Source: Stigmatella ashevillena
GTDB taxonomy: Bacteria; Myxococcota; Myxococcia; Myxococcales; Myxococcaceae
DNA length: 64,000 bases
Direction of reading: 5' to 3'
NCBI RefSeq assembly: GCF_028368975.1
Contig: NZ_JAQNDM010000002.1
Span: forward strand, 1,860,001 to 1,924,000
This document shows positions 1-64,000 of the stretch, piece after piece. The position numbers were made by a program, and so were the translations under genes. The notes under the pieces were generated by a model. It did no database searches. It was not told where the DNA came from and worked only from the letters and a program-made list of their open reading frames with translations. Every line of letters starts with the position of its first letter. Position 1 is the first letter of the stretch.

Positions 1-536
1 GAGACCGGCATGCCCGAGGGTGCCCGGAAGAGCTGGCTCAGGGACACCACGCCCAGCAAGTGCTGCTGCGAATCCAGCACATAGACTTCGTGGACCGTCT
101 CCCCTGTCTGGCGCGTCTGCTGCCGCAGGTAGCGGATGGCCTCGTCACTGGTCATCTCCGGACGGAGCCGGGCGAAGCGCGGATTCATCAACCCGCCCGC
201 CTCGTCCTCCGCATAGGCCAGCAGGGCCATCACCTCATGGCGGGTCGTGCCGTCCAGCTCCGCCAGGAGCGCCGCCCGGCCTTCGGCATGGGCCTCCTGC
301 ACCACGTCCACCGCATCATCCGGCGCCAGCAACCGCATCCACGTCCGCCGCTCTCCAACGGGCAAGGCGAGGATGAGCGCTGCCTGCTCCTTGGCCTGCA
401 AGGAGAGAAAAAAGGCGTCTGCCGTGGCATGCGGAACCAGCTTGAAGCTCTCCACCCGCTCTTCGAGCGACAACACCGGCCAGGCATCCCGCAACTCATG
501 GGCCGCAATGAACTCGGGCTCTTGGCTCAACGGCAT
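1..536 (-). CDS. mgtE: Magnesium transporter MgtE, N-terminal part (partial)
   Basis: The frame opens at an ATG (MPLSQEPEF) and runs off the left edge, giving about 178 residues of a protein that is normally near 450. The visible part matches the cytoplasmic MgtE N domain: helical repeats with an ALPVGERRTWMRLL and APDDAVDVVQEA pattern, a Y-AEDEAGGLMNPRF segment, and the start of the CBS pair (TVHEVYVLDSQQHLLGVVSL). In the family this domain and the CBS domains sense intracellular Mg2+ and gate the membrane pore, which would lie outside the window. The family call rests on these motifs; transport itself cannot be judged because the membrane domain is missing. The gene is divergent from the histidine kinase gene, with about 180 bases between them that hold no other gene. 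Confidence 0.85.
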   Translation of the reverse strand, partial: MPLSQEPEFIAAHELRDAWPVLSLEERVESFKLVPHATADAFFLSLQAKEQAALILALPVGERRTWMRLLAPDDAVDVVQEAHAEGRAALLAELDGTTRHEVMALLAYAEDEAGGLMNPRFARLRPEMTSDEAIRYLRQQTRQTGETVHEVYVLDSQQHLLGVVSLSQLFRAPSGMPV

Positions 537-718
537 TGGAACGCCTCCCCGCGAAACGCACTGCCGGGAGGGCCGCCTTTGTTGCAACAGCAGAGCCAAC
601 ACCCCGTTCAGCAGCCAACAGGGACAACGGGTGCATTGTCCGTGCGAGGCAGGGAGCCCCACGTTAGAACCCGAGGTCCATCACGCCTGCGGCCGTCCCA
701 CCGGGAGCCCCTCACGGA

Positions 719-2242
719 ATGCGACTCGCCCAGCGCCTCTTCATCTCCCACTTCCTGCTGACCGCCGTTCTGCTGGGCGCGGCGGGCTTCGCGGGGGTGG
801 CGCTGGTGCGAATCACGGCCCTTCTCACCTCCGTCCGGGAGGAGCAATTCGGAACCCTCCAAGAAGAGGAAGCCCTCCACCAGGCGTCCTGGGAGGTGGA
901 AGTCGCTGCCCGGCAGGGCATCCTCGCGTGCGAGCAAGGCCCGTCCGCTGGGCAAAACGTGGCGGACGCCATGCGGTCCAACCTCGTGGAACTCGACCGT
1001 CTGCTCGCGGAGCACCACACAGCCGCCTCCCCGAGCCTCGTTCAGGCCGCGAAGGACTACAGGGAGTATGCCCACCAGGTCGCCCAGGGTGACGCCTGTG
1101 CGCTCCTGCTCTCGCCCGAGCTTCGCGAGCAGCGTCTCGTCTTTGACCTGCGACTCACGGAGGCGTGGATCTCCAGCATCCACTCCCTGCATCAAGCCGT
1201 GAAAGAGCGCGAGGCCGAGGCCTACGCCATTGGCGCGACCGCCATTGTGGTGGGCGGAGTGCTGGGAGGCTTCGCGTTGCTCGCCGCGTGGGGAGTGGCC
1301 CGTTGGGTGGCCCGGGGAGTGACCCAACCCCTGGCCCTGCTGACCGCTCAGGCCCATCAGGTGGGCCAGGGCGACTTCACCCCCTTGCGCCCGGTGAAGG
1401 GACCGGACGAAGTCCAGACCCTCTCGACGGAGCTGGAGCGGATGCGTGAGCGCCTCGGGGAACTCGGCCGCCTAAAGGATGCCTTCGTGGCCTCGGTGTC
1501 ACATGATCTGCGAACGCCCCTGACCCGGCTCAGGGCGGCGTTGGGCCTGATGGCGGATGGCACCGCCGGCCCTCTGACCGAGCAACAGCAACGGATGCTG
1601 GCGCTGGCCAGCAGTGCGTGTGAGCGGGAGATCCGCCTCGTCACGGCCTTGCTCGACATGTCACGGCTGAAGTCGGGCAAGGCCCTGCGGTGCGAGTCCG
1701 GCTGCAGACTGGATGACATCCTTCACCGGGCCCTCGAGAACGTGCAGGCCGAAGCGGAGGAGGCAGGGGTCCAACTGAAGCTGGACGCCGAGGGCAGCAC
1801 TCCCCCCGCCACGCTCGACCCCGTCCTCATCGAGCGTTCACTCACCAACCTGCTCAGCAACGCCATCCGCGCCTCCTCTGAAGGACAGCGGGTGCACGTG
1901 GTGCGCACGCTCTCCGAGCAAGGCGCTCCGGAGCGAAGCGGGCCGGGCCCCTGGGCCCAGATCATCGTCCGTGACGAGGGACCGGGCGTTCCCTCCGAGG
2001 TGCGCTCACGCCTCTTCGAGCCCTTCTTCACCCGACCCGTGGGAACCCGCGGCGCCCCTCCTGGCATCGGCCTGGGATTGCCCCTGGCGCGGGAGATGAT
2101 GCGCGCCCACGGGGGCGATGTCGCGCTGCTGGACGAGCCCGCGCCGGGAGCCACCTTCGCCCTGTGGGTCGCGCTCGATCGCTCCGGCGTCTCCCCTTCC
2201 CCCTCCCCCCAAGGCGAACCACTCCCCTGGAGCCCCCCTTGA
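719..2242 (+). CDS. Membrane sensor histidine kinase (HAMP, HisKA, HATPase_c)
   Basis: The 507-residue protein starts MRLAQRLFISHFLL with an N-terminal membrane helix (about 8-35), an extracytoplasmic helical sensor region, a second helix (about 170-195, rich in A, V, G and L), a HAMP linker, and then the HisKA H-box VASVSHDLRTPLTRL with the phospho-acceptor His at 262. The ATP-binding domain shows the N box NLLSNAIRA, the G1 box DEGPGVP, the F box FEPFFTRP and the G2 box GIGLGLPLA. All catalytic motifs look intact. The stop overlaps the TTG start of the downstream NtrC-type regulator, so the two form a cognate pair. The sensor region has no recognisable domain, so the stimulus is unknown. 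Confidence 0.95.
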   Translation: MRLAQRLFISHFLLTAVLLGAAGFAGVALVRITALLTSVREEQFGTLQEEEALHQASWEVEVAARQGILACEQGPSAGQNVADAMRSNLVELDRLLAEHHTAASPSLVQAAKDYREYAHQVAQGDACALLLSPELREQRLVFDLRLTEAWISSIHSLHQAVKEREAEAYAIGATAIVVGGVLGGFALLAAWGVARWVARGVTQPLALLTAQAHQVGQGDFTPLRPVKGPDEVQTLSTELERMRERLGELGRLKDAFVASVSHDLRTPLTRLRAALGLMADGTAGPLTEQQQRMLALASSACEREIRLVTALLDMSRLKSGKALRCESGCRLDDILHRALENVQAEAEEAGVQLKLDAEGSTPPATLDPVLIERSLTNLLSNAIRASSEGQRVHVVRTLSEQGAPERSGPGPWAQIIVRDEGPGVPSEVRSRLFEPFFTRPVGTRGAPPGIGLGLPLAREMMRAHGGDVALLDEPAPGATFALWVALDRSGVSPSPSPQGEPLPWSPP

Positions 2243-3699
2243 ACCGATCGCCTCTGTCTGCTGCGGCCACAGGCCATGTCCTGGTGGTCGATGACGACCT
2301 GGAGTTGTGCGAGATCATCACGCTGCGCTTGCAAGCGCATGGCATGCGCGTCTCCAGCGTGTCCACCGGGCCGCAGGCGCTGGCCGCCGTCGAGCGCGGC
2401 GATGTCGACGCCATGGTGCTCGACCTTCGGCTGGGAGAGTCCGACGGTTTGGACGTGCTGGCCCAGGCGCGCGAGCGGGCGCTGGATTTGCCGGTGGTGG
2501 TCCTCACGGCGCACGGAACCATCGAGACCGCGGTGGAGGCCATGAGCCGCGGGGCGTATGGCTTTCTCACCAAGCCCTTCCAGGACCATGAGCTGGTCCA
2601 GAAGCTCCGGCACGCCGTCGAGCGCAGTGCCCTGCGCCGCGAGGTGGCCGACCTGCGCCGCATCGTGGCGGGCGGCCCCCGCGAGCGGTTGAGCGGAAGC
2701 AGCGAGGCCATCACCCACGTCCGGGAGTCCATCGCCCGGGTGGCCCCCTCGGAGGCCACGGTGCTGCTGCTCGGCGAGTCAGGAACGGGCAAGGAACTCG
2801 CTGCGCGGCTGTTGCATGCGCTGTCGCGCCGCGCGGAGGGGCCCTTCGTGGCGATCAACTGCGGCGCGTTGCCGTCCGAGCTGCTGGAGAGCGAGCTCTT
2901 CGGCCACGTGAAGGGCGCGTTCACAGACGCAACCCAATCGCGGGAAGGGCTCTTCGGAGCGGCCCGGGGGGGCACGCTCTTCCTGGATGACGTGGGAGAG
3001 ACACCTGCCCGCGTGCAGGTCAAGCTGCTCCGGGTTCTGCAGGAGCGCCGCTATACCCGTCTGGGCTCGGACACCAGCGAAGAGGTGGACGTGCGGGTGG
3101 TGGCCGCCACCAATCGGGATTTGAGAGAGGAAGTCGAGGAGCGACGCTTTCGCGAAGATCTCTACTACCGGCTGTGTGTCGTTCCCATCGTCATGCCGCC
3201 GCTCCGAGAGCGCGCAGAGGACATTCCTGTCCTGGCACAGCTCTTCCTGGAGCGGGCCGCCACACTCAATGGGATCCGCGTTCCCCGCATGGAGGCCAAA
3301 GCCTTGCAAGCCCTGCAAGCCTATCCCTGGCCGGGCAACGTCCGCGAATTGGCCAACGTCATGGAAGCCGCGCTCCTCCTCTCTCCCACCGAAGAATTGC
3401 GCGGCGAGCACCTGATGCGCTTTGTCCAGCGCTCACAAAGCCCCGCCCCGGCCACGGGTGGAAACACGGCCTTGCCCCCTTCCCTCCCACCAGGACCTGA
3501 AACACCGCTGCCCACCCTGCGTGAGGCACGCGATGCCTTCGAGCGCGGCTATCTCATCGACGTCCTGCGCCGCAGCGCGGGAAACGTGAGTGCCGCAGCA
3601 CGCATGGCGGGCCGCAACCGGACCGACTTCTACGAGTTGCTGCGCCGCCACGGCCTGTCCGCAGGCGACTTTAAGGATGTTTCGTTGGAAACCAAATGA
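2239..3699 (+). CDS. NtrC-family sigma-54-dependent response regulator with variant GAFTDA loop
   Basis: The start is taken as the TTG at 2239, which overlaps the kinase stop codon; a GTG further upstream (2164) would overlap the kinase more. Order of domains in 486 residues: receiver (acidic pocket VVDDD at 16-20, phospho-acceptor D62 in MVLDLRLGES), AAA+ domain (Walker A GESGTGKE at 179-186, Walker B-type LFLDD ending at 251, R-finger region RRFREDLYYRL), and a Fis-type helix-turn-helix (about 446-474). The loop that contacts sigma-54, GAFTGA in most of the family, reads GAFTDA (226-231). It may act normally with a variant loop or have altered sigma-54 coupling. Target promoters are not evident; no sigma-54 promoter was seen just upstream of the next operon. 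Confidence 0.95.
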   Translation: MNRSPLSAAATGHVLVVDDDLELCEIITLRLQAHGMRVSSVSTGPQALAAVERGDVDAMVLDLRLGESDGLDVLAQARERALDLPVVVLTAHGTIETAVEAMSRGAYGFLTKPFQDHELVQKLRHAVERSALRREVADLRRIVAGGPRERLSGSSEAITHVRESIARVAPSEATVLLLGESGTGKELAARLLHALSRRAEGPFVAINCGALPSELLESELFGHVKGAFTDATQSREGLFGAARGGTLFLDDVGETPARVQVKLLRVLQERRYTRLGSDTSEEVDVRVVAATNRDLREEVEERRFREDLYYRLCVVPIVMPPLRERAEDIPVLAQLFLERAATLNGIRVPRMEAKALQALQAYPWPGNVRELANVMEAALLLSPTEELRGEHLMRFVQRSQSPAPATGGNTALPPSLPPGPETPLPTLREARDAFERGYLIDVLRRSAGNVSAAARMAGRNRTDFYELLRRHGLSAGDFKDVSLETK

Positions 3700-3799
3700 A
3701 CGGTCTTTTGGCCTCAGGCCTTCCTATGCTTGGGCCTCTGCGGATAGCGTTAGCGCTCTCGTGTCTCCGAGACTTCGGGCAGACTCCACGAGGCACCTT

Positions 3800-6700
3800 A
3801 TGGCTCGTCTCTGGAAACTGGCGTTGCGCATCCTGGTGATGACTGTCGCCGCCCTGGCCGCTGCAGGGGGGCTACTCGCGTTCTCCCTGCAGCGGGATGC
3901 GCCACCAGCCGTGACCCCCGAAGTGTTCCCCCTGCTTGGACACTCCGACTCAGTCTTGTCTGTCGCCTGGAGCCCCGATGGCAGGACTCTGGCCTCCGGC
4001 AGTTTCGACAACACCCTCAAGCTCTGGGCTCCCTCCTCCGGCTCCCTCCTTCGCACCCTCTCCGGTCACTCCGACTCAGTCTTGTCTGTCGCCTGGAGCC
4101 CCGATGGCAGGACTCTGGCCTCCGGCAGTAACGACAACACCCTCAAGCTCTGGGCTCCCTCCTCCGGCTCCCTCCTTCGCACCCTCTCCGGTCACTCCGA
4201 CTCAGTCTTGTCTGTCGCCTGGAGCCCCGATGGCAGGACTCTGGCCTCCGGCAGTAACGACAACACCCTCAAGCTCTGGGATACCTCCTCCGGCTCCCTC
4301 CTTCGCACCCTCTCCGGTCACTCCTCCCCAGTCTCGTCTGTCGCCTGGAGCCCCGATGGCAGGACTCTGGCCTCCGGCAGTAACGACAACACCCTCAAGC
4401 TCTGGGATACCTCCTCCGGCTCCCTCCTTCGCACCCTCTCCGGTCACTCCTCCCCAGTCTCGTCTGTCGCCTGGAGCCCCGATGGCAGGACTCTGGCCTC
4501 CGGCAGTTTCGACAACACCCTCAAGCTCTGGGCTCCCTCCTCCGGCTCCCTCCTTCGCACCCTCTCCGGTCACTCCTCCACAGTCCGGTCTGTCGCCTGG
4601 AGCCCCGATGGCAGGACTCTGGCCTCCGGCAGTAACGACAACACCCTCAAGCTCTGGGCTCCCTCCTCCGGCTCCCTCCTTCGCACCCTCTCCGGTCGCT
4701 CCTCCTCAGTCTTGTCTGTCGCCTGGAGCCCCGATGGCAGGACTCTGGCCTCCGGCAGTTTCGACAACACCCTCAATCTCTGGGATACCTCCTCCGGCTC
4801 CCTCCTTCGCACCCTCTCCGGTCACTCCGACTCAGTCTTGTCTGTCGCCTGGAGCCCCGATGGCAGGACTCTGGCCTCCGGCAGTAACGACAACACCCTC
4901 AAGCTCTGGGATACCTCCTCCGGCTCCCTCCTTCGCACCCTCTCTGGTCACTCCTCCACAGTCTGGTCTGTCGCCTGGAGCCCCGATGGCAGGACTCTGG
5001 CCTCCGGCAGTGACGACAACACCCTCAAGCTCTGGGATACCTCCTCCGGCTCCCTCCTTCGCACCCTCTCCGGTCGCTCCGACTCAGTCTTGTCTGTCGC
5101 CTGGAGCCCCGATGGCAGGACTCTGGCCTCCGGCAGTAACGACAACACCCTCAAGCTCTGGGATACCTCCTCCGGCTCCCTCCTTCGCACCCTCTCCGGT
5201 CACTCCGACTCAGTCTTGTCTGTCGCCTGGAGCCCCGATGGCAGGACTCTGGCCTCCGGCAGTTTCGACAACACCCTCAATCTCTGGGATACCTCCTCCG
5301 GCTCCCTCCTTCGCACCCTCTCCGGTCACTCCTCCACAGTCTGGTCTGTCGCCTGGAGCTCCGATGGCAGGACTCTGGCCTCCGGCAGTGACGACAACAC
5401 CCTCAAGCTCTGGGATACCTCCTCCGGCTCCCTCCTTCGCACCCTCTCCGGTCACTCCTCCACAGTCCGGTCTGTCGCCTGGAGCCCCGATGGCAGGACT
5501 CTGGCCTCTGGCAGTGACGACAATACCCTCAAGCTCTGGGCTCCCTCCTCCGGCTCCCTCCTTCGCACCCTCTCCGGTCACTCCTCCACAGTCCGGTCTG
5601 TCGCCTGGAGCCCTGATGGCAGAGACATCGGTTCAGGAAGCATGGACGGAAGCACCGGACTCTGGGAGAGCACCGGTGATCTCAAGTGGTTCACTTGCGG
5701 CCTGCCAGGAGCCGTCTGGCTGACCTACCACCCACTACGGCTCCTCTACACAGCATCTCCGGATGGAGAGAGCTTGGCCGCAGTCCGCTTCGACTCGAGG
5801 ACCTCTCCCGTCTATCCCCTGGCCTACTATCGCGAGCAACTGCGGCAGGACTCTCTCTCCAACGCCTCGACCCAGACGCCGCCACTCATCCAACCCAGGC
5901 CGCTGCGCCTCGCATGGGACCGCTTTGAGAACAAGTCCCTCTGGTTCGGTGCGTTCACGGCGCTCTATCTCGTTGGCTTCGTGCTGGTCCTCTTCCGCGC
6001 TCACCGTCGCAACCCCATGACGCTGGCCCAGCAATTCTTCTCCAGCGCGGGCTTCCCCCGCATCCAGCGGCTCTCGAAGGACCTGCTCCGGCTTGGTTCC
6101 ACCTCCGAGGGCCACACAGCCTTCGCCATGCCCTGGCAGGAGCCCACCCCCTTCGTGCCTGACCAGCTACCTCACGGCAAAGGTGCCTCCGCTGCCGCCA
6201 CCACAGTCTACGTCCTCTATCAAGATCAGGTGCCCGAGGGCGCGCGGGACAAGCTCCGGGAGCGACTCGACTGCGAGGTCATTCCCTTGTCCACGCGGAC
6301 GCTCGACATCGCGCTCTCCGAGGGCACCTGTTCCACCATGCTCCGGGAAGTCGAGGACCGCTTTGCCACACGAATCGATCCCTACGACGAGGCCAAGCCC
6401 GTAGATGATCCCGCGTGGTTCCACGGCCGGGTGGACCTCATCGACCGGCTGTCCATGGCCCTGAAGCAGGGCCAGCACGCAGGCCTCTTCGGCTTGCGCA
6501 AGGTAGGCAAGACTTCGCTCATCAAGCAACTGCGCAACCGCGCCCAGGACACACCTGTCGTCTACATCGACTGCCAGGCCTCGGGGGTGGCGGCCGCCGG
6601 GTACTTCCAGCTCATCCTCGACAGGCTGCGTACCGAGTTCGGGCGGCTGGCAGTTCCCCACCTTCCTCCGCGCAAGAGAGTCTCCACTGTCGAAGAGTTC

Positions 6701-7465
6701 AGCGAGCAGCTACGCCGACTCCACGAGCGGTGGCACCAGGAGGGCCGCAGCGGGCCTTTCGTCCTGATGTTGGACGAGCTCGACAAGCTCTTCGTAGACC
6801 GGCGCCGCGCGGGCAGTGAGCAGCTCCTGTCGGAGTACATCCGGCTCTTCCGTCCCCTGCGAGCGCTGGCCCAAGAGCGTTCGGGCCTCGCCGTGCTGGC
6901 AACCAGCTACCGCGCTGAGATCAACCGCCAGAACGCGCTCTCTGCCACCGTGGGAGAGAACCCCATGTTCATGTCTTTCCAGGAGTATTTCCTGGGCACA
7001 CTCGATGCATCCGAGAGCCGCGCCATGGTGGAGAAGATTGGCGCGTGGAAGGGCATTCGCTGGGAGCCAGCGGCCCTGGAGGACCTCTACACCCTGTGTG
7101 GTGGCCACCCCTTCCTCACCCGGCTGCTGGCCTCGGACGCCTGCGAGGCCGGAAGAATCCATGCCATCACCTCCGAGAGGGTACGAGCCGCTGCCCAAGC
7201 CCTGGAGGCTAACTTCCCAGCCCACCGCATTGGCCAGTACTACAAGGAGGCCATCTGGAACGAGCTGCGAGACGATGAGCAGCAGGCCCTTCTGCTCGCC
7301 GCCGCAGCAGCAGAGGCCGGACTCCTGGCCAGCGAGTCCCCCCGGCCGCTGAAGGAGGCCCTCACCCAGATCGAACAGTATGGCCTCGTCCAGCGCAGCG
7401 ACGGGCGGTTCATCGTCGGCTCGGCACTGCTACGGAGCTGGCTCACCCAACAGGAGTTCGAGTGA
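3800..7465 (+). CDS. Transmembrane WD40-repeat protein with cytoplasmic P-loop ATPase domain
   Basis: The 1221-residue protein starts at ATG 3800 (MARLWKLALR), just before a membrane helix (about 10-30). A start further upstream would push that helix inward and overlap the regulator gene. WD40 blades follow: 13 units of exactly 42 residues (47-592) plus a degenerate 14th (593-632), enough for two seven-bladed propellers. A second membrane helix (about 715-736, FVLVLF) is followed by RAHRRN. The C-terminal half is a STAND/AAA-like ATPase: Walker A GLRKVGKTS (898-906), Walker B MLDELD with D992-E993, then a winged-helix end. Positive charges before helix 1 and after helix 2 suggest WD40 outside and ATPase inside the cytoplasm. 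The GTGA overlap with the next gene implies co-translation. The role is inferred as sensor and signal relay; no substrate is known. Confidence 0.85.
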   Translation: MARLWKLALRILVMTVAALAAAGGLLAFSLQRDAPPAVTPEVFPLLGHSDSVLSVAWSPDGRTLASGSFDNTLKLWAPSSGSLLRTLSGHSDSVLSVAWSPDGRTLASGSNDNTLKLWAPSSGSLLRTLSGHSDSVLSVAWSPDGRTLASGSNDNTLKLWDTSSGSLLRTLSGHSSPVSSVAWSPDGRTLASGSNDNTLKLWDTSSGSLLRTLSGHSSPVSSVAWSPDGRTLASGSFDNTLKLWAPSSGSLLRTLSGHSSTVRSVAWSPDGRTLASGSNDNTLKLWAPSSGSLLRTLSGRSSSVLSVAWSPDGRTLASGSFDNTLNLWDTSSGSLLRTLSGHSDSVLSVAWSPDGRTLASGSNDNTLKLWDTSSGSLLRTLSGHSSTVWSVAWSPDGRTLASGSDDNTLKLWDTSSGSLLRTLSGRSDSVLSVAWSPDGRTLASGSNDNTLKLWDTSSGSLLRTLSGHSDSVLSVAWSPDGRTLASGSFDNTLNLWDTSSGSLLRTLSGHSSTVWSVAWSSDGRTLASGSDDNTLKLWDTSSGSLLRTLSGHSSTVRSVAWSPDGRTLASGSDDNTLKLWAPSSGSLLRTLSGHSSTVRSVAWSPDGRDIGSGSMDGSTGLWESTGDLKWFTCGLPGAVWLTYHPLRLLYTASPDGESLAAVRFDSRTSPVYPLAYYREQLRQDSLSNASTQTPPLIQPRPLRLAWDRFENKSLWFGAFTALYLVGFVLVLFRAHRRNPMTLAQQFFSSAGFPRIQRLSKDLLRLGSTSEGHTAFAMPWQEPTPFVPDQLPHGKGASAAATTVYVLYQDQVPEGARDKLRERLDCEVIPLSTRTLDIALSEGTCSTMLREVEDRFATRIDPYDEAKPVDDPAWFHGRVDLIDRLSMALKQGQHAGLFGLRKVGKTSLIKQLRNRAQDTPVVYIDCQASGVAAAGYFQLILDRLRTEFGRLAVPHLPPRKRVSTVEEFSEQLRRLHERWHQEGRSGPFVLMLDELDKLFVDRRRAGSEQLLSEYIRLFRPLRALAQERSGLAVLATSYRAEINRQNALSATVGENPMFMSFQEYFLGTLDASESRAMVEKIGAWKGIRWEPAALEDLYTLCGGHPFLTRLLASDACEAGRIHAITSERVRAAAQALEANFPAHRIGQYYKEAIWNELRDDEQQALLLAAAAAEAGLLASESPRPLKEALTQIEQYGLVQRSDGRFIVGSALLRSWLTQQEFE
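3938..5575 (+). repeat. 13 tandem near-identical 126-bp WD40-coding repeats
   Basis: Each unit begins at the GG(A/T) codon of GH/GR (3938, 4064 and so on every 126 bases) and all 13 keep the exact length. Most of each unit is invariant at DNA level. Changes fall in the same few codons: the residues after GH (D or S; S, P or T; then L, S, R or W), the F/N/D before DNTL, K or N in LKLW, and AP or DT after LW. A diverged 14th unit starts at 5576. The homogeneity implies recent amplification or ongoing gene conversion. Confidence 0.97.
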
Positions 7466-10137
7466 ATCCCTACAACTGCTCCGCCCCAGGCCGGTCCTTC
7501 GTCGGCTACCAGGCACTGCTCACTGAGGTGCTCCGCGGCTTCGTGAACGAGAAGTCCTACGCCCTGGTGGGAGGCCGACGCTGTGGCAAGACGTCTCTGC
7601 TCATGAAGCTCCGGGACGAGCTGAGCCGTGAAGGCCTCGCGCCCTTTCGCGTCCTGCCTCGTCTATTGGATATCCAGGCGGTCGTGCCCCGCTCTCCGTT
7701 CGAGTTCTTCAGCCGCATCCATGCCCTGCTCGCCGAGGGGCTCGCGGTGCCCGCCTGGGACACGCCTCCGCCTCAACAGACGTACCAGGAGTTTCTGCGC
7801 AGGCTCGACGCGCTCCAGCCAATCTTGAGGCAAGCCCATGGAGACAAATGGCTCGCCGTCTTGTTGCTGGATGAGCTGGACGTGGCTCCCAAGACGCTAC
7901 CGGATGACGAGTGCTTCCAGAACCTGCGCAACCTGCTCACGGAGTCCCGCTTCAAATCGTACTTCCGAGTCGTGGCCTCGGGCTGCTCCGGAATGGGAAG
8001 CCTGATTGGCTCTGGCAGCCCCCTCAACAACCTGGACAAGCAGTACACGCGAGTGCTGACGGTGCCGGAGGCGCGCGAGTTGGTGGCGCGAGGCTTCCCG
8101 GAAGAACTGGAGGCCGAGGCGGAGAATGAGCTGCTGAGTTTCACCGGCGGACACCCCTACGCACTCCAGGGGCTGCTCGAGTGGCTCCATGAGAAGCCGA
8201 ACCCTGTCACCCGGGAGGACGTCCAGAGCGCCGCCGAGCGGTTTGCCCGCAGCCACGGCGACGAACTCGAGGTGTGGTACCGCGATCTGGGGGAGGCGGG
8301 ACGGACCTGCTACGAGGCGCTGGCACGCGCTCCTTCCGAGGGGCTCACCAAACCTCAGCTTCGCGAGCGTGTGGCCAAGCACTTTGTCAACGATGGCCTT
8401 CTCTCCCTGAGCTATCATGGCCTGATTCATGAAGAGTCCTCTGGCCAGAAGCGCATCGTGGGGAGCCTCTTCAAAGACTGGTTCCTGGATCACTCAAACA
8501 TAGGGGCCTTTGACGTCATAGGCCCTGTTGCGAGTACAAGAACCCCTGAGCCGAAAGCCATCATGGCCTTCACTTTCCCCCAGCCCCTTCTCGAAGCTTA
8601 TCGTTCCAAGAAACTAGCTCTTTGCGTCGGGTCTGGGCTTTCTCTGAGCCAAGGCGTCCAGGGCAACTTCCCGACGTGGAAAGAATTGCCTCGTCGATTC
8701 ATTGACGCCTGTGCTCACCACGGTATGGCCGATAACAACTTCATTCAAGGTCAGACCTACCTGTTCAAAAGCCCCATGAGCTTGGAGCCAATGCTCGCTG
8801 CGCTGGGGGTGCTCAGTAAAACACTAGGACCGGTTTTCTACCAGCGGGCGCTTACTGCTATCTTTCGTCCGAAGGATGTCAAGCCGGGTGTCGTGCACGA
8901 GGCTATAGCAAAGCTTGGCGTCCGGACGCTGTTAACCACAAACTACGACGAACTCATTGAGGAACTCGGGGAGACACCACGCCGACAAGTCTACACTTGG
9001 AAGGAATCTGACAAAGCCCTCCAAGACCTGAAGGAGGATCGCCCCGTGTTGCTAAAAATACACGGGACAGCCCATAGAGCGGACACCGTAGTGATGACCG
9101 AACTTGAGTATCATCAGGCACGCGCGGATCGTTCCTATCAAGCGGTACTGAGTCACCTGTTCCAGGGATACACGTTCCTGTTCCTAGGCTACGGGATGAA
9201 TGATCCGCTGGATCTCGATCTGGTGCTGAAGTGGAACGCGGAGTCCTTCCGGTCTACTGCGCAGTGGCATTACGCGCTGATGAAGCAGCCGAGCGATAAA
9301 GAGCCCCGGGCCGCCGAATGGGAGCGCTATCAGCGCGAGTACAATGTCCAGGCTCTCGGCTACCGCGACCACGGGGACCTCGAACTCATCGTGGAACAGC
9401 TTGCACAAAGCGCTGCCCCGAACGAATTCAGGGCGAAGCAAGAACGCGAGGGCAACAAGGGGGCGGGGTCTGAATCCGCTTCTAAGCCACAGAGGCCGCT
9501 GAAACCTCAAACGTCCCTACCAACGGCCTTGGCGTCGGGAGCTACCAGTCCTGGGGGGCCCGGCGCTCGAGCAGCCCTGCATGACAAAGTCAATCAAATC
9601 CGCGAGGATCTATTGAACAGGAATTGGCCTCACAGAGAGGCAGCATATTGCGAAATCAGAGAATCTAATTTGCGTGGAGGAATGCGGCGCTCCTTGGAAT
9701 TACTTGACGAGAAATGGAAAGGTCGGCACGGGCCTCTGGAGGCCAAAGATCGGGCGATGGTGGTTCAGATATGGGCTGATACCAAAAACTGGAGCAGATG
9801 GGACGAGCTGATTCAGCTATGGAGTTCCGAAATCGCTGCCGATAGCGAGCTCAGTGGTAGACTGAATAACTACTTCTACGCTGCACTTGCGAGCGATATG
9901 GTCTGGGCGCTTGAGAGAATACGAGAGGATTTGATTGCTCTCAAGGCATCAGGATATCCCGAGCGACCCACCACTGCTGGGCTTTTGAATCTGGTCTCGT
10001 ACGTGGCTCGGAAAGAGTTCGGGAAGCCGTCGGGCAAGGCGTGGGATCTCGTTGCAGAGATCTATGAAATGTTTCGCGATGAGGAGAGCAGGTTCTCCTT
10101 TTTGGCGGAGATCCGCCGAGTCCTGTTTCCGTCATGA
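7462..10137 (+). CDS. P-loop ATPase fused to SIR2-like (NADase-type) domain
   Basis: The GTG start (7462) overlaps the stop of the WD40 gene. In 891 residues: an AAA/STAND-like ATPase (Walker A GGRRCGKTS at 37-45, Walker B LLLDELD with D137-E138), a winged-helix-like segment (about 265-350), a SIR2-like domain starting near 372, then a helical C-terminus (about 690-891). SIR2 hallmarks are GSGLS (from about 388), TTNYDEL with N494, KIHG with H534, and FLGYGMNDP. In SIR2 defence effectors the Asn and His are the NAD-hydrolysing residues; both are present. From about 8500 the coding sequence is visibly poorer in G/C at third positions than the ATPase part, which suggests the effector module has a separate origin. 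Function is inferred: activation-dependent NAD depletion, possibly triggered by the WD40 partner. Confidence 0.85.
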   Translation: MNPYNCSAPGRSFVGYQALLTEVLRGFVNEKSYALVGGRRCGKTSLLMKLRDELSREGLAPFRVLPRLLDIQAVVPRSPFEFFSRIHALLAEGLAVPAWDTPPPQQTYQEFLRRLDALQPILRQAHGDKWLAVLLLDELDVAPKTLPDDECFQNLRNLLTESRFKSYFRVVASGCSGMGSLIGSGSPLNNLDKQYTRVLTVPEARELVARGFPEELEAEAENELLSFTGGHPYALQGLLEWLHEKPNPVTREDVQSAAERFARSHGDELEVWYRDLGEAGRTCYEALARAPSEGLTKPQLRERVAKHFVNDGLLSLSYHGLIHEESSGQKRIVGSLFKDWFLDHSNIGAFDVIGPVASTRTPEPKAIMAFTFPQPLLEAYRSKKLALCVGSGLSLSQGVQGNFPTWKELPRRFIDACAHHGMADNNFIQGQTYLFKSPMSLEPMLAALGVLSKTLGPVFYQRALTAIFRPKDVKPGVVHEAIAKLGVRTLLTTNYDELIEELGETPRRQVYTWKESDKALQDLKEDRPVLLKIHGTAHRADTVVMTELEYHQARADRSYQAVLSHLFQGYTFLFLGYGMNDPLDLDLVLKWNAESFRSTAQWHYALMKQPSDKEPRAAEWERYQREYNVQALGYRDHGDLELIVEQLAQSAAPNEFRAKQEREGNKGAGSESASKPQRPLKPQTSLPTALASGATSPGGPGARAALHDKVNQIREDLLNRNWPHREAAYCEIRESNLRGGMRRSLELLDEKWKGRHGPLEAKDRAMVVQIWADTKNWSRWDELIQLWSSEIAADSELSGRLNNYFYAALASDMVWALERIREDLIALKASGYPERPTTAGLLNLVSYVARKEFGKPSGKAWDLVAEIYEMFRDEESRFSFLAEIRRVLFPS

Positions 10138-10170
10138 GGCATTAGAGCACCGAGCCGTTTGAAATTCATA

Positions 10171-10760
10171 CTATACCGCTTTGAGAAGGAGGCGCTGGGA
10201 GTGCCGCTGCCAGGATTCGATGTTCTGGATGGAGGCGGCACGGCGCAGGTCGAACGTGTTTTTGCGCACGCCCCGGTATCTCGCCCGAGGCCCTTGGCGG
10301 CGCGATATGTGCGCAAGACAGTGCTCCACCCCTACCCTTTCTCCGAGACGCTCTCTGCCTGAGAGCGTCTTCACCAGCTTGCGCAATCGATTTATCCATC
10401 TGCGTGCGGATGAGCCGCTGGCGAAATTCTCTCAGCGTCGCCTGCCCAAACGCAGGCTCCGTGCTGCCCAGGCAGTCCAGCACCATCTGCACTCTCAGAT
10501 CGAACACCGTCAACTCCACCATCGTGGCGTCCGAGGCCTTCAACTAGCCCTGGAGCAGCGTTGCCATCACCATCATCCCAGGGGGCACCGGCACTTTGCC
10601 CGCTCTGCTCCCCCGATACATTTCCTCTAACTCTTTCTGAAATCCCTCATTCAACAACCCGTGCCGGTGACGCCTCAGGAAGGCGAACAACTTGCCCGTC
10701 TATCCCATCCGCTCCAAGAAGCGCTCTTCCTGCTCTCACACCTGCTGCGGGGGTGTCCAC
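10171..10760 (-). pseudogene. Remnant of a DDE transposase (IS1182/IS5-like) with internal deletion
   Basis: Read on the minus strand, the N-terminal part has the pattern FLRRHRHGLLNEGFQKEL, then VELTVFDLRVQMVLDCLG and FRQRLIRTQMD, interrupted by in-frame stop codons. Near 10390 it passes into another frame that carries a transposase C-terminus (VEHCLAHISRRQGPRARY, then VRKNTFDLRRA and IQNIESWQR). The central catalytic DDE region is absent. This is a dead element fragment lying immediately downstream of the SIR2 gene, evidence that the operon sits in mobile-element-rich DNA. Family assignment is from remembered transposase patterns. Confidence 0.7.
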
Positions 10761-11064
10761 CGCACGATCCCCGTGGTTTTCTCCCGTCCTGATGACCTAT
10801 CAGGTAGGGGCCACCAGATCAGCACTGACCCTCTCTGTCGATCCTCCTCGTAACTGCCCGAAATCACTCCGTCTCAAACGGATCGGCACTCTAGAAGAAG
10901 GCGTGAAGGCCCAATGTCAACGAGCGCTGAACGGCCTGTTCACGTTCGACGAGTAGCCCCTGGCGGAGTCGGGCGGTATCACTTGGACACGGACACTGCC
11001 GGGCCCGTGAGCCGCCCGGCTGCCGCCACCCGCTCGGCCCCTGCCGAACCTCACATCCACGAGG
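10761..11064. other. Intergenic stretch without a supportable gene
   Basis: About 300 bases between the transposase remnant and the small lipoprotein-like frame. Short open frames exist on both strands, but none has a ribosome binding site with a recognisable product. It looks like decayed accessory DNA. Confidence 0.5.
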
Positions 11065-11283
11065 ATGAAGACAATGAAGAACATGAAACTGCCCCTCGTG
11101 ACCCACCGACGTTTCTTGCTCGATGCACTTCTGCTCAGTTCATTCTCCGCACTGGTGGCCTGCGCATCGCCCTCGGCATCAGTGGCGCGTCCAAAGCCGG
11201 GCCTCACGTCTGGGGACACGACCAACGGTGTCGCCAGTAAAGCATACGCAACAAGGAGAAGCCGCCCATGCGTGGAGTTGTGA
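11065..11283 (+). CDS. Small putative lipoprotein, probably a truncated gene
   Basis: The 72-residue frame starts at a run of ATG codons (MKTMKNMKLPLVTHRRF), preceded by ACGAGG. It encodes a typical lipoprotein signal, LLLSSFSALVAC followed by ASPSASV. After about 60 residues it runs into the start of the alcohol dehydrogenase fragment in another frame, and no mature domain can be seen. The best reading is the surviving 5' end of a longer lipoprotein gene cut by a deletion; a genuine small lipoprotein is less likely. Confidence 0.4.
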   Translation: MKTMKNMKLPLVTHRRFLLDALLLSSFSALVACASPSASVARPKPGLTSGDTTNGVASKAYATRRSRPCVEL

Positions 11284-11565
11284 TGGCAGCCCCCGGCAAT
11301 GTTTGCGTCGAGGAGGGCGAGGACCCGAAGATCATCAAGCCGACCGACGCGATCATCCGGCTCACGGCGACCTGCATTTGCCTGTCGGACCTGTGGCCTT
11401 ACCGCAGCGTCGAGCGCGTCGACAACACGCCGATGGGCCACGATTACGTCGGCATCGTCGGGGAAATCGGCGACGAGGTGAAGACCCTCAAAGTCGGCGA
11501 CTTCGTCGTCGGGTCGTTCGTGATCCCGGACAACACCTGCGAGATCTGCCAAGCCGACCACTTTG
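11268..11565 (+). pseudogene. Truncated zinc-type alcohol dehydrogenase (GroES-like N-terminus only)
   Basis: The frame begins MRGVVMAAPGNVCVEE and continues through DPKIIKPTDAI, TCICLSDLWPYR, PMGHDYVGIVGEIGDEV and VGDFVVGSF to NTCEICQ. This is the catalytic N-terminal domain of a medium-chain zinc alcohol dehydrogenase. It stops matching after CEICQADH and continues into unrelated residues, so the remaining zinc ligands and the whole Rossmann NAD(P)-binding domain are missing. The protein cannot be an active dehydrogenase. Confidence 0.75.
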
Positions 11566-11745
11566 AAGCCCCACCTGATCAATCGGGCAGGCTCCGTGAG
11601 CGCCTGGAGTCACTCCAGGCGGACCACCTCACGTCTGCTCTGTTCTCGTCTTTGGGGCACCTCTGCCTGGCTTCCAAGAAGGGTCATACCGCCAGAGCCG
11701 GGTCCCTGCCGCAACCTGCGTTCTGGGAATGGAGGCGCATGTGTC

Positions 11746-12150
11746 ATGAGTCCTTTGATCGTCAAGAAGTTCTCGAGCCTCGATGAGCGTCGTCCCTTCG
11801 GGCATGGACATGTCGATGTCCTCGAATTCGGGGACAGCGTCGTCGGCATGGTGGTCCTCGAGCCTGGGTGGAAATGGTCGAAGGACGTTCGACCTCTTGT
11901 GGGGACGGAGAGCTGCCAGGTCGCCCACTTCAGCTACTGCCTCTCTGGGCGACTGGTGGTGAAAATGGACGACGGTACCCGCGCAGAGTTGGGGCCTGGG
12001 GACGTGGCGCTCATTCCCCCGGGACAGGATGCCTGGGTAGACGGGGGTGAGCCCTGCGTGGTGGTGGACTTCAAGGGAATGGGGAACTACGCGCAAGCGT
12101 CTCCTCGGGAGTGCCGGGGGGAGGCGTCGGCCACGACTGGGGTCCATTGA
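11746..12150 (+). CDS. Cupin-domain protein
   Basis: The 134-residue protein begins MSPLIVKKFSSLDERRPF at an ATG about ten bases after GGAGG. It has a single cupin fold pattern: VLEPGWKWSKDVRP, HFSYCLSGRLVVKMDDG, then LGPGDVALIPPGQDAWV and VVVDFKG. The usual G(X)5HXH(X)3,4E(X)6G first motif is incomplete, so metal binding is uncertain. Enzymatic role is unknown. It stands alone between the dehydrogenase fragment and a broken transporter gene. The last 15-20 residues (RECRGEASATTGVH) do not look like a conserved domain and may be read-through into altered DNA. Confidence 0.7.
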   Translation: MSPLIVKKFSSLDERRPFGHGHVDVLEFGDSVVGMVVLEPGWKWSKDVRPLVGTESCQVAHFSYCLSGRLVVKMDDGTRAELGPGDVALIPPGQDAWVDGGEPCVVVDFKGMGNYAQASPRECRGEASATTGVH

Positions 12151-12193
12151 GCACAGCCAGGCTTCTTCTGGGTCGGCGCGAGAGGCGGCGCCC

Positions 12194-12790
12194 TCATGAT
12201 TGGCAAAGGGTTTGCGAACGTGGGCGCAGGGGGCCCGGCGCGCTGGCGACGAGAATCCCCGTCAGCACCAGCACGGCGCCCGCGGCGAAGAAGACATCCG
12301 CCCGCTCGCTCAGCACCAGCATCCCCGCGCTGACGCCGAACAGGGGCGTCATGAACGAGAGCACCGCCAGACGGGAGGCGAGGTAGCGCCGCAGGAGCCA
12401 GAACCAGGCAAGATAGCTGGCGAAGGACACCGCGATGCCTTGGAAGAGCAAGCTCGCCCACGCCACGCCTCGAAGAGCGTCGAGACCCGCACGACCACCG
12501 TGGTGGCGCCCCACGCGAAGGCCGCGAGCAGGCCCAGGGTGTCGCCCTACAGCATTCGCGGGCTGACTCCTCCTCGGAGCCAGCCGCCGCCAAAGGCCAG
12601 CACGATGCCGACCAGCGCCACCACGATGCCGACCCACTGAACGCCCCGGAGACGCTCAGCGGGCACGAGCCAGTACAAGCCCAGCGCCGTGAAGACGGAT
12701 GAGGTAGAGAGAAAGACGGCCATGTGGGAAGCGTGGGTGTGGCTCAGGCTCTCGCCGATGAAGAAGAACTCGGCGGCGAAGAGCCCACCG
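12194..12790 (-). pseudogene. Broken EamA/DMT-family transporter gene
   Basis: On the minus strand the first surviving half reads FFFIGESLSHTHASHMAVFL, then LGLYWLVPAERLRGVQWVGI and VALVGIVLAFGGG, and ends at an in-frame TAG (12547-12549). After a frameshift near 12470 the second half reads ASLLFQGIAVSFASYLAWFW, PLFGVSAGMLVLSERADVFF and VLVLTGILVAS. Together these are a drug/metabolite (EamA) transporter without its first helices. The 5' end is lost exactly where the lipoprotein-toxin cassette on the plus strand begins. Confidence 0.75.
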
Positions 12791-12809
12791 GCCGATGAAA
12801 GGACGTGGA

Positions 12810-13520
12810 ATGAACTTCCAAACGTGCAGTGCACTCCGCCATGCCGTTGCCGTTGCCGTTTTCGTCGCTGGGTGCGCCACCTCTCAAGAGGCGCCTGAGA
12901 CCTACGCTTGGGCCCCTGTGCGCCCACCCCCTGTGCCCGGCACGGGCCTCCCCACCCCCGGGCAGCCAGGGCGGGTTCGCCCCCAGCCCCTGCCGCGGAG
13001 CCCGCACAAGCGCGTGTTGCCGCCCACCCGGGAGCCGGGCCTTTGGGCCGGAGACGCTCCTCGGGCCTCGCAGGAGCCGGAGGCAAACCCCACACCGGAG
13101 AGGTCCAGAGCGAACAGGAGGGACCCGCCTGCCCCGGTGACTGCGGAGCGCCGCCCTGAGTGCGAGCCCATCCCGGTACCGCACGCGGGCGAGGATGACT
13201 CGCATAACGAGTGCGCTGACAGGTTTCCACCGAACCGCTACCCCGGAATGGACGTGCTCGTTGGCGGCAAGCGCTTTGATGCGCTGCAAGTCGGCGTGCA
13301 TGTGCTATGGGAAATCAAGACCCATCGATTTGAAACGTACAGTGGCTTTCTGCGGGGTCAGGTGATCAGAGATCAGGTGGTCGAACTGGTGGAAGCGCGA
13401 AACATCGCGGCAGCATGTGGATATGGTTTCGTCGTTGGGGTGAGCACCCAAGCCCACAAAGACGCGCTGGAGGCAGCCGAGCCCGCTCTCACCATCGTCG
13501 TCACGGGGTGCAAGCGATGA
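12810..13520 (+). CDS. Lipoprotein with PD-(D/E)xK-like toxin domain (DUF6310-type, SitA-like)
   Basis: The start is ATG 12810 because AAAGGA lies six bases upstream; the ATG at 12795 has no such site. The 236-residue product has a lipoprotein signal with lipobox VAGC (C22), a long Pro/Arg-rich linker (about 30-135), and a C-terminal domain with CADRFPPNRYPGMDVLVGGK, FDALQ and WEIKTHRF. The FD and E-x-K residues (D158 region and EIK) form a nuclease-like PD-(D/E)xK pattern, and the C-terminal GFVVGVSTQAHKDALEAAEP resembles the family I remember as DUF6310. A four-base gap-free junction with the next gene suggests a toxin/immunity pair. In myxobacteria, lipoprotein toxins of the SitA type are delivered by TraAB-dependent outer-membrane exchange. 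Nuclease activity and SitA status are inferences. Confidence 0.7.
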   Translation: MNFQTCSALRHAVAVAVFVAGCATSQEAPETYAWAPVRPPPVPGTGLPTPGQPGRVRPQPLPRSPHKRVLPPTREPGLWAGDAPRASQEPEANPTPERSRANRRDPPAPVTAERRPECEPIPVPHAGEDDSHNECADRFPPNRYPGMDVLVGGKRFDALQVGVHVLWEIKTHRFETYSGFLRGQVIRDQVVELVEARNIAAACGYGFVVGVSTQAHKDALEAAEPALTIVVTGCKR

Positions 13521-14275
13521 CCGAACAAAATTCACTCCTTCTCATCGTCTACGCTCCTGCACTCGTGGGCAATGACGGTCGCACACTCGCTGTAGTCCAT
13601 GGCATGGAGCGAGCGCTTCCCGGCTTGCATTTGGAGTGGAAGGTGTCTCCAGAGGGGAAGCCCATCGCGTTGCCGCAGCGTGATGCGTGGCTCGTCGAAG
13701 GAACGAAGAGCGGCGGATTCCCTCTCGTGTGCAACGGCGACGAGGGGTACCCTGTGACGGTCACGGGATGGGGAAAACCGGCACGCCTCAGCCCAGGCGG
13801 CCAGTCCCTGCTTGAAGTCCATGCAAGCCTGCCACTGGACGGGGCCGTGATCGCGGCATTGGCGGAGTTGCTCGAAGGCGTGGCAGAGGGAGCGCACGCG
13901 CTGTGGGGACATGCGACGCCGTTCAACGCCGGGGTGGAGATCGCGCGGCAAACGACTGATCCGGTGTATAAGCCAGGGGTTCCTCCTCGGGGGCTGCCAG
14001 CGCTCAAGTTCCCAGAGAAAATCCGCTCGTCTGAGATTCCGCATCGCCTCGGATGGCTCAACTACTGGTCTGCCGCTGCCGCAGGCGCCATTGGGTTTCC
14101 AGCTCCCTCGCGTGACGCGGACCTACTCTCTCGGGCGCGGCGCACTGCGAGCGGCGGGTGGATCGTTCGGCTCACAGATGCCCCACTCGATCTCGACAAC
14201 CCCGCGCACCTTGCGGCGCTCATGCGCGCGTATGAGCGCTTCCCAGAGATCGGCGGGCGCGTGACTTCGGGCTGA
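13517..14275 (+). CDS. Putative immunity protein (DUF5953 / Imm52-like)
   Basis: The start is ATG 13517 (MTEQNSLLLIVYAPALV), overlapping the TGA of the toxin-like gene, so the pair is translationally coupled. The 252-residue protein has the pattern VVHGMERALPGLHLEWKVS, LPQRDAWL, FPLVCNGDEGYPVTVTGWG, LGWLNYWSAAAAGAIGFP and WIVRLTDAPLDLDNPAHLAAL. I remember this as the myxobacterial DUF5953 family, related to Imm52 immunity proteins that sit beside restriction-endonuclease-fold toxins. It has no signal peptide, as expected for a cytoplasmic immunity protein. Its role is inferred from the neighbour and family. Confidence 0.7.
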   Translation: MTEQNSLLLIVYAPALVGNDGRTLAVVHGMERALPGLHLEWKVSPEGKPIALPQRDAWLVEGTKSGGFPLVCNGDEGYPVTVTGWGKPARLSPGGQSLLEVHASLPLDGAVIAALAELLEGVAEGAHALWGHATPFNAGVEIARQTTDPVYKPGVPPRGLPALKFPEKIRSSEIPHRLGWLNYWSAAAAGAIGFPAPSRDADLLSRARRTASGGWIVRLTDAPLDLDNPAHLAALMRAYERFPEIGGRVTSG

Positions 14276-14327
14276 GAGAGAGTGCCGGGAGTCTCCTGGC
14301 ACGCGCCACCGGGAGGAGGCTTGGCAA

Positions 14328-14487
14328 GTGGACTTCATGTTTCACCACACGGACGGACGGCAACAGCGAGTCGTAAAGTTCTCGCCCGTGCAGACGCACC
14401 GGGGTGCCGAACAGTACGCGCGCGAGTTGTGCGCCGCCCTCCTCAATGGGACCTTCGGAGCGGAGCCACCCTTGAAGCGCCGGGGGC
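14328..14487 (+). pseudogene. N-terminal fragment of a tyrosine-type integrase
   Basis: Starting at a GTG-initiated frame the translation reads DFMFHHTDGRQQRVVKFSPV then QTHRGAEQYARELCAALLNG and TFG. This is the arm/SAM-like N-terminal pattern of myxobacterial phage-type integrases. The similarity stops near 14487, where the frame runs into the 3' end of the kinase gene on the other strand. No catalytic domain is present. It marks a former integrative element next to the toxin/immunity cassette. Confidence 0.55.
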
Positions 14488-14505
14488 CTGCAGGGAAGCC
14501 CGTGG

Positions 14506-15651
14506 CTAGGCCGTGGTGGTTTCACCCAAGAGCTTTGCAGAAAGGGGGCGCTCCACTCCCTCCCTGGCCCAGCGCGCCGAAGCTTCATCCATGGTGCGCG
14601 TCAGTTCCGCGATCGCATCGGCGGGGCTAAAGATCAGCTCTCCGAGCCAGCAGCGCAGATCGATCACCAGCTCCCCCGCTGCCTGATAGCGCTTCTCCAG
14701 TTCGGGATGAAGGAGCTTGCGCAGTGTCATGCGCAGCCCCTCCGGGAGACTGGCCGTGTACCGCTCAACGTCCGCTTCCGTGTAGGTCGCCGCGCGCCAG
14801 ACTGCATCCCCCGCCATGAGGTTGCCTCCTGAAAGCTGAGCCCGTTCAACGGCGCGCTTGACTCGCCGGAGCTGCGCCAAAGAGAGGGACGCCTTCACCT
14901 CTGCCGTTACCTCATCCGGGGCATAGAGCAGGTTCTTCCCGGTAGACAGTTCGAGCAGGAGCACGCCCAGGGAGAACAGATCCGCTCGCGCGTCAACGCG
15001 CTTGCCCAGGAGCATTTCCGGCGACGAATAGAAACCATCCCCAAGCAGGCGTTGGGCGGTAGAAGGCGTGCGTCCCGGTAGGTCCGAGAGGGAAAGACCG
15101 AAGTCTGAGACTCGGACAATGCCGTTCCAATCCATGAAGACATGATCTGCATCGATGGCCCGGTGAACGATCTTCAGGGGGCGCCCCTGCTCGTCCTTGA
15201 CCGTGTGCGCGTACTCCAGCACGTCAGCCAACCGAGCGCCGATATACAAGGCGAATTGCGGCGTGTACCAATGACGGCACTCCGACACGAGGTTGATCAG
15301 GGTGCTCAAGCTGTTTCCGCGCGGGTACTCGGTGATCACGTACCATGCCTCTTCGGTTTTTTTCAGCCCGTGGACCTGATGGATCCCAGGGTGAACGAGG
15401 TACTTGGCCAAGCGCACCTGCTCTTCCAGCTTCGCCCTTGCGCGCAGGATCCTCGTGACCAGAGGGCCGCTTGAAGGGCTCACCGCCTTGAGCAGTACCT
15501 TTTTCTTCGGGCGCCCGCCGATGCGCTGCCGTGCCACGAAGTGACTGATCCCGCGCCGGACCTCCCCCAGGTCTTCGCGGAACTCGTACTGAACACTGTC
15601 CATCTCGAAGAGGATCGCCCCACTCGGAATTCCGAAACCGCCTGTCGACAT
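14506..15651 (-). CDS. Ser/Thr protein kinase-like protein with degenerate catalytic loop (pseudokinase)
   Basis: The start is the second of two close ATGs (15651), which lies seven bases after GGAGG; the first (15657) abuts it. The 381-residue protein has a kinase fold with a Lys in KKKVLLKAV, an activation-segment SDFG (D183) and an SSPEMLLG motif. The catalytic loop reads VHRAIDADHVF: the HRD Asp is Ala (A165) and the Asn five residues on is His (H170). Catalysis by the usual mechanism is therefore unlikely, and a regulatory or scaffold role is possible. It has no membrane segment. It lies downstream of an intact kinase and a DUF2381 gene on the same strand, about 150 bases apart. Confidence 0.85.
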   Translation of the reverse strand: MSTGGFGIPSGAILFEMDSVQYEFREDLGEVRRGISHFVARQRIGGRPKKKVLLKAVSPSSGPLVTRILRARAKLEEQVRLAKYLVHPGIHQVHGLKKTEEAWYVITEYPRGNSLSTLINLVSECRHWYTPQFALYIGARLADVLEYAHTVKDEQGRPLKIVHRAIDADHVFMDWNGIVRVSDFGLSLSDLPGRTPSTAQRLLGDGFYSSPEMLLGKRVDARADLFSLGVLLLELSTGKNLLYAPDEVTAEVKASLSLAQLRRVKRAVERAQLSGGNLMAGDAVWRAATYTEADVERYTASLPEGLRMTLRKLLHPELEKRYQAAGELVIDLRCWLGELIFSPADAIAELTRTMDEASARWAREGVERPLSAKLLGETTTA

Positions 15652-15809
15652 GTTCATCCCTCCGCTCGCGTGGCACCGAGCCGACGCGATGCAAGGAATA
15701 TTACCCGCAGGATTGGACGAAAGGGAACTACCCCCCAGGTCGTCTGGTGTCGTTCGAGCGAGCGGGCGAAAATCTGAGCCTACCTGTCACGTCCCCCCAG
15801 CACGTGTTT

Positions 15810-17558
15810 TCAGGGCCAGCGGTCCACAACCTCGCCCACTTCAAAGTTGGCGGACTGCACACGACCGTCCTTGAACCCGTCGGGGCGGCTCTCCACCACG
15901 AAGCAGATGGGTTGCTCGTCCTGCCCAGGGAGCTTCACGCGGTCGTACCGGATGACCAGCGCCGGCCCGTCCGCTCGGCCCATTTTGTCGGAGAGATAGT
16001 AAGCCTTCCCGTAGAAGCGTGTCCCAGGGGGGGCTACTTCATACTGCCTCCGGCCGAGCCCCTTTACCTTCGGAACAACCCCCACCACTTCTGAGCCGGG
16101 GGTGAACCAAGCTTTCCCTTCACGGTCGTGCCGGTCGTCGAGAGTGAGAGCGAAGCGGTCGAAGCGTCTCCAGTGAAGCTCGTCTTCCATGGCAGCCACG
16201 GCACCCGCCGGACAGGTGAAGGACTCGGGCCGGATCTGAGAACTGGGGCAGCCCGCTGCCAGTGCCGCAACGAGGGACAGCGCCGCGCACTCGGCAGCAC
16301 TGACCTTGTTGCGCGCGCGCGTGGGGCGTCCTTGGGTCGAGACTTCAGGTGTTGTCATCTTCACGGTCGAACTTTCCTTCTGGCCAACGTCCGTCACCGA
16401 GGGGAGGACCATCGGCGTGGGGCTCGGGACGGACATATCAGGGGGAGATGTCGTGGGCGGTGAGGAATGGGGGGGAGGAGGCAGGGCGGGAATATCCCCA
16501 GGGACGAACCAGAACGTCGCCGCCGCGGCCAGGGCAGCGGCCACAGCAGCACCTGCAGCCAGCGTCTTCGTGGCCACCTTGCGCGGCCTAGGGCCGTTGG
16601 AAGGCTCCACAGGAGGTCCCCCAACTCCGGAAGGCTCGGACGGCCACTGTTCCGACGGAGCATGAGCGGGCACCATGTACTCGGTGCCCGAGCGCTCCAA
16701 GTGCTCTTCCAACTCGCGACGAAGGGCCTCGGTGTCCACGGGGCGCTTGGAGGGGTCACGGGAAAGAATCTTCTCGACCAACTCGCTGAGCTGATCGGGA
16801 ATCCGAGGGTTCACCTCGCATGCTGGGGGCGGCGGCATCAGGGGGTTGTTCAGGGACACACGCCGGTTATGTTCTGTCGGTCGCGGGTCCGTCAGCAGTT
16901 CGTAGAGCATGGCCCCCAGCGCGAAAATCTCGTCGGCCACCTTGAAGGCATACCGCGCCCGGTGCTCGTTCTTATGCTCACGCAGGAACTTGAACTGCTC
17001 GGGCGCGCGAAAGCGTTCTGTCCCCGGAGGGAGCCCCTCTTCCGTCAGGTCGTCGGCCAGCGTGTAAGTCGCGCAGCCAAAGTCGATGATGATGGGCTCC
17101 CCGTCGCTCTTCCGGATCAAGACGTTGACCAGCTTCAAGTCCCGATGAAGTACACCCCGCTCATGCATGTACGACAGCGCGGAAGCGAGCTTGACGAAGA
17201 CTTGTAATATTTCGTGGATCGTGGGGTGCTTGCGTTCCTTCCACTCCGCCAGCGTCCAGCCGTCCACGTATTCCAACGCGACATACATGTTGCCCGTTTC
17301 CGCGTATCCATACCCCCTGTGCCGGATGATGTTGGGATGGTCCAACATGAGGAGTGTTGTCGCCTCACGCACCATCCGGGCATGCGTCTGCTTACCATCC
17401 CCACTGGCTTCGCGATGGCGCGCCACCTTGAGCGCATGCGGCTTGCCGTTCTTCTCCACCAAGTAGACGACGGCAAACCCACCGTTGCCGAGTTCCCTTG
17501 AAACGCGCCAGCCGTCAACAACAGTGCCAGAAGGCAGCCTGAACAGAGTCGCTATCAT
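15810..17558 (-). CDS. Membrane Ser/Thr protein kinase (PknB-like)
   Basis: The 582-residue protein starts MIATLFRLPSGTVVDGW; the ATG overlaps the stop of the DUF2381 gene (ATGA). Kinase domain, about 12-300: glycine loop LGNGGFAVVY, Lys in HALKVARH, HRDLKLVN with D140, IDFG with D159, APEQ. A single membrane helix (about 333-352, Ala-rich) is followed by a Pro/Ser-rich linker and a C-terminal domain (about 425-582) containing CAALSLVAALAAGCPSSQ, WRRFDRFALTL and YEVAPPGTRFYGKAYYLSDK. All catalytic residues are present. The outer domain is not one I can name; it could be a ligand-sensing region. Coupling to DUF2381 suggests a joint function at the envelope. Confidence 0.92.
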   Translation of the reverse strand: MIATLFRLPSGTVVDGWRVSRELGNGGFAVVYLVEKNGKPHALKVARHREASGDGKQTHARMVREATTLLMLDHPNIIRHRGYGYAETGNMYVALEYVDGWTLAEWKERKHPTIHEILQVFVKLASALSYMHERGVLHRDLKLVNVLIRKSDGEPIIIDFGCATYTLADDLTEEGLPPGTERFRAPEQFKFLREHKNEHRARYAFKVADEIFALGAMLYELLTDPRPTEHNRRVSLNNPLMPPPPACEVNPRIPDQLSELVEKILSRDPSKRPVDTEALRRELEEHLERSGTEYMVPAHAPSEQWPSEPSGVGGPPVEPSNGPRPRKVATKTLAAGAAVAAALAAAATFWFVPGDIPALPPPPHSSPPTTSPPDMSVPSPTPMVLPSVTDVGQKESSTVKMTTPEVSTQGRPTRARNKVSAAECAALSLVAALAAGCPSSQIRPESFTCPAGAVAAMEDELHWRRFDRFALTLDDRHDREGKAWFTPGSEVVGVVPKVKGLGRRQYEVAPPGTRFYGKAYYLSDKMGRADGPALVIRYDRVKLPGQDEQPICFVVESRPDGFKDGRVQSANFEVGEVVDRWP

Positions 17559-18424
17559 TGAATCCTCTCCATCCCAGCTTTTGGGAAACGTACGTCTGGA
17601 ACCCGAAGACTGCGGCCATCGTCCCCACGCAGCTCAAGCGTGAAGAACGTGTCCGCACTCAACTTCGGCATGTCCACCACGGCAAGCACTTGCCCAGTTT
17701 GTCCTGGCTCGATCATGTCTTCACCGTCCATCACCACCCGCGCCCGCAGCACCAAGCCTAGCGTTCCCGTGAACGTTGCTTCTCGCGGTGCCCACCTGGG
17801 TTGTGTGGAGTGATTGGTAATCAATAGCGACACCAGCGCCCAACCCTGACCGCGATAGAAGAGCCCCGCGGTTGCCGAAAGGCCCTGAGCATTATCTTCA
17901 ACACGCTTGATGGGCACCACCGACACGCCCGCCTTATCCACATAGCCGAGCAACACAAAATCCTCCGGTCGCGGCGCCCGGGGCTGAGCTTCGTTTGGGC
18001 AAGGCGCGGCGGGTGGCTCGGGGCGCTGCACGTCGATCCGGGTGTCCACTTCGGTGTGGTCTGTCACGAGCGCGAAGGCGGCCCGCGACGGCGCCCTTCC
18101 ATCGGCGAAGAAGACCCCGATCTCGTGGCGCTCGCCTTCTCGAAGGTCCGTCACGGATTGAACGACGATCGTGAATTCGCCCGCGTCTCGAACCCGGATC
18201 CTCGACTCGTCAAAGGTGAGGGTCTTCTTCTGGATCGGCGCGGAGAACAAAAGCACCGTGGGTGTATCCCCCGCAACGTGAACCTCGGGAAGCGGCTCGT
18301 CGGGGCCGCTCGCGACGGTGACAGCTCGCGTGCGCTCGATGCGTCCCCCAGGCACGGGCTCAGTTCGTGCCACAGTCCCCCAGAGGACCACGAGCGCCAG
18401 GGACAATCTAAGCGGTTGGGACAA
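17555..18424 (-). CDS. DUF2381 (TIGR02268-type) secreted protein
   Basis: The start is placed at TTG 18424, nine bases after AGGAGG; codons further upstream lie inside the inserted IS element. The 289-residue product begins MSQPLRLSLALVVLWGTVA, a signal peptide, then the myxobacterial DUF2381 pattern: VLLFSAPIQKKTLTFDESR, FADGRAPSRAAFALVTD, VDVQRPEPP-like linker, GLFYRGQGWALVSLLITN, and the TFFTLELRGDDGRSLRVPDV end. In the family these genes often accompany Ser/Thr kinase genes, as here. Function is unknown. The IS1182-type insertion sits immediately before the ribosome binding site, so the native promoter has been separated from it. Confidence 0.85.
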   Translation of the reverse strand: MSQPLRLSLALVVLWGTVARTEPVPGGRIERTRAVTVASGPDEPLPEVHVAGDTPTVLLFSAPIQKKTLTFDESRIRVRDAGEFTIVVQSVTDLREGERHEIGVFFADGRAPSRAAFALVTDHTEVDTRIDVQRPEPPAAPCPNEAQPRAPRPEDFVLLGYVDKAGVSVVPIKRVEDNAQGLSATAGLFYRGQGWALVSLLITNHSTQPRWAPREATFTGTLGLVLRARVVMDGEDMIEPGQTGQVLAVVDMPKLSADTFFTLELRGDDGRSLRVPDVRFPKAGMERIQ

Positions 18425-18438
18425 AGGTGCGTGACCTC

Positions 18439-18458
18439 CTAGGAGCTTGTCGAGGAAC
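18439..18458 (+). repeat. IS left end with CTAG target duplication
   Basis: CTAG followed by GAGCTTGTCGAGGAAC. It matches the inverted right end except for one AG/GA swap. Confidence 0.8.
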
Positions 18459-20143
18459 GAGCTGACACGAGGACAGCGCGTAGGAAGTCCCCCCATGAAG
18501 CCAATGGAGGGAACTTTCCGGAGAGCAAAGTCTTCTCGCCTGGCGAGGCTGTACCCCGCAAGGGTGAGCCCCCTACGAGGCGAGAGCCGCCCGGGAGGGT
18601 AGCTCCCAGGTCTGCTTCCACAGTTTCTTCAGGTTGTGCACTGCACACGCCAGGCTGAATTCCCCGCGCACCTTCCTCAGCCCCCGGAGCGAGAAGCCCT
18701 TGAGCACGGTGTTCTTCACCTGGCCAATGACAGGCTCAGCTGTCACCTTTCGCCGCGCGTACGCCCGCCTGCCTCGCTTCGTCTGCAGCTTCCGGCCCAT
18801 ACGCTCCTTGAAGCTCAGTGCCTTGGGCGGCCTTCCTCGTGGGGCTGGCACTGGCTCCTGGCCATGCTTGGAGCGCCCCGGCGCTACAAAGGGCTCCACG
18901 CCTCGCTGCTGCACCTGCTCAATGTCCTCACGGCAGAAGTACCCCGAGTCGGCGCTCAGCTCTTTGGGCAACAACCCCGTGTTGGCCTCTACCTGCGCCA
19001 CCATTGGCTCCAACTGCCTCGCATCGCTCGGACTCTGCCCCACTTCTTGCGCCACAATCAGTTGCGTCTCCGCGTCCACCGCCACCTGCGCGTTGTAGGA
19101 CTGCTGGAAGCTCCCGTCCCTCTTCATGATACGTGAGTCCGGGTCGGTGAAGTTGCGCTGCGCCTTCGACTCCGGCTTGGCTTCCTCTGGCTTTTGGCCC
19201 TTCTGCTCAGCCTTGTGTCTCGCCTCCTGCTCCAAGTCCTGCTGGGCTCGGCGAATTTTCTTCACCCGCTTCTTCTTCTCGGCTGCCAGCGCCCTCTTCT
19301 TATCGGCCTCCAGTCGCCTCTTGGCCTCTTTGAGCCTCTCGGCTCGGGTGGCTGGGTCCTTCATCTCCTCGGGCAGCTCATCCCCTCTTCTTCCTTTGCC
19401 GTAGCGCTCGTCTTCCTGGGCGTCGAGTGCAGCCGCCTCTTCCAACAACTTCTTCACCTGCTCTTCCAGCTTCCTCGTCGCCTCCTCCATCCTCCCGTAG
19501 CTCATCGCCTTGTGCTTGCTGGCATTCGCCTTCACCTTCGTCCCATCCACTGCAAGGTGTCCCAGCTTTTTCATCCCGGCTTCGCTCGCCACCCTCAGCG
19601 TGTCCACGAACAGCTCCCCGAAGGCTTCCAGGTGCCTCACTCGAAAGTGACACAGCGTGTCGTGGTCCGGCCTCTCTCCTCCGGCAAGGTAGCGGAAGCC
19701 CAGGTCTATCTCGCACCGCCTCTCTATCTCCCGGCTGCTATTGACACCCCTCGCATACGCGTACATCAACAACAGCGTCATCATCACGGGGTGGTAGGGC
19801 GGCTGTCCGCACTCCTTCGTGTACCCCTTCAGCACGGGGCTGAAGTCCAGCACCCCCGCCAAATCCGCGAAGAAGCACGCCAGGTTTCCCTCTCCCAGCG
19901 CCTCTCTCGTGTACTGCGGTAGCAACTGCCCCTGCTCTGGCTGCCACGGCCGGAATGGCCTGGGAGACACGAACCGGCCCTTCGCCTCCTTCGACTGCTC
20001 TGGCCTCTCCGGCTTCGCGCTGGCTCCCACTTCCAGCAGCTCGTTCTGCTCGGGCGTCCTCGTTGGGCCTTGGCTCATTCCCTCCTTCAACCACACTACG
20101 TCCTACGCCGGAAGCACTACCCCATGGGTTCTCCGACAAGCTC
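18443..20143 (-). mobile_element. IS1182-family insertion sequence, apparently complete (about 1.7 kb)
   Basis: The ends read GAGCTTGTCGAGGAAC at 18443 and, inverted, GAGCTTGTCGGAGAAC ending at 20143, an imperfect terminal inverted repeat. Both sides are flanked by CTAG (18439-18442 and 20144-20147), a plausible palindromic target duplication. The single transposase gene fills it. Intact ends and an uninterrupted transposase suggest recent insertion. Confidence 0.85.
18573..20096 (-). CDS. IS1182-family DDE transposase
   Basis: The 507-residue frame starts at GTG 20096; an internal ATG (20078, MSQGPTRTPEQ) directly after AAGGAGGG is an equally good start. The N-terminal domain has LSPLLKGYTKECGQPPYHP-like and ARGVNSSREIERRCEIDLGF segments, typical of this family. 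The catalytic triad motifs are VDGTKVKANAS (first D), SADSGYF (second D) and AEPVIGQVK (E). A highly charged Lys/Glu-rich coiled insertion (about 200-310) separates the first two. The frame is uninterrupted, so the element may still be active. Confidence 0.93.
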   Translation of the reverse strand: MWLKEGMSQGPTRTPEQNELLEVGASAKPERPEQSKEAKGRFVSPRPFRPWQPEQGQLLPQYTREALGEGNLACFFADLAGVLDFSPVLKGYTKECGQPPYHPVMMTLLLMYAYARGVNSSREIERRCEIDLGFRYLAGGERPDHDTLCHFRVRHLEAFGELFVDTLRVASEAGMKKLGHLAVDGTKVKANASKHKAMSYGRMEEATRKLEEQVKKLLEEAAALDAQEDERYGKGRRGDELPEEMKDPATRAERLKEAKRRLEADKKRALAAEKKKRVKKIRRAQQDLEQEARHKAEQKGQKPEEAKPESKAQRNFTDPDSRIMKRDGSFQQSYNAQVAVDAETQLIVAQEVGQSPSDARQLEPMVAQVEANTGLLPKELSADSGYFCREDIEQVQQRGVEPFVAPGRSKHGQEPVPAPRGRPPKALSFKERMGRKLQTKRGRRAYARRKVTAEPVIGQVKNTVLKGFSLRGLRKVRGEFSLACAVHNLKKLWKQTWELPSRAALAS

Positions 20144-20147
20144 CTAG
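20128..20147 (-). repeat. IS right end with CTAG target duplication
   Basis: Reads, on the minus strand, CTAG then GAGCTTGTCGGAGAAC. It pairs with the left end at 18439-18458. Confidence 0.8.
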
Positions 20148-20317
20148 ATTGTCACGCTACCATCGTCTGCGCTCGCGCAGGGAACCGAAGCTGCGACTCA
20201 GGACACCCGGCCAGCGCTGCCGCCCCTTGCGTCCAAGCTTCTCTTCACCCGCCTGCAGCCACCACTCGGATTCATCGATCCCCAGCTACGTAGCGTCCTC
20301 ACGAACCTTTTCACGCG

Positions 20318-20725
20318 ATGCGGCGGGGAGACCGCGAACTCACCGTGGAGGTGGCCGCCGTGCACCGAGACAACCGTGGCACCTACGGCAGCCCGCGCGT
20401 CCATGTGGAACTGCGCACGAGAGGCCATCGCGTCTCTGAAAAGCGCATCGCCCGCCTGATGAGGAAAAAGGGCTGGCGGCACGCAGAAGGCGGCCCTTCG
20501 TGCGGACCACCGACAGCAAGCACGCCCATCCCGTCGCCGTGTGGACGTCCGAGGGCTGGCTCTGCCTGGCCGCCGTGCTGGACCTCTTCAGTCGCCGCGT
20601 CGCGGGCTGGAGCATAAGCGAGCCTGCACCACTCCGACAGGGGAGTCGGTACGCCAGCAAGGACTGCTGAGCGCGGCTGACCGAGCGCGGCTTCACCTGC
20701 TCGATGAGCCGCAAGGGCAACTCCG
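20318..20725 (+). pseudogene. Remnant of IS3-family transposase OrfB
   Basis: The translation starts ELTVEVAAVHRDNRGTYGSP then RVHVELRTRGHRVSEKRIAR LMRKKGW, the OrfB N-terminal helix-turn-helix region. It then shifts frame to RRRPFVRTTDSKHAHPVA, loses a block that should contain the first catalytic Asp, resumes with WTSEGWLCLAAVLDLFSRRV and GWS, and ends with frame-shifted traces of SDRGSRYASKD and TERGFTCSMSRKGNS. Several deletions and frameshifts make it inactive. It lies just beyond the IS1182 element. Confidence 0.75.
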
Positions 20726-21067
20726 CGGGTGTTCTCCTCCGGCCGCTAGCGAGTGAGGCGGAGGAAGAAGGAGCTGTGGTCCGAAGAACTCTCCCTCTCC
20801 CCATGGCTGCTGCTCCGCTGGAGGGCAAGGTCTGAAGCGCTCCCGCTGGCGGTGTCCGGTGCCGACGCGCCGAGGTTGGCATCGACTTTCCGGTAGGAGG
20901 TCAGCGTGGGCGAGGAGTGGGCGATTTCGGCCAACCAAGAAACTGCCGAAGCCCACCTTCGACTTCCTCACCTTCGAGGAAGCCGTGAAGACAGGGCTTC
21001 GCCAGGGGCGCTGATCGGGCTCCAGTGGGGCAGACCTCTGCGTTCATCGGCCAAGCGCGGCACTCAC
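20726..21067 (+). other. Decayed DNA with a possible integrase trace
   Basis: No gene is supportable here. A short frame at 20937-21013 reads KKLPKPTFDFLTFEEAVKTG and then stops. It resembles the linker before the catalytic domain of tyrosine integrases of the type whose N-terminus is at 14328. The match is too short to be certain; the rest shows nothing recognisable. Confidence 0.3.
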
Positions 21068-22012
21068 TCAGTTGAGGAACTGGGTGATCGCGGGGATCAC
21101 CGTCTGCGGCGCCTCCTCCATCAGCCAGTGGCCCACCCCAGGAACCACCTGCCCCTGGACATCGGAGGCCACCGCCTTCGCCTGCTCGATGAGCACCGTG
21201 CCACCGGCTTTCTCACCCGTCAGCACCAGGACCGGCATGGGCAGGCGTTTGGCACTGAGCTGGGCAAAATCCTGCGCGTCCCGCTCGAAATTCTTGAAGT
21301 ACTCGAAGCCTGCCCGCATGCCTCCGGGCTGGGCATAGGCCTTCGCGTAGACGCGCCGGTCGGCTTCGGGCACGGACCGCTTCGGGTCGGCCGCGAAGTC
21401 ATTCCAGAAGTGTTCGAAGTAGATCCGCTCGCGGCCCTTGACCAGCGCCAGCGGCACCTCGCCGGTGAAATGGAAGTGCCACAGGTCGCGCAGCAGCCAA
21501 ACGTCCTTCCAGTTGCCGATGCCCGGCAAGAAGGCATCCATCAGCACCACGCGCTCGGTGGCCTGCGGGAACTGCGCCGCGTAGGCATAGGCCACCATCA
21601 GTCCGATGTCGTGGCCTACGATGCTGACGCGCTCCAAGCCCAGGGAAGACGTCAGCGCATGGATGTCCGCAGCCAGGGTCTTCTTGTCGTAGCCGGACTC
21701 TGGCTTGGAGGATCCGCCCGCGCCGCGCAAGTCCGGGACGATGACGGTGTGTCGCTGTGCGAGCAGCGGCATCAGCGGTTGCCACATGTGGCTGGTCTGA
21801 GTGTAGCCGTGCAACAGGACGACCGAGCTGCCCTGGCCTCCGATGAGGTACCGCAAGCGGACGCCGTTGACGTCGGCATGGCGCTCCTCGAAACCGCGCG
21901 GGGCCGCGGCGGCCGACGAAGGCACCGCGAGAGAAGCAAGAACCAACAGGGAACCGAGTCCCGCCGAGAGGGCGAGCCAGGTTCGCCTGGAAACCGTGAG
22001 GGGGGAATTCAT
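21068..22012 (-). CDS. Secreted alpha/beta hydrolase (epoxide hydrolase / dehalogenase type)
   Basis: The 314-residue protein starts MNSPLTVSRRTWLALSAG, a twin-arginine-like signal (SRRTWL) ending near AAAA. The hydrolase core shows HGYTQTSHMW (oxyanion region), PDLRGAGGSSKP, the nucleophile elbow GHDIG with D135, and the catalytic His in GVGHW (H295). An Asp nucleophile and the FEHFWNDFA cap segment place it with soluble epoxide hydrolases and haloacetate dehalogenases, not with esterases. Substrate is unknown. It is divergent from a LysR regulator that probably controls it. Confidence 0.9.
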   Translation of the reverse strand: MNSPLTVSRRTWLALSAGLGSLLVLASLAVPSSAAAAPRGFEERHADVNGVRLRYLIGGQGSSVVLLHGYTQTSHMWQPLMPLLAQRHTVIVPDLRGAGGSSKPESGYDKKTLAADIHALTSSLGLERVSIVGHDIGLMVAYAYAAQFPQATERVVLMDAFLPGIGNWKDVWLLRDLWHFHFTGEVPLALVKGRERIYFEHFWNDFAADPKRSVPEADRRVYAKAYAQPGGMRAGFEYFKNFERDAQDFAQLSAKRLPMPVLVLTGEKAGGTVLIEQAKAVASDVQGQVVPGVGHWLMEEAPQTVIPAITQFLN

Positions 22013-22085
22013 GTCGAGCTCCGGTGAAAAGATGGACTGCCACGGCCGGTGCCTTGTGCACCCGTCGATGAACCCAAGATAAGAT

Positions 22086-22135
22086 TCAGCTTCACTTTAA
22101 AGAAGGCCGAGAAAGTGGTCCAATTCTTCAGCTTT
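22086..22135. promoter_or_regulatory. Divergent control region with two TTCAGCTT direct repeats
   Basis: TTCAGCTT occurs at 22086-22093 and 22128-22135, 42 bases apart (about four helical turns), in the AT-richer gap between the hydrolase and LysR genes. This may be a LysR binding region; direct proof is absent. Confidence 0.35.
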
Positions 22136-22157
22136 CATGAACCTTGGGAGACATCCT

Positions 22158-23078
22158 ATGGACCGGCTACGGGCTTTCGAGGTCTTCGTGACCGTGGTGA
22201 CTCGGGGCAGCTTCACGCGCGCGGCAGAGGCGCTCGATACCTCGCCGGCCAACGTCACCCGGTACGTGAACGAGCTCGAATCGTACCTGAGCACGCGCTT
22301 GCTGAACCGCACCTCGCGCAAGGTGTCGCTCACCGAAAGCGGCCAGGCGCTCTATGAGCGGGGCAAGTCCATCCTGGAGGAAGTCGCGGAAGCCGAGGCG
22401 CTCGCCTCGTCCGCCTCGCTGCAACCGCAGGGACGGCTTCGGCTCAACGCCCCCGTCAGCTTCGGCATCCTGCACCTCGCACCCCTGTGGCCCCAGTTCA
22501 TTCAGAAGCATCCCGGCGTGGAGCTCGACATCTCCTTGACCGATCGGGTCGTCGACATTGTCGACGAAGGCTACGACCTGGCCATCCGCATCTCGCGCGC
22601 CGGTTCAGCAACGCACGTGGCGCGCAAGCTGGCCACCTCCCAGAACATCGTGTGCGCCTCCCCTGCTTATCTGCGCCGCCATGGACGGCCCAAGGTGCCT
22701 GCGGATCTGAGCGGACACATCTGCCTCGGCTACAGCTACTCGGCCACCGCCGACGAATGGCAGCTCCTCGATGAGAAGGACCAGATGCACGCCGTGAAGG
22801 TGCGCTGTGCAATGCACGCCAACAATGGCGACACCGTGCGCGCGGCGGCGCTGGAAGGCGCAGGAATCACGTGGCAGCCCACCTTCCTGGTCGCCGACGA
22901 TCTCCGGCAAGGTCGGCTCGTGCGCCTGCTTCCCGGCTACCGCATGCAGGACATCGATGTGCTGGCCCTCTACCCCAGCCGCCGCTACCTGAGCGCCAAG
23001 GTCCGGGTGATGGTGGATTTCCTGGCCGAGGCCTTCTCAGGAACCCCTCCCTGGGATCGCATGCCGCCCCCAGCCTGA
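22158..23078 (+). CDS. LysR-family transcriptional regulator
   Basis: The start is ATG 22158 (MDRLRAFEVFVTVVTRGSF), preceded by GGGAG; an ATG 21 bases upstream is less consistent with the family. In 306 residues: winged helix-turn-helix (1-60, FTRAAEALDTSPANVTRYVN), linker helix, and the substrate-binding domain from about 90 (GRLRLNAPVSFGILHLAPLW, ending in a VMVDFLAE helix). This is the common CrgA/DhlR-like branch with the P-S-F-G start of the effector domain. It likely regulates itself and the divergent hydrolase. Confidence 0.93.
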   Translation: MDRLRAFEVFVTVVTRGSFTRAAEALDTSPANVTRYVNELESYLSTRLLNRTSRKVSLTESGQALYERGKSILEEVAEAEALASSASLQPQGRLRLNAPVSFGILHLAPLWPQFIQKHPGVELDISLTDRVVDIVDEGYDLAIRISRAGSATHVARKLATSQNIVCASPAYLRRHGRPKVPADLSGHICLGYSYSATADEWQLLDEKDQMHAVKVRCAMHANNGDTVRAAALEGAGITWQPTFLVADDLRQGRLVRLLPGYRMQDIDVLALYPSRRYLSAKVRVMVDFLAEAFSGTPPWDRMPPPA

Positions 23079-23152
23079 CAGTCTTTCCAAGAATCCATGA
23101 GAACCCTTGGAGTCGAGCCCACGCCTCAGCCAAGATGGGGGGAGACCGCCCC

Positions 23153-24238
23153 ATGACCGCTCGTACCGAGAACCTGAATGTCGTTGGCTTCGACCCCATG
23201 CCCTCCCCCGCGGAGATCAAGGCGCGCATCCCGATGACCGAGCGCGCGGCCGAGTCCGTGCTCTCTGGCCGCCGCGCGCTGATGGACATTCTGAACCGCA
23301 AGGACCCTCGCCTGTTCGTCATCGTAGGGCCCTGCTCCATTCATGATCCCGAGGCCGGCATCGACTACGCACGCCGGCTCCGGAAGCTCGCCGACGAGGT
23401 CCGAGAGACGATTCATGTGGTGATGCGGGTGTATTTCGAGAAGCCGCGCACCTCCACCGGCTGGAAGGGCTTCATCAACGACCCGCGGATGGACGATTCC
23501 TTCCGCATCGCGGAAGGCATGGAGCGGGGCCGCCGATTCCTGTGGGACGTGGCCGAGCTGGGCCTGCCCGCGGCGACCGAAGCGCTGGATCCCATTGCGC
23601 CGCAGTACTATGGCGACCTGATTTCATGGACTGCGATTGGCGCGCGCACCGCGGAGTCCCAGACCCACCGCGAGATGGCCTCGGGGCTGTCGACGCCCGT
23701 GGGCTTCAAGAACGGGACCGACGGCTCTCTGGAGGCGGCGGCCAACGGCATCCTCTCCGCCTCGCACCCCCACAGCTTCCTGGGGCTCAATGAGAAAGGC
23801 GAGGCGGCGATCATCCGCACCGGAGGCAACGCCTATGGCCACCTGGTGCTGCGAGGGGGAGGAGGACGTCCCAACTACGACACGGTGTCCATTGCGCTCG
23901 CCGAGCAGGCACTCACCAAGGCCAAGCTGGCAGGGAACATCGTGGTGGATTGCTCCCACGCCAACTCCTGGAAGAAGCCGGAGCTGCAACCCCTGGTGAT
24001 GCGCGACGTGGTGCACCAGATTCGCGAGGGCAACCGCTCCGTGGTCGGGCTGATGCTCGAGAGCTTCCTGGAAGCGGGCAACCAGCCCATTCCGGCGGAC
24101 CTCTCGAAGCTGCGCTACGGCTGCTCGGTGACCGATGCCTGCGTGGATTGGAGCACCACCGAGGAGGCGCTGCGCAACGCCCACACGGTGCTGCGCGAGG
24201 CATTGCCCGCGCGTGCCACGGGCCGCCCGGCGCCCTGA
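23153..24238 (+). CDS. aroG: 3-deoxy-7-phosphoheptulonate (DAHP) synthase, class I
   Basis: The enzyme joins phosphoenolpyruvate and erythrose 4-phosphate in the first step of aromatic amino acid synthesis. The 361-residue product begins MTARTENLNVVGFDPMPSP at an ATG after a GGGGGGAGA tract, and the length fits the AroF/G/H class. Motifs: VGPCSIHDP, MRVYFEKPRTSTGWKGFIND, WTAIGARTAESQTHREMASG, GFKNGTDG, RGGGGRPNYD and VDCSHANSWK. The Cys in GPCS and the His/Asp/Glu ligands expected for the metal site are present. It stands alone after the LysR gene, 74 bases away on the same strand, with no visible feedback leader. Confidence 0.95.
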   Translation: MTARTENLNVVGFDPMPSPAEIKARIPMTERAAESVLSGRRALMDILNRKDPRLFVIVGPCSIHDPEAGIDYARRLRKLADEVRETIHVVMRVYFEKPRTSTGWKGFINDPRMDDSFRIAEGMERGRRFLWDVAELGLPAATEALDPIAPQYYGDLISWTAIGARTAESQTHREMASGLSTPVGFKNGTDGSLEAAANGILSASHPHSFLGLNEKGEAAIIRTGGNAYGHLVLRGGGGRPNYDTVSIALAEQALTKAKLAGNIVVDCSHANSWKKPELQPLVMRDVVHQIREGNRSVVGLMLESFLEAGNQPIPADLSKLRYGCSVTDACVDWSTTEEALRNAHTVLREALPARATGRPAP

Positions 24239-24265
24239 CGCCCCGCTCCCCGCACCGGGCTCCGC

Positions 24266-24535
24266 TCAGCGGGGCTCGGCTTTCTTGAAGCGCAGCTTCT
24301 TCATGGCCTCGAAGTGTGCCCTGTCCCGCGGAGGTGTCGTCGCGACGAGCCCATCGAGCATGCGCTTCGAGCTCCGGAAGATTTCCTCGATGGCGACCTC
24401 GAAGGCGTCGGTGTTCTGCTTCGACGGCTTGCGCGTGCCAGCGATCTTACGAACGAATTGCAGCGCCGCCGCACGGATCTCATCGTCGGTGGCGGGGGGG
24501 GCGAAGTTGAACAAGGGCTTGATGCTTCGACACAT
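24266..24535 (-). CDS. DUF2277 family protein
   Basis: The 89-residue protein MCRSIKPLFNFAPPATDDEI has the family's hallmark opening (MCR-I--LFNF-PPAT) and continues AALQFVRKIAGTRKPSKQNT, ending in a basic tail. In this family the conserved residues suggest a small cytosolic helical protein; the function is unknown. It is convergent with the DAHP synthase gene and divergent from the decarboxylase gene. Confidence 0.88.
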   Translation of the reverse strand: MCRSIKPLFNFAPPATDDEIRAAALQFVRKIAGTRKPSKQNTDAFEVAIEEIFRSSKRMLDGLVATTPPRDRAHFEAMKKLRFKKAEPR

Positions 24536-24705
24536 GGCCCAAGCCTATCACTCCGTTCGAAAGTTCGCTTTCAAACAAACATTTTCTTAAGTCTTACACC
24601 CATTGGAGCCCCCTTGGTTAGGGTGCGGCCGGGCACCGGGGGGGAGCCGGATTCCTGCACAGCAACTCGTCGTTGCCCGTCAACCCAAACCTGTGACGAG
24701 GATCC

Positions 24706-26583
24706 ATGAAGATCGAAAACTTCGCCAAGCATGCAGGCAAGGCGCGTCAAGCGCTGGCCGCAGCCCCCAGGTGGTTCCAAGTACGCAACACCATCAACGA
24801 GGCGTTTCCATCGCCTTTCCGGACGGAAGGCCCCGATCCTCTCGCGGTTGGGATGAATCAGGCCCTCGCACTCCTCAACTCGCTCAAGCCCGAGCCCGGG
24901 GGGCCGGCGCACATCGGACCTGCGTCCATGCACCCGAGCTACGAGCACGCCCCCAGCGTCCATCTCGAGCAGGCGAGCCTGCCGCTCTCCGAGGTGGTCT
25001 CCAAGTCTGCCAAGCTTTTCGAGGGCATGCCGCACTGGAACCATCCCCTGACCATGCCCAACGTCATCCCTCCCGCCAATCTGGCGGGGATCATCTCCGC
25101 GATGATGACGCAGGTCTTCAGTCCCAACATCATCGAAGGCGAGTACTCCTGGAATGTGGAGAACTCGGAGCTGGAATCGGCCGCCATGCTGTCGCACCTG
25201 ATTGGCTGGCCCAATCCCAGCAATCTGGATGCGGTGGAAGGCTCCGCACCCGGCGGGCTCTATACCTTCGGAGGTTCGGGTTGCTACTTCTATGCCATGA
25301 AGTATGCCTTGACCCGCGTTCTGGGCAAGGAGTCCCGGAGCAAGGGAATTCGCGCGGACGCGAAGATTCTTGTCTCCTACCAAGGGCACTACGCCAAGGA
25401 TATCTCCAGTGACTGGACAGGCCTGGGAATGGACAACGTCGTCCAGATCAGGACCGACCCGGTGACCAACGCCATGGACCTCAAACACCTCGAGGAGGTC
25501 ATGCGGACCTTCAACGAGGCGCAGGTGCCCATTGCCGCCATTGTCTGTACCATGGGAACCACGGATGCCTTCGCCGTGGATGATGTGAAGGCCGTGAGGG
25601 AGCTGGTCGGGAAGTATCCCAACCCAGCGCCTTACGGAAAAACCTTCATCTATTGCGATGCCGTGATTGGCTGGTCATGGCTGACCTTCGGGACCTATGA
25701 CTTCAAGGCCAACCCATTGGGCTTCACCCCCACGGTGCTCGCGCAAGTCCAAAAGAATTACGAGGCGGTCAAGAACCTGAAGGAGGCAGACGCGGTGGGC
25801 TGCGACTTCCACAAGGTGGGCTGGTCGCCCTACAACTGCAGCATCATCGTCATGAAAGACTTCACGGAGTTCCAGACCCTCATGCGGCGAGGGGAGTCTG
25901 CCTATCTCCAGGCCCGGACGCAGTACAACCCCGGCCTGTACACCCTGGAGGTATCCCGCACGGGTGCCTACTCCATGGCAGGCTGGGCCACGCTGAAGTT
26001 CCTGGGCCGGGAGGGCTTCCAGTCGATTCTCGGTGGCGTGCTGGAGGTCCAAGAGGCGCTGCGCGAAATGCTGGCAGAGCACCCCGAGCTGGTCTGCGTG
26101 AATGACGCGGATACCGGCTTCGTCACCCTCTTCCGCGTTTATCCCCAGGGGGTGAACGCCCAGCAGCAGTACGCGCGCGAGCTCACCGACCCCAAAGCGC
26201 TCGCCGAGCTCAAGGCGCACAATGCCCTCCAGGAGAAGGTCGCGGACAAGATCTGGGATTGGTTCCGGGACGGCAAGCAGCATGGCGGCGCGTACGCCCC
26301 CTACATCAGCTACACGAGCGGGTTCCGGCCCACGGATTACAACCCTGACATGGCCATCGATGGGGCTGTCATCTATGGCCTCAAGGCATTCCCCATGAAC
26401 CTCAACGTCGATCTGGAGACCATGCAAACGCTGATCAAGCTCGTGCTGACCGCCCGGGATGAGGTGGCGAAGGAGCCCAAGAACGGCGTGCCCAAGAAGC
26501 GCGTGGAGCGAAGGGCTGCCCTGACGCGCGGAACGGTGGAGGACCTGCTCAGCGGCGTCACCCGCCGCACGCACCAAGGGTAG
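24706..26583 (+). CDS. Group II pyridoxal-phosphate-dependent decarboxylase
   Basis: The 625-residue protein starts MKIENFAKHAGKARQALAAA. It has the group II amino-acid decarboxylase fold: a substrate-side segment (MPHWNHPLTMPNVIPPANLA), GGLYTFGGSGCYFYAMKYAL near the phosphate site, YCDAVIGWSW with the PLP-ring Asp region, and the Schiff-base lysine in GCDFHKVGWSPYNCS (K370). It is longer than typical glutamate or aromatic decarboxylases (450-500), having an N-terminal extension and a C-terminal Lys/Arg-rich tail. The substrate cannot be read from the sequence; glutamate, aspartate, aromatic acids or a sulfinate are all possible. Its 5' gap of about 170 bases separates it from DUF2277. Confidence 0.88.
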   Translation: MKIENFAKHAGKARQALAAAPRWFQVRNTINEAFPSPFRTEGPDPLAVGMNQALALLNSLKPEPGGPAHIGPASMHPSYEHAPSVHLEQASLPLSEVVSKSAKLFEGMPHWNHPLTMPNVIPPANLAGIISAMMTQVFSPNIIEGEYSWNVENSELESAAMLSHLIGWPNPSNLDAVEGSAPGGLYTFGGSGCYFYAMKYALTRVLGKESRSKGIRADAKILVSYQGHYAKDISSDWTGLGMDNVVQIRTDPVTNAMDLKHLEEVMRTFNEAQVPIAAIVCTMGTTDAFAVDDVKAVRELVGKYPNPAPYGKTFIYCDAVIGWSWLTFGTYDFKANPLGFTPTVLAQVQKNYEAVKNLKEADAVGCDFHKVGWSPYNCSIIVMKDFTEFQTLMRRGESAYLQARTQYNPGLYTLEVSRTGAYSMAGWATLKFLGREGFQSILGGVLEVQEALREMLAEHPELVCVNDADTGFVTLFRVYPQGVNAQQQYARELTDPKALAELKAHNALQEKVADKIWDWFRDGKQHGGAYAPYISYTSGFRPTDYNPDMAIDGAVIYGLKAFPMNLNVDLETMQTLIKLVLTARDEVAKEPKNGVPKKRVERRAALTRGTVEDLLSGVTRRTHQG

Positions 26584-26599
26584 TCGCGGCGCGGCCGCA

Positions 26600-27337
26600 T
26601 CAGGGGACGGCGGGGCCCTGGAACGCCTTGGCGCGGAAGGTCAGCACCAACGTGTCCCGGTGGCCCCGCTCCGCCAGAGGTTGGATCGGCGTACTCTCGT
26701 GGATCACCCGCGCGTCATCGAGCAACAGCGCCGACCACGGTTCGGTCAGCGTGAAGCGGATGCCGTGCGGCCCCTCGGCCTCGAACACGCGCGTCTCGCC
26801 TCCTTTGATGCCCTCTCGCCCCACCAGCAGCACGGCGACGAAATCCACGCCATCCCGGTGCGCGCCCTCCGGCGTGGGCCGACCGATGCCATCGGTGGTG
26901 TCGATGCGGAACTGGTGCGCCTCGACATACCAAGGCTGGAGCCCCTTCAGCGCCGAGCAGCATGCGGCAAGCCCCCTCAGGAGTTGCAACCAGGCCGCTT
27001 GCCCGACGACGGCAGGCGACATCGGCTCGAACCAGCGCTCAAGCCCCCCATGCAGCGCGTTGTACTCGACGGGCTGCCAGTGCGCCCGGGGCGGCGCCAA
27101 GGTGACCTCCTGGCCCTCCACGACGAAGCACGAATGCCGACGCGAACGGTAGCGGCCACCGTCGCGCAAGTAGCTGTCGGGCGGAAGCGCATCCCACGTG
27201 GGCCGCAAGGAATCGAGCGCGGCAGCCGGGGTTCCTACCAGCTCGCACAGGCCCTCGCGGCTGAGGACGGCGTAGCCGATTTCCCGCAGGACACCGGTGA
27301 GCGAGGACGGAGGCGTGACGGGGGGGGAAAGGTTCAT
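26600..27337 (-). CDS. 2-oxoglutarate/Fe(II) dioxygenase family protein
   Basis: The start is taken as ATG 27337 (MNLSPPVTPPSSLTG); a longer frame from 27409 adds a non-conserved basic stretch. In 245 residues: SRRHSCFVVEGQEV, HQFRIDTTDGIGRPTPEG, the metal motif AHRDGVDFV (H-x-D), a GGETRVFE strand and the second His in RVIHEST, then HRDTLVLTFRA with an Arg suited to 2-oxoglutarate binding. This fits the 2OG-Fe dioxygenase family PF10014 (YqcI/BsmA-like free amino acid hydroxylases). Convergent with the decarboxylase gene, possibly acting on a related amino acid. Confidence 0.82.
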   Translation of the reverse strand: MNLSPPVTPPSSLTGVLREIGYAVLSREGLCELVGTPAAALDSLRPTWDALPPDSYLRDGGRYRSRRHSCFVVEGQEVTLAPPRAHWQPVEYNALHGGLERWFEPMSPAVVGQAAWLQLLRGLAACCSALKGLQPWYVEAHQFRIDTTDGIGRPTPEGAHRDGVDFVAVLLVGREGIKGGETRVFEAEGPHGIRFTLTEPWSALLLDDARVIHESTPIQPLAERGHRDTLVLTFRAKAFQGPAVP

Positions 27338-27423
27338 GGGGTGCAAGGCGTTCCGGTTCAGGTCCGGACGCACTCCCCGCCCCCTCTTCAAGAGGGCGGG
27401 GCACAGCACAGCGTCTCTGGACG

Positions 27424-29268
27424 CTACACCGCCGAGAAGGCGGCGTCACCGATGTCCATCGGCGAGGCATCCTCGAGCGCCATCAGCCGCGCGGCGTGCT
27501 CCACGTTGGGCAGCACGTTGCGCGCGTACCACAGCGCGCTCCACTTCTTGCCCTCGTAGAAGGCCTTGTCCGGGTGGCTGTCGGACAGACCCGCCATCGA
27601 CTTCTCCGCCAGCACCGCCGCATCCAGCAGCATCCAGCCCACCGCCACCTCGGACATCATATTCAGGAAGCGGTTGGCCGACAGCGGGATGAGCTGCGTC
27701 TTGCCCGGGTCCTGCGACCAGCCCAGCACCGCCATCGCGCTTGCCATCAGCCCTTCCTGGGCCGCCGCCAGCGCCTTCACCTCGGTGCCAAACGTCTTGT
27801 GGTCGCGGTTGGCCTCGATGAAGCCGCCCACGTCCCCCATGAACTGCTGGAAGTTCGCGCCACCCGCCTGGCCCAGCTTGCGGCCCACCAAGTCCATGGC
27901 CTGGATGTGGTTGGTGCCCTCGTAGATGGAGAAGATCTTCGAGTCGCGGCAGTACTGCTCCACCGGGTAGTCCTGGCAGAAGCCCGCGCCACCGTAGATC
28001 TGGATCGCCTGCGCACACAGCCGGAAAGCCTGGTCCGAGCCGTAGGCCTTCACCAGCGGGGTGAGCACCTCCACCTGGCCACGGTGGTAGGCCGCCTTGT
28101 CATCGTCCTTGCCCGCCAACTGACGCGCCTTGTCCGTGTGCATCGCCAGCTTGAAGATGAGCGCGCGGATGCCTTCCACGTGCGCCTTGATCTCCAGCAG
28201 CATGCGCCGCACGTCCGGGTGCTCGATGATGGGCACGCGGGGAGACGCCGGGTCCTTCCACTTGGTGAAGCTGCCGCCCTGCTTGCGATCCTTCGCGTAG
28301 TCCAGCGCGTTGAAGTACGCCGCCGAGGCCAGCGCCACGCCCTGGATGCCCACGGCGATGCGCGCCCCGTTCATCATCCTGAACATCTGGCTCATGCCGA
28401 CGTGCTCGACGCCGCCCACCAGATCGCCCACACATGCGTCGTTCTCGCCGAAGTTGAGCACACAGGTGGACGAGCCGTTGATGCCCATCTTGTGCTCGAT
28501 GGACCCCAGCGTCACATCGTTGGACGCGCCCGCGGAGCCATCCGCGTTGATGCGCATCTTGGGGACGATGAACAGCGACAGGCCCTTGGTGCCCACCGCC
28601 GCGCCATCCACGCGCGCCAGCACCAGGTGGATGATGTTGTCCGTGAGATCATGATCTCCCGCGGAGATGAAGATCTTCGTGCCACGGATGTTGTAGGTGC
28701 CATCCGGGTTGCGGCGAGCCGTGGTCTTGGCCGCGCCCACGTCGGAGCCCGCCTGCGGCTCGGTGAGGCACATCGTGCCACCCCAGGTGCCGTTGAGCAT
28801 CCGCTCGACGTAGTGGTGCTTCTGCTCGGAGGTGCCACACTCGGCGAGCAGCTCCGCCGCGCCGTAGGCCAGCCCCGGGTACATGTTGAAGGCCGCGTTG
28901 GCGCCGCAGAGCATCTCCTCCACCGCCATCTGCAGCATCATCGGCGCGCCCTGGCCACCGTGCTCCTGGCTCACGCCCACCGTCTTGAAGCCCTGCTCGT
29001 AGAGCTTCTTCCACGCATCCTTGAAGCCCGACGGGGCGATGACCGTGCCGTTCTCGACACGGCACCCCTCGCGATCTCCCGAGGCGTTCAGAGGCCCCAG
29101 CACGTCCTTGGAGAACCGGTAGGTCTCTTGGAGGACCGCCTTGGCCTCATCCGGCCCCCAGGCGTCGAAGGGCGCTTGGCCCACGAGTTGGCCGAGGCCG
29201 AATTGCTCGAAGAGGGTAAAGAAGATCTCTCGAAGGTCTGTCTTGTAGTTGTTGATTCCGGCGGACAT
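27424..29268 (-). CDS. Acyl-CoA dehydrogenase, large DmdC-like type
   Basis: An FAD enzyme of 614 residues that oxidises acyl-CoA thioesters. The length exceeds classical acyl-CoA dehydrogenases (about 380) and matches the family with an extra N-terminal region and C-terminal helical domain. Motifs: QEHGGQGAPMMLQMAVEEML, CLTEPQAGSDVG, ISAGDHDLTDNIIHL, GGAGFCQDYPVEQYCRD, and the catalytic Glu in IYEGTNHIQAMDL (E450). The substrate is unknown; medium or long acyl-CoA or a mercaptopropionyl-CoA-like thioester is possible. It is on the same strand as the downstream MaoC genes, consistent with lipid metabolism. Confidence 0.93.
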   Translation of the reverse strand: MSAGINNYKTDLREIFFTLFEQFGLGQLVGQAPFDAWGPDEAKAVLQETYRFSKDVLGPLNASGDREGCRVENGTVIAPSGFKDAWKKLYEQGFKTVGVSQEHGGQGAPMMLQMAVEEMLCGANAAFNMYPGLAYGAAELLAECGTSEQKHHYVERMLNGTWGGTMCLTEPQAGSDVGAAKTTARRNPDGTYNIRGTKIFISAGDHDLTDNIIHLVLARVDGAAVGTKGLSLFIVPKMRINADGSAGASNDVTLGSIEHKMGINGSSTCVLNFGENDACVGDLVGGVEHVGMSQMFRMMNGARIAVGIQGVALASAAYFNALDYAKDRKQGGSFTKWKDPASPRVPIIEHPDVRRMLLEIKAHVEGIRALIFKLAMHTDKARQLAGKDDDKAAYHRGQVEVLTPLVKAYGSDQAFRLCAQAIQIYGGAGFCQDYPVEQYCRDSKIFSIYEGTNHIQAMDLVGRKLGQAGGANFQQFMGDVGGFIEANRDHKTFGTEVKALAAAQEGLMASAMAVLGWSQDPGKTQLIPLSANRFLNMMSEVAVGWMLLDAAVLAEKSMAGLSDSHPDKAFYEGKKWSALWYARNVLPNVEHAARLMALEDASPMDIGDAAFSAV

Positions 29269-29311
29269 GGCTTCTCCCCGTCATGAAGGGGCTCGCTGCC
29301 TGGCCATGTAC

Positions 29312-29321
29312 ACACATGTGT
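29312..29321. promoter_or_regulatory. Perfect palindrome ACACATGTGT upstream of acyl-CoA dehydrogenase
   Basis: The 10-base palindrome lies about 45 bases before the start codon at 29268, where an operator would be expected. TetR- or FadR-like lipid regulators bind such sites; none is encoded nearby. Confidence 0.3.
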
Positions 29322-29436
29322 CAGCGGCGCCCTGAGACACCGGAAGTTTTACGTCGATTGATTCGAGAGTCAACCGGAAGTGACGCCTCGCGTTGAGGGG
29401 CGATCAAAACCGCCCCTTCTCGCCTGCTGGGAATTG

Positions 29437-30075
29437 TTACTTCCTGGGCGTCTTCGCGGCCTCGGGATCTTCCGGGGGCGCGGTGGCCGTCTTCGCGGAC
29501 TTCTTGGAGCTGGGCGCCTTCTTGGCCCCCGTCTCCTCGGCTGCCGGTGCCACGTCGGCGTTGGGGGCCGGGGTGAGGATGCTCTCGCGCGGCACCTCGA
29601 CGACGATGGGGCTCTGGCCGGAGCGCTGCCGGTTCTCGTCCTCCAGCGAGTAGAAGAGCTGGATGGCCGCCTGCCCCTTCATCAGCAGCTCGCCGCGCTG
29701 GTTCTCCGCCCACAGGTCGATCTCGACGAAGTAGCGGCCCCCCGAGCCGTGCCGATCACTCACCCGGCCCTTGCAGACGACGGTGTCGCCCGGCCACACC
29801 ATCTTGATGAAGCGCACGCCGTAGCGGCGCAGCTGGCCGCCCCGGGCCCAGTCGCTGATCAGCTGGCCGAGCATGCCCATGATGAGCATCCCGGGCGCGT
29901 AGACGGAGGGCATGCCCACGCTCTTGGCATAGAGCTCGTCCACGTGGACGGGGTTGTAGTCGCCGCTGGCGCCCGCGTAGCGGGACAGCTGGACACGGTC
30001 CACCGGTGCCTTGGCGAGCGCCGGCAGCTCATCGCCGACACGGATGGCTTCGAAGTAGAGCTTGCGCGCGGGCAT
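29437..30075 (-). CDS. MaoC-like hydratase/dehydratase (HadB-like) with C-terminal tail
   Basis: The 212-residue protein begins MPARKLYFEAIRVGDELPAL. A hotdog (MaoC) domain of about 140 residues has the catalytic Asp/His motif GDYNPVHVDELYAKSVGMPS, then YAPGMLIMGMLGQLI. The remaining 50 residues form an Ala/Lys/Pro-rich low-complexity tail. It overlaps the stop of the partner gene. In actinobacteria such a pair forms a heterodimeric 3-hydroxyacyl-ACP dehydratase; the same is inferred here. Confidence 0.85.
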   Translation of the reverse strand: MPARKLYFEAIRVGDELPALAKAPVDRVQLSRYAGASGDYNPVHVDELYAKSVGMPSVYAPGMLIMGMLGQLISDWARGGQLRRYGVRFIKMVWPGDTVVCKGRVSDRHGSGGRYFVEIDLWAENQRGELLMKGQAAIQLFYSLEDENRQRSGQSPIVVEVPRESILTPAPNADVAPAAEETGAKKAPSSKKSAKTATAPPEDPEAAKTPRK

Positions 30076-30524
30076 CAGGGGTTCTCCTTGGCAGCGCGGA
30101 CGATGAGGGTGCGGCGGGCGCGGAAGACGAGGTTTCCCTCTTCGTCCCGGCCCTCGTCCTCGATGACCGCGACGTCCATCTTCCCAGAGGGCCCCGAGCG
30201 CTCGAGCACGTCCGCCACCTTCGTGGCGACGTAGATGCGGTCGCCGGCGAAGATGGGCCGCTCGTACTCGAAGCCCTGCTCGGCATGAAGCAGGCTCTTG
30301 ATGCCCACGCCGAGCAGCTCGCGCAGATCCGCCGCGGAGTGAAAGGACGCAGGGAAGGTGGGTGGCGCTACGATGGTGGGGTATCCCGAGGCTCGGGCGT
30401 ACTCCTCGTCGTAGTAGATGGGGTTGTAATCGCCGAGCGCCTCGGCAAAGCGCCGGATGGCACCCTTCTCGACCTCATTGAGCGTCGGCGGCGACAACCG
30501 GCCGATCGCATTCTTGTCCAACAT
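30075..30524 (-). CDS. MaoC N-terminal-type dehydratase subunit (HadA-like)
   Basis: The 149-residue protein MLDKNAIGRLSPPTLNEVEK is of the FAS1-like dehydratase (PF13452) type. It has GDYNPIYYDEEYARASGYPT and APPTFPASFHSAADL, a hotdog fold with the substrate-binding partner features. Its stop codon overlaps the ATG of the MaoC gene downstream. Together with the acyl-CoA dehydrogenase nearby it suggests an acyl chain elongation or oxidation cluster. Confidence 0.85.
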   Translation of the reverse strand: MLDKNAIGRLSPPTLNEVEKGAIRRFAEALGDYNPIYYDEEYARASGYPTIVAPPTFPASFHSAADLRELLGVGIKSLLHAEQGFEYERPIFAGDRIYVATKVADVLERSGPSGKMDVAVIEDEGRDEEGNLVFRARRTLIVRAAKENP

Positions 30525-30541
30525 TGCCCCTCCGTTGACTC

Positions 30542-31543
30542 TTAGCGACCGGCTGGAAGCTCGAGCACGGTCAGCAGCCCGGCCTCGGCGGCCGTCAAGC
30601 GTGGTGCGGCATTCACGAGCGTATGCGCGGTGGCCCGGTCCCCCGCCACTCCCCCCGGGATTTCCACAACGAGCCGTGGGTCCGCATCGATTTCAATGCG
30701 GTCCTTCGGGTCCTCTGCCCCCACGGCGATGGTCAACTCCAGCCGGACCCGCTCCTGCCCTTCCTCGAACCCCACCACCGACTGGAACATGCCCGCGACC
30801 CGCCCCTGACGCACGGGAAACGCGCCCCCGGAGATGTCTTCCTCGGCGAACACCGGGGCCACCTCCTCTTCGTAATCGTCACAGTCCAGCCCCAGCCCCA
30901 GCGCACAGAGCGCCGCGGACTCCAGGAGCCCTACGTGGCCCAGCTGTTCCTTGTCCACCAGTTCGAAGAACTCTTCCTCCGACAGCCCCGCGCCCACCTT
31001 GCGTTGCAGCGCCTCGCGCCGGGTGCGCGCATCCACCACCCGCGTCACCGCGACCTTGCGCACCGGCCCGCAGGCCTGCCCGACCGTGGCCACCAACCGG
31101 TCCATCAGGAACCCTGGGTTGACGCCCGTGCCCAGCACCGCCACGCCCGCTTCCTGCGCGGCCTGGTCCAGCTTCTCGGCCAACTCCGGGTGCTTGAGAA
31201 AGGGAAACGCCAGCTCCTCGCAGGTGGACACCACGGGCACGCCCAGCTTCAGCGCCTCCAGGAGCTGGTCCATGATGTGCGGCAGCCGGGAGCCCGTCGC
31301 GTGCAGCAACACGCCGCCCTTGCGCCGCCCCAAGGCCTTCTCCAGCGAGTCCGACACCTTCAGCTTGGCGGCCGGCTGGCCAAGCACATCCGAAAGTGGA
31401 CGCCCAGCAAGCGAGGCATGCGTGTCCACCGCGCCGATGAGCTCGACCTCTGAGGAGGCAAGCGCCGCCCGGGCGATCTCCTGCCCGATGAAGCCAAGTC
31501 CCATGACCACCACCGGGACGGGCCCTGTGGGCGCTTTCGCCAT
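30542..31543 (-). CDS. DapB-like / 2,4-diaminopentanoate dehydrogenase-type reductase
   Basis: The 333-residue protein begins MAKAPTGPVPVVVMGLGFIG, a Rossmann NAD(P)-binding start (VVVMGLGFIGQEIARAAL). It continues with DTHASLAGRPLSDVLG, VLLHATGSRLPHIMDQL, VSTCEELAFPF and LGTGVNPGFLMDRL. The family resembles dihydrodipicolinate reductase in its N-terminal domain but the C-terminal part follows the amine/diaminopentanoate dehydrogenase type. The true substrate is unknown. It lies 17 bases upstream of the HadA-like gene on the same strand and may be co-transcribed. Confidence 0.8.
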   Translation of the reverse strand: MAKAPTGPVPVVVMGLGFIGQEIARAALASSEVELIGAVDTHASLAGRPLSDVLGQPAAKLKVSDSLEKALGRRKGGVLLHATGSRLPHIMDQLLEALKLGVPVVSTCEELAFPFLKHPELAEKLDQAAQEAGVAVLGTGVNPGFLMDRLVATVGQACGPVRKVAVTRVVDARTRREALQRKVGAGLSEEEFFELVDKEQLGHVGLLESAALCALGLGLDCDDYEEEVAPVFAEEDISGGAFPVRQGRVAGMFQSVVGFEEGQERVRLELTIAVGAEDPKDRIEIDADPRLVVEIPGGVAGDRATAHTLVNAAPRLTAAEAGLLTVLELPAGR

Positions 31544-31795
31544 CGGAGAACTCTCCAGAATTCAAGGGGTTAGGCTCAAAAAACACGCCTTGGCGCACCA
31601 TAAACCACCCCCGCTAGGGCAAGCAAGCGCCAGATGGTTGATAAGGACCTTCGGGTAAAGAGCACTTCCAATGATTTCCATCGATTGAAGGCGGGGGGGA
31701 CGCGGCAAATCCCACGGCCTGGGGGGTCTGTCTGAGCCCGCGGGAAGACGTGTATAAAGGCGGCGGCACTCCTCGCTCTTTGGAGCCCGTGAACA
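31544..31795. other. Divergent intergenic region
   Basis: This gap of about 250 bases separates the reductase and HD-GYP genes and is AT-richer than its surroundings. A GTATAAAG stretch lies near 31751. It must contain promoters for both directions, but no consensus site was clear. Confidence 0.4.
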
Positions 31796-32905
31796 ATGGA
31801 CCGCATCCTCGTGGTGGATGACGACGTGCGCATCCTCGCCGCGCTCTCCCGGATCTTCGTGGCAGAGGGCTATGAGGTAGTCACCCACAGCGATCCCGTT
31901 CAAGCCGCCCGGGAGGAAGGGTTTCAGGTCGTCCTGACGGACTTCATGATGCCGTACCTCAATGGCATCGAGTTGCTGGGGGCGCTGCGGGAGAAGAACC
32001 CCCGCGCGGTGCGGCTGATGCTGACGGCCGCCGCGGACTTCCGCACCGCCTCGGAGGCCGTCAACCGCGGCGAGGTGTACCGGCTGCTGGGCAAGCCGTG
32101 GACCCTGTCGGATCTGACGAGCAGCGTGCGCCAGGCGTTCGAGCACTACCGGTTGGTGGAGATGAACGCGCGGCTCCTGAGCGAGGTGGCCGAGAAGAAC
32201 GAGGAGCTGACCGTCATCAACCAGAGCCTGGAGCGCCACGTGGTGGAGCGCACCACGGGGCTGCTCGATGGGCTCATCAGCGCGCTGGACTACCGGGACA
32301 CCGAGACCCAGTGGCACTCCCGGCGCGTCTCGCTCTATGCCCGGCGGCTGGCGCAGGAAAGCGGCCTGACGGGGGTGGCGCTGGACATCGTCGAGCAGGG
32401 AGCGCTGCTCCATGACATCGGCAAGATCGGTGTGCGCGACTCCATCCTCCTCAAGCCCGGACCGTTGACGCCCGAGGAATGGGAGGAGATGCGCAAGCAC
32501 CCGGAGTTCGGCTACCGGATGCTGGCGAAAATCCCTTACCTGCACGACGCCTCGCTCATCGTCCTCCAGCACCAGGAGCGCTGGGACGGCAAGGGCTATC
32601 CCGAGAAGCTCTCCGGGAAGTCCATCGTCGTTGGCGCCCGCATCTTCGCCATCGTGGATGCCCTGGATGCCATCACCTCGGACCGGCCCTACCGCAAGGG
32701 CCGCTCGCTGCAGGTGGCCAAGGATGAGATCCAACGCTGCGCGGGCACGCAGTTCGATCCCGTGCTCGCCGAGGCGTTCCTCCGGGTTCCCGACGAGGAG
32801 TGGCTCCGGATCCGGTCCGACGTCGAGGCCATGGAGGCCGATGAAGTCCGGCGCTTCGGTCCCCAGGCCCAGGCCTCCCTCACCCCGCTGGCCACCGGCA
32901 CCTGA
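31796..32905 (+). CDS. Response regulator with HD-GYP phosphodiesterase domain
   Basis: The 369-residue protein has an N-terminal receiver (acidic DDD at 8-10, phospho-acceptor D49 in VLTDFMMP, Lys in LLGKPW) and a C-terminal HD-GYP domain from about 150. The metal-binding HD is in LLHDIGKIG (H206-D207), followed by HPEFGYRML, LQHQERWDGKGYP with GYP at 267-269, and AIVDALDAITSDRPYR. All expected residues for cyclic di-GMP hydrolysis are present. It is a soluble output protein for an unlinked histidine kinase; no kinase lies next to it. Confidence 0.93.
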   Translation: MDRILVVDDDVRILAALSRIFVAEGYEVVTHSDPVQAAREEGFQVVLTDFMMPYLNGIELLGALREKNPRAVRLMLTAAADFRTASEAVNRGEVYRLLGKPWTLSDLTSSVRQAFEHYRLVEMNARLLSEVAEKNEELTVINQSLERHVVERTTGLLDGLISALDYRDTETQWHSRRVSLYARRLAQESGLTGVALDIVEQGALLHDIGKIGVRDSILLKPGPLTPEEWEEMRKHPEFGYRMLAKIPYLHDASLIVLQHQERWDGKGYPEKLSGKSIVVGARIFAIVDALDAITSDRPYRKGRSLQVAKDEIQRCAGTQFDPVLAEAFLRVPDEEWLRIRSDVEAMEADEVRRFGPQAQASLTPLATGT

Positions 32906-32913
32906 GCCCGCGC

Positions 32914-34977
32914 TCAGGGGCCCGTGCGTACCTCCAAGATGACGTCGCCTTCGAGCAGGGCGTCCACCACCTCCATGCCCGCGGTCACCTCGCCAAAGGC
33001 GGTGTAACGGCCGTCCAGGTGCGGCTGCGGTGCGTGCGTGAAAAAGAACTGGCTGCCCCCCGTGTCCTTTCCCGCCAACGCCATGCCGATGACGCCCCGC
33101 TGGTAGGCACGGCGCGTCATCTCGCACCGGATGGAGTGGCCGGGCCCTCCCTCCCCGTCTCCTCTCGGATCGCCCCCTTGCGCGACGAAATCGGGCACCA
33201 CGCGGTGGAAGGAGATCCCCCGGAAGTACCCCTGCCGAGCCAACGCCTCCAGATTGCCCGAGGTGAGGGGCGCTTGCGCGGTGTCCAGCGCGACCGTGAT
33301 GTCTCCCTTGCGGGTGCGGATGATCAGCGTGGCGCCTGGGGACGCCGCCGGGGGCCGGGGTGTCCCAGGAGGTGATTCCACCCGCTCGGAGCGCACCGGC
33401 TGTCCTGTCAGCCCGGTGAGGGCTTCGGCCGCCACGCGGCGCACGTTGGCGTGAGGGTGCACCAGCCACCCGCGCAGGGCAGGCTCCGCGGCCTTGCCCT
33501 CCAACGCCACGAGGGCGCCCGCCACGGGCTCCGCCAGATCGGGCTCCCGCGCCACCCGCTCCGCCAGCGAATGCACGTCTGGCAGGGCCTCGAGGACCTT
33601 CATCTTTCCCACCGTGGCCGCCGCCATGCCCGCCACCACCGGGTCCTCGGCCTTCAAGAGGGCTCGCACGGGCTCCACCGCCTCGGGGACGGGGCGGGCC
33701 TCCACCGCCGCCAGGGCCGCCAGGCGCACCCGGGCGTCTGGATGAAGCAGTGCTGGAACGGCCTCCTGGGCACCCTCCGGCACCTGGGTCTGGGCCAGCT
33801 CACGCAAGCCCAGCGCCCACCTCCGCGCTTCGGGCACCCTTCCGTTTCCACAGCGCAGCACCTCTGCGAGGGCACCTGTCTGCCGGTCCATCGCCGCAGC
33901 AAGTCGACAGTCGATCCACGCCACATCATCGGCCGCGATCTCTGAAACGGGCTGTCCCGCCTCTGCCAGTGAGCGACGCAGGGCTTCCAGCACCGGCCGC
34001 CCGGCCCGGGGAAGTCCCTGCTGGGCCACGGCCAGCAACGCATGCGCGGATGCGGATTCCCCCCTGGCCACGCGCGGGGCACGCTTCCGCAACGACACCA
34101 GCGCCTCCAGCGGGGCGCAGGGGGTACTGCAGGCCGAGGCCAGGCGGCTCAGCGTCCGGGCCGCTTCCGCCCCCACGCGGGGAATGGGGTCCTCCAGCAG
34201 ACGCGCCAGGGCCGCCGAATCGTCCGCCCCTCCCACTTCCGCGAGGCCTTTCGCACAGAGGGCTCGCACGTCCGGGTCCTCATCGGAGAGGCCGTGCCGC
34301 AACAATTCCAGCGCGGCAGGCCGCTTCACATAGGCCAGCAGGTACGCGGCGCCATATCGCGTCTCCACGGGTTGGCTCGCCGCGAGCAGTGCCTTCACGG
34401 GCTCCAGCGGCACCTCCGCCAGGGAGGCCCCCCGGCGTCCAGACACGCCCAACGCCAGCGCGGCCCGTCCCGTGCTGGCGCGCCCCTCCCCCAGCCGCTC
34501 GATGAGCCGCTGAATCGCCCCCGCCGTCCCCAGCTTGCTGAAAGACTCGAGGAGCGTCCTCCGGACGCCCTCCTCGGGCTCCCTCGCCTCTGCTTCGCGC
34601 AGCGCCTCCGTCATCCGGGTCTTCATCTCCTCCGGCAAGGGCTCCCAGGAGAGGGCCAGCTCCCCCGCGGCGAAAGCAGCCTCGTCCCGGAGGGAGGGCG
34701 CGGAGGCCGACAGCCCCGCCAGGATCGCCTCCAGTGTCGAGGCGTCTTGAAGGCGCGCCAGCGCACGCAACGCCCGGAGCTGCACGGCAGGGCCCTTCTC
34801 CCCCCGCGCCCACGCCACGAGCTGTCCGTCCCCCAACGAGCGGCGATCCTCCCAGTCCTCCACACGGGCCAGCGCTTCGGCCTCCCCTCCCCCCGGCGGT
34901 GGAACCGCGCGGACACACGCCACGGGGACGAGCAGGACCACGGCGCAGGCGCACAGACGCGAAAGCAAGTGGAACAT
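32914..34977 (-). CDS. Lipoprotein with HEAT repeats fused to a cyclophilin-type peptidyl-prolyl isomerase
   Basis: The start is ATG 34977 (MFHLLSRLCACAVVLLVPVA), with the lipobox Cys at 21. Of 687 residues, about 45-500 form HEAT-like helical repeats (RALRALARLQDASTLEAILA; DPDVRALCAKGLAEVGG; HPDARVRLAALAAVEARPVP). The last 160 residues are a cyclophilin: LIIRTRKGDITVALDT, GISFHRVVPDFVAQGGDPRG, GMALAGKDTGGSQFFFTHAP and TAFGEVTAGMEVVDAL. HRVVPDF and QFFFT hold the usual active-site residues. It is expected to act in the periplasm as a folding factor with a protein-binding scaffold. Confidence 0.9.
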   Translation of the reverse strand: MFHLLSRLCACAVVLLVPVACVRAVPPPGGGEAEALARVEDWEDRRSLGDGQLVAWARGEKGPAVQLRALRALARLQDASTLEAILAGLSASAPSLRDEAAFAAGELALSWEPLPEEMKTRMTEALREAEAREPEEGVRRTLLESFSKLGTAGAIQRLIERLGEGRASTGRAALALGVSGRRGASLAEVPLEPVKALLAASQPVETRYGAAYLLAYVKRPAALELLRHGLSDEDPDVRALCAKGLAEVGGADDSAALARLLEDPIPRVGAEAARTLSRLASACSTPCAPLEALVSLRKRAPRVARGESASAHALLAVAQQGLPRAGRPVLEALRRSLAEAGQPVSEIAADDVAWIDCRLAAAMDRQTGALAEVLRCGNGRVPEARRWALGLRELAQTQVPEGAQEAVPALLHPDARVRLAALAAVEARPVPEAVEPVRALLKAEDPVVAGMAAATVGKMKVLEALPDVHSLAERVAREPDLAEPVAGALVALEGKAAEPALRGWLVHPHANVRRVAAEALTGLTGQPVRSERVESPPGTPRPPAASPGATLIIRTRKGDITVALDTAQAPLTSGNLEALARQGYFRGISFHRVVPDFVAQGGDPRGDGEGGPGHSIRCEMTRRAYQRGVIGMALAGKDTGGSQFFFTHAPQPHLDGRYTAFGEVTAGMEVVDALLEGDVILEVRTGP

Positions 34978-35060
34978 GGGCCGGACGTAGGCCAAAAGCC
35001 CGCTGAAATCCAGGGGTTAGGACGTAAGCCGTTTGACTTGAGGCGGCGGTCCCCTCGAAG

Positions 35061-36092
35061 ATGGGCGACTGTCTTCTTGAAGGAGCGCTGGCCCTGAATT
35101 GCCCTGGCTGTGGCACCCAGGTCGCGGATGGCACGTCCATCTGCCCCAAGTGCGACTACATCATCGACACGTCCTTCCTGTCCTCGGATCCACCGCCCGG
35201 CAGCCAGGACGATGACGACGAAGTCACCGGCGCGGGAGCGGATCCCCGGCAGGCCGCGCCCCCGCCCCGTCCGGCCCGGCGCGCGTCCACCTCGGCCTCC
35301 ACGGGCAGGGTTCCCACCCACGCTCGCTCGGGAGGGGCTGCCTCGGTGGGAAGAACTGGTTCGCGGCCCGCGGCAGGCGCACGCGCCTCGGCCCCGTCCA
35401 AGCCCGCCACGGAAGACTCCACCCAGATCAAGAACGTGAAGGACATCGCCCCGAGCCGGGCCCCTCCCCGTCCCGCTTCCCGGCCTCCCTCCCGCTCCGT
35501 GCCCGCCGCCCGGCGTGCCCCGGCGGCGTCCCCTCCGGAAGCAGAGCTGGACGATGCGGAGCCGCGCAAAGCGCTGTTGCCTCCCTCCCAGCCCTCCGAC
35601 GAGCGCGCCTACAACCACACCGGCCGGATCGTCGCCCCCGAGGAAGTCATCAGCGACGCACGCGCGTTCGTGGATGAGCTGACCCGCTCGGACAAGATCA
35701 CCTTCGCGGGCGCCGCGGCCATCATCATCTCCTGCTTCCTGCCTTGGAAGGAGACGGCCGAAGACGGAGAAATCCTGGGACTGCTGAGCATCGGCGCGGT
35801 GGCCTTGGTGGGCGCCGTCGCCATCATCGCCGCCATTGCCGTCCGGGTGCGCCGCACCATGCCGAGCCTCCACCCACTGGCCCCCTGGGTGCTGCAACTC
35901 GGGGTATCGATCTTCTGCATCTTCTTCACCCTCATCGCCATCCGGCTCGCCAGCGACTCCACCGTGGTCGCCTCCCCCATCGGAAACCAGATGGTGGAGA
36001 ACTCCTCGGCCAGCCTGGGGGTGTTCCTGGCCCTGCTGGGCGCCATCGGGGCGCTGACGGGCTCGCTGATGGGGCTGAAAGAGCGCTCGTAA
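35061..36092 (+). CDS. Zinc-ribbon multi-pass membrane protein
   Basis: The 343-residue frame has an N-terminal zinc ribbon (CPGCGTQVADGTSICPKC), a long disordered Pro/Ala/Ser-rich linker (about 50-190), then four membrane helices (IIISCFLPW; LSIGAVALVGAVAIIAAIAV; LQLGVSIFCIFFTLIAIRL; LGVFLALLGAIGAL). The start at 35061 is uncertain: a GAAGGAG sequence lies just inside the frame, so a non-ATG start near 35094 (ALNCPGCG) is possible. The stop overlaps the MoxR ATG (TAATG), so it is in one operon with MoxR and DUF58 genes. Function is unknown. Confidence 0.8.
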   Translation: MGDCLLEGALALNCPGCGTQVADGTSICPKCDYIIDTSFLSSDPPPGSQDDDDEVTGAGADPRQAAPPPRPARRASTSASTGRVPTHARSGGAASVGRTGSRPAAGARASAPSKPATEDSTQIKNVKDIAPSRAPPRPASRPPSRSVPAARRAPAASPPEAELDDAEPRKALLPPSQPSDERAYNHTGRIVAPEEVISDARAFVDELTRSDKITFAGAAAIIISCFLPWKETAEDGEILGLLSIGAVALVGAVAIIAAIAVRVRRTMPSLHPLAPWVLQLGVSIFCIFFTLIAIRLASDSTVVASPIGNQMVENSSASLGVFLALLGAIGALTGSLMGLKERS

Positions 36093-37027
36093 TGCCCAAC
36101 GATACGCCCCTTTCCCGCCTCACCGCGGCGCTCGAAGCCACGGTGGTTGGCCAGCCCCACGTCATCGCGGATCTGGTGACCGCCTTCCTCGCGCGCGGCC
36201 ACGTGCTGCTGGAAGGCGTCCCCGGCGTGGCCAAGACGCTCACCGCGCGCAGCATGGCCGCCGCGCTCGGCCTCGTCTTCACCCGCGTCCAGTTCACCCC
36301 GGACCTGATGCCCAGCGACATCCTCGGCACCAACGTCTTCCACCCGGCGGACAATGCCTTCCGGCTGGTACGAGGCCCCGTCTTCACCGAGGTGCTGGTG
36401 GCGGACGAGATCAACCGCACCCCACCCAAAACCCAGGCGGCCCTCCTGGAGGCCATGGAAGAGCGCCAGGTCACCATCGACGGCGTCACCCACCCGCTGC
36501 CGCCCTCCTTCTTCGTGGTGGCCACGCAGAATCCCCTGGAGTTGGAGGGCACCTACCCGCTGCCAGAGGCACAGCTCGACCGGTTCCTCATGCGCGTGCG
36601 CGTGGGCTACCCGGAGGCCGAGTCCGAAGTGGCCATGCTGCGGGGCTTCCACCAGCGCGAGGGAAAGCCCGCCACGGTGGACCGCGTGCTGGAGCCCCTC
36701 TCTCTCGCGGAGTTGCAGCTTCGGGCCGCCCGGGTCACCTGCGATGAGTCCATCCTCTCCTATGTGGTGAAGCTCATCCGCCAGACACGCGCCCATCCCC
36801 GGATCCGCCTGGGGGCCTCTCCCCGCTCGGCCCAGGCGGTGCTCGCGGCGGCCAAGGCCCGCGCGGCCCTCAGGGGCACGGACTTCGTCACGCCGGATGA
36901 CGTGAAGGATGTCATTCCCAGCGTCCTCAACCACCGTCTTCTGCTCAAGGCCGAGGCCGAAGTCGAAGGTGTCACCGCGGACGAGGTGCTGCAACAGACG
37001 CTGGAGCAGGTGCAGGTCCCCCGGTGA
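36092..37027 (+). CDS. MoxR-family AAA+ ATPase
   Basis: The 311-residue protein MPNDTPLSRLTAALEATVVG is a compact MoxR ATPase: Walker A GVPGVAKT, the sensor region VRGPVFTEVLVADEINRTPP KT (Walker B plus), GTYPLPEAQLDRFLMRV and the C-terminal lid with ASPRSAQAVLAAAKARA. Its ATG overlaps the upstream stop and its TGA overlaps the GTG of the DUF58 gene. In the family, MoxR and DUF58 proteins cooperate as chaperones that assemble metal-dependent or vWA complexes; no vWA gene is seen here. Confidence 0.93.
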   Translation: MPNDTPLSRLTAALEATVVGQPHVIADLVTAFLARGHVLLEGVPGVAKTLTARSMAAALGLVFTRVQFTPDLMPSDILGTNVFHPADNAFRLVRGPVFTEVLVADEINRTPPKTQAALLEAMEERQVTIDGVTHPLPPSFFVVATQNPLELEGTYPLPEAQLDRFLMRVRVGYPEAESEVAMLRGFHQREGKPATVDRVLEPLSLAELQLRAARVTCDESILSYVVKLIRQTRAHPRIRLGASPRSAQAVLAAAKARAALRGTDFVTPDDVKDVIPSVLNHRLLLKAEAEVEGVTADEVLQQTLEQVQVPR

Positions 37028-38349
37028 GCCTCGGCCGCCCTGTCCCCACCGGGCTGTCCGTGGCACTGCTGGCGGTGGCCCTCATCCCCGCGGCCCTGGC
37101 CGTGGCCAGCCCCGTGTTCGGCTGGCTCGCGCTCGCGCTCGATGTGGCGGTCCTGGGCTTGTGCGCGGTGGACTTTGCCCGGGCGCCCCGCGCGTCGGAC
37201 GTGGAGGTCCGGCGGGTGCTGGAGCCCATCCTCCGCTCCGGCGTGGACAACCCGGTGCACCTGGAACTCACGAGCCACCGCGAAGCCCCCCTGCGCGGAG
37301 AGGTGCGGGACGAGGCCCCCGCGGACGTAGAGGCCCGGGGACACCGGGCGGCCTTCTCCCTCTCCCCCAAAGCCAGTCCCCTGCGGCTCACCTATGCCGT
37401 GCACCCCCTGGCCCGGGGAGATGCGCACTTCGGGGACCTGCACCTGCGGCTCACCGGCCCCCTGGGGCTGTGCGCACGACAAGTGCGCGTGCCTGCCGCC
37501 CAAACGGTGAAGGTGTACCCGGACCTCACCGCGCTCACACAAGAGGCGCTCGCGCTGGCCCTCGCCGCGGAGGCTTCCTCGGAGCGTTCCCAACGCCGTC
37601 CGGGCGAGGGCCGCGAGTTCGAGAGCCTGCGCGAATACCACCGGGGAGACGACTACCGCACCATCGACTGGAAGGCCTCCGCGCGGCGCTCGCGCACCAT
37701 GGTGCGCGTGTACCAGCCCGAGCGGAACCAACCCGTGCTGCTGCTGCTGGACTGCGGACGCCACATGGCGGGGCAGGTGGACGGCCGCCGCAAGCTGGAC
37801 CATGCGGTGGACGCCGCGCTGCGCGTGGCCAAGGTGGGGCTGGACGCGGGAGACCTGGTGGGGGTGCTGGCCTTCGCCAGCGAGGTGCGCGCCTACCTGC
37901 CGCCCCGCAGGGGCCGCGAGCACCTGCGCCTGCTCACCGAGGCGCTCTACCGCGCCGAGGCCTCCTTCGAAGAGAGCGACTACGGCCACGCCTACGATTT
38001 CGCCTTCGCGCGCACCTCGCGCCGCACGCTGGTGGTGCTCTTCACGGACCTGGTGGACCCCAACGCCTCGGGCACCCTGGTGGCGCGCACCCTCCTGCTG
38101 CGCCCGCGCCACCTGCCCGTGGTGGCCTCCTTGATGGATGAAGACCTGCAAGCCGCCGCCACCGGTCTGCCCCGGACACCGCAGGACGCCTACACCCGGC
38201 AGGCCGCCGCGCGCCTGGAGGAGGACTACCGGCGCACCGCAGTTACACTGCGCGACGCAGGTGTCCTCGTGGTGCGTGCCCCCGCCCAGGGCTTCGGTGC
38301 CGCGGCCATCAACACCTACCTGCACGTCAAGGCCCGCGGACTGCTCTGA
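37024..38349 (+). CDS. DUF58 membrane protein
   Basis: The start is GTG 37024, overlapping the MoxR stop. The 441-residue protein has two N-terminal membrane helices (about 10-50), a beta-rich middle, and the DUF58 signature GREFESLREYHRGDDYRTID followed by WKASARRSRTMVRVYQPERN. A vWA-like fold follows: VLLLLDCGRHMAG (a degenerate MIDAS, DCGRH where D-x-S-x-S is usual), LVVLFTDLVD. Usually coupled to MoxR, as here. The biological role is unknown. Confidence 0.92.
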   Translation: MSLGRPVPTGLSVALLAVALIPAALAVASPVFGWLALALDVAVLGLCAVDFARAPRASDVEVRRVLEPILRSGVDNPVHLELTSHREAPLRGEVRDEAPADVEARGHRAAFSLSPKASPLRLTYAVHPLARGDAHFGDLHLRLTGPLGLCARQVRVPAAQTVKVYPDLTALTQEALALALAAEASSERSQRRPGEGREFESLREYHRGDDYRTIDWKASARRSRTMVRVYQPERNQPVLLLLDCGRHMAGQVDGRRKLDHAVDAALRVAKVGLDAGDLVGVLAFASEVRAYLPPRRGREHLRLLTEALYRAEASFEESDYGHAYDFAFARTSRRTLVVLFTDLVDPNASGTLVARTLLLRPRHLPVVASLMDEDLQAAATGLPRTPQDAYTRQAAARLEEDYRRTAVTLRDAGVLVVRAPAQGFGAAAINTYLHVKARGLL

Positions 38350-38573
38350 TCGCCATTGCCTTTCGGACCAGAAGTCTTCTCGGATTCTGTCTTCCTGAAC
38401 CGCGCGCGAGACACCGCGAGACACCCAAATCCACCCGTCAAGTCCGTTGTGGGTTCAGTGCTGAAAATATGTTCCCGCCGCTTTATCCGATGAAGAAACG
38501 TGCCAACGGCTCCGGAGCCGAATTTCCGGCCTCGGAGAAGACCCCCTTTACACACGATCCGCGTCCATAGAAT

Positions 38574-41387
38574 GTGCGCCGCTTCAAACGCCCGCCACTG
38601 GTGGCGGTGCGTCCGCGAACGGATGGAGATCGCATCTTGGGTGCGGAGGTTGCACGGGATTTGAAGGTCGAAGTCGAGGTCTCGGCGGCGGCGGCGGTGG
38701 TGCAGGGAGCGGTGGAGCCAGGGCGCTCCCTCACCCCCTTCCACGAGCGGCTGCTCGCGGAGGAGCTCACCGTCCGCAGCGCGGACTCGCACCAGCGGCT
38801 GGCCGGTGCGCTGTCCGAGGCGAAGGTGGACCTCAATCCGCATCAGGTCGAAGCGGCCATGTTCGCGCTCGACTCCCTGTCGCGCGGGGGCTGCATGCTC
38901 GCGGACGAGGTGGGGCTCGGGAAGACCATCGAGGCGGGGCTCGTCATCGGCCAGCTCATGGCCGAGGGCAAGACGCGCATCCTCATCCTCGCGCCGGCCA
39001 CGCTGCGCGCGCAGTGGAACAGCGAGCTCCGGGAGAAGTTCGATCTGGACTCGGTGATGGTGGACGGCCGCACCGTGCGGGCCACCGGCAACTGCTTTGA
39101 TCAGCCCTTCCCCGTCATCTGCTCGCACCCGTTCGCCGCCAACAAGGCGGCGATGGTGGCGGAGATCCCCTGGGACGTGGTGGTCATCGACGAGGCGCAC
39201 CGGCTGCGCAACGTCTACAAGGCCGGCCACAAGACGGGGCAGGCCCTGCGCGCCGCGCTCAGTGGGCGCCCCAAGCTGCTGCTCACCGCCACCCCGCTCC
39301 AGAATGACCTGATGGAGCTGTTCGGACTGATGTCCCTGCTGGACGAGCAGATCCTCGGCCCCGAGCACGCCTTCCGCAGCCGCTACCAGGTGGACCCGGA
39401 GGCCGGCGGGCTCAAGGAGGATGCCGTCACCGAGTTGAAGGAACGGCTGGCCCCGCTGGTGCAGCGCACGCTGCGGCGGCAGGTGCGCGAGTACGTGCGC
39501 TACACCAACCGGCGCAGCATCGTGGAGGACTTCGCCCCCTCGCCCGAGGAGCAGGACCTCTACGAGAAGGTGAGCGAGTACCTGCGCCGCTCGGAGGCGG
39601 CGGCCATCGAGCCGGGCAAGAAGACGCTGCTCACGCTCTGCTACCGCAAGCTCCTGGCCTCCTCCACCTACGCCATCGCCCCCACCCTGCGCCGATTGGC
39701 GGAGAACCTGGAGAAGCGCCTGGAGGCGGCGAAGCTGGGCGCCCAGGCCCTGGCCCTCTTCGAGCCCGAGGAGGTGAAGCAGTTCGCCGAGGAGGGCGAG
39801 GAGTGGTCCGATGATCCCGCCAAGCCCGCCAACATCCGCACGCTCCAGAACGAGATGTGGGAGCTGAAGCAGTACTCGAACCTCGCGGACTCCATCAAGG
39901 TGAACGCCAAGGGCGAGGCGCTCCGGCGCGCCCTGGACCGCACCTTCACGGTGATGCGCACCCACCAGTGGCCGGAGAAGGCGCTCATCTTCACCGAGTC
40001 CAAGCGCACGCAGCAGTACCTGTTCAACCTGCTGTCGGACAACGGCTACCGGGGGAAGATTTCCCTGCTGTCCGGAGACGTGGCCTCCACCCCCGAGGAG
40101 CGCCGCGCGCTGGTGGAGGACTTCCGCCACCGCATGCAGATCCTCATCTGCACCGAGGCGGGCGCCGAGGGGCTCAACCTCCAGTTCTGCAACCTGGTGG
40201 TGAACTACGACTTGCCGTGGAACCCGCAGCGCGTGGAGCAGCGCATCGGCCGGTGCCACCGCTACGGCCAGCAGCGGGACGTGCTCGTCATCAACTTCCT
40301 CAACCGGCAGAACGCGGCGGATGCGCGCCTGTTCGAGCTGCTGGAGAAGAAGCTCAACCTCTTCGACGGCGTGTTCGGCGCCTCGGATGAAATCCTGGGG
40401 GCGCTGGAGAGCGGCGTGGACTTCGAGCGGCGCGTGCTGGACATCTACCAGTCCTGCCGTCACCCCGACGACATCAACGCCGCCTTCGACAAGCTGCGCT
40501 CGGACATGGAGCAGCGCATCAGCACGCGCATGACGGAGATGCGCTCGGTGGTGCTGGAGCGCTTCGACGGGGACGTGCGGCGGCGGCTGCGGGTGGCCGG
40601 AGACCAGGCCAAGGAAGTGCTCGCGCGCCGGCAGCAGGAGGCGCGCGCCCTCACCGGCTCCGTGCTGGGCAGCCGCGCCTCGGGCCGACTCCAGGTGGCC
40701 AAGGCCGCCTACGCGGTCCGCGACCGCACGCACGATGCCATCAGCTACCTGCAACTCGACGCGGCGGGGCTCCCCTCCCGGCTGGCGCGGTTGGCGGGCT
40801 GCGAGGGCTGGTGGTTCGCCTACAAGTTCGAGCTGTCGGGCCTCAAGCCCGAGGAGAAGCTCGTCCACCTGGTGCTGATGAAGGACCGGGACGGCGGGTT
40901 CCGGGCGCTTCCGCTGGCGGACGGTGCCCACTTCGTGAAGCTGGCGGCAAAGCAGGAGAAGCGCCGCCAACCCGAGCCGGTGTCCGTCACGCTGGTGCAG
41001 GAGCAGGCCCTGCTGTCCGCCAAGGACGAGATGCTCCGGGCCGCCGAGCGCCGCAACGCGCTGGAGTTGGATCTCGCCAAGGAGCGCGCGGACCGCTACG
41101 CCGAGGACTGCCTGCTGGAGTCACGCGAAGCGTTGGAGCACACGCGCGAGCAGTGGGAGGAGGCTCGCAAGCGGGTGCTCGCGGCGGATGACCCCTCGGA
41201 GCGCGTGAAGGCCCGGGCGCACGCGGACCGGCTGGAGCGGGACTACCGCCGACGCCTCGCCTCGGTGCGCAACGAGGAAGAGAAGCGCTACGCGTCCAAG
41301 GACCGCGCGCTGGCGGACCTGGCCCAGAAGGCCAAGGTGACCGAAAAACGCTCCCTCATCGCCTCTGCCTACTTCTGGCTGAGCTGA
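38574..41387 (+). CDS. SNF2-family (RapA-like) DEAH helicase
   Basis: The GTG start at 38574 begins MRRFKRPPLVAVRPRTDGDR. The 937-residue protein has an N-terminal helicase lobe: NPHQVEAAMFALDSLSRGG, Walker A EVGLGKTIEAG with K117, DEAH at 206-209, TATPLQNDLMELFGL. The second lobe has LIFTESKRTQQYLFNLLSD, ICTEAGAEGLNLQFC, and the arginine fingers in RVEQRIGRCHRYGQ. The C-terminal 300 residues form a long Arg/Glu-rich coiled coil. Such enzymes remodel protein-DNA complexes or recycle RNA polymerase. No clear partner gene; the upstream 220 bases hold only a short tandem GCGAGACACC pair (38406-38425). Confidence 0.92.
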   Translation: MRRFKRPPLVAVRPRTDGDRILGAEVARDLKVEVEVSAAAAVVQGAVEPGRSLTPFHERLLAEELTVRSADSHQRLAGALSEAKVDLNPHQVEAAMFALDSLSRGGCMLADEVGLGKTIEAGLVIGQLMAEGKTRILILAPATLRAQWNSELREKFDLDSVMVDGRTVRATGNCFDQPFPVICSHPFAANKAAMVAEIPWDVVVIDEAHRLRNVYKAGHKTGQALRAALSGRPKLLLTATPLQNDLMELFGLMSLLDEQILGPEHAFRSRYQVDPEAGGLKEDAVTELKERLAPLVQRTLRRQVREYVRYTNRRSIVEDFAPSPEEQDLYEKVSEYLRRSEAAAIEPGKKTLLTLCYRKLLASSTYAIAPTLRRLAENLEKRLEAAKLGAQALALFEPEEVKQFAEEGEEWSDDPAKPANIRTLQNEMWELKQYSNLADSIKVNAKGEALRRALDRTFTVMRTHQWPEKALIFTESKRTQQYLFNLLSDNGYRGKISLLSGDVASTPEERRALVEDFRHRMQILICTEAGAEGLNLQFCNLVVNYDLPWNPQRVEQRIGRCHRYGQQRDVLVINFLNRQNAADARLFELLEKKLNLFDGVFGASDEILGALESGVDFERRVLDIYQSCRHPDDINAAFDKLRSDMEQRISTRMTEMRSVVLERFDGDVRRRLRVAGDQAKEVLARRQQEARALTGSVLGSRASGRLQVAKAAYAVRDRTHDAISYLQLDAAGLPSRLARLAGCEGWWFAYKFELSGLKPEEKLVHLVLMKDRDGGFRALPLADGAHFVKLAAKQEKRRQPEPVSVTLVQEQALLSAKDEMLRAAERRNALELDLAKERADRYAEDCLLESREALEHTREQWEEARKRVLAADDPSERVKARAHADRLERDYRRRLASVRNEEEKRYASKDRALADLAQKAKVTEKRSLIASAYFWLS

Positions 41388-41408
41388 GGACGGGCGGCCG
41401 ACAGCGGC

Positions 41409-41777
41409 TCAGGGCTCCTGAGGCGGGTCTGAATTTCCCGCTTCTGGCGGCAATGGTTTGAGCCGCACCCAGGTGGCGCCCCACCCTCCGTCGCGCTCGT
41501 CCGCGGACCGGAAGGAGTCCACGCTGGATAGCCGAGGTAGCACACTGTGTACGGTTTTTCGCAGTGCGCCCGTCCCCTTGCCGTGGATGATGCGGACATC
41601 CAACAGGCCTTTTTGACGGCACGCCCACAGGTACTCGGTGATCAGCTCCTTGACTTCCCGAGGCTGGAAAAGATGCAAATCGAGGTTTCCATCGATAGGA
41701 ATTTCGACCACTTCCTCATCGAAGGGAGTTTCGGGGACCGACGCTTCCGACGGTGGTGGGCTGAACCTTCGGCTCAT
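41409..41777 (-). CDS. Smr-domain protein
   Basis: The 122-residue protein MSRRFSPPPSEASVPETPFD has a C-terminal Smr domain: DLHLFQPREVKELITEYLWA, then VRIIHGKGTGALRKTV, the nicking-endonuclease or RNA-binding signature. A short proline-rich N-terminus precedes it. It is convergent with the helicase gene. The Smr start lies 62 bases inside the upstream gene's 3' end, where the frames differ. Confidence 0.88.
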   Translation of the reverse strand: MSRRFSPPPSEASVPETPFDEEVVEIPIDGNLDLHLFQPREVKELITEYLWACRQKGLLDVRIIHGKGTGALRKTVHSVLPRLSSVDSFRSADERDGGWGATWVRLKPLPPEAGNSDPPQEP

Positions 41778-42006
41778 AAAAGCCCTCTGATTCCCGCTGC
41801 TTCTGCTCCGCCTCGCGGCGCCTGCGCTCTTTGACTTCGCGAAACTGTTGGCTGAGCGAGGAGACTTCCGTTCTCAGGGCGGACAAATGTTTGCCCACAT
41901 CCTTTCCGGAGACCTTCTCCTGGGCGAATTCGCTCCCCTGCCCCCCCCTGGCACCTCCTGTCGCCGTGAGCTGGACCACCAGGGCTGCCATCATCAGAGG
42001 GTTCAT
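41716..42006 (-). CDS. Small exported coiled-coil protein of unknown function
   Basis: The 96-residue protein MNPLMMAALVVQLTATGGAR begins with a hydrophobic stretch (signal or anchor). A coiled coil follows (about 45-75: LSALRTEVSSLSQQFREVKE RRRREAEQKQRE), then a short tail. It overlaps the Smr gene by 62 bases in another frame, unusual in this window, where other gene pairs overlap by four to five. Either this frame or the Smr start could be slightly different from what is given. Confidence 0.5.
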   Translation of the reverse strand: MNPLMMAALVVQLTATGGARGGQGSEFAQEKVSGKDVGKHLSALRTEVSSLSQQFREVKERRRREAEQKQRESEGFYEPKVQPTTVGSVGPRNSLR

Positions 42007-42055
42007 GGGCCTGCCTCATAGCAAGAGGCGTGCTCAGGCTTCCAGAAGCACCGTT

Positions 42056-43102
42056 TCATTCTTGCAAGGCCACCTTCTGGCTGCCCAGCGCGGCATCAAT
42101 ACTTCCGGCCAGCTTGACGGCGGACCGGGGCGCGCTGCCCTCGGCCTTGTTGTTGATGATGACGAAGGTGGGAAGCCCCTTGCGCGTGGCGGCGGCACAG
42201 ACGCCGGCCAGCGCCTCGCGGGTCACGGTGTCCTCATCCACCAGGTGGTGAAAGGGCGCATAGCGCGCGCGGGCCTCCTCATAGCCAAGGTGCGGCGGCA
42301 GCATCCACCGGACCACCAGCGCCCGCGACGCGAGCGCGCGCGTGCGCAACGCCTGCTGCACCACGGGCGGCATCTGGCGCCACACCGAGAGCACCGGGCA
42401 GACGCCCAGCTCTGACAGCACCTGGGCGAACCCCTCGGTGAGCAGCTCTTCGTTGCGCACCTCCACCGCGTAGAGCGGCCCCCGCGGCAGTGCCGCGAAG
42501 AAGGCGTGCAGACGCTCGACGAAGCGCGCCGGGCCACCGAAGCCCCGGGTGTCCTGGGGTGGGAACTGGAAGACGAGCGGACCTGCCTTGTCCCCCAGCC
42601 CCTCCACGAAGGGTGCCACCACCATGTCCGCGGCATAGCTGGCGTTCAAGAAGCGGTCGTTCGGCTGCCCCCGGTGGACGCCGTAGCGCTCATGCGGGGG
42701 GTAACGTGCCAGGGTGCAGACCTCGTGCGCCTTCACCAGGAAGCGAAAGGGCGCGGGCACCTGGGCGGCATACTCGGAAAAGGTGATGGCGGAGATGGGG
42801 CCATAGAAGGTCCGGTCCACCCCCACCGTGCGCAGGACAGGATGGCGCGCATAGGCCGAGAGCCCTTCTCGGGCCAGCGTCGCCTGGGCCACGTCCCGGC
42901 TGTAGACGATGCCTGCCCAGCCTGGAAAGGCCCAGGAAGAGGTTCCCAGGAAGATCCCCTGGGGCAAGCGTTCCCCCAGGGCGCGCACTTCGTCCGGAAC
43001 GGACGCGGGCCCCACGGGCTCCGCCCTGCGCGAACGGCGCGGGGCGGGCTCGGAGACGGCACCGGTGAAGAGGTCCAACTGGGAATGGTCTCGTGAGGGC
43101 AT
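42056..43102 (-). CDS. DUF72 (YecE-like) family protein
   Basis: The start is ATG 43102 (MPSRDHSQLDLFTGAVSEPA). The TIM-barrel DUF72 pattern follows: FLGTSSWAFPGWAGIVYSRD, VLRTVGVDRTFYGPI, APFRFLVKAHEVCTLARYPP, FQFPPQDTRGFGGPARFV, YAVEVRNEELLTEGF, and the C-terminal VIINNKAEGSAP. Molecular function is unknown. In this window it has no linked operon partner; it is on the same strand as the small genes downstream. Confidence 0.88.
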   Translation of the reverse strand: MPSRDHSQLDLFTGAVSEPAPRRSRRAEPVGPASVPDEVRALGERLPQGIFLGTSSWAFPGWAGIVYSRDVAQATLAREGLSAYARHPVLRTVGVDRTFYGPISAITFSEYAAQVPAPFRFLVKAHEVCTLARYPPHERYGVHRGQPNDRFLNASYAADMVVAPFVEGLGDKAGPLVFQFPPQDTRGFGGPARFVERLHAFFAALPRGPLYAVEVRNEELLTEGFAQVLSELGVCPVLSVWRQMPPVVQQALRTRALASRALVVRWMLPPHLGYEEARARYAPFHHLVDEDTVTREALAGVCAAATRKGLPTFVIINNKAEGSAPRSAVKLAGSIDAALGSQKVALQE

Positions 43103-43241
43103 GGCGGCTCCAGGACTTCCACGCAGGGACCCCCAGACACGCCCGGAAGATCCATACCAGCGGGGCTTAACGCCGGTACGGATACAATGCACCAGGTTGG
43201 GTCCAAATGAGCCAACTCTCTGCGTTGCCTGCCCGCCCTCC

Positions 43242-43269
43242 AGACGGGCGGTACTCACTCCGCCCGTCT
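43242..43269 (-). terminator. Hairpin after the adenosine-deaminase-like gene
   Basis: A perfect 10-base stem AGACGGGCGG / CCGCCCGTCT with an 8-base loop lies 23 bases beyond the stop at 43292. There is no U-tract, so it may slow transcription or act as a partial terminator. Confidence 0.5.
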
Positions 43270-43291
43270 ACCCCTTCCCAAGGGGGTCGGC

Positions 43292-44881
43292 TTACTGCAG
43301 GACGCTGTCCTCGAAGGCCGCCAGTTGGCCCTCCAGCTTCCACTGGAGCGCGGCCCGCTTGTTGGCGGAGAGGTAGCGCTCGCACTCCGCCGAGGCCGGC
43401 GCAGCGCCCAACCGATCCTGGGCGCAGGCGCTCACCGCCGAACCGTAAGCCGTGCGATTCGTCCAGAGGCTCTCGCCTTCAACGAAGGCATGCTGCAGGC
43501 TGACCCGCGCCATGTACTTCAGCGTCTTGTAGTCCAGGTTCTGGTCCGTGGCCGCCGCGATGTACTCCTCGGTGATCGACCCCCGCAGGATTCCCTGATC
43601 ATCCGTGGCCAGGGTGACGGGCACCTTCTGCTCCAGATACTTGGAGAGGGGGTGCTGGGCACCCGAGATACCGAGCAGGACCCGGTTCGAGGTGAGGCAG
43701 ATCTCCACCATCACCCCGGCATCGTGCATGTCCCGAACGAGATCCTCGGCCCCGTCACCGGCCGTCTCCCGAAGGACGTCCACGCTGTGGCCGATGCGCT
43801 CCGCGTGCGCTTTCTCCACGGCCTCGCGGATGTGGAAGGTGAGGTGGCTCTGTTCCGAAGGCGGCAACACCTCGGGGATCAGCTCACCGGCGTGCAGGGA
43901 GATATGAACCACCTTGCGCTGGGGCTGGCTGTCATTGAAGTCATCCAGCGTGCCCAGGGCAAACATCTCATCGGAGTAGAAGGCCAGCGATTTGGCGTTC
44001 TCCTCCGGAGACACCAGGTTGACGCCCACCATCTCGGGGACCACCTGCGCCAGCTCATAGGCATACACCCACTGGCCGAACACGGAGGCCCGGTCCGCCG
44101 TGCGGTTGGCCGAAGCGATGAGCCGGACCTCCACGTCACAGCCGGGATCCGGCGCGAGGGTACCGCAACCCAGTATCTCCCGGGTGCCCTTCAGGAAGGA
44201 GGCGATTTTGGCCGCCTGGGTGCTGATCGCCGAAGTGAAGGCCGGGGTATTGATGATCTGCTCGCGCTTGGCCAGCAAGGTCGCCGCGTCCCACGGATCC
44301 GAGGGGCCGAAGAGACCGAGCGCGATGTTACCGCCCGTGCCCGCACCGAAGCCCTGCATCAACTCCACGTAGATTTGCTTGTTGCGTCCGGCGGTGGACA
44401 GGACGTCGGCGAAGCTGTCGTCCCCCCGCGCATCGGTCTGCACCGCGCCGTACTTGCCGAACGCGTCGAAGAAATGCTGATGCGCATCGAGCAAAGAGCC
44501 CGAAAAGTCCTCCATCGACCAGGCCCCCAGCACGCGGTCATAGAACCCCCTGTCCCCCAGCGCATGGGAGAGTGGAACCGTGTTGTTCGCACAGGGATTG
44601 CTGGCGACGTAGGTGGTGGTATCTACACACGCGCCGTCCTCGGCCCCCCATTGGATGAGCTTCTCGGTGGTAATGGCACCTGAAGTATGGGTATGCAGAT
44701 CGCCGCCCTTGGGCATCTCGCGCAGGAAGGCCGCGAGGGCCGCGCTGTCGGAGCGAATCGACTCCATGTGGTCATTGACCCGCGTCTCGCGGTCCTCTGT
44801 TTCCGGGGGGACCGGGTCCTCATCACTACAGCTGGCCAGAAAAAGAGCGCCCACGACGACGGTCAACGGTATTTTGAGCAT
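43292..44881 (-). CDS. Exported adenosine deaminase-like lipoprotein
   Basis: The start is ATG 44881 (MLKIPLTVVVGALFLASC, lipobox Cys 18); a longer frame upstream lacks a signal. The 529-residue protein has the metallo-amidohydrolase/adenosine deaminase pattern: GGDLHTHTSGAITTEKL (metal-binding HTH), VVHISLHAGEL, AERIGHSVDVL, MVEICLTSNRVLLG and VTLATDDQGILRGSITEEY. It is likely anchored to a membrane facing the periplasm or outside, scavenging nucleosides. The usual ADA is about 340 residues, so the additional N-terminal and C-terminal regions mark the ADA-related growth factor or exported type. No clear ribosome binding site. Confidence 0.88.
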   Translation of the reverse strand: MLKIPLTVVVGALFLASCSDEDPVPPETEDRETRVNDHMESIRSDSAALAAFLREMPKGGDLHTHTSGAITTEKLIQWGAEDGACVDTTTYVASNPCANNTVPLSHALGDRGFYDRVLGAWSMEDFSGSLLDAHQHFFDAFGKYGAVQTDARGDDSFADVLSTAGRNKQIYVELMQGFGAGTGGNIALGLFGPSDPWDAATLLAKREQIINTPAFTSAISTQAAKIASFLKGTREILGCGTLAPDPGCDVEVRLIASANRTADRASVFGQWVYAYELAQVVPEMVGVNLVSPEENAKSLAFYSDEMFALGTLDDFNDSQPQRKVVHISLHAGELIPEVLPPSEQSHLTFHIREAVEKAHAERIGHSVDVLRETAGDGAEDLVRDMHDAGVMVEICLTSNRVLLGISGAQHPLSKYLEQKVPVTLATDDQGILRGSITEEYIAAATDQNLDYKTLKYMARVSLQHAFVEGESLWTNRTAYGSAVSACAQDRLGAAPASAECERYLSANKRAALQWKLEGQLAAFEDSVLQ

Positions 44882-45108
44882 GAATCTCACAGGGGGGAGC
44901 AGGAGTTTGGAAACACTGCTTTGAGGGCGAGCGCGCAGGACAAGTGCCCATGCGGCTCGCCCACCCACTATGGCTTCTGAACCCCCAACCGGCAAAAACT
45001 TCTGCGCGGAAACGCTTGTCTTGTCTGACCTGCGTCACCCTGCGCTTGCGCAGTCAACTTTGACCTGCCTGGTCGGCAGGTCCTCTCCATTCACACTATG
45101 AGAGGACG
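44882..45108. other. Intergenic region
   Basis: This holds the upstream region of the deaminase gene and the end of the SnoaL-like gene. Apart from the hairpin pair at 45062-45106 no gene is visible. Confidence 0.4.
45062..45106 (-). terminator. Two adjacent hairpins after the SnoaL-like gene
   Basis: GACCTGCC / GGCAGGTC (stem 8, loop 5, 45062-45082) and TCCTCTC / GAGAGGA (stem 7, 45081-45106) follow the stop codon at 45109 directly. Without a U-tract this is terminator-like only. Confidence 0.4.
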
Positions 45109-45600
45109 TTAGGGAACGGGTTTCGCATCCGTGTTCTGCCCAGCGAGGATTTGCCACTTCCCGGCGGTCTTCCTCATCACGTACTTCATCCGGGTTCGGA
45201 GCAGTCCAGGCTCGGTGTTTTGTACGCCTGGAGGCAATCCGCCGTGCCCTGTCACCTCGTGGACCGTGTCCACCACGGCGATGTCCTCTTGGGGGAACAC
45301 GATCTTGCGCACCGTCACCTTGACCTGACTTCCTTTGAACAGGGTCGAGAAGATGGCGGCGTGACGCTGTTCGATCTGATCGTGACCTTCAAAGACACTT
45401 CCCACGATGTTGACGAAATCGGCGTCCTGCGTGAAGTCCTTGGACCACGCCACCGCGTCACCGCTGTTCCACGCCTCGGCCTGAACCGCCACGAGTTGAT
45501 GGAGGTCCCTCTCATCTTGCGCGGGGTTGCCATGGGCACACGCCGTGGAAAACAGGAACAACCAAGTCAATACCGGCGCCACCGAAACGAGACGTGTCAT
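45109..45600 (-). CDS. SgcJ/EcaC-type (SnoaL-like) lipoprotein
   Basis: The start is ATG 45600 (MTRLVSVAPVLTWLFLFSTA, lipobox Cys 21); an ATG at 45621 adds seven residues. The 163-residue product has the DUF4440/SnoaL-like pattern: QLVAVQAEAWNSGDAVAWSK, DFTQDADFVNIVGSVFEGHD, FSTLFKGSQVKVTVRKI and GLLRTRMKYVMRKTAGKWQI. NTF2-like folds bind small molecules or act as dehydratases/isomerases; function is unknown. It is on the same strand as the TetR gene upstream. Confidence 0.85.
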   Translation of the reverse strand: MTRLVSVAPVLTWLFLFSTACAHGNPAQDERDLHQLVAVQAEAWNSGDAVAWSKDFTQDADFVNIVGSVFEGHDQIEQRHAAIFSTLFKGSQVKVTVRKIVFPQEDIAVVDTVHEVTGHGGLPPGVQNTEPGLLRTRMKYVMRKTAGKWQILAGQNTDAKPVP

Positions 45601-45649
45601 GTATCCATCCAAGAAAATCAAGGGGGACTTCCTTTGTCAAACAACCCAC

Positions 45650-46249
45650 TCAGGCAGAAAAGAGAAGCCGGAAAGACTGTTTTACCCAAGCTCGCCGTGT
45701 CTCGAGCGTGTCGAAGTCGATCAGGATGAACTGGTCAAACAGCCTGGGCATCATCGAGAGCAGGAACAGCGATGACCAGATCTGGGTCAGCGCCAGCCGA
45801 AGCTTGTCCTCCGCCAGGTGCGGCGTGACCGGGGCGAGCCGCAGGGCCAGTTCCCCGAGGAAGGCGTTGAGGCGCTGGACGGCGGCGCCGTCATACCGTT
45901 GATGGACGAGCGCATCGTGGAGGTGCGCGTGCGCAATGCGCGGATAGCGGGCCGTGTTGCCCACGACATCTTCGAGCAAGATTTCAAACGCCTCGCGGAT
46001 GCCCAGCCCCTCGGCCCGGAGGCGGTCGAAATCCATCAGCACGTTCCCGAAGGCCTCCTCCAGCGTCTGCTCCAGCGCCTGGGCAATCAGCTTGTCCTTG
46101 CTGCGGAAGTAGTAGCTGATGGCCGCGCTGTTCACCTGCGCCTCGCGGGCAATCTCCCGGATGCCGGTAGCGTCCAGACCGTCGCGCTCGATGCAGACGA
46201 TGGTCGCCCGGAGGATGCGCTCCTGAGCGTCCTGCTCCTTGGTACCCAT
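45650..46249 (-). CDS. TetR-family transcriptional regulator (CerR-type C-terminal domain)
   Basis: The start is ATG 46249 (MGTKEQDAQERILRATIVCI). In 199 residues, the N-terminal HTH (TGIREIAREAQVNSAAISYY FRSKDKLIAQ) is typical of the family, followed by a ligand-binding domain with LEDVVGNTARYPRIAHAHLH. The gene is divergent from the Tat-exported hydrolase gene. Four palindromic 9-mers in the gap are good operator candidates, so it likely represses itself and the hydrolase. Confidence 0.92.
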   Translation of the reverse strand: MGTKEQDAQERILRATIVCIERDGLDATGIREIAREAQVNSAAISYYFRSKDKLIAQALEQTLEEAFGNVLMDFDRLRAEGLGIREAFEILLEDVVGNTARYPRIAHAHLHDALVHQRYDGAAVQRLNAFLGELALRLAPVTPHLAEDKLRLALTQIWSSLFLLSMMPRLFDQFILIDFDTLETRRAWVKQSFRLLFSA

Positions 46250-46305
46250 CCCACCAAACCCTTGAAATGACGTGCGTTCCCACGGCGTCCTTGACACCGT
46301 CGCCC

Positions 46306-46353
46306 GATTCAATCTACTGATTCAATCAACCGATTCATTCCGGAGATTGAATC
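46306..46353. promoter_or_regulatory. Array of four GATTnAATC-type sites at exactly 13-bp spacing (TetR operator candidate)
   Basis: GATTCAATC (46306-46314 and 46319-46327), GATTCATTC (46332-46340) and GATTGAATC (46345-46353) start every 13 bases. Each is an odd palindrome GATT-n-AATC; the third has one mismatch. The array ends three bases before the hydrolase start codon at 46356. Confidence 0.8.
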
Positions 46354-46355
46354 CT

Positions 46356-47717
46356 ATGATCTACCCCGGTGGCGACAGTAACGCACGAAGACTCTCCCGG
46401 CGAGGCGTGCTGGTGGGCGCAGGGCTGTTCGCCGGTGGGGCCGCAGCCGCGGTGGGAACGCAGCGCGTGCTGGAGCCGGTCTCGACGGATGTCCCTGGCA
46501 TCAACCCGCGCAGCACGGACTGGTACGACCTGCGGCTGTCCGGTGATGGGCTGATGGACAACCAACTGCTGTGGTTCCTGGGCCACGCCACGCACGGGCA
46601 GAGCGATGTGGGCGACGTGCTGGAGACGGCGCAGCGCATCCAACCCGGCAACGAGCGGAGCTGGTTCGACGCATGGCTCCAGACGGCGCGGCGGGTCCAC
46701 GGCGTCGCCAGCACCGCCGAGTCGAAGGGCCACGCGCTGAGCGCGGGCCAGGCCTACGCGCGCGCCGCGAACTACTACCGCGCGGCGACGATGCACTACA
46801 CCGACACGGCGGACCCGCGGATGCTCGAGGTGACACGAACCGCCGCCACCACGTTCGAGAAGTCGAACGCGCTGCTCGGCTACGCGGCCCAGCCACTCGA
46901 CATTCCCTACGAGAACACCACCCTGCCCGCCTATTTCATCCGCTCGCCGCACGCGAAGCCGAGCGCCCCCATCCTCCTGCTCCACCAGGGCCTGCATGCC
47001 TGGCCGGAGGAGACGAAGTGGGTCTGGGAGGGCGCCTCCCTGCGGGGCTACCACGTGCTGATCTTCCACGGGCCCGGCCAGGGACGGGCGCTGCGTGAGA
47101 AGGGCCTCTGCTTCCGGCCCGACTGGGAGAAGGCGGTCCGCCCGGTGGTCGACGCGGCCGAGCGCATCAGCGGGGTGGACCCTCGCCGCATCCTCTTGAT
47201 GGGGCTCTCGTTCGGCGGTGCCCTGGCCCCCCGGGCGGCGGCCTTCGAGCCGCGCATCGCCCTGTGCATCGCCAATCCCGGCGTCCTGAGCTGGTGGGAA
47301 TCCACGAGCGGGCACTTCAATCGGTTCCTCCCAGGGGCCCTCTCCCTGCTGAAATCGCACCCGGAGCAGTTCGACCAGGCGATTCTGGGGCTCGCGGAGC
47401 GCTGGCCCACCGCGAAGTACTGGCTGCGCGACGTGTTCTGGAAGCATGGCGCCAGGACGCCTTCCGAGCTCTTCCGCAAGCTGGAGGAGTTCACCAACGA
47501 ATCCATCATCGACCGCATCCGCTGCCCAGTGCTCATCATGGAAGGGGAAGCGGAGGACGCGTCGCCGGGCCAATCCCAAAAGCTCTACGACGCGCTGCGA
47601 GGGCCCAAGCACTTGATGATGTTCACCCGGGACGAGGCCGCCCCCCTGCACTGCCAGGCGGCGTCCCTGGCGCTGGCGGAGCAACGGCTGTTCGACTGGC
47701 TCGACGAGAACGTGTGA
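46356..47717 (+). CDS. Tat-exported alpha/beta hydrolase (peptidase/esterase-like)
   Basis: The start is ATG 46356 (MIYPGGDSNARRLSRRGVLV). The twin-arginine motif SRRGVLVGAGLFAGG leads an exported protein. In 453 residues, the core has LLHQGLHAWPEETKWVW, HGPGQGRALREKG, the nucleophile elbow GLSFGG, then IMEGEAEDASPG (Asp region) and a His-containing AAPLHCQAA. This resembles alpha/beta hydrolases of the DUF1100/FrsA-like or BAAT-like type, with a helical N-terminal region. Substrate unknown. The neighbouring TetR gene and operator array suggest control by a small molecule, perhaps the hydrolase substrate. Confidence 0.88.
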   Translation: MIYPGGDSNARRLSRRGVLVGAGLFAGGAAAAVGTQRVLEPVSTDVPGINPRSTDWYDLRLSGDGLMDNQLLWFLGHATHGQSDVGDVLETAQRIQPGNERSWFDAWLQTARRVHGVASTAESKGHALSAGQAYARAANYYRAATMHYTDTADPRMLEVTRTAATTFEKSNALLGYAAQPLDIPYENTTLPAYFIRSPHAKPSAPILLLHQGLHAWPEETKWVWEGASLRGYHVLIFHGPGQGRALREKGLCFRPDWEKAVRPVVDAAERISGVDPRRILLMGLSFGGALAPRAAAFEPRIALCIANPGVLSWWESTSGHFNRFLPGALSLLKSHPEQFDQAILGLAERWPTAKYWLRDVFWKHGARTPSELFRKLEEFTNESIIDRIRCPVLIMEGEAEDASPGQSQKLYDALRGPKHLMMFTRDEAAPLHCQAASLALAEQRLFDWLDENV

Positions 47718-47725
47718 GTCCTCGA

Positions 47726-48814
47726 ATGGCACCCCTTTCTCCTCTCGCGGCCCTCCTGGGCCTCTTGCTCACCACGACCCCGGAGGCCTCTTCAAGGGCA
47801 GCCCCGGAGACGGAGCGCGGCCAGTTCAGCGTGGTGCCCTTCGTCCTGCCCGCCTACCAGCCGGAGACGGGCTTTCTGGTGGGCAGCGCGGCCTCACTCG
47901 TGCACCAGCCCCCGGCGGCGAGCGGCCAGCGGGAGTCCCAGGTGCTGCTGGCCGCCGCAGCGAGCGTGCGCAAACAGTTCACCCTGCTGTTGCAACCGGA
48001 CGTGTACTTCCTGGACGACCGGCTGAACCTGACGGCCACGGCCAGCGCGGCGCGGTTTCCGGACCGGTTCTTCGGCCTTGGCGCGCGCACGCGGGCCGAG
48101 GATGAGGAGTCTTTCACACCCATCTTCCTCGAACTCGAGTTGAGCCCGAAGTGGCGCATCGCCCCCCGGCTCTACGTCGGCCCCACCGTGCGGTACCAGC
48201 ACGCGCGCATCACCCGGGTGGCGGCAGATGGAGCGCTCCAAGCCCTGACGGGCGCTGGAGGAGGCGCAACGCTCCAGCTCGGCCTCACGGCGCTCTACGA
48301 TTCGCGGGACAACACCTTGAACCCGCTGACGGGCTTCCTGGCCCGGCTCAACCTGCGCAGCGCCCACGAGGAGTGGGGCTCCGATTACGCGTTCGACCTG
48401 CTCCGGCTGGATGCCCGGCGGTACCTCCCGCTCCCGTGGGGAGAGCGGCATGTGCTCGCGATACAAGGCCTGGTGGAACTGCGCCGCGGCGAGCCCCCCT
48501 TCTATGACACCAGCCGACTCGGGGGCATGGAGATGAGCCGGGGGCACCTGGAGGGGCGCTTTCGCGAGCGCCAGCACCTCGCCGCCCAGCTCGAGTACCG
48601 AGCCCCCCTTTTCTGGCGCTTCGGAGGCGTCGCCTTCGCTTCAGCGGCCACGGTGGCCCGAAGCCTGGAGGACTTCGACACTCGGGACATCAAGCCCGCG
48701 GGAGGCCTGGGGCTGAGATTCGCTCCCCTCACGGACGTGCCGGTGAACATCCGGCTCGATGTGGCCTATGGCACGGAAATGAGCTTCTACCTGAACGTGG
48801 GCGAGGCCTTTTAA
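47726..48814 (+). CDS. BamA/Omp85-like outer membrane barrel without POTRA domains
   Basis: The 362-residue protein starts MAPLSPLAALLGLLLTTTPE, a signal peptide, then a series of amphipathic beta strands (FSVVPFVLPAYQPETGFLVG, TLQLGLTALYDSRDNTLNPL, TGFLARLNLRSAHEEWGSDY), the Omp85 core VLAIQGLVELRRGEPPFYD and GMEMSRGHLEGRFRERQHLA, and a final aromatic residue (F). It is a small surface antigen (D15/PF01103) barrel. It starts nine bases after the hydrolase stop and is probably co-transcribed and under the same TetR control. Confidence 0.88.
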   Translation: MAPLSPLAALLGLLLTTTPEASSRAAPETERGQFSVVPFVLPAYQPETGFLVGSAASLVHQPPAASGQRESQVLLAAAASVRKQFTLLLQPDVYFLDDRLNLTATASAARFPDRFFGLGARTRAEDEESFTPIFLELELSPKWRIAPRLYVGPTVRYQHARITRVAADGALQALTGAGGGATLQLGLTALYDSRDNTLNPLTGFLARLNLRSAHEEWGSDYAFDLLRLDARRYLPLPWGERHVLAIQGLVELRRGEPPFYDTSRLGGMEMSRGHLEGRFRERQHLAAQLEYRAPLFWRFGGVAFASAATVARSLEDFDTRDIKPAGGLGLRFAPLTDVPVNIRLDVAYGTEMSFYLNVGEAF

Positions 48815-48835
48815 CGGGAGCAGTTCGAGGAGGCA

Positions 48836-49462
48836 TCAGCCACTGGTGTAGAACGCCGCCGTGCGCTCGGCCATCCCGCGAGCCACCTCTGGGGCCTCGC
48901 CACCCGCCACGTGGGCCGCAGCCCAGGCCTCGGCGCTCGCGCGCACAAAGCCCTTGGCCTCCTCGGAGGCCATCCAGGCGGCATCGGCTTCCGGGGGGAC
49001 GGATGCCCCGCTCTCGACATGAAGGCCCAGGCCCAGGAAGCCCAGGTCCCAGCCCACGCCCGCGGCGCCGGGCCCGAACTGGGTCCAGTGCGCATCGGCA
49101 TCGGAGGCGTGCACGATGTGCTCGAGCGTCAGCCGCGTGTCCTCGCCCTCCGGTGCCAAGCGGACAGTCACCCAGCTCATGCCACCGCCGAACTCCCAGG
49201 TGACATCGAAGGCCTTGGGCGGCTCGCAGCGGGTGATGGTCCCGCCCGCATTGCCCTTGAGCTGATACCGGCCGCCCGAGCGCAACTCGCCCTCGATGGG
49301 CAGGAACCAGCGTGGGAGACGCTCCGCGTGGGTGATGGCATCCCACAAGTCCTCGGCGTCGGTGTGGTAGAGGCGGCTGGCGATCACCACGCGGGCCGAC
49401 TTGCCCTCATGCTCGCGCTCGACGAACTCCCGCACCTCGGCGCCCATGACGGTGTGCAGCAT
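48836..49462 (-). CDS. SRPBCC / AHSA1-type protein
   Basis: The start is ATG 49462 (MLHTVMGAEVREFVEREHEG), seven bases after GGGAGG. The 208-residue protein has an START-like lipid/ligand-binding fold: VVIASRLYHTDAEDLWDAIT, PRWFLPIEGELRSGGRYQLK, GTITRCEPPKAFDVTWEFGG and TRLTLEHIVHASD. It is common as a stress-response or polyketide-binding protein in myxobacteria; the ligand is unknown. It is convergent with the Omp85-like gene. Confidence 0.88.
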   Translation of the reverse strand: MLHTVMGAEVREFVEREHEGKSARVVIASRLYHTDAEDLWDAITHAERLPRWFLPIEGELRSGGRYQLKGNAGGTITRCEPPKAFDVTWEFGGGMSWVTVRLAPEGEDTRLTLEHIVHASDADAHWTQFGPGAAGVGWDLGFLGLGLHVESGASVPPEADAAWMASEEAKGFVRASAEAWAAAHVAGGEAPEVARGMAERTAAFYTSG

Positions 49463-49519
49463 GTGCGAACCTCCCATCGTCCAGAACCATTCAATCGGCG
49501 CGGGAACTCCTCCGGCGTC

Positions 49520-50443
49520 CTACACCTTGAGCCGGATGGCCCCCGGCAGGATCGTCATCTTCGCGGGAAGGCGGCCGGGCACCTCTCCGTCCACCTCGAT
49601 GAGGACCTCCTGGCCATCCTCGCTCTCCGCCTCGAACGAGCGGCACTGGAGCTGCCGGGTCCCCTTCCACGTCACGTGCTCGCCGCTGTAGACGCCCTTG
49701 GACTTGAAGATGAAGTCGTTCAGCCCGTAGCCGCTCCAGACCGTGACATTGAACAGCCCGTCATGGGTCAGCGCTCCGGGGGCCACGCACATGCCGCTGC
49801 CGAAGTAGCGCCCATTGGCCACCGCCACCGCGGTGACGGACACCGGCTCCTGCGTTCCCGCGTCCGCGCGGAAGCGCACCATGGGCGCGGAGTACTTGAT
49901 CAACCCCTTCACCGTGCCCCACACGAAGCTCAGGTTGCCGCCCAGCGCCTTGCTGCTCTTGTTCACCTCGTGCGCCACCACCGCGCTCACGCCGAAGGAG
50001 GCGATGTTGGCGAAATAGCGCTGCTCGGGCTTGCCCTCGTGGTTGACGTACTCGATGAGCCCCACATCGAAGGGCTCCGTCTGGCCAGTGCTCAGCCGCG
50101 CCAGCGCCGAGTCCAGCTCGAGATCCCACCCAAACGCGCGCCGGAAATCGCCCCCCGTTCCCCGGGGGATGACCCCCAGGGCGGCCTGAGGGTTGATGGC
50201 GCGCCCATCGAGGAAGAAGCCGTTGACCACCTCGTTGATGGTGCCGTCCCCTCCCACCGCGACGACGCACTCGTAGCCGTCCTGGACGGCCTTCCGGGCA
50301 ATCCGCGCCGCATCCATGGCGCCCTCGGTGAACCCGTGCCCGAACTCGCCAATGGCGCGCCCCACCTGGGCGGAGAGCTCCGCCCAGTGTTTGCCGGTCT
50401 GTCCCCCGGCGCTGCGCGGGTTGACCACGAGGAACGTCTTCAT
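49520..50443 (-). CDS. Diacylglycerol kinase / lipid kinase-like protein (YegS/DagK)
   Basis: The 307-residue protein begins MKTFLVVNPRSAGGQTGKHW. It has the DAGK catalytic motifs VVAVGGDGTINEVVNGFF and LGVIPRGTGGDFRRAFG, then IASFGVSAVVAHEVNKSSKA, and the C-terminal IEVDGEVPGRLPAKMTILPG. It phosphorylates diacylglycerol or a related lipid alcohol using ATP. It lies upstream of the SRPBCC gene on the same strand, about 60 bases apart, so co-transcription is possible. Confidence 0.92.
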   Translation of the reverse strand: MKTFLVVNPRSAGGQTGKHWAELSAQVGRAIGEFGHGFTEGAMDAARIARKAVQDGYECVVAVGGDGTINEVVNGFFLDGRAINPQAALGVIPRGTGGDFRRAFGWDLELDSALARLSTGQTEPFDVGLIEYVNHEGKPEQRYFANIASFGVSAVVAHEVNKSSKALGGNLSFVWGTVKGLIKYSAPMVRFRADAGTQEPVSVTAVAVANGRYFGSGMCVAPGALTHDGLFNVTVWSGYGLNDFIFKSKGVYSGEHVTWKGTRQLQCRSFEAESEDGQEVLIEVDGEVPGRLPAKMTILPGAIRLKV

Positions 50444-50530
50444 TCAGCCGCTCTCCTCCTGCCTGATAGGGGGGCGTTACCATACCCTGCCCAGCAGGAG
50501 ATACGGCCAGCGCTCGAAGAGGGGCCTCCC

Positions 50531-51418
50531 TCAAGCGCGCAGTTCGCCCTCCAGGACCGTCACCGCGACCCCTCCAATGCGGGCCCGGGACACCGCACCC
50601 GCGTCTCCCAGGAGTTCCAGGTCCACCCGTCCGGGCTTGCCCATGGCATCCCCCTGCTCCACGCGCGCACGCAGCGCCTCACCGGGACGAAGCCCTTTCA
50701 GAACGCCGTGCGTCACGAGGTAGACGGCCAGGAGCCCACTGGCCGAGCCCGTCACGGGGTCCTCGGGAATGCCGGCGGCCGGTGCAAAATAGCGCGACTG
50801 GACCGCATGGCCGGGGTCCACGGTCTCGCGGGTGAAGAGGAACACGCCCTGGATGCCGTGCGGCACCGTGGCCTCGACCAGCGGCCGGGTCCGCGGGAAC
50901 AGCGTCCAGAGGTCGTCGCGGCGAGTGATGGGCACGAAGAGGCTGTGGCCCGTGAACTGAACCGGCAGCGAGCGGTCCACCATCTGCGCCGTTCCCCCGA
51001 GCAGCGGCATCACCGCCTCGATGGGCACGGGGCTGTCCTTCCAGGGCGACTGTGGCGTGACGATCCACGCCCGGCTGTGCCGGGCATCCACGGGCTCCAG
51101 CTCGACAGCGTACGTCCCCACGGCGCAGTCGAGTTGGCAGGGCCCCTGGCGTGCCAACACCCCTTGCTCGCTCAGCACATGCAGGGCCGCCACGGTCGCA
51201 TGGCCGCAGAAGCCGATTTCCGCCACGGGGGTGAAGTAGCGCAGCCGGACCCGGCCTTCCGCCAGAGGGGAGACGACGAAGGCCGTCTCCGAGGCCGCCA
51301 CGCTGGCGGCGATCCGCTGCATCTCCGCCGCCTCCAACTTCTCAGCCTCCAGCACCACGCCCGCGCGGTTTCCGGCACCCGGCGTCCGGGTGAAGGCATC
51401 AACGATGGAAACCCTCAT
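50531..51418 (-). CDS. PhzF-family isomerase/epimerase-like protein
   Basis: The start is ATG 51418 (MRVSIVDAFTRTPGAGNRAG), preceded by GGGAGG. In 295 residues: PhzF motifs DAFTRTPGAGNRAGVVL, ASETAFVVSP with the catalytic Glu, RYFTPVAEIGFCGHATVA and SRYFAPAAGIPEDPVTGSAS. This protein family catalyses isomerisations (as in phenazine synthesis) but many members act on unknown substrates; no phenazine cluster is here. Divergent from the MocR regulator, which probably controls it. Confidence 0.92.
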   Translation of the reverse strand: MRVSIVDAFTRTPGAGNRAGVVLEAEKLEAAEMQRIAASVAASETAFVVSPLAEGRVRLRYFTPVAEIGFCGHATVAALHVLSEQGVLARQGPCQLDCAVGTYAVELEPVDARHSRAWIVTPQSPWKDSPVPIEAVMPLLGGTAQMVDRSLPVQFTGHSLFVPITRRDDLWTLFPRTRPLVEATVPHGIQGVFLFTRETVDPGHAVQSRYFAPAAGIPEDPVTGSASGLLAVYLVTHGVLKGLRPGEALRARVEQGDAMGKPGRVDLELLGDAGAVSRARIGGVAVTVLEGELRA

Positions 51419-51466
51419 GCACGCACCTCCCGTGTTCAGGGCAGGAATCCCGCCCGCATGGAATCG

Positions 51467-51530
51467 ATACAATTCTTGATGGCCGCAGGTTCAATGGAAT
51501 GCCTTGTGCCTGGAATGGCGTCAATTGTAT
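51467..51530. promoter_or_regulatory. Inverted repeat ATACAATT ... AATTGTAT between phzF-like and mocR-like genes
   Basis: ATACAATT (51467-51474) and its exact reverse complement AATTGTAT (51523-51530) lie 56 bases apart in the AT-richer divergent gap. The second copy is 11 bases before the MocR start, a likely self-regulatory operator site. Confidence 0.55.
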
Positions 51531-51541
51531 TCATTGTCACC

Positions 51542-52945
51542 ATGACAAGTTGGACCCCGGAGCTGCGAGGCCGAAGCGGGCCGCTCTACCTGGCCATCGC
51601 GGACGCCCTGGCCATGGACATCGCCGGGGGACGCCTCACGGCGGGGACGCGGCTGCCGACGCACCGGGAACTGGCCGAGCGGGTCGGGGTGACGGTGGGG
51701 ACGGTGAGCCGGGCCTATGCCGAAGCTGAACGCCGGGGGCTCATCGGCGGGGAAGTCGGGCGAGGCACGTACGTCCGCCACCGGGAATCGTCGCGCTCCT
51801 TCCCCGAGCCCACCCTCGGGAGCGCGGATGACGCGCTCATCGAACTGGGGCTCAACTGGCCCGCAACCCCCCCAGGAGATCCTGCCGCCCAGGCCCTGCG
51901 GCGCACGCTAGAGGCCCTGCAACACGCGCCGAATCTGCCGGAGCTGCTGTCCTACCAGCCTCACGCAGGCCTCGCTTCCCACCGTGAGGCAGGCGCGGCG
52001 TGGATCGGCCGCTTCGGATGGAAGGTGGATCCGGCCCAGGTGGTGGTGTGCTCGGGGGGCCAACACGCCATGGAGGTGGCCCTCACCGCCCTCACCCGCC
52101 CGGGCGACACTGTGCTCACCGAGGCCCTCACCTATCCAGGCATGAAGGTGCTCGCCAACCGGCTCCACCTGCGGCTCCAGGGCGTGGCCATGGACGCGCA
52201 GGGCCTCATCCCGGAGGCACTGGAGGCCGCTTGCCGGGGAAGCGGCGCCAGGCTCCTCTACTGCCTGCCCACCCTCCAGAATCCCACTGGCGGGGTCATG
52301 CCCCGAGAGCGGAGGGAGCGCATCGCGGCCATTCTCCGCGCCCAGGGGCTCTGCTTTCTGGAAGATGACGCCTATGGCTCGCTGCTCGACGAGCGGCTGC
52401 CCTCCCTGTGCGAGCTGGTCCCCGAGACGGGGTACTTCATCGCGGGCGTCTCCAAACTGCTCGCCCCCGGCTTGCGGATCAGCTACCTGGCGGCCCCCCA
52501 GCAGGAGCGGCACCGGCTCACCGAGGCGGTGGGACTGGCCACGCGGATGACGCCCCCTCTCATGGCGGAGATCGCCGCCCGGTGGCTCTCCGACGGAACG
52601 GCGGAGGCGCTCGTGGCAGGCAGACGCCGGGAAGCCCAGGAGCGAATGGGCCTGGCGCGGGACATCCTCGGAGAGGCCGCCCTCCCCTCACCGCTGGCCT
52701 CGGGCTACCACCTGTGGCTCCGGCTGCCCCCTGCTTGGCGCAGCGAGGCCTTCTCCGCCCAGGCGCGGAAGGCGGGCGTGTCGGTCACCTCCTCGGACGT
52801 CTTCGCGGTGAACACCGCGGTGGCCCCTGGCGCGGTGAGGGTCTGCCTGGGCGCGCCCAGAACCCAGGCCTTGCTGGAAAAAGGGCTCCGGCGCCTGCGA
52901 GACACGCTCGCCTGCGGACCGGAGCCCCTGTCTTCCATCGTCTGA
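51542..52945 (+). CDS. MocR-type transcriptional regulator (GntR HTH plus aminotransferase-like domain)
   Basis: The start is ATG 51542 (MTSWTPELRGRSGPLYLAIA); other ATG codons upstream lie among the operator repeats. In 467 residues: a GntR winged helix (about 15-80: GRLTAGTRLPTHRELAERVG, TVSRAYAEAERRGLIGG) and an aminotransferase fold (VVVCSGGQHAMEVALTALTR, YCLPTLQNPTGGVMPRERRE, LEDDAYGSLLD, and GVSKLLAPGLRISYL with the PLP-binding Lys). MocR proteins usually sense PLP or an amino compound; it likely controls the divergent phzF-like gene. Confidence 0.93.
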   Translation: MTSWTPELRGRSGPLYLAIADALAMDIAGGRLTAGTRLPTHRELAERVGVTVGTVSRAYAEAERRGLIGGEVGRGTYVRHRESSRSFPEPTLGSADDALIELGLNWPATPPGDPAAQALRRTLEALQHAPNLPELLSYQPHAGLASHREAGAAWIGRFGWKVDPAQVVVCSGGQHAMEVALTALTRPGDTVLTEALTYPGMKVLANRLHLRLQGVAMDAQGLIPEALEAACRGSGARLLYCLPTLQNPTGGVMPRERRERIAAILRAQGLCFLEDDAYGSLLDERLPSLCELVPETGYFIAGVSKLLAPGLRISYLAAPQQERHRLTEAVGLATRMTPPLMAEIAARWLSDGTAEALVAGRRREAQERMGLARDILGEAALPSPLASGYHLWLRLPPAWRSEAFSAQARKAGVSVTSSDVFAVNTAVAPGAVRVCLGAPRTQALLEKGLRRLRDTLACGPEPLSSIV

Positions 52946-52953
52946 AGAGCGCC

Positions 52954-54777
52954 CTACTTCTGCGGAGCAGGAGGCGGAGCGGAGCGGACGTGGATTTCCT
53001 TGAGCTGGCGCTCATCCACATCGCCCGGAGCACTCGTCATCAGGTCCGTGCCCGTCTTCGTCTTGGGGAACGGAATCACATCCCGCAGGGACTCCGCGCT
53101 GGTGAGCAGCATGACCAGCCGGTCCATGCCCAGGGCGATGCCGCCGTGCGGAGGCGCGCCGTACTTGAGCGCGTCCAACAGGAAGCCGAACTTCGTCCGG
53201 GCCTCCTCCTCCTCGATGCCGAGCGCCTTGAAGACCTCCGCCTGGACCTTCGGATCATGGAGCCGGATGGAGCCGCCGCCGATCTCGAAGCCATTGAGCA
53301 CCACGTCGTAGCGGTGGCACTTCACGCGGCCCGGATCCGTCAGCAGGTACTCCACGTCCCCATCGTGCGGCCGGGTGAAGGCGTGGTGCGCGGCCGCCCA
53401 CGTCTTGCTGTCCTCGTCGTACTCGAACAGGGGCGGGTTGACGACCCACAGGAAGCGCCAGACGCCCCCGCTGCCGTACTCGGGAATGAGGCCCAGCTTC
53501 TTGGCCACGTGCACGCGCAGGTTGGCCATCACCGTGTGCACCAGCGACTCGCGGCCGAACTGGAACAGGAGCAAGTCGCCCGTCTTCGCGTTGCACGCCT
53601 GGTTGATGGCTTGCCGGAGCGCCGGAGAGATGGTCTTCGCCAGCGGCGACTGCGTCCACTCGCCCCCCTCGCCCACCTTGGCGCGCGCCAGACCCCGGGC
53701 GCCGGCCTGCTTGGCGAACTCCTCCAGCTTGTCGGACTCGGCCCGGCTGAGCGCCTTGTCCGCGGGGATGACCATCGCCTTGACGATGCCCTTGTGCTGC
53801 ACCGCCTCCCAGATCAGCGGCACCCCGCCCCCCTCCCCGTGCTCGCGGATGAGGTCCGTCAGGACGATGTGCTCCAGCCCGAAGCGCAGGTCCGGCTTGT
53901 CGTTGCCGTACTTCGCCATGGACTCATCGAAGTTCATCCGCATGAACGGCGTGGGCACGTCCACGTTGAGGACTTCCTTCCACAGCTTCTGGATGAGCCC
54001 CTCGATGATGGTGAAGATGTCGTCCTGGGTGACGAAGCTCATCTCCACGTCGATCTGCGTGAACTCCGGCTGCCGGTCCAGGCGCAGGTCCTCATCCCGG
54101 AAGCACTTGACGATCTGGAAGTACCGGTCGAAGCCCGCCACCATGAAGAGCTGCTTGTAGAGCTGCGGGCTCTCCGCCAGGGCGTAGAACTTGCCCGGGT
54201 TGAGCCGGCTGGGCACCAGGAAGTTGCGTGCGCCGCCGGGGGTGTACTTGCCCATGAAGGGCGTCTCCAGCTCCAGGAAGCCGTTCTGCACCATGTACGA
54301 GCGCGTCAGCGCGTTCATCTTCGAGCGCGTCATCAGCGACTGCTGCAGCGGCTTGCGGCGCAGGTCCAGGTAACGGTGCGCCAGGCGCTTGTCCTCGGCC
54401 GTGTCGATCGAGTCCTCGATGAGAAACGGCGTGGGCTCGGAGCGGTTGAAGATGGTGAGGGCGTCCGCCTTCACCTCGATTTCACCCGTCTTCATCTTCG
54501 GGTTGACGTTCTTGCCCCGCGAGATGACCTTGCCGCGCACCCCGATGCAGAACTCCAGGCGCAGCTGCCCGGCCAGCTCGTGGGCCTCCTTCGCGTCCGG
54601 CTCGAAGACGACCTGGGTGAGCCCCTCCCGGTCCCGCAAGTCGATGAAGACCGCGCCGCCGTGGTCCCGCCGGTTCTGCACCCAGCCGAAGAGAACGACC
54701 TCCTGACCCACCTGCTCCTTGGTGAGCTGGCCGCAGGTATGGGTACGCTTGACCTCGGAGATGAACGGAACCGCCAT
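52954..54777 (-). CDS. aspS: Aspartyl-tRNA synthetase
   Basis: The enzyme charges tRNA-Asp. The start is ATG 54777 (MAVPFISEVKRTHTCGQLTK); a longer upstream frame is non-conserved. The 607-residue length fits the bacterial type. Motifs: OB-fold anticodon-binding domain (VVLFGWVQNRRDHGGAVFID LRDREG), class II motif 1 and 2 (LETPFMGKYTPGGARNFLVP, QLYKQLFMVAGFDRYFQIVK CFRDEDLRLDRQPEFTQID), the GAD insertion domain (about 300-410) and motif 3 (GGIALGMDRLVMLLTSAESL RDVIPFPKT). Convergent with the MocR gene. Confidence 0.97.
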   Translation of the reverse strand: MAVPFISEVKRTHTCGQLTKEQVGQEVVLFGWVQNRRDHGGAVFIDLRDREGLTQVVFEPDAKEAHELAGQLRLEFCIGVRGKVISRGKNVNPKMKTGEIEVKADALTIFNRSEPTPFLIEDSIDTAEDKRLAHRYLDLRRKPLQQSLMTRSKMNALTRSYMVQNGFLELETPFMGKYTPGGARNFLVPSRLNPGKFYALAESPQLYKQLFMVAGFDRYFQIVKCFRDEDLRLDRQPEFTQIDVEMSFVTQDDIFTIIEGLIQKLWKEVLNVDVPTPFMRMNFDESMAKYGNDKPDLRFGLEHIVLTDLIREHGEGGGVPLIWEAVQHKGIVKAMVIPADKALSRAESDKLEEFAKQAGARGLARAKVGEGGEWTQSPLAKTISPALRQAINQACNAKTGDLLLFQFGRESLVHTVMANLRVHVAKKLGLIPEYGSGGVWRFLWVVNPPLFEYDEDSKTWAAAHHAFTRPHDGDVEYLLTDPGRVKCHRYDVVLNGFEIGGGSIRLHDPKVQAEVFKALGIEEEEARTKFGFLLDALKYGAPPHGGIALGMDRLVMLLTSAESLRDVIPFPKTKTGTDLMTSAPGDVDERQLKEIHVRSAPPPAPQK

Positions 54778-54838
54778 GACACCGCCTGGAATGAAGGGCA
54801 TTCGAGAAGGAAGGGGCGGCACCATACGGACCGTGGAA

Positions 54839-55924
54839 ATGGTGCGTCAAGGCATCCGAGGCGGCAGGGGGCCCTCCCTGGCATGGGGGCTCGCCGTGCT
54901 GCTGGCGCTGGCGGCCCCCCGAGGGCAGGCGGCGGGCACGGTGCTCGCCGAGGTGAGCGCCACCCCGGATGCCTGGGCCTGGGCGCTGCTGGGAGACGTG
55001 GAGGTGCGCCAGGATGAGACGTTCCTCACGCTCGGCTACAACGGCACACGTCCCGAGCAGGGCATCGCCCCCAGCCACCAATTCTCCGTGGGCGTGGATC
55101 ATGCGCTGAGCCTCCATTGGCTCGTCTCGGGCGCGGTGAGTGTGGGCCTGCCCAACACCACCGAGACGCCGCTCATCCGCGAGCGCCCCCGGCGGGGACT
55201 GCCCGCCCTGGATGCAGAGACCTCCTACGGCAGCCAGGGCCTCCTTCTCTCGGCGGGTTACGACTCGGGCGGGCTGGCGGAGGTGCGGTATGGGCTCGAC
55301 GGGGGCCTGAGCCTCACCCGCTACCCCCTGGGCCGGGAGATCATCGCCCGCCGGGCCCAGCAAGCCCCCTCGGTCCTCTTCTCTCGCGAGGAGCCCCTCT
55401 GGATGGCACGGCCCTCGCTGGGACTGAGGTGGATGCCGGGCCTCCGCTGGGAGCTGGGCCTTCGGGGCGGCCTCTACCTTTATAGTGACGATCCGCTGAG
55501 CGTCGGCCAGTTCACCCCCCAGGAGCAGCGCGCCCTGGCCGAGCGCTCCGCCGAGGCCAGCGAGGAGCGCATTCTGGAGCGCGTCTTCCGGCGCCGGATC
55601 TACCGGCAGCTCGCCTCCGGGGTGTCCGGCCGTGCCGCGGAGGTCAACGCGGTGGCGGGCTTTCCCCTGGCCCCCGCCCGCTTCGACCTGAAACCGTCCG
55701 TCACCTACCGCTTCGGGGGTGCGGTCCGGGGCCAGCTCTCCTATGGCTTCACCCGCTACGTCCCGGGCCAGGGGGTCAGCCACCTGCTGGGAACCCGGTG
55801 GACATTCTCATTCGGTGAGGACTTCCGGCTATGGGGGGCCGTGGCCCTCCAGGTGGACGTCCCCGAGGACAGCACCACCACCCGGGCAGGCCTCGGCACC
55901 CTGGGAACGGACTACAGCTTCTGA
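54839..55924 (+). CDS. Predicted outer membrane beta-barrel protein
   Basis: The start is ATG 54839 (MVRQGIRGGRGPSLAWGLAV); a longer frame would overlap aspS on the other strand. The 361-residue product has a signal peptide to about residue 32, then alternating amphipathic segments (FSVGVDHALSLHWLVSGAVS, LLLSAGYDSGGLAEVRYGLD GGL, RPSLGLRWMPGLRWELGLRG) ending in F. A long helical segment (about 225-260, EQRALAERSAEASEERILER) interrupts the barrel pattern. No family recognised. Followed 31 bases later by a lipoprotein protease gene. Confidence 0.75.
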   Translation: MVRQGIRGGRGPSLAWGLAVLLALAAPRGQAAGTVLAEVSATPDAWAWALLGDVEVRQDETFLTLGYNGTRPEQGIAPSHQFSVGVDHALSLHWLVSGAVSVGLPNTTETPLIRERPRRGLPALDAETSYGSQGLLLSAGYDSGGLAEVRYGLDGGLSLTRYPLGREIIARRAQQAPSVLFSREEPLWMARPSLGLRWMPGLRWELGLRGGLYLYSDDPLSVGQFTPQEQRALAERSAEASEERILERVFRRRIYRQLASGVSGRAAEVNAVAGFPLAPARFDLKPSVTYRFGGAVRGQLSYGFTRYVPGQGVSHLLGTRWTFSFGEDFRLWGAVALQVDVPEDSTTTRAGLGTLGTDYSF

Positions 55925-55955
55925 ACGCCCCGGGGGCCGTAGTAGAACGGGGCCC

Positions 55956-57206
55956 ATGCTTCGAAAAGCCATTGTCGCCGCGCTTGCGCTGTCGGCCGCG
56001 TGTGCTCCTGACTCCCAGGCCCCGGTGAAGGTCCAGGCCCTGGTGCTCACCAGCAACGGGTCCTACGCGCCACGGGAAGTCGAACTCACCACCATCTCGG
56101 ACATCGTCCGCATGGAGGGCGTGGTCGCCAAGATGATCGGCGGCGCGCGGATCCGCTCGGACTCGCAGGATCCGCAAGTCCAGAGCGCCCAGACCGAGGA
56201 GGCGTACGCCAAGGCCATCATCAAAGCCGAGGGGCGGGGCGTCACCGCCAACTACATCACCCACGAGGACGTGCTGTGGCCGGCCGACTTCCACACCTGG
56301 AACCTCGTCACCGCCTACTACAACTTCGAGCGCGCCTACGACTACTTCAACAAGGTGACCAACGTCCCGTCCGCGGACCTGGGGGAGCCCGCCACCGTCT
56401 ACTACTTCCCCGAGTTCACCCTGGTGGACTCCAACCCGGACGCCCTCAAGGACAACGCCCTGTTCTTCTCCCCGGTGCAGTCCTTCATGGTGCTGCCGTT
56501 CGACACGCTCCAGAAAGCCCCGCTCGCCCTCAACGCCGGCGTCATGTCGCACGAGTACGCGCACCGCATCTTCAACAAGAAGGTGTACTCCGGCAGCGCG
56601 CTGCCCTACCAGATTGCCGTCTGGGGAGGCTCTCCCTCCAGCCCGGGCGCCAACCTGGTCAAGTCCCTGGACGAGGGGTTCGCGGATTACCACGCCTACG
56701 GCACCACCTGCGCCAGCGCGACCGGCTGCAACCCGCGCTTCTTCAGCACCTCCTTCGACGACAAGCTGAGCAACGATCGGGACCTGTCCAAGTCGGACCG
56801 GTGCATGGACACCCTGCTGCGCAACGATCTCAACACCCTCAACGTCGGCGCGTTCGACCCGTACAAGCTGGGCTCCATCATCGCCAGCGCCCTCTACCAG
56901 GCGGGCCAGGAACAGGGGCAGCACGCACAGCTCCAGCGCGCCCTCGTCGCCGCCTACTCGGACGAGTCGTCCGGCAACCCGGGCCTCGCCCAGCTCTCCC
57001 GCATCGCCCGGGATGACCAGACGATCTTCAACCTCGTGTCCACCTCTGCGGTGCTCATCAACCACATCACGGACACGCAGTTGAAAACCGCCGTCTGCAA
57101 CGAGCTGATCGATCACCTGCAGATCCCCGCCGGGGAGCTGGTGGGCCCTGGCCTGCCCTGCCCGCCCGCCGCCCAGGGCGGCACCACCTGCCCCCGGATC
57201 AATTAA
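55956..57206 (+). CDS. Predicted zinc metalloprotease lipoprotein
   Basis: The 416-residue protein MLRKAIVAALALSAACAPDS has a lipobox Cys at 16. HExxH is in MSHEYAHRIFNK (H199-E200-x-x-H203), and a plausible third zinc ligand Glu lies in SLDEGFADYHAYG (E240). Segments such as VYYFPEFTLVD and QSFMVLPFDTL show no close family resemblance to me. It is expected to act at the cell surface or periplasm. The stop is followed at once by the ATG of a small barrel gene; together with the preceding barrel the three look like one envelope operon. Confidence 0.8.
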   Translation: MLRKAIVAALALSAACAPDSQAPVKVQALVLTSNGSYAPREVELTTISDIVRMEGVVAKMIGGARIRSDSQDPQVQSAQTEEAYAKAIIKAEGRGVTANYITHEDVLWPADFHTWNLVTAYYNFERAYDYFNKVTNVPSADLGEPATVYYFPEFTLVDSNPDALKDNALFFSPVQSFMVLPFDTLQKAPLALNAGVMSHEYAHRIFNKKVYSGSALPYQIAVWGGSPSSPGANLVKSLDEGFADYHAYGTTCASATGCNPRFFSTSFDDKLSNDRDLSKSDRCMDTLLRNDLNTLNVGAFDPYKLGSIIASALYQAGQEQGQHAQLQRALVAAYSDESSGNPGLAQLSRIARDDQTIFNLVSTSAVLINHITDTQLKTAVCNELIDHLQIPAGELVGPGLPCPPAAQGGTTCPRIN

Positions 57207-57959
57207 ATGAGGACGCTCACCGTGCACTCCCGGCTCCTGCTCGCCTTCCTCGGGGCGCTCGCGCTCTCCACGCCCGCGCTCGCCCAGGACGAGGACGAGG
57301 ACGCTCCCTACGCCTACCCGGATGACTCGGACGAGGATGCCCCCCGGAAGATCCCCCGCCGCAGCAGCGACCCCACCGCCGACTTCCAGCGGCTCAGCGA
57401 AGAGGGCGAGGACTTCGAGAAGATGTACCGCCTGGATGACCCGAACACGGGCCTGGCGGGTGAAGTCATCCTCGGCGCCATGCTGCTGAGCAGCTCCAAG
57501 GGCGCCTTCGCCGAGACGGGCCTCGGCCTGGGCCTGCGCTTCACCTGGGAGTATGGCCGCATCCTCGACTCGGAGCCCCTGCGCGAGGCGCTCTGGGCGG
57601 ACGTGCGCTGGATGATGGCGGGCCTGAGCGACGGCACGGACCTCGTCTCCAGCAGCAGCCGCATCCACTACTTCACCATCGCCCCCGCGTACGAGTTCAC
57701 CTTCGGCGCCGCCCAGGCCTTCGGCGTCTTCGGTCAGGTGGGCGGCGGCATGGCCCTCCAGTCCTCCTCCCTCACCATTGGCGAGAACGAGACGAGCGTG
57801 AAGGGCCTCAAGCCCCTGTTCCAATATGGGGTGGGCTTCCGGGGACGGCCCCGGCTCTCGGACCGGCTGGCGTTGTCCTTCCGCGTGGAGCTGACGCGCT
57901 TTCGCCGCGGCTACATGAACGACACCTTCATTGGGGGCAGCCTCGGCACGGCTTTCTGA
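57207..57959 (+). CDS. Predicted outer membrane protein
   Basis: The 250-residue protein begins MRTLTVHSRLLLAFLGALAL with a signal peptide ending near ALAQ, then an acidic stretch (DEDEDAPYAYPDDSDEDAP). The rest alternates strands (GEVILGAMLLSSSKGAFAET GLGLGLRFTWEYGRI; YFTIAPAYEFTFGAAQAFGV FGQVGGGMAL) ending in TAF, like small porin-like barrels. It starts at the base after the upstream stop. Function unknown. Confidence 0.75.
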   Translation: MRTLTVHSRLLLAFLGALALSTPALAQDEDEDAPYAYPDDSDEDAPRKIPRRSSDPTADFQRLSEEGEDFEKMYRLDDPNTGLAGEVILGAMLLSSSKGAFAETGLGLGLRFTWEYGRILDSEPLREALWADVRWMMAGLSDGTDLVSSSSRIHYFTIAPAYEFTFGAAQAFGVFGQVGGGMALQSSSLTIGENETSVKGLKPLFQYGVGFRGRPRLSDRLALSFRVELTRFRRGYMNDTFIGGSLGTAF

Positions 57960-58083
57960 GGCCCACGCCTTCTCGAAAGCCGGAAACACACCGGAAATTT
58001 TTGCTGCCTCCCGGCCCCGTTCAGGCCTGCCCCCCTGCCCTGCTCCGCTCGCAAGCGCTCGGAAGCGCTGGACATCGCCCCTC

Positions 58084-58099
58084 TGGCACGCCCCCTGCT
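58084..58099 (+). promoter_or_regulatory. Sigma-54 promoter (-24/-12 elements)
   Basis: TGGCACGCCCCCTGCT has GG at 58085-58086 and GC at 58097-58098, the exact 12-base offset required. It lies about 73 bases before the YHS gene and is the clearest sigma-54 site found in the window. Confidence 0.75.
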
Positions 58100-58171
58100 A
58101 AGGCGTGTCAGGGGATGGGGACACGGGGGCCGTCAAACGCCCCTCACCCTCAAGGCGGGGAGGCGAGCGTG

Positions 58172-58393
58172 ATGAAGGGCGTGCAAAGCCGTCATCTGGA
58201 TCCAGTCTGTGGCAGGCAGGTGGAAGGACCCGATGGACGTCCGTCGTCGGAATACAAGAAGCGCCGGTACTTCTTCTGCTCGGAGCGGTGCCGCTCGACG
58301 TTCGAAAAGCAAGCGGAGCGCTTCCGGTTGAATGACCTGGCACGGGCCGGGGCGCTGCTGACGCCCGGACGGGTGCGCTGGGGCATCTCCTGA
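58172..58393 (+). CDS. Small YHS-domain metal-binding protein
   Basis: The start is ATG 58172 (MKGVQSRHLDPVCGRQVEGP), behind GGGGAGG. In 73 residues a YHS domain: DPVCGRQVEG, then YKKRRYFFCSERCRSTFEKQ. The C-x-G and C-x3-C pairs bind metals, perhaps heavy metals as in P-type ATPase partners. It stands alone behind a sigma-54 promoter, so some NtrC-type activator likely turns it on; the window's NtrC-like regulator is far away. Confidence 0.85.
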   Translation: MKGVQSRHLDPVCGRQVEGPDGRPSSEYKKRRYFFCSERCRSTFEKQAERFRLNDLARAGALLTPGRVRWGIS

Positions 58394-58394
58394 C

Positions 58395-60107
58395 TCAGGC
58401 AGCGATGCGCAGATCCTTGAGCCTCAAGGACACACGCCGCTGCCCGCGGAAGGTGTCCATGCCCACCTGGAAGGCCAGATCCACCGGCCCTTCCACGAGC
58501 GAGAGCCGGTCCGCCATGCCGAAGCCGATGGCATCCACCCCGGGAGCATCCACGAGCGCCAGTTTGAGGTGAGCATGGCCATGGCCCGTCTTGGGGGGGA
58601 GCACCCGAGGGCGCGCCATCTGCTTGCGCAGCACCAGCACGGGCTCGGGGTTGCCCTGTCCAAAGGGGCCCAGGCGCTGGAGGGACTCCACGGCGCGCTC
58701 GTCCAGCTCACCCGGTGTCACCACCGCATCCACCTTGCAGCGAGGGATCAAATCCTCCGGCGTGAGCCGCTCGAGGGCGATGCGCTCGAAGGCCTCACGA
58801 AACGCGGGCAGCCGTTCCGCTTCGATGGTGAGCCCCGCCGCGTACTTGTGGCCGCCGAAGCGCGCCAGCATGTCCGAACAGCCGTGGAGCGCATCATAGA
58901 GGTGAAAGCCCTCGATGCTGCGCGCCGAGCCCTTTCCGATGCCCTCGTTCACCCCCACCATGACGGTGGGCCGGTGGAAGCGCTCCACCACGCGCGAGGC
59001 GACAATGCCGATGACGCCCGGGTGCCACCCCTCCGCGTACAGCACGAAGCCGCGCGCATGCGACAGGGACTCGGCCTGCTTGAGCGCCTCGGACAAGATG
59101 GAGCTCTCAATGCCCTGACGCTCGGCATTGGCCCGGTCCAGCACCCCGGCCAGCCGCCGGGCATCCTCCAGGGACTCGGAGGTGAGCAGCTGAAGCCCCA
59201 GCGACGCGTCGTGCAAGCGGCCCGCGGCATTGATGCGAGGCCCAAGACGAAAACCCACCTGCCCCGCGGTGACGGGGGCCTCCGGCTCCACTCCCGCCAC
59301 TTCCTTGAGGGCGCGGACCCCGGGACGGCGCGCGGCGGTCAGCTCCTGGAGGCCGTGGGCCACGAGGATGCGGTTGGCCCCAGTGAGCGGCACCACATCC
59401 GCCACGGTGGCCAGGGCCACCAGGTCCATCAACCCCTTGAGGAGGGGCTCCTTGCGCGTGGCGAAGAAGCCCTCGTCGCGCAGGTGCTTGCGAAGCCCCA
59501 TGCAGAGGTTGAAGGCCACCCCGGCGGCACACAGCGTCTTGGTGGGGTAGTCGCACCCAGGCTGGTGCGGGTTGAGCACGGCCACCGCGGCCGGCAGGGT
59601 GGTGGGCACCGTGTGGTGGTCCACGATGACCACGTCCATGCCCAGCTCCCGGGCACGGGCGACCTCCGCCACGGAGGTGATGCCGCAATCCAGGGTGACG
59701 AGCAGCCGAGTCCCCTCCTCGGCGATGCGATCCATGGCCTGGAGGTTGAGCCCATAGCCCTCTCCCAGGCGATGCGGAATGTAGGTGGCGGGCCGGGCAC
59801 CCAGCTCGCGCAGGAAGAGCGTGAGCAGCGAGGTGGAGCACACCCCGTCCACGTCATAGTCCCCGTAGAGGGTGATCTTCTCGCCGAGCCGCAGGGCGCG
59901 CGCGAGGCGCTCGACAGCGGCGGCCATGCCCTTGAGCAGAAACGGGTCCGGCAGGTCCGCCAGCTTGTCGGACAGGAAGGCAGAGACGGCCTCGGGCGTC
60001 CGGTAGCCCCGGTGCAGGAGAATCCGCGCCGACAACGGGTGCAACCCCAGCTCCCGGGCCAGAGACGCCACCTGCGGATCGACTGCCTCGGGTAACAACC
60101 ACCGCAC
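58395..60107 (-). CDS. recJ: Single-stranded-DNA exonuclease RecJ
   Basis: A 5'-3' exonuclease in recombination and mismatch repair. The GTG start at 60107 begins MRWLLPEAVDPQVASLAREL. The 570 residues have YGDYDVDGVCSTSLLTLF, DHHTVP (DHH), VADVVPLTGANR, the DHHA1 domain with LRFGGHKYAAGLTI-like segment (MLARFGGHKYAAGLTIEAER) and the C-terminal OB fold (LGPFGQGNPEPVLVLRKQMA). The metal-binding Asp/His residues are present. Convergent with the YHS gene. Confidence 0.96.
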   Translation of the reverse strand: MRWLLPEAVDPQVASLARELGLHPLSARILLHRGYRTPEAVSAFLSDKLADLPDPFLLKGMAAAVERLARALRLGEKITLYGDYDVDGVCSTSLLTLFLRELGARPATYIPHRLGEGYGLNLQAMDRIAEEGTRLLVTLDCGITSVAEVARARELGMDVVIVDHHTVPTTLPAAVAVLNPHQPGCDYPTKTLCAAGVAFNLCMGLRKHLRDEGFFATRKEPLLKGLMDLVALATVADVVPLTGANRILVAHGLQELTAARRPGVRALKEVAGVEPEAPVTAGQVGFRLGPRINAAGRLHDASLGLQLLTSESLEDARRLAGVLDRANAERQGIESSILSEALKQAESLSHARGFVLYAEGWHPGVIGIVASRVVERFHRPTVMVGVNEGIGKGSARSIEGFHLYDALHGCSDMLARFGGHKYAAGLTIEAERLPAFREAFERIALERLTPEDLIPRCKVDAVVTPGELDERAVESLQRLGPFGQGNPEPVLVLRKQMARPRVLPPKTGHGHAHLKLALVDAPGVDAIGFGMADRLSLVEGPVDLAFQVGMDTFRGQRRVSLRLKDLRIAA

Positions 60108-60332
60108 GCGCCAGGTCCCTTCTCACCGCGGCCTTCCGGCCTGCGAACACATCCTCCACGAACGGGCAGACAGTACCTCAATCGTCTGACCCGCCAAGTC
60201 CCATGCCCCAGCACCTCATCCTACCTGGACAGACGTTCAGACAAGGGCCTGCTTTCTTGCCTACAGGGGGGGATGCGCAACGGACGGCTGGTGTGCAGCT
60301 TGCGGCACATTCAAATGACTCAGGAGGAAGAC

Positions 60333-60914
60333 ATGTTTCGGACGGGCATCAAGGTGCTGGGGCTCATGCTGGTGTTGGGCACAGCGGGCACGGCTGCCGC
60401 CCAGGAAGGTCCCCAAGGACGGGTGAAGGTGTTTCTCAAGGGCGGTGTGGGTGACTACACGGGTGATGTCGGCGAGAGCGTCAAGATCGGCCCGACCTGG
60501 GGGCTGACGTTGAACGTGCAGCCGCTGCGCTTCCTGGGCTTCGAGGTGGGCTACGAGGGAGGCCGCAACAGCATCGCGACCGACCTCCTCGATCTCGCCC
60601 TCACGCGCCATGGCGGCAGCGCCCTGGTGAAGCTGGGCCTTCCCGTCCTGGAGGCCATCAAACCCTTCGTGGGCGTGGGCATCGGCATCTCGCGCATCTC
60701 GGTGGGCGGAGATCTGCTCCAGCGCGGAGACTACGTCTCGGACACGGTGAAGGAACTGCCCCTGGTGGCGGGCATCGAGTTCAACACGGGCTCGCTCACC
60801 GCAGGCGCCCGGGCCACCTACCGGCCGTTCCTGGACCAGAACATCCGCGAGCAGGTGGAAGACCCGAGCGGTGGCTACTTCGACTTCGCCATCACTCTGG
60901 GGGCGCGCTTCTAG
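60333..60914 (+). CDS. Small outer membrane beta-barrel-like protein
   Basis: The start is ATG 60333 after GGAGGAAGAC. The 193-residue product has a signal peptide (MFRTGIKVLGLMLVLGTAGT AAAQ), then an eight-strand-type barrel pattern (VKVFLKGGVGDYTGDV, WGLTLNVQPLRFLGFEVGYE, LVKLGLPVLEAIKPFVGVGI, FDFAITLGARF) ending in F. It resembles OmpA/porin-like small barrels. Its 3' end overlaps the end of the phospholipase gene on the other strand by 23 bases. Confidence 0.85.
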   Translation: MFRTGIKVLGLMLVLGTAGTAAAQEGPQGRVKVFLKGGVGDYTGDVGESVKIGPTWGLTLNVQPLRFLGFEVGYEGGRNSIATDLLDLALTRHGGSALVKLGLPVLEAIKPFVGVGIGISRISVGGDLLQRGDYVSDTVKELPLVAGIEFNTGSLTAGARATYRPFLDQNIREQVEDPSGGYFDFAITLGARF

Positions 60915-62442
60915 CGCCTCCGGCGGCCTCGTGCTGGCGCTGCCGGGAGGTCCGGTAGATGCGCAGCAAGAGTGTCAGCGCGAACCACACGCCAATCGCC
61001 GCGATCGAGTAAGCCATCCCGGTAGGCCACGCGATGGCGATCGCGGCGACGGCGAGCAGCATGAGCGCAAGCCCCAGCATGATGCTGCTCTCCACGGCGC
61101 CCAACGTCCGGGTGCTGGCAGCGGCGGCGGCACCGACGGCGTTCGCGAAGCGGACCGCTCCCACGGGTGGGTGAGCGCCCAACGAGGCACGCACGCGCCG
61201 GGGCCGCAAGGGCTTCACCCGCTTGCGGGCGGTGAGGGTGATCTCGGTGCTGTTCGAGAGATCCGCCGCGTAGATCTCCTCCATCTTCCGCGCCACCTGC
61301 TCGTCATCAATGGCCGCATCCAGCTCATAGTTGCCGACGAAGCTGGCGAGGTTCAGGTTCGAGGAGCCGATGCGTGCCCACCGCCCATCCGCGACGGCGG
61401 TCTTGGCGTGAATCATGGTTCCATTCCATTCGAACACCCGGACACCCGCCTCCAGCAAGGGCCGGTACCCTGCCCGCGAGAGCGGACTGATGAGCGGAAT
61501 GTCCGTCGTGCTCGGCACCAGCAACCGCACGTCGACGCCATCCCGGGCAGCCGCGCGCAGGGCCTGGACGTACGGCGCGAAGCCCACGAAATAAGCATCC
61601 GTGAGCCAGAGCGTCCGGCGGGCCGCGGCGGCGATGATCTGGTCCAGCCGGAACAGGCCTGTTGAGTTCGGCTCGTCCGCCACGATGCGCAGAGAGACCT
61701 GTCCCGCCAACGGAATGGAGCCGGGCTCCGACAACAGCTCCGGGGACAAGGCCGCTCCGGTCTCCCGCCACACCTGCGCGAACGCGCGCTCCAGGTACGC
61801 GATGGCGGGGCCACGAACCTCGAGCCCCGTATCGCGCCACGCGGACAGCGGACGCGCCGGATCTCCCAGCCAGCGCTTGCTGACGCACAGCCCCGTCACG
61901 AACCCGATGCGCCCGTCGATGGCGATCATCTTGCGATGGTCGCGGCTCAGCCACCCCAACGGGCTGGTGAGCTGCGGGGGGTTGAAGCAGCGCACCTCCA
62001 CGCCCGCCGCCTCGAGCTCTCTCCAGAATTGATTCGAGGCCCCCCCGAGAGAGCCGAGCCAGTCCCGGATGACCCTCACCTTCACGCCCGCCCGCGCCCG
62101 CTCCGAAAGGGCTTCCGCGAAGGCCCAACCGACTTCGTCCTCCTCGATGATGTAGTTCTCGAAGAGAACCGACTGCCCCGCGTGGCGAATGGCCTCGAGC
62201 CAGGCGGAATAGTTCTCCTCGCCATCCAGCAGCACACGCACCGCGTTGCCTGAGATGAGCGGCGCCCCCGAGGCCCGGGAGAAAGCCTGCTCGGCGATGT
62301 CATGAATGAGCCCCGGGGGGGCAGGCAGGACGGCCACCGCCAGGAGGCTACAGCCGACCGCGCACACAAGCCACCCGTCAGTCGATCGCCAAAGCCACGA
62401 GCGCGGACGTCCGCGCCAGTCCGCCCACGAGCAGACAGCCAT
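60892..62442 (-). CDS. Cardiolipin synthase / phospholipase D family protein
   Basis: The start is ATG 62442 (MAVCSWADWRGRPRSWLWRS), though a GTG at 62367 after the upstream stop would also fit and would avoid the 65-base overlap. In up to 516 residues: a signal-anchor helix (about 25-45), PLD motif 1 SRDHRKMIAIDG (H169), ANLGSSNLNLASF-like end, PLD motif 2 MIHAKTAVADG (H345, K347), IGSSNLNLAS, and a C-terminal pair of membrane helices. Both HxK motifs are intact. In the family the enzyme makes cardiolipin from two phosphatidylglycerol molecules. Confidence 0.92.
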   Translation of the reverse strand: MAVCSWADWRGRPRSWLWRSTDGWLVCAVGCSLLAVAVLPAPPGLIHDIAEQAFSRASGAPLISGNAVRVLLDGEENYSAWLEAIRHAGQSVLFENYIIEEDEVGWAFAEALSERARAGVKVRVIRDWLGSLGGASNQFWRELEAAGVEVRCFNPPQLTSPLGWLSRDHRKMIAIDGRIGFVTGLCVSKRWLGDPARPLSAWRDTGLEVRGPAIAYLERAFAQVWRETGAALSPELLSEPGSIPLAGQVSLRIVADEPNSTGLFRLDQIIAAAARRTLWLTDAYFVGFAPYVQALRAAARDGVDVRLLVPSTTDIPLISPLSRAGYRPLLEAGVRVFEWNGTMIHAKTAVADGRWARIGSSNLNLASFVGNYELDAAIDDEQVARKMEEIYAADLSNSTEITLTARKRVKPLRPRRVRASLGAHPPVGAVRFANAVGAAAAASTRTLGAVESSIMLGLALMLLAVAAIAIAWPTGMAYSIAAIGVWFALTLLLRIYRTSRQRQHEAAGGARSAPPE

Positions 62443-62932
62443 TCACCATGTCCAGGGTGGAGTAGGCCCACGCCTGGGTGGCCAATGCACCCTTGAAGCG
62501 CCCTTCGGTGACTGGACCCCTGAACGTCACGACGGTGGTCGTTCCCTGCATCTCCGTCCGCTCATAAACGAGGGTCAGCAACGACGTCTCGCCGGTGTCC
62601 CAGGTCAACGTGAACTGCTTGGGCACGTGGGTTTGCGCCGTGCCGCAGGTCGCCCCCAGGAACGGATCCTCGGAGGAAGCCGTGGCGGAGATCCTCACCA
62701 GGCTGCGGCGTGCCCAGCAACTTCCGTAATTGATGACGGTGGAGACGTTGGCGTCCTGGGGCGCGCCCCTGAGCGCGGGAGTGAAGCGCATCTCGCCCAC
62801 TCCCGTGGGACAAGCCAGCAAGGAGCCTCCCGCCTGCGCCGCAGTACTTCCCCCGGCCAGAACGAAGGCCACCAGCAATCCGGTCACCTTGCCTCGCAGA
62901 GACGAGGCATGGCCCATGGAACGTGTCTTCAT
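62378..62932 (-). CDS. Secreted protein of unknown function
   Basis: The start is ATG 62932 (MKTRSMGHASSLRGKVTGLL), followed by a signal peptide ending near AAQAGG. In 184 residues the mature part carries Cys residues (LLACPTGVG, CWARRS, GATCGTAQTHVPKQF, MVNGCLLVGG) and a beta-rich pattern. No family recognised. It overlaps the start of the cardiolipin synthase gene, if the latter begins at 62442. Confidence 0.65.
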   Translation of the reverse strand: MKTRSMGHASSLRGKVTGLLVAFVLAGGSTAAQAGGSLLACPTGVGEMRFTPALRGAPQDANVSTVINYGSCWARRSLVRISATASSEDPFLGATCGTAQTHVPKQFTLTWDTGETSLLTLVYERTEMQGTTTVVTFRGPVTEGRFKGALATQAWAYSTLDMVNGCLLVGGLARTSALVALAID

Positions 62933-63096
62933 TGCATTGAATTGCGTGTGGAGCACTCGAGCGGCAACACAGGCCTGGGTGCACACGGGATGTCTGGAGC
63001 ACGATACCAGGCGCAACCACTCACCCAGTGCCCGGCGGCCCCCCCCCTCCACCGCCGGGCACTGAATGAGCCGGATCCCGCTGAGCCTGCGCTGTT

Positions 63097-63318
63097 TCAA
63101 GGGAACAGCGGCGGCAGCGGAAACGGCAAGGGCAACGGAAGCGGCAAGGGCAAGGGCAAGGGCAGGGACAGCGGCGGCAGAATCCCCATCCGTGCCGGGC
63201 ACTTGCCCTCCACCGGCATGGCGGAAGCATCACCGCTCACCAGCGCCGCGAGAGCGATCCATGCCCCCATCAGCGTGCCTCGTAGGAACCGCACATGACC
63301 CATGTGGCACTTGCTCAT
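63097..63318 (-). CDS. Small secreted Pro/Leu-repeat protein, possible truncated paralogue
   Basis: The start is ATG 63318 (MSKCHMGHVRFLRGTLMGAW), which resembles the start of the protein at 62378-62932 (MGH--LRG) and has an export signal. In 73 residues, after PVEGKCPARMGILPP the C-terminus becomes a (LP)n tract (about 52-65), encoded by a simple GGGCAA-type repeat on the opposite strand. The tract may reflect slippage that truncated a longer paralogue. Function unknown. Confidence 0.4.
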   Translation of the reverse strand: MSKCHMGHVRFLRGTLMGAWIALAALVSGDASAMPVEGKCPARMGILPPLSLPLPLPLPLPLPLPFPLPPLFP

Positions 63319-63595
63319 TCGGTACCGCCTTCCATCAGCACATTGAAATCGAAGACAGGACCGAATTCCACAGTACTCAGGTACAACATGATTGTCTGTT
63401 TTCGAGGGGAAGAAGACCCACCACCGGGGGTCACGCCGTGTCGACATTTGAAACACCGCGAGCCCCTTCGGCTGGTCGGCCGGAACTGAGCAGGCAGGCA
63501 CAGGCAAGAGGGTGCGGTGCCGCTCCCAGAAGGCGTGCGGCACCCTCATATCTGACGTGATCTGCGTCACCCTTCGCGGGGCGGAGGACATCAAC

Positions 63596-63886
63596 ATGCG
63601 AAAGACACTCTTGGCCACATTGGCAGCCGCGATGGCTTGGGGAACTGCGGGCATCGCCGGTGCGCAGCAGAGCAGCACCTCTTTCCAACAACCCTTGGCT
63701 GGCAGCTACAGCCTCCAGCAACCCCTCGTCGGCAGTTACAACCTCCAGCAACCCCTCGTCGGCAGTTACAGCCTTCGGCAGCCGCTGGTGGGCAGTTACA
63801 GCCTCCAGCAACCGTCTGCCTCCAGCCATTACCTCCTTCCGCCACCGGCCAGCAGCACCTTCATCTATCAGGAGCCACGCCCGTAA
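63596..63886 (+). CDS. Small secreted decapeptide-repeat protein
   Basis: The start is ATG 63596 after GGAGGACATCAAC. The 96-residue protein MRKTLLATLAAAMAWGTAGI has a signal peptide ending at AGAQQ, then about four copies of QQPLVGSYSL (first copy QQPLAGSYSL, one NL variant, one RQ variant), then a Pro/Ser-rich end. No known family. The repeat unit is 30 bases at DNA level (about 63685-63810) and may bind cell-surface or extracellular matrix partners. Confidence 0.7.
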   Translation: MRKTLLATLAAAMAWGTAGIAGAQQSSTSFQQPLAGSYSLQQPLVGSYNLQQPLVGSYSLRQPLVGSYSLQQPSASSHYLLPPPASSTFIYQEPRP

Positions 63887-63949
63887 CGGCCCCCCCGTTC
63901 CCAACAGGGAGGGCGACCACATCGCGCGCCATCGTGGTACAGCAGTGCC

Positions 63950-64000
63950 ATGTCTGTTCGCCCTCCTTTGGATCCCGCCTACGATCTGCTGCATCAGCAG
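63950..64000 (+). CDS. Possible start of next gene (partial)
   Basis: An ATG at 63950 opens a frame (MSVRPPLDPAYDLLHQQ) that runs off the window. No ribosome binding site is clear and the visible 17 residues match nothing recognised. Confidence 0.35.
   Translation, partial: MSVRPPLDPAYDLLHQQ

Follow-up and report, generated by a model that had tools for sequence, protein, structure and literature searches.

Introduction

CecR (YbiH) is a TetR-family regulator of Escherichia coli K-12, whose targets are given as cecR-ybhGFSR and rhlE in the available text of two reports (PMC8249747, PMC6790063). TetR proteins of the QacR type, among them CgmR, CprB, SlmA, FadR, and DarR, place two dimers on overlapping palindromes, and precedents for such dimer-of-dimers binding are found in the portions of PMC6018408, PMC10636190, PMC6449355, and PMC4418694 available to us. 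For DarR, the overlapping palindromes go together with direct contacts between the dimers, according to the accessible part of PMC10636190, and EthR of Mycobacterium tuberculosis is described as an octamer on DNA, with several dimers per long operator (cited in PMC4418694, available in part). Overlapping palindromes and dimer-of-dimers binding are already known in the TetR family. Searches of the open-licence literature listed no paper on the operator described below, and we found no report there of a 13-bp step, of a palindromic 9-mer that allows operators to be chained, or of the recurrence of such an arrangement across phyla.

Here we describe a short repeat array of Stigmatella ashevillena located in a 64-kb stretch of DNA (hereafter the window), between a tetR gene and a gene for an alpha/beta hydrolase. 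The locus can be compared with that of cecR. The recognition helix of CecR, NIAAITYYF, is similar to NSAAISYYF of the regulator studied here, and the sequence TTAATCAAATGATTGA directly upstream of cecR in E. coli K-12 (4659-4674 of the cecR record, L087) matches the operator pattern derived below and is a predicted site; it occurs once in 8 kb, where 0.01 occurrences were expected. The two loci differ in that cecR has one operator and the present locus an overlapping series, and their target genes differ as well. While cecR adjoins the MFP-ABC exporter genes ybhGFSR, the tetR gene here adjoins the hydrolase gene together with an Omp85-domain gene, and a gene for a DUF4440 protein.

The array and its flanking genes

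Four units of the 9-mer GATTnAATC start at 46306, 46319, 46332, and 46345 and form an intergenic array (46306..46353, no strand assigned) with a step of 13 bp. The original prediction had described four palindromic GATTnAATC sites with a period of 13 between a TetR gene and a Tat hydrolase gene. Its coordinates, step, and placement all proved correct, and three of the four units (46306, 46319, and 46345) are perfect GATTSAATC, but the third, GATTCATTC at 46332, has one mismatch and is not palindromic. The array is flanked by tetR (ATG at 46249, minus strand) and by the hydrolase gene (ATG at 46356, plus strand), and only 2 bp separate its end from the hydrolase start codon. GATTSAATC occurs three times in the window against 0.18 expected, a number that none of 100 shuffled sequences reached, and of its 26 places in the 10.95-Mb genome, three are in the array. 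When we searched the window for the spacer-centred operator TNAATCNNNNGATTNA with at most one mismatch, there were four matches, all within the array, against 0.34 expected, and again none of 100 shuffles reached that number. Perfect spacer-centred operators occur twice in the whole 10.95-Mb genome, both times in the array. A chance origin of the array was ruled out by these shuffles and by the conservation described below.

The tetR gene (45650..46249, minus strand) encodes a CecR-like TetR regulator of 199 aa, P0001, whose ATG start is kept in the orthologues. Its N terminus is a TetR_N helix-turn-helix (PF00440, residues 12-57, 49.4 bits against a cut-off of 24), and the predicted model is all-helical, with nine helices and a pLDDT of 82.9, in keeping with the TetR fold and its C-terminal domain for ligand and dimer contacts. 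In a fold search with this model, TetR structures filled the top of the list and E. coli CecR came first (9i1x, E 3e-5, TM about 0.6), although CecR was not strongly singled out, as many TetR entries scored within a factor of ten. P0001 stayed below the cut-offs of the NCBIfam models for the CecR equivalog (31.9 bits; cut-off 365) and for RefZ (47.2 bits; cut-off 180). A gene for a DUF4440/SgcJ-EcaC family protein (window 45109-45621) follows tetR in the same orientation.

The presumed target, P0002 (453 aa, 46356..47717, plus strand), is an alpha/beta hydrolase (Abhydrolase_6) that appears from its N terminus to carry a Tat signal. Among proteins of solved structure, those closest to it in sequence are 2,6-dihydroxypseudooxynicotine hydrolase (2jbw) and SMU_737 (3fnb), and its own genome holds no paralogue at E 1e-10. 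The presumed second gene of the operon encodes an Omp85-domain protein of 362 aa (PF01103; 47726..48814, plus strand), and this gene also stands behind the hydrolase gene in seven loci for which longer flanks were available (L032, L034, L035, L036, L038, L040, and L042). The record of L034 is titled Comamonas sp. KCTC 72670 and carries a myxobacterial locus; it is probably mislabelled.

Conservation in near relatives and predicted targets in trans

A protein search detected this TetR in 31 of 145 genomes of the order. Thirty of the loci were fetched and examined for the array, and the remaining one (G080), fetched later as L105, has the hydrolase gene and two perfect operators next to tetR. 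We scored each locus for four units at a step of 13 (maximum score 36), using shuffled upstream DNA as the null. Scores of 29-36 were obtained in 21 of the 30 loci and scores of 14-18 in the other nine, compared with a mean of 15.8 and a maximum of 22 in shuffled DNA. Two of the 21 array loci (L029 and L030), in which the automatic register lay one unit too far downstream, were included since their units were visible. The original prediction had named loss of the period in related genomes as evidence against it; the step was instead constant across the 21 array loci, as judged by eye.

The array was present in all 19 fetched loci with a hydrolase facing tetR, and absent from 9 of the 11 without one. 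In the other two loci (L021 and L022), the array was present though the hydrolase search was empty; the Omp85-domain gene is still there, almost complete in the former and for 127 aa in the latter. In L006 and L009, tetR is kept and the array is gone, with a seeming scrap of the hydrolase start left behind.

The perfect two-operator core, TNAATCNNNNGATTNAATC, was found in 30 of the 145 genomes of the order: 28 of these are among the 31 that have the TetR, and 2 are among the 114 that lack it (Fisher p 3e-24, a statistic that ignores kinship and is inflated by relatedness). In the remaining three TetR genomes (G096, G103, and G105), the copies have one mismatch, a looser pattern that can arise by chance. 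Together, the conservation and the co-occurrence support the proposal, already made in the original prediction, that the array would serve as an operator of the neighbouring TetR protein.

Nine genomes have tetR with no adjoining array. In eight of them, the operator precedes a gene for a paralogous Tat hydrolase with 47-50% identity (L088, L089, L090, L091, L092, L093, L096, and L124; one-mismatch copies in L091 and L124), and the ninth (G103) has a weak copy only, near a degenerate relative of the third target described next. The operator also stands ahead of a paralogous hydrolase gene in three further genomes (L097, L114, and L116). In four loci (L111, L118, L119, and L121, near 1501-1560), two overlapping operators cover the start codon of a gene for a 207-aa protein, which had no Pfam match and is likely a third target of the TetR protein. 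Operators at the paralogous hydrolase gene or at this third target explain why tetR would be retained after the facing hydrolase gene was lost. In myxobacteria, the paralogous Tat-signal hydrolases are predicted to form a small regulon.

Distant relatives and the binding unit

We next considered how the array is divided into binding units. Near relatives leave this unsettled by themselves: the halves 1-right, 2-left, 2-right, 3-left, 4-left, and 4-right are strongly conserved, and 1-left and 3-right weakly. A wider protein search at the class level gave only a 56-residue partial match (G092), which was left unused. Scanning named genomes with the TetR alignment, limited to helix-turn-helix peptides, gave 56 loci. 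Counts were made on 44 distant ones (L043-L086, with titles from Spirochaetes, Clostridia, Anaerolineaceae, Dialister, and others; the myxobacterial-type loci L031-L042, many of them contigs already counted above to judge by their length, were excluded), and these counts are not fully independent because several of the loci are close relatives of each other. With k varied from 0 to 20, the pattern T.AATC-Nk-GATT.A peaked at k=4 (33 matches, 22 loci) and at k=17 (18 matches, 17 loci); all remaining values of k gave 0-3 matches. The same half-site was repeated at a distance of 13 in 19 loci (36 matches), while the remaining distances between 6 and 25 gave no more than five matches each, and 26 gave nine. 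A single spacer-centred palindrome was present in L045, L048, and L049.

The excess at k=4, the loci with a single palindrome, and the copy at E. coli cecR indicate that the unit is probably best read as TTnAATC-N4-GATTnAA, a palindrome of about 18 bp centred on a 4-bp spacer. Read in this way, the array consists of three overlapping operators and a weak fourth that runs into the start codon. Predicted operator 1 (TCAATCTACTGATTCA, 46309..46324) is perfect, its register being taken from the relatives; predicted operator 2 (TCAATCAACCGATTCA, 46322..46337) is also perfect and is the best conserved operator among near relatives; and predicted operator 3 (TCATTCCGGAGATTGA, 46335..46350) is a pattern match with one mismatch. 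The possible weak operator 4 (TGAATCCTATGATCTA, 46348..46363; one mismatch) contains the hydrolase start codon and in most near relatives is not conserved as an operator. None of the four is assigned a strand.

A perfect operator was missing from 22 of the 44 distant loci, 19 of which have the NSAAI[SN]YY helix. Operators were present in 22 of 41 loci with this helix and in none of three without it (Fisher p 0.23), a comparison that is uninformative about the recognition helix, since this same peptide had served to collect the loci.

The distant loci also differ in gene content. In L071 and L073 (around 3946-5570), the operator lies ahead of tetR, followed by MFP-ABC exporter-like genes as in E. 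coli cecR-ybhGFSR; HlyD domains were shown for those of L071. In three Chloroflexi loci (L050, L053, and L058), the operator lies, by eye, between divergent short-chain dehydrogenase-like genes, one of which is followed by tetR, and this suggests another class of targets.

Proposed mechanism and alternative readings

Our main reading, to which we give a probability of about 80%, is that the divergently encoded CecR-like TetR protein has its operator in the array and would repress the operon of the Tat hydrolase and the Omp85-domain protein, with its dimers probably binding cooperatively. Each TetR dimer would recognize one palindrome of about 18 bp. The shared 9-mer, GATTnAATC, is in turn a palindrome, and this allows operators to be chained at a 13-bp step, as the three are here. 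On one side of the array is a conserved TTGAC, and on the other the start of the hydrolase gene. In the window, the TTGAC motif is part of a -35-like TTGACA (46291..46296, plus strand) 20 bp ahead of the first AATC, and TTGAC was present 19-33 bp ahead of the first AATC in all 21 array loci. Since no full sigma-70-like promoter passed a promoter scan of the locus, it is from the conserved TTGAC that the promoter was assigned. The presumed -10 element, TACTGA (46315..46320, plus strand), was placed by its position only, 18 bp past TTGACA, and falls within operator 1. GGAG (46342..46345, plus strand), the presumed ribosome-binding site of the hydrolase gene as judged from the sequence, falls within operator 3 and overlaps the last spacer of the array. 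With operator 1 over the presumed -10 element and operators 2 and 3 over the start region and ribosome-binding site, promoter blocking is the simplest model. Bound dimers would shield the DNA between the presumed -10 element and the start codon, ribosome-binding site included, and so repress the operon, and tetR itself may be repressed too. A small molecule, perhaps tied to the hydrolase substrate, might release the dimers, a guess made from the gene neighborhood. Weighing against the main reading are the distant loci that have no perfect operator, the negative promoter scan, the inflated co-occurrence statistic, and the low score of P0001 with the CecR model.

The arrangement shares features with the systems introduced above. 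The operators at 46309, 46322, and 46335 overlap, as in the QacR type, and overlapping palindromes are likewise common to DarR (PMC10636190) and the array. The 4-bp spacing of the half-sites is that of the QacR class, according to the available text of PMC6018408. By simple arithmetic (13 bp x 34.3 degrees per bp), neighboring dimers would stand about 86 degrees apart around the helix, whereas the same text quotes 130-145 degrees for QacR, SlmA, CprB, and CgmR. A further difference from the QacR type is that the shared 9-mer here is palindromic, which makes the series extendable. The likeness to EthR, by description only, lies in the placing of several dimers on one long operator, predicted here from sequence.

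Cooperative binding of several dimers is likely, by analogy with the known dimer-of-dimers TetR proteins and from the conservation of the overlapping pair. A second operator overlapping at +13 (6 or more of the 8 half-site bases) was present in 18 of the 22 distant operator loci, against a mean of 0.69 and a maximum of 4 with shuffled flanks, when the first operator of each locus was tested in either orientation for data and null alike; the overlapping pair is therefore the common form. The same operator and the same TetR protein could also work with mutually exclusive registers, so that dimers would occupy either operator 2 by itself or operators 1 and 3, at a distance of 26 bp, and extra copies would only raise the local affinity, with no contacts between dimers. 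Since three bases of the 9-mer belong to both of two neighboring operators, double occupancy may clash, and single operators do occur, as in L045, L048, L049, and E. coli cecR. We nevertheless regard exclusive occupancy as unlikely, given the retention of the overlapping pair in those 18 loci and the two dimers on overlapping palindromes described for TetR proteins in the accessible parts of PMC6018408 and PMC10636190.

The original prediction had instead taken each 9-mer as the site of one dimer, which would give four dimers in total. Most near relatives do preserve sites 2 and 4 as complete palindromes, and a point that we counted against the main reading is that the right half of site 4 is perfectly kept, yet has no good partner in the spacer-centred register, which leaves some room for 9-mer sites. 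In such a site, though, only about 5 bp would separate the half-sites. This is too little for a TetR dimer, since its two recognition helices are spaced by about one turn of the helix (34-37 A) according to the available text of PMC6018408, and relatives with a single operator retain the spacer-centred pair rather than the 9-mer. We therefore consider 9-mer binding sites improbable; the relatives point to the spacer-centred palindrome, by which the four 9-mers would make up three overlapping operators. That the array works at the level of the mRNA, by forming a hairpin across the presumed ribosome-binding site that it overlaps, is scarcely credible even though its sites could pair mutually, since folding was no better than that of shuffled sequences (z -0.74; 48 of 200 as good), on which ground RNA-level regulation was rejected, and since the same array stands well upstream of paralogous hydrolase genes and tracks the TetR gene across genomes.

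Returning to overlapping spacer-centred operators with cooperative dimers, their number is one at E. coli cecR, two in most operator-bearing relatives, and three here. We tentatively propose, with rather less than even confidence, that these proteins form a TetR subfamily spread over several phyla, in which the exact 13-bp step and the palindromic shared 9-mer would let dimers be added in a helical row, and operator number would tune cooperativity with the protein unchanged. Across phyla, the recognition-helix type NSAAI[SN]YYF would then be linked with a definite operator sequence and one constant overlapping arrangement, and the regulons of many uncharacterized TetR proteins would become predictable from sequence. 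The natural series of one, two, and three operators is suited to testing how TetR cooperativity scales.

Elsewhere in the window, a 126-bp tandem repeat (3941-5622; 13.3 copies, 95% match) probably belongs to a WD40-type repeat gene, a guess from the repeat unit. Short tandem repeats at 63112-63175 and 63701-63813 (GGCAAC-type and a 30-bp unit) are probably repetitive protein-coding sequence.
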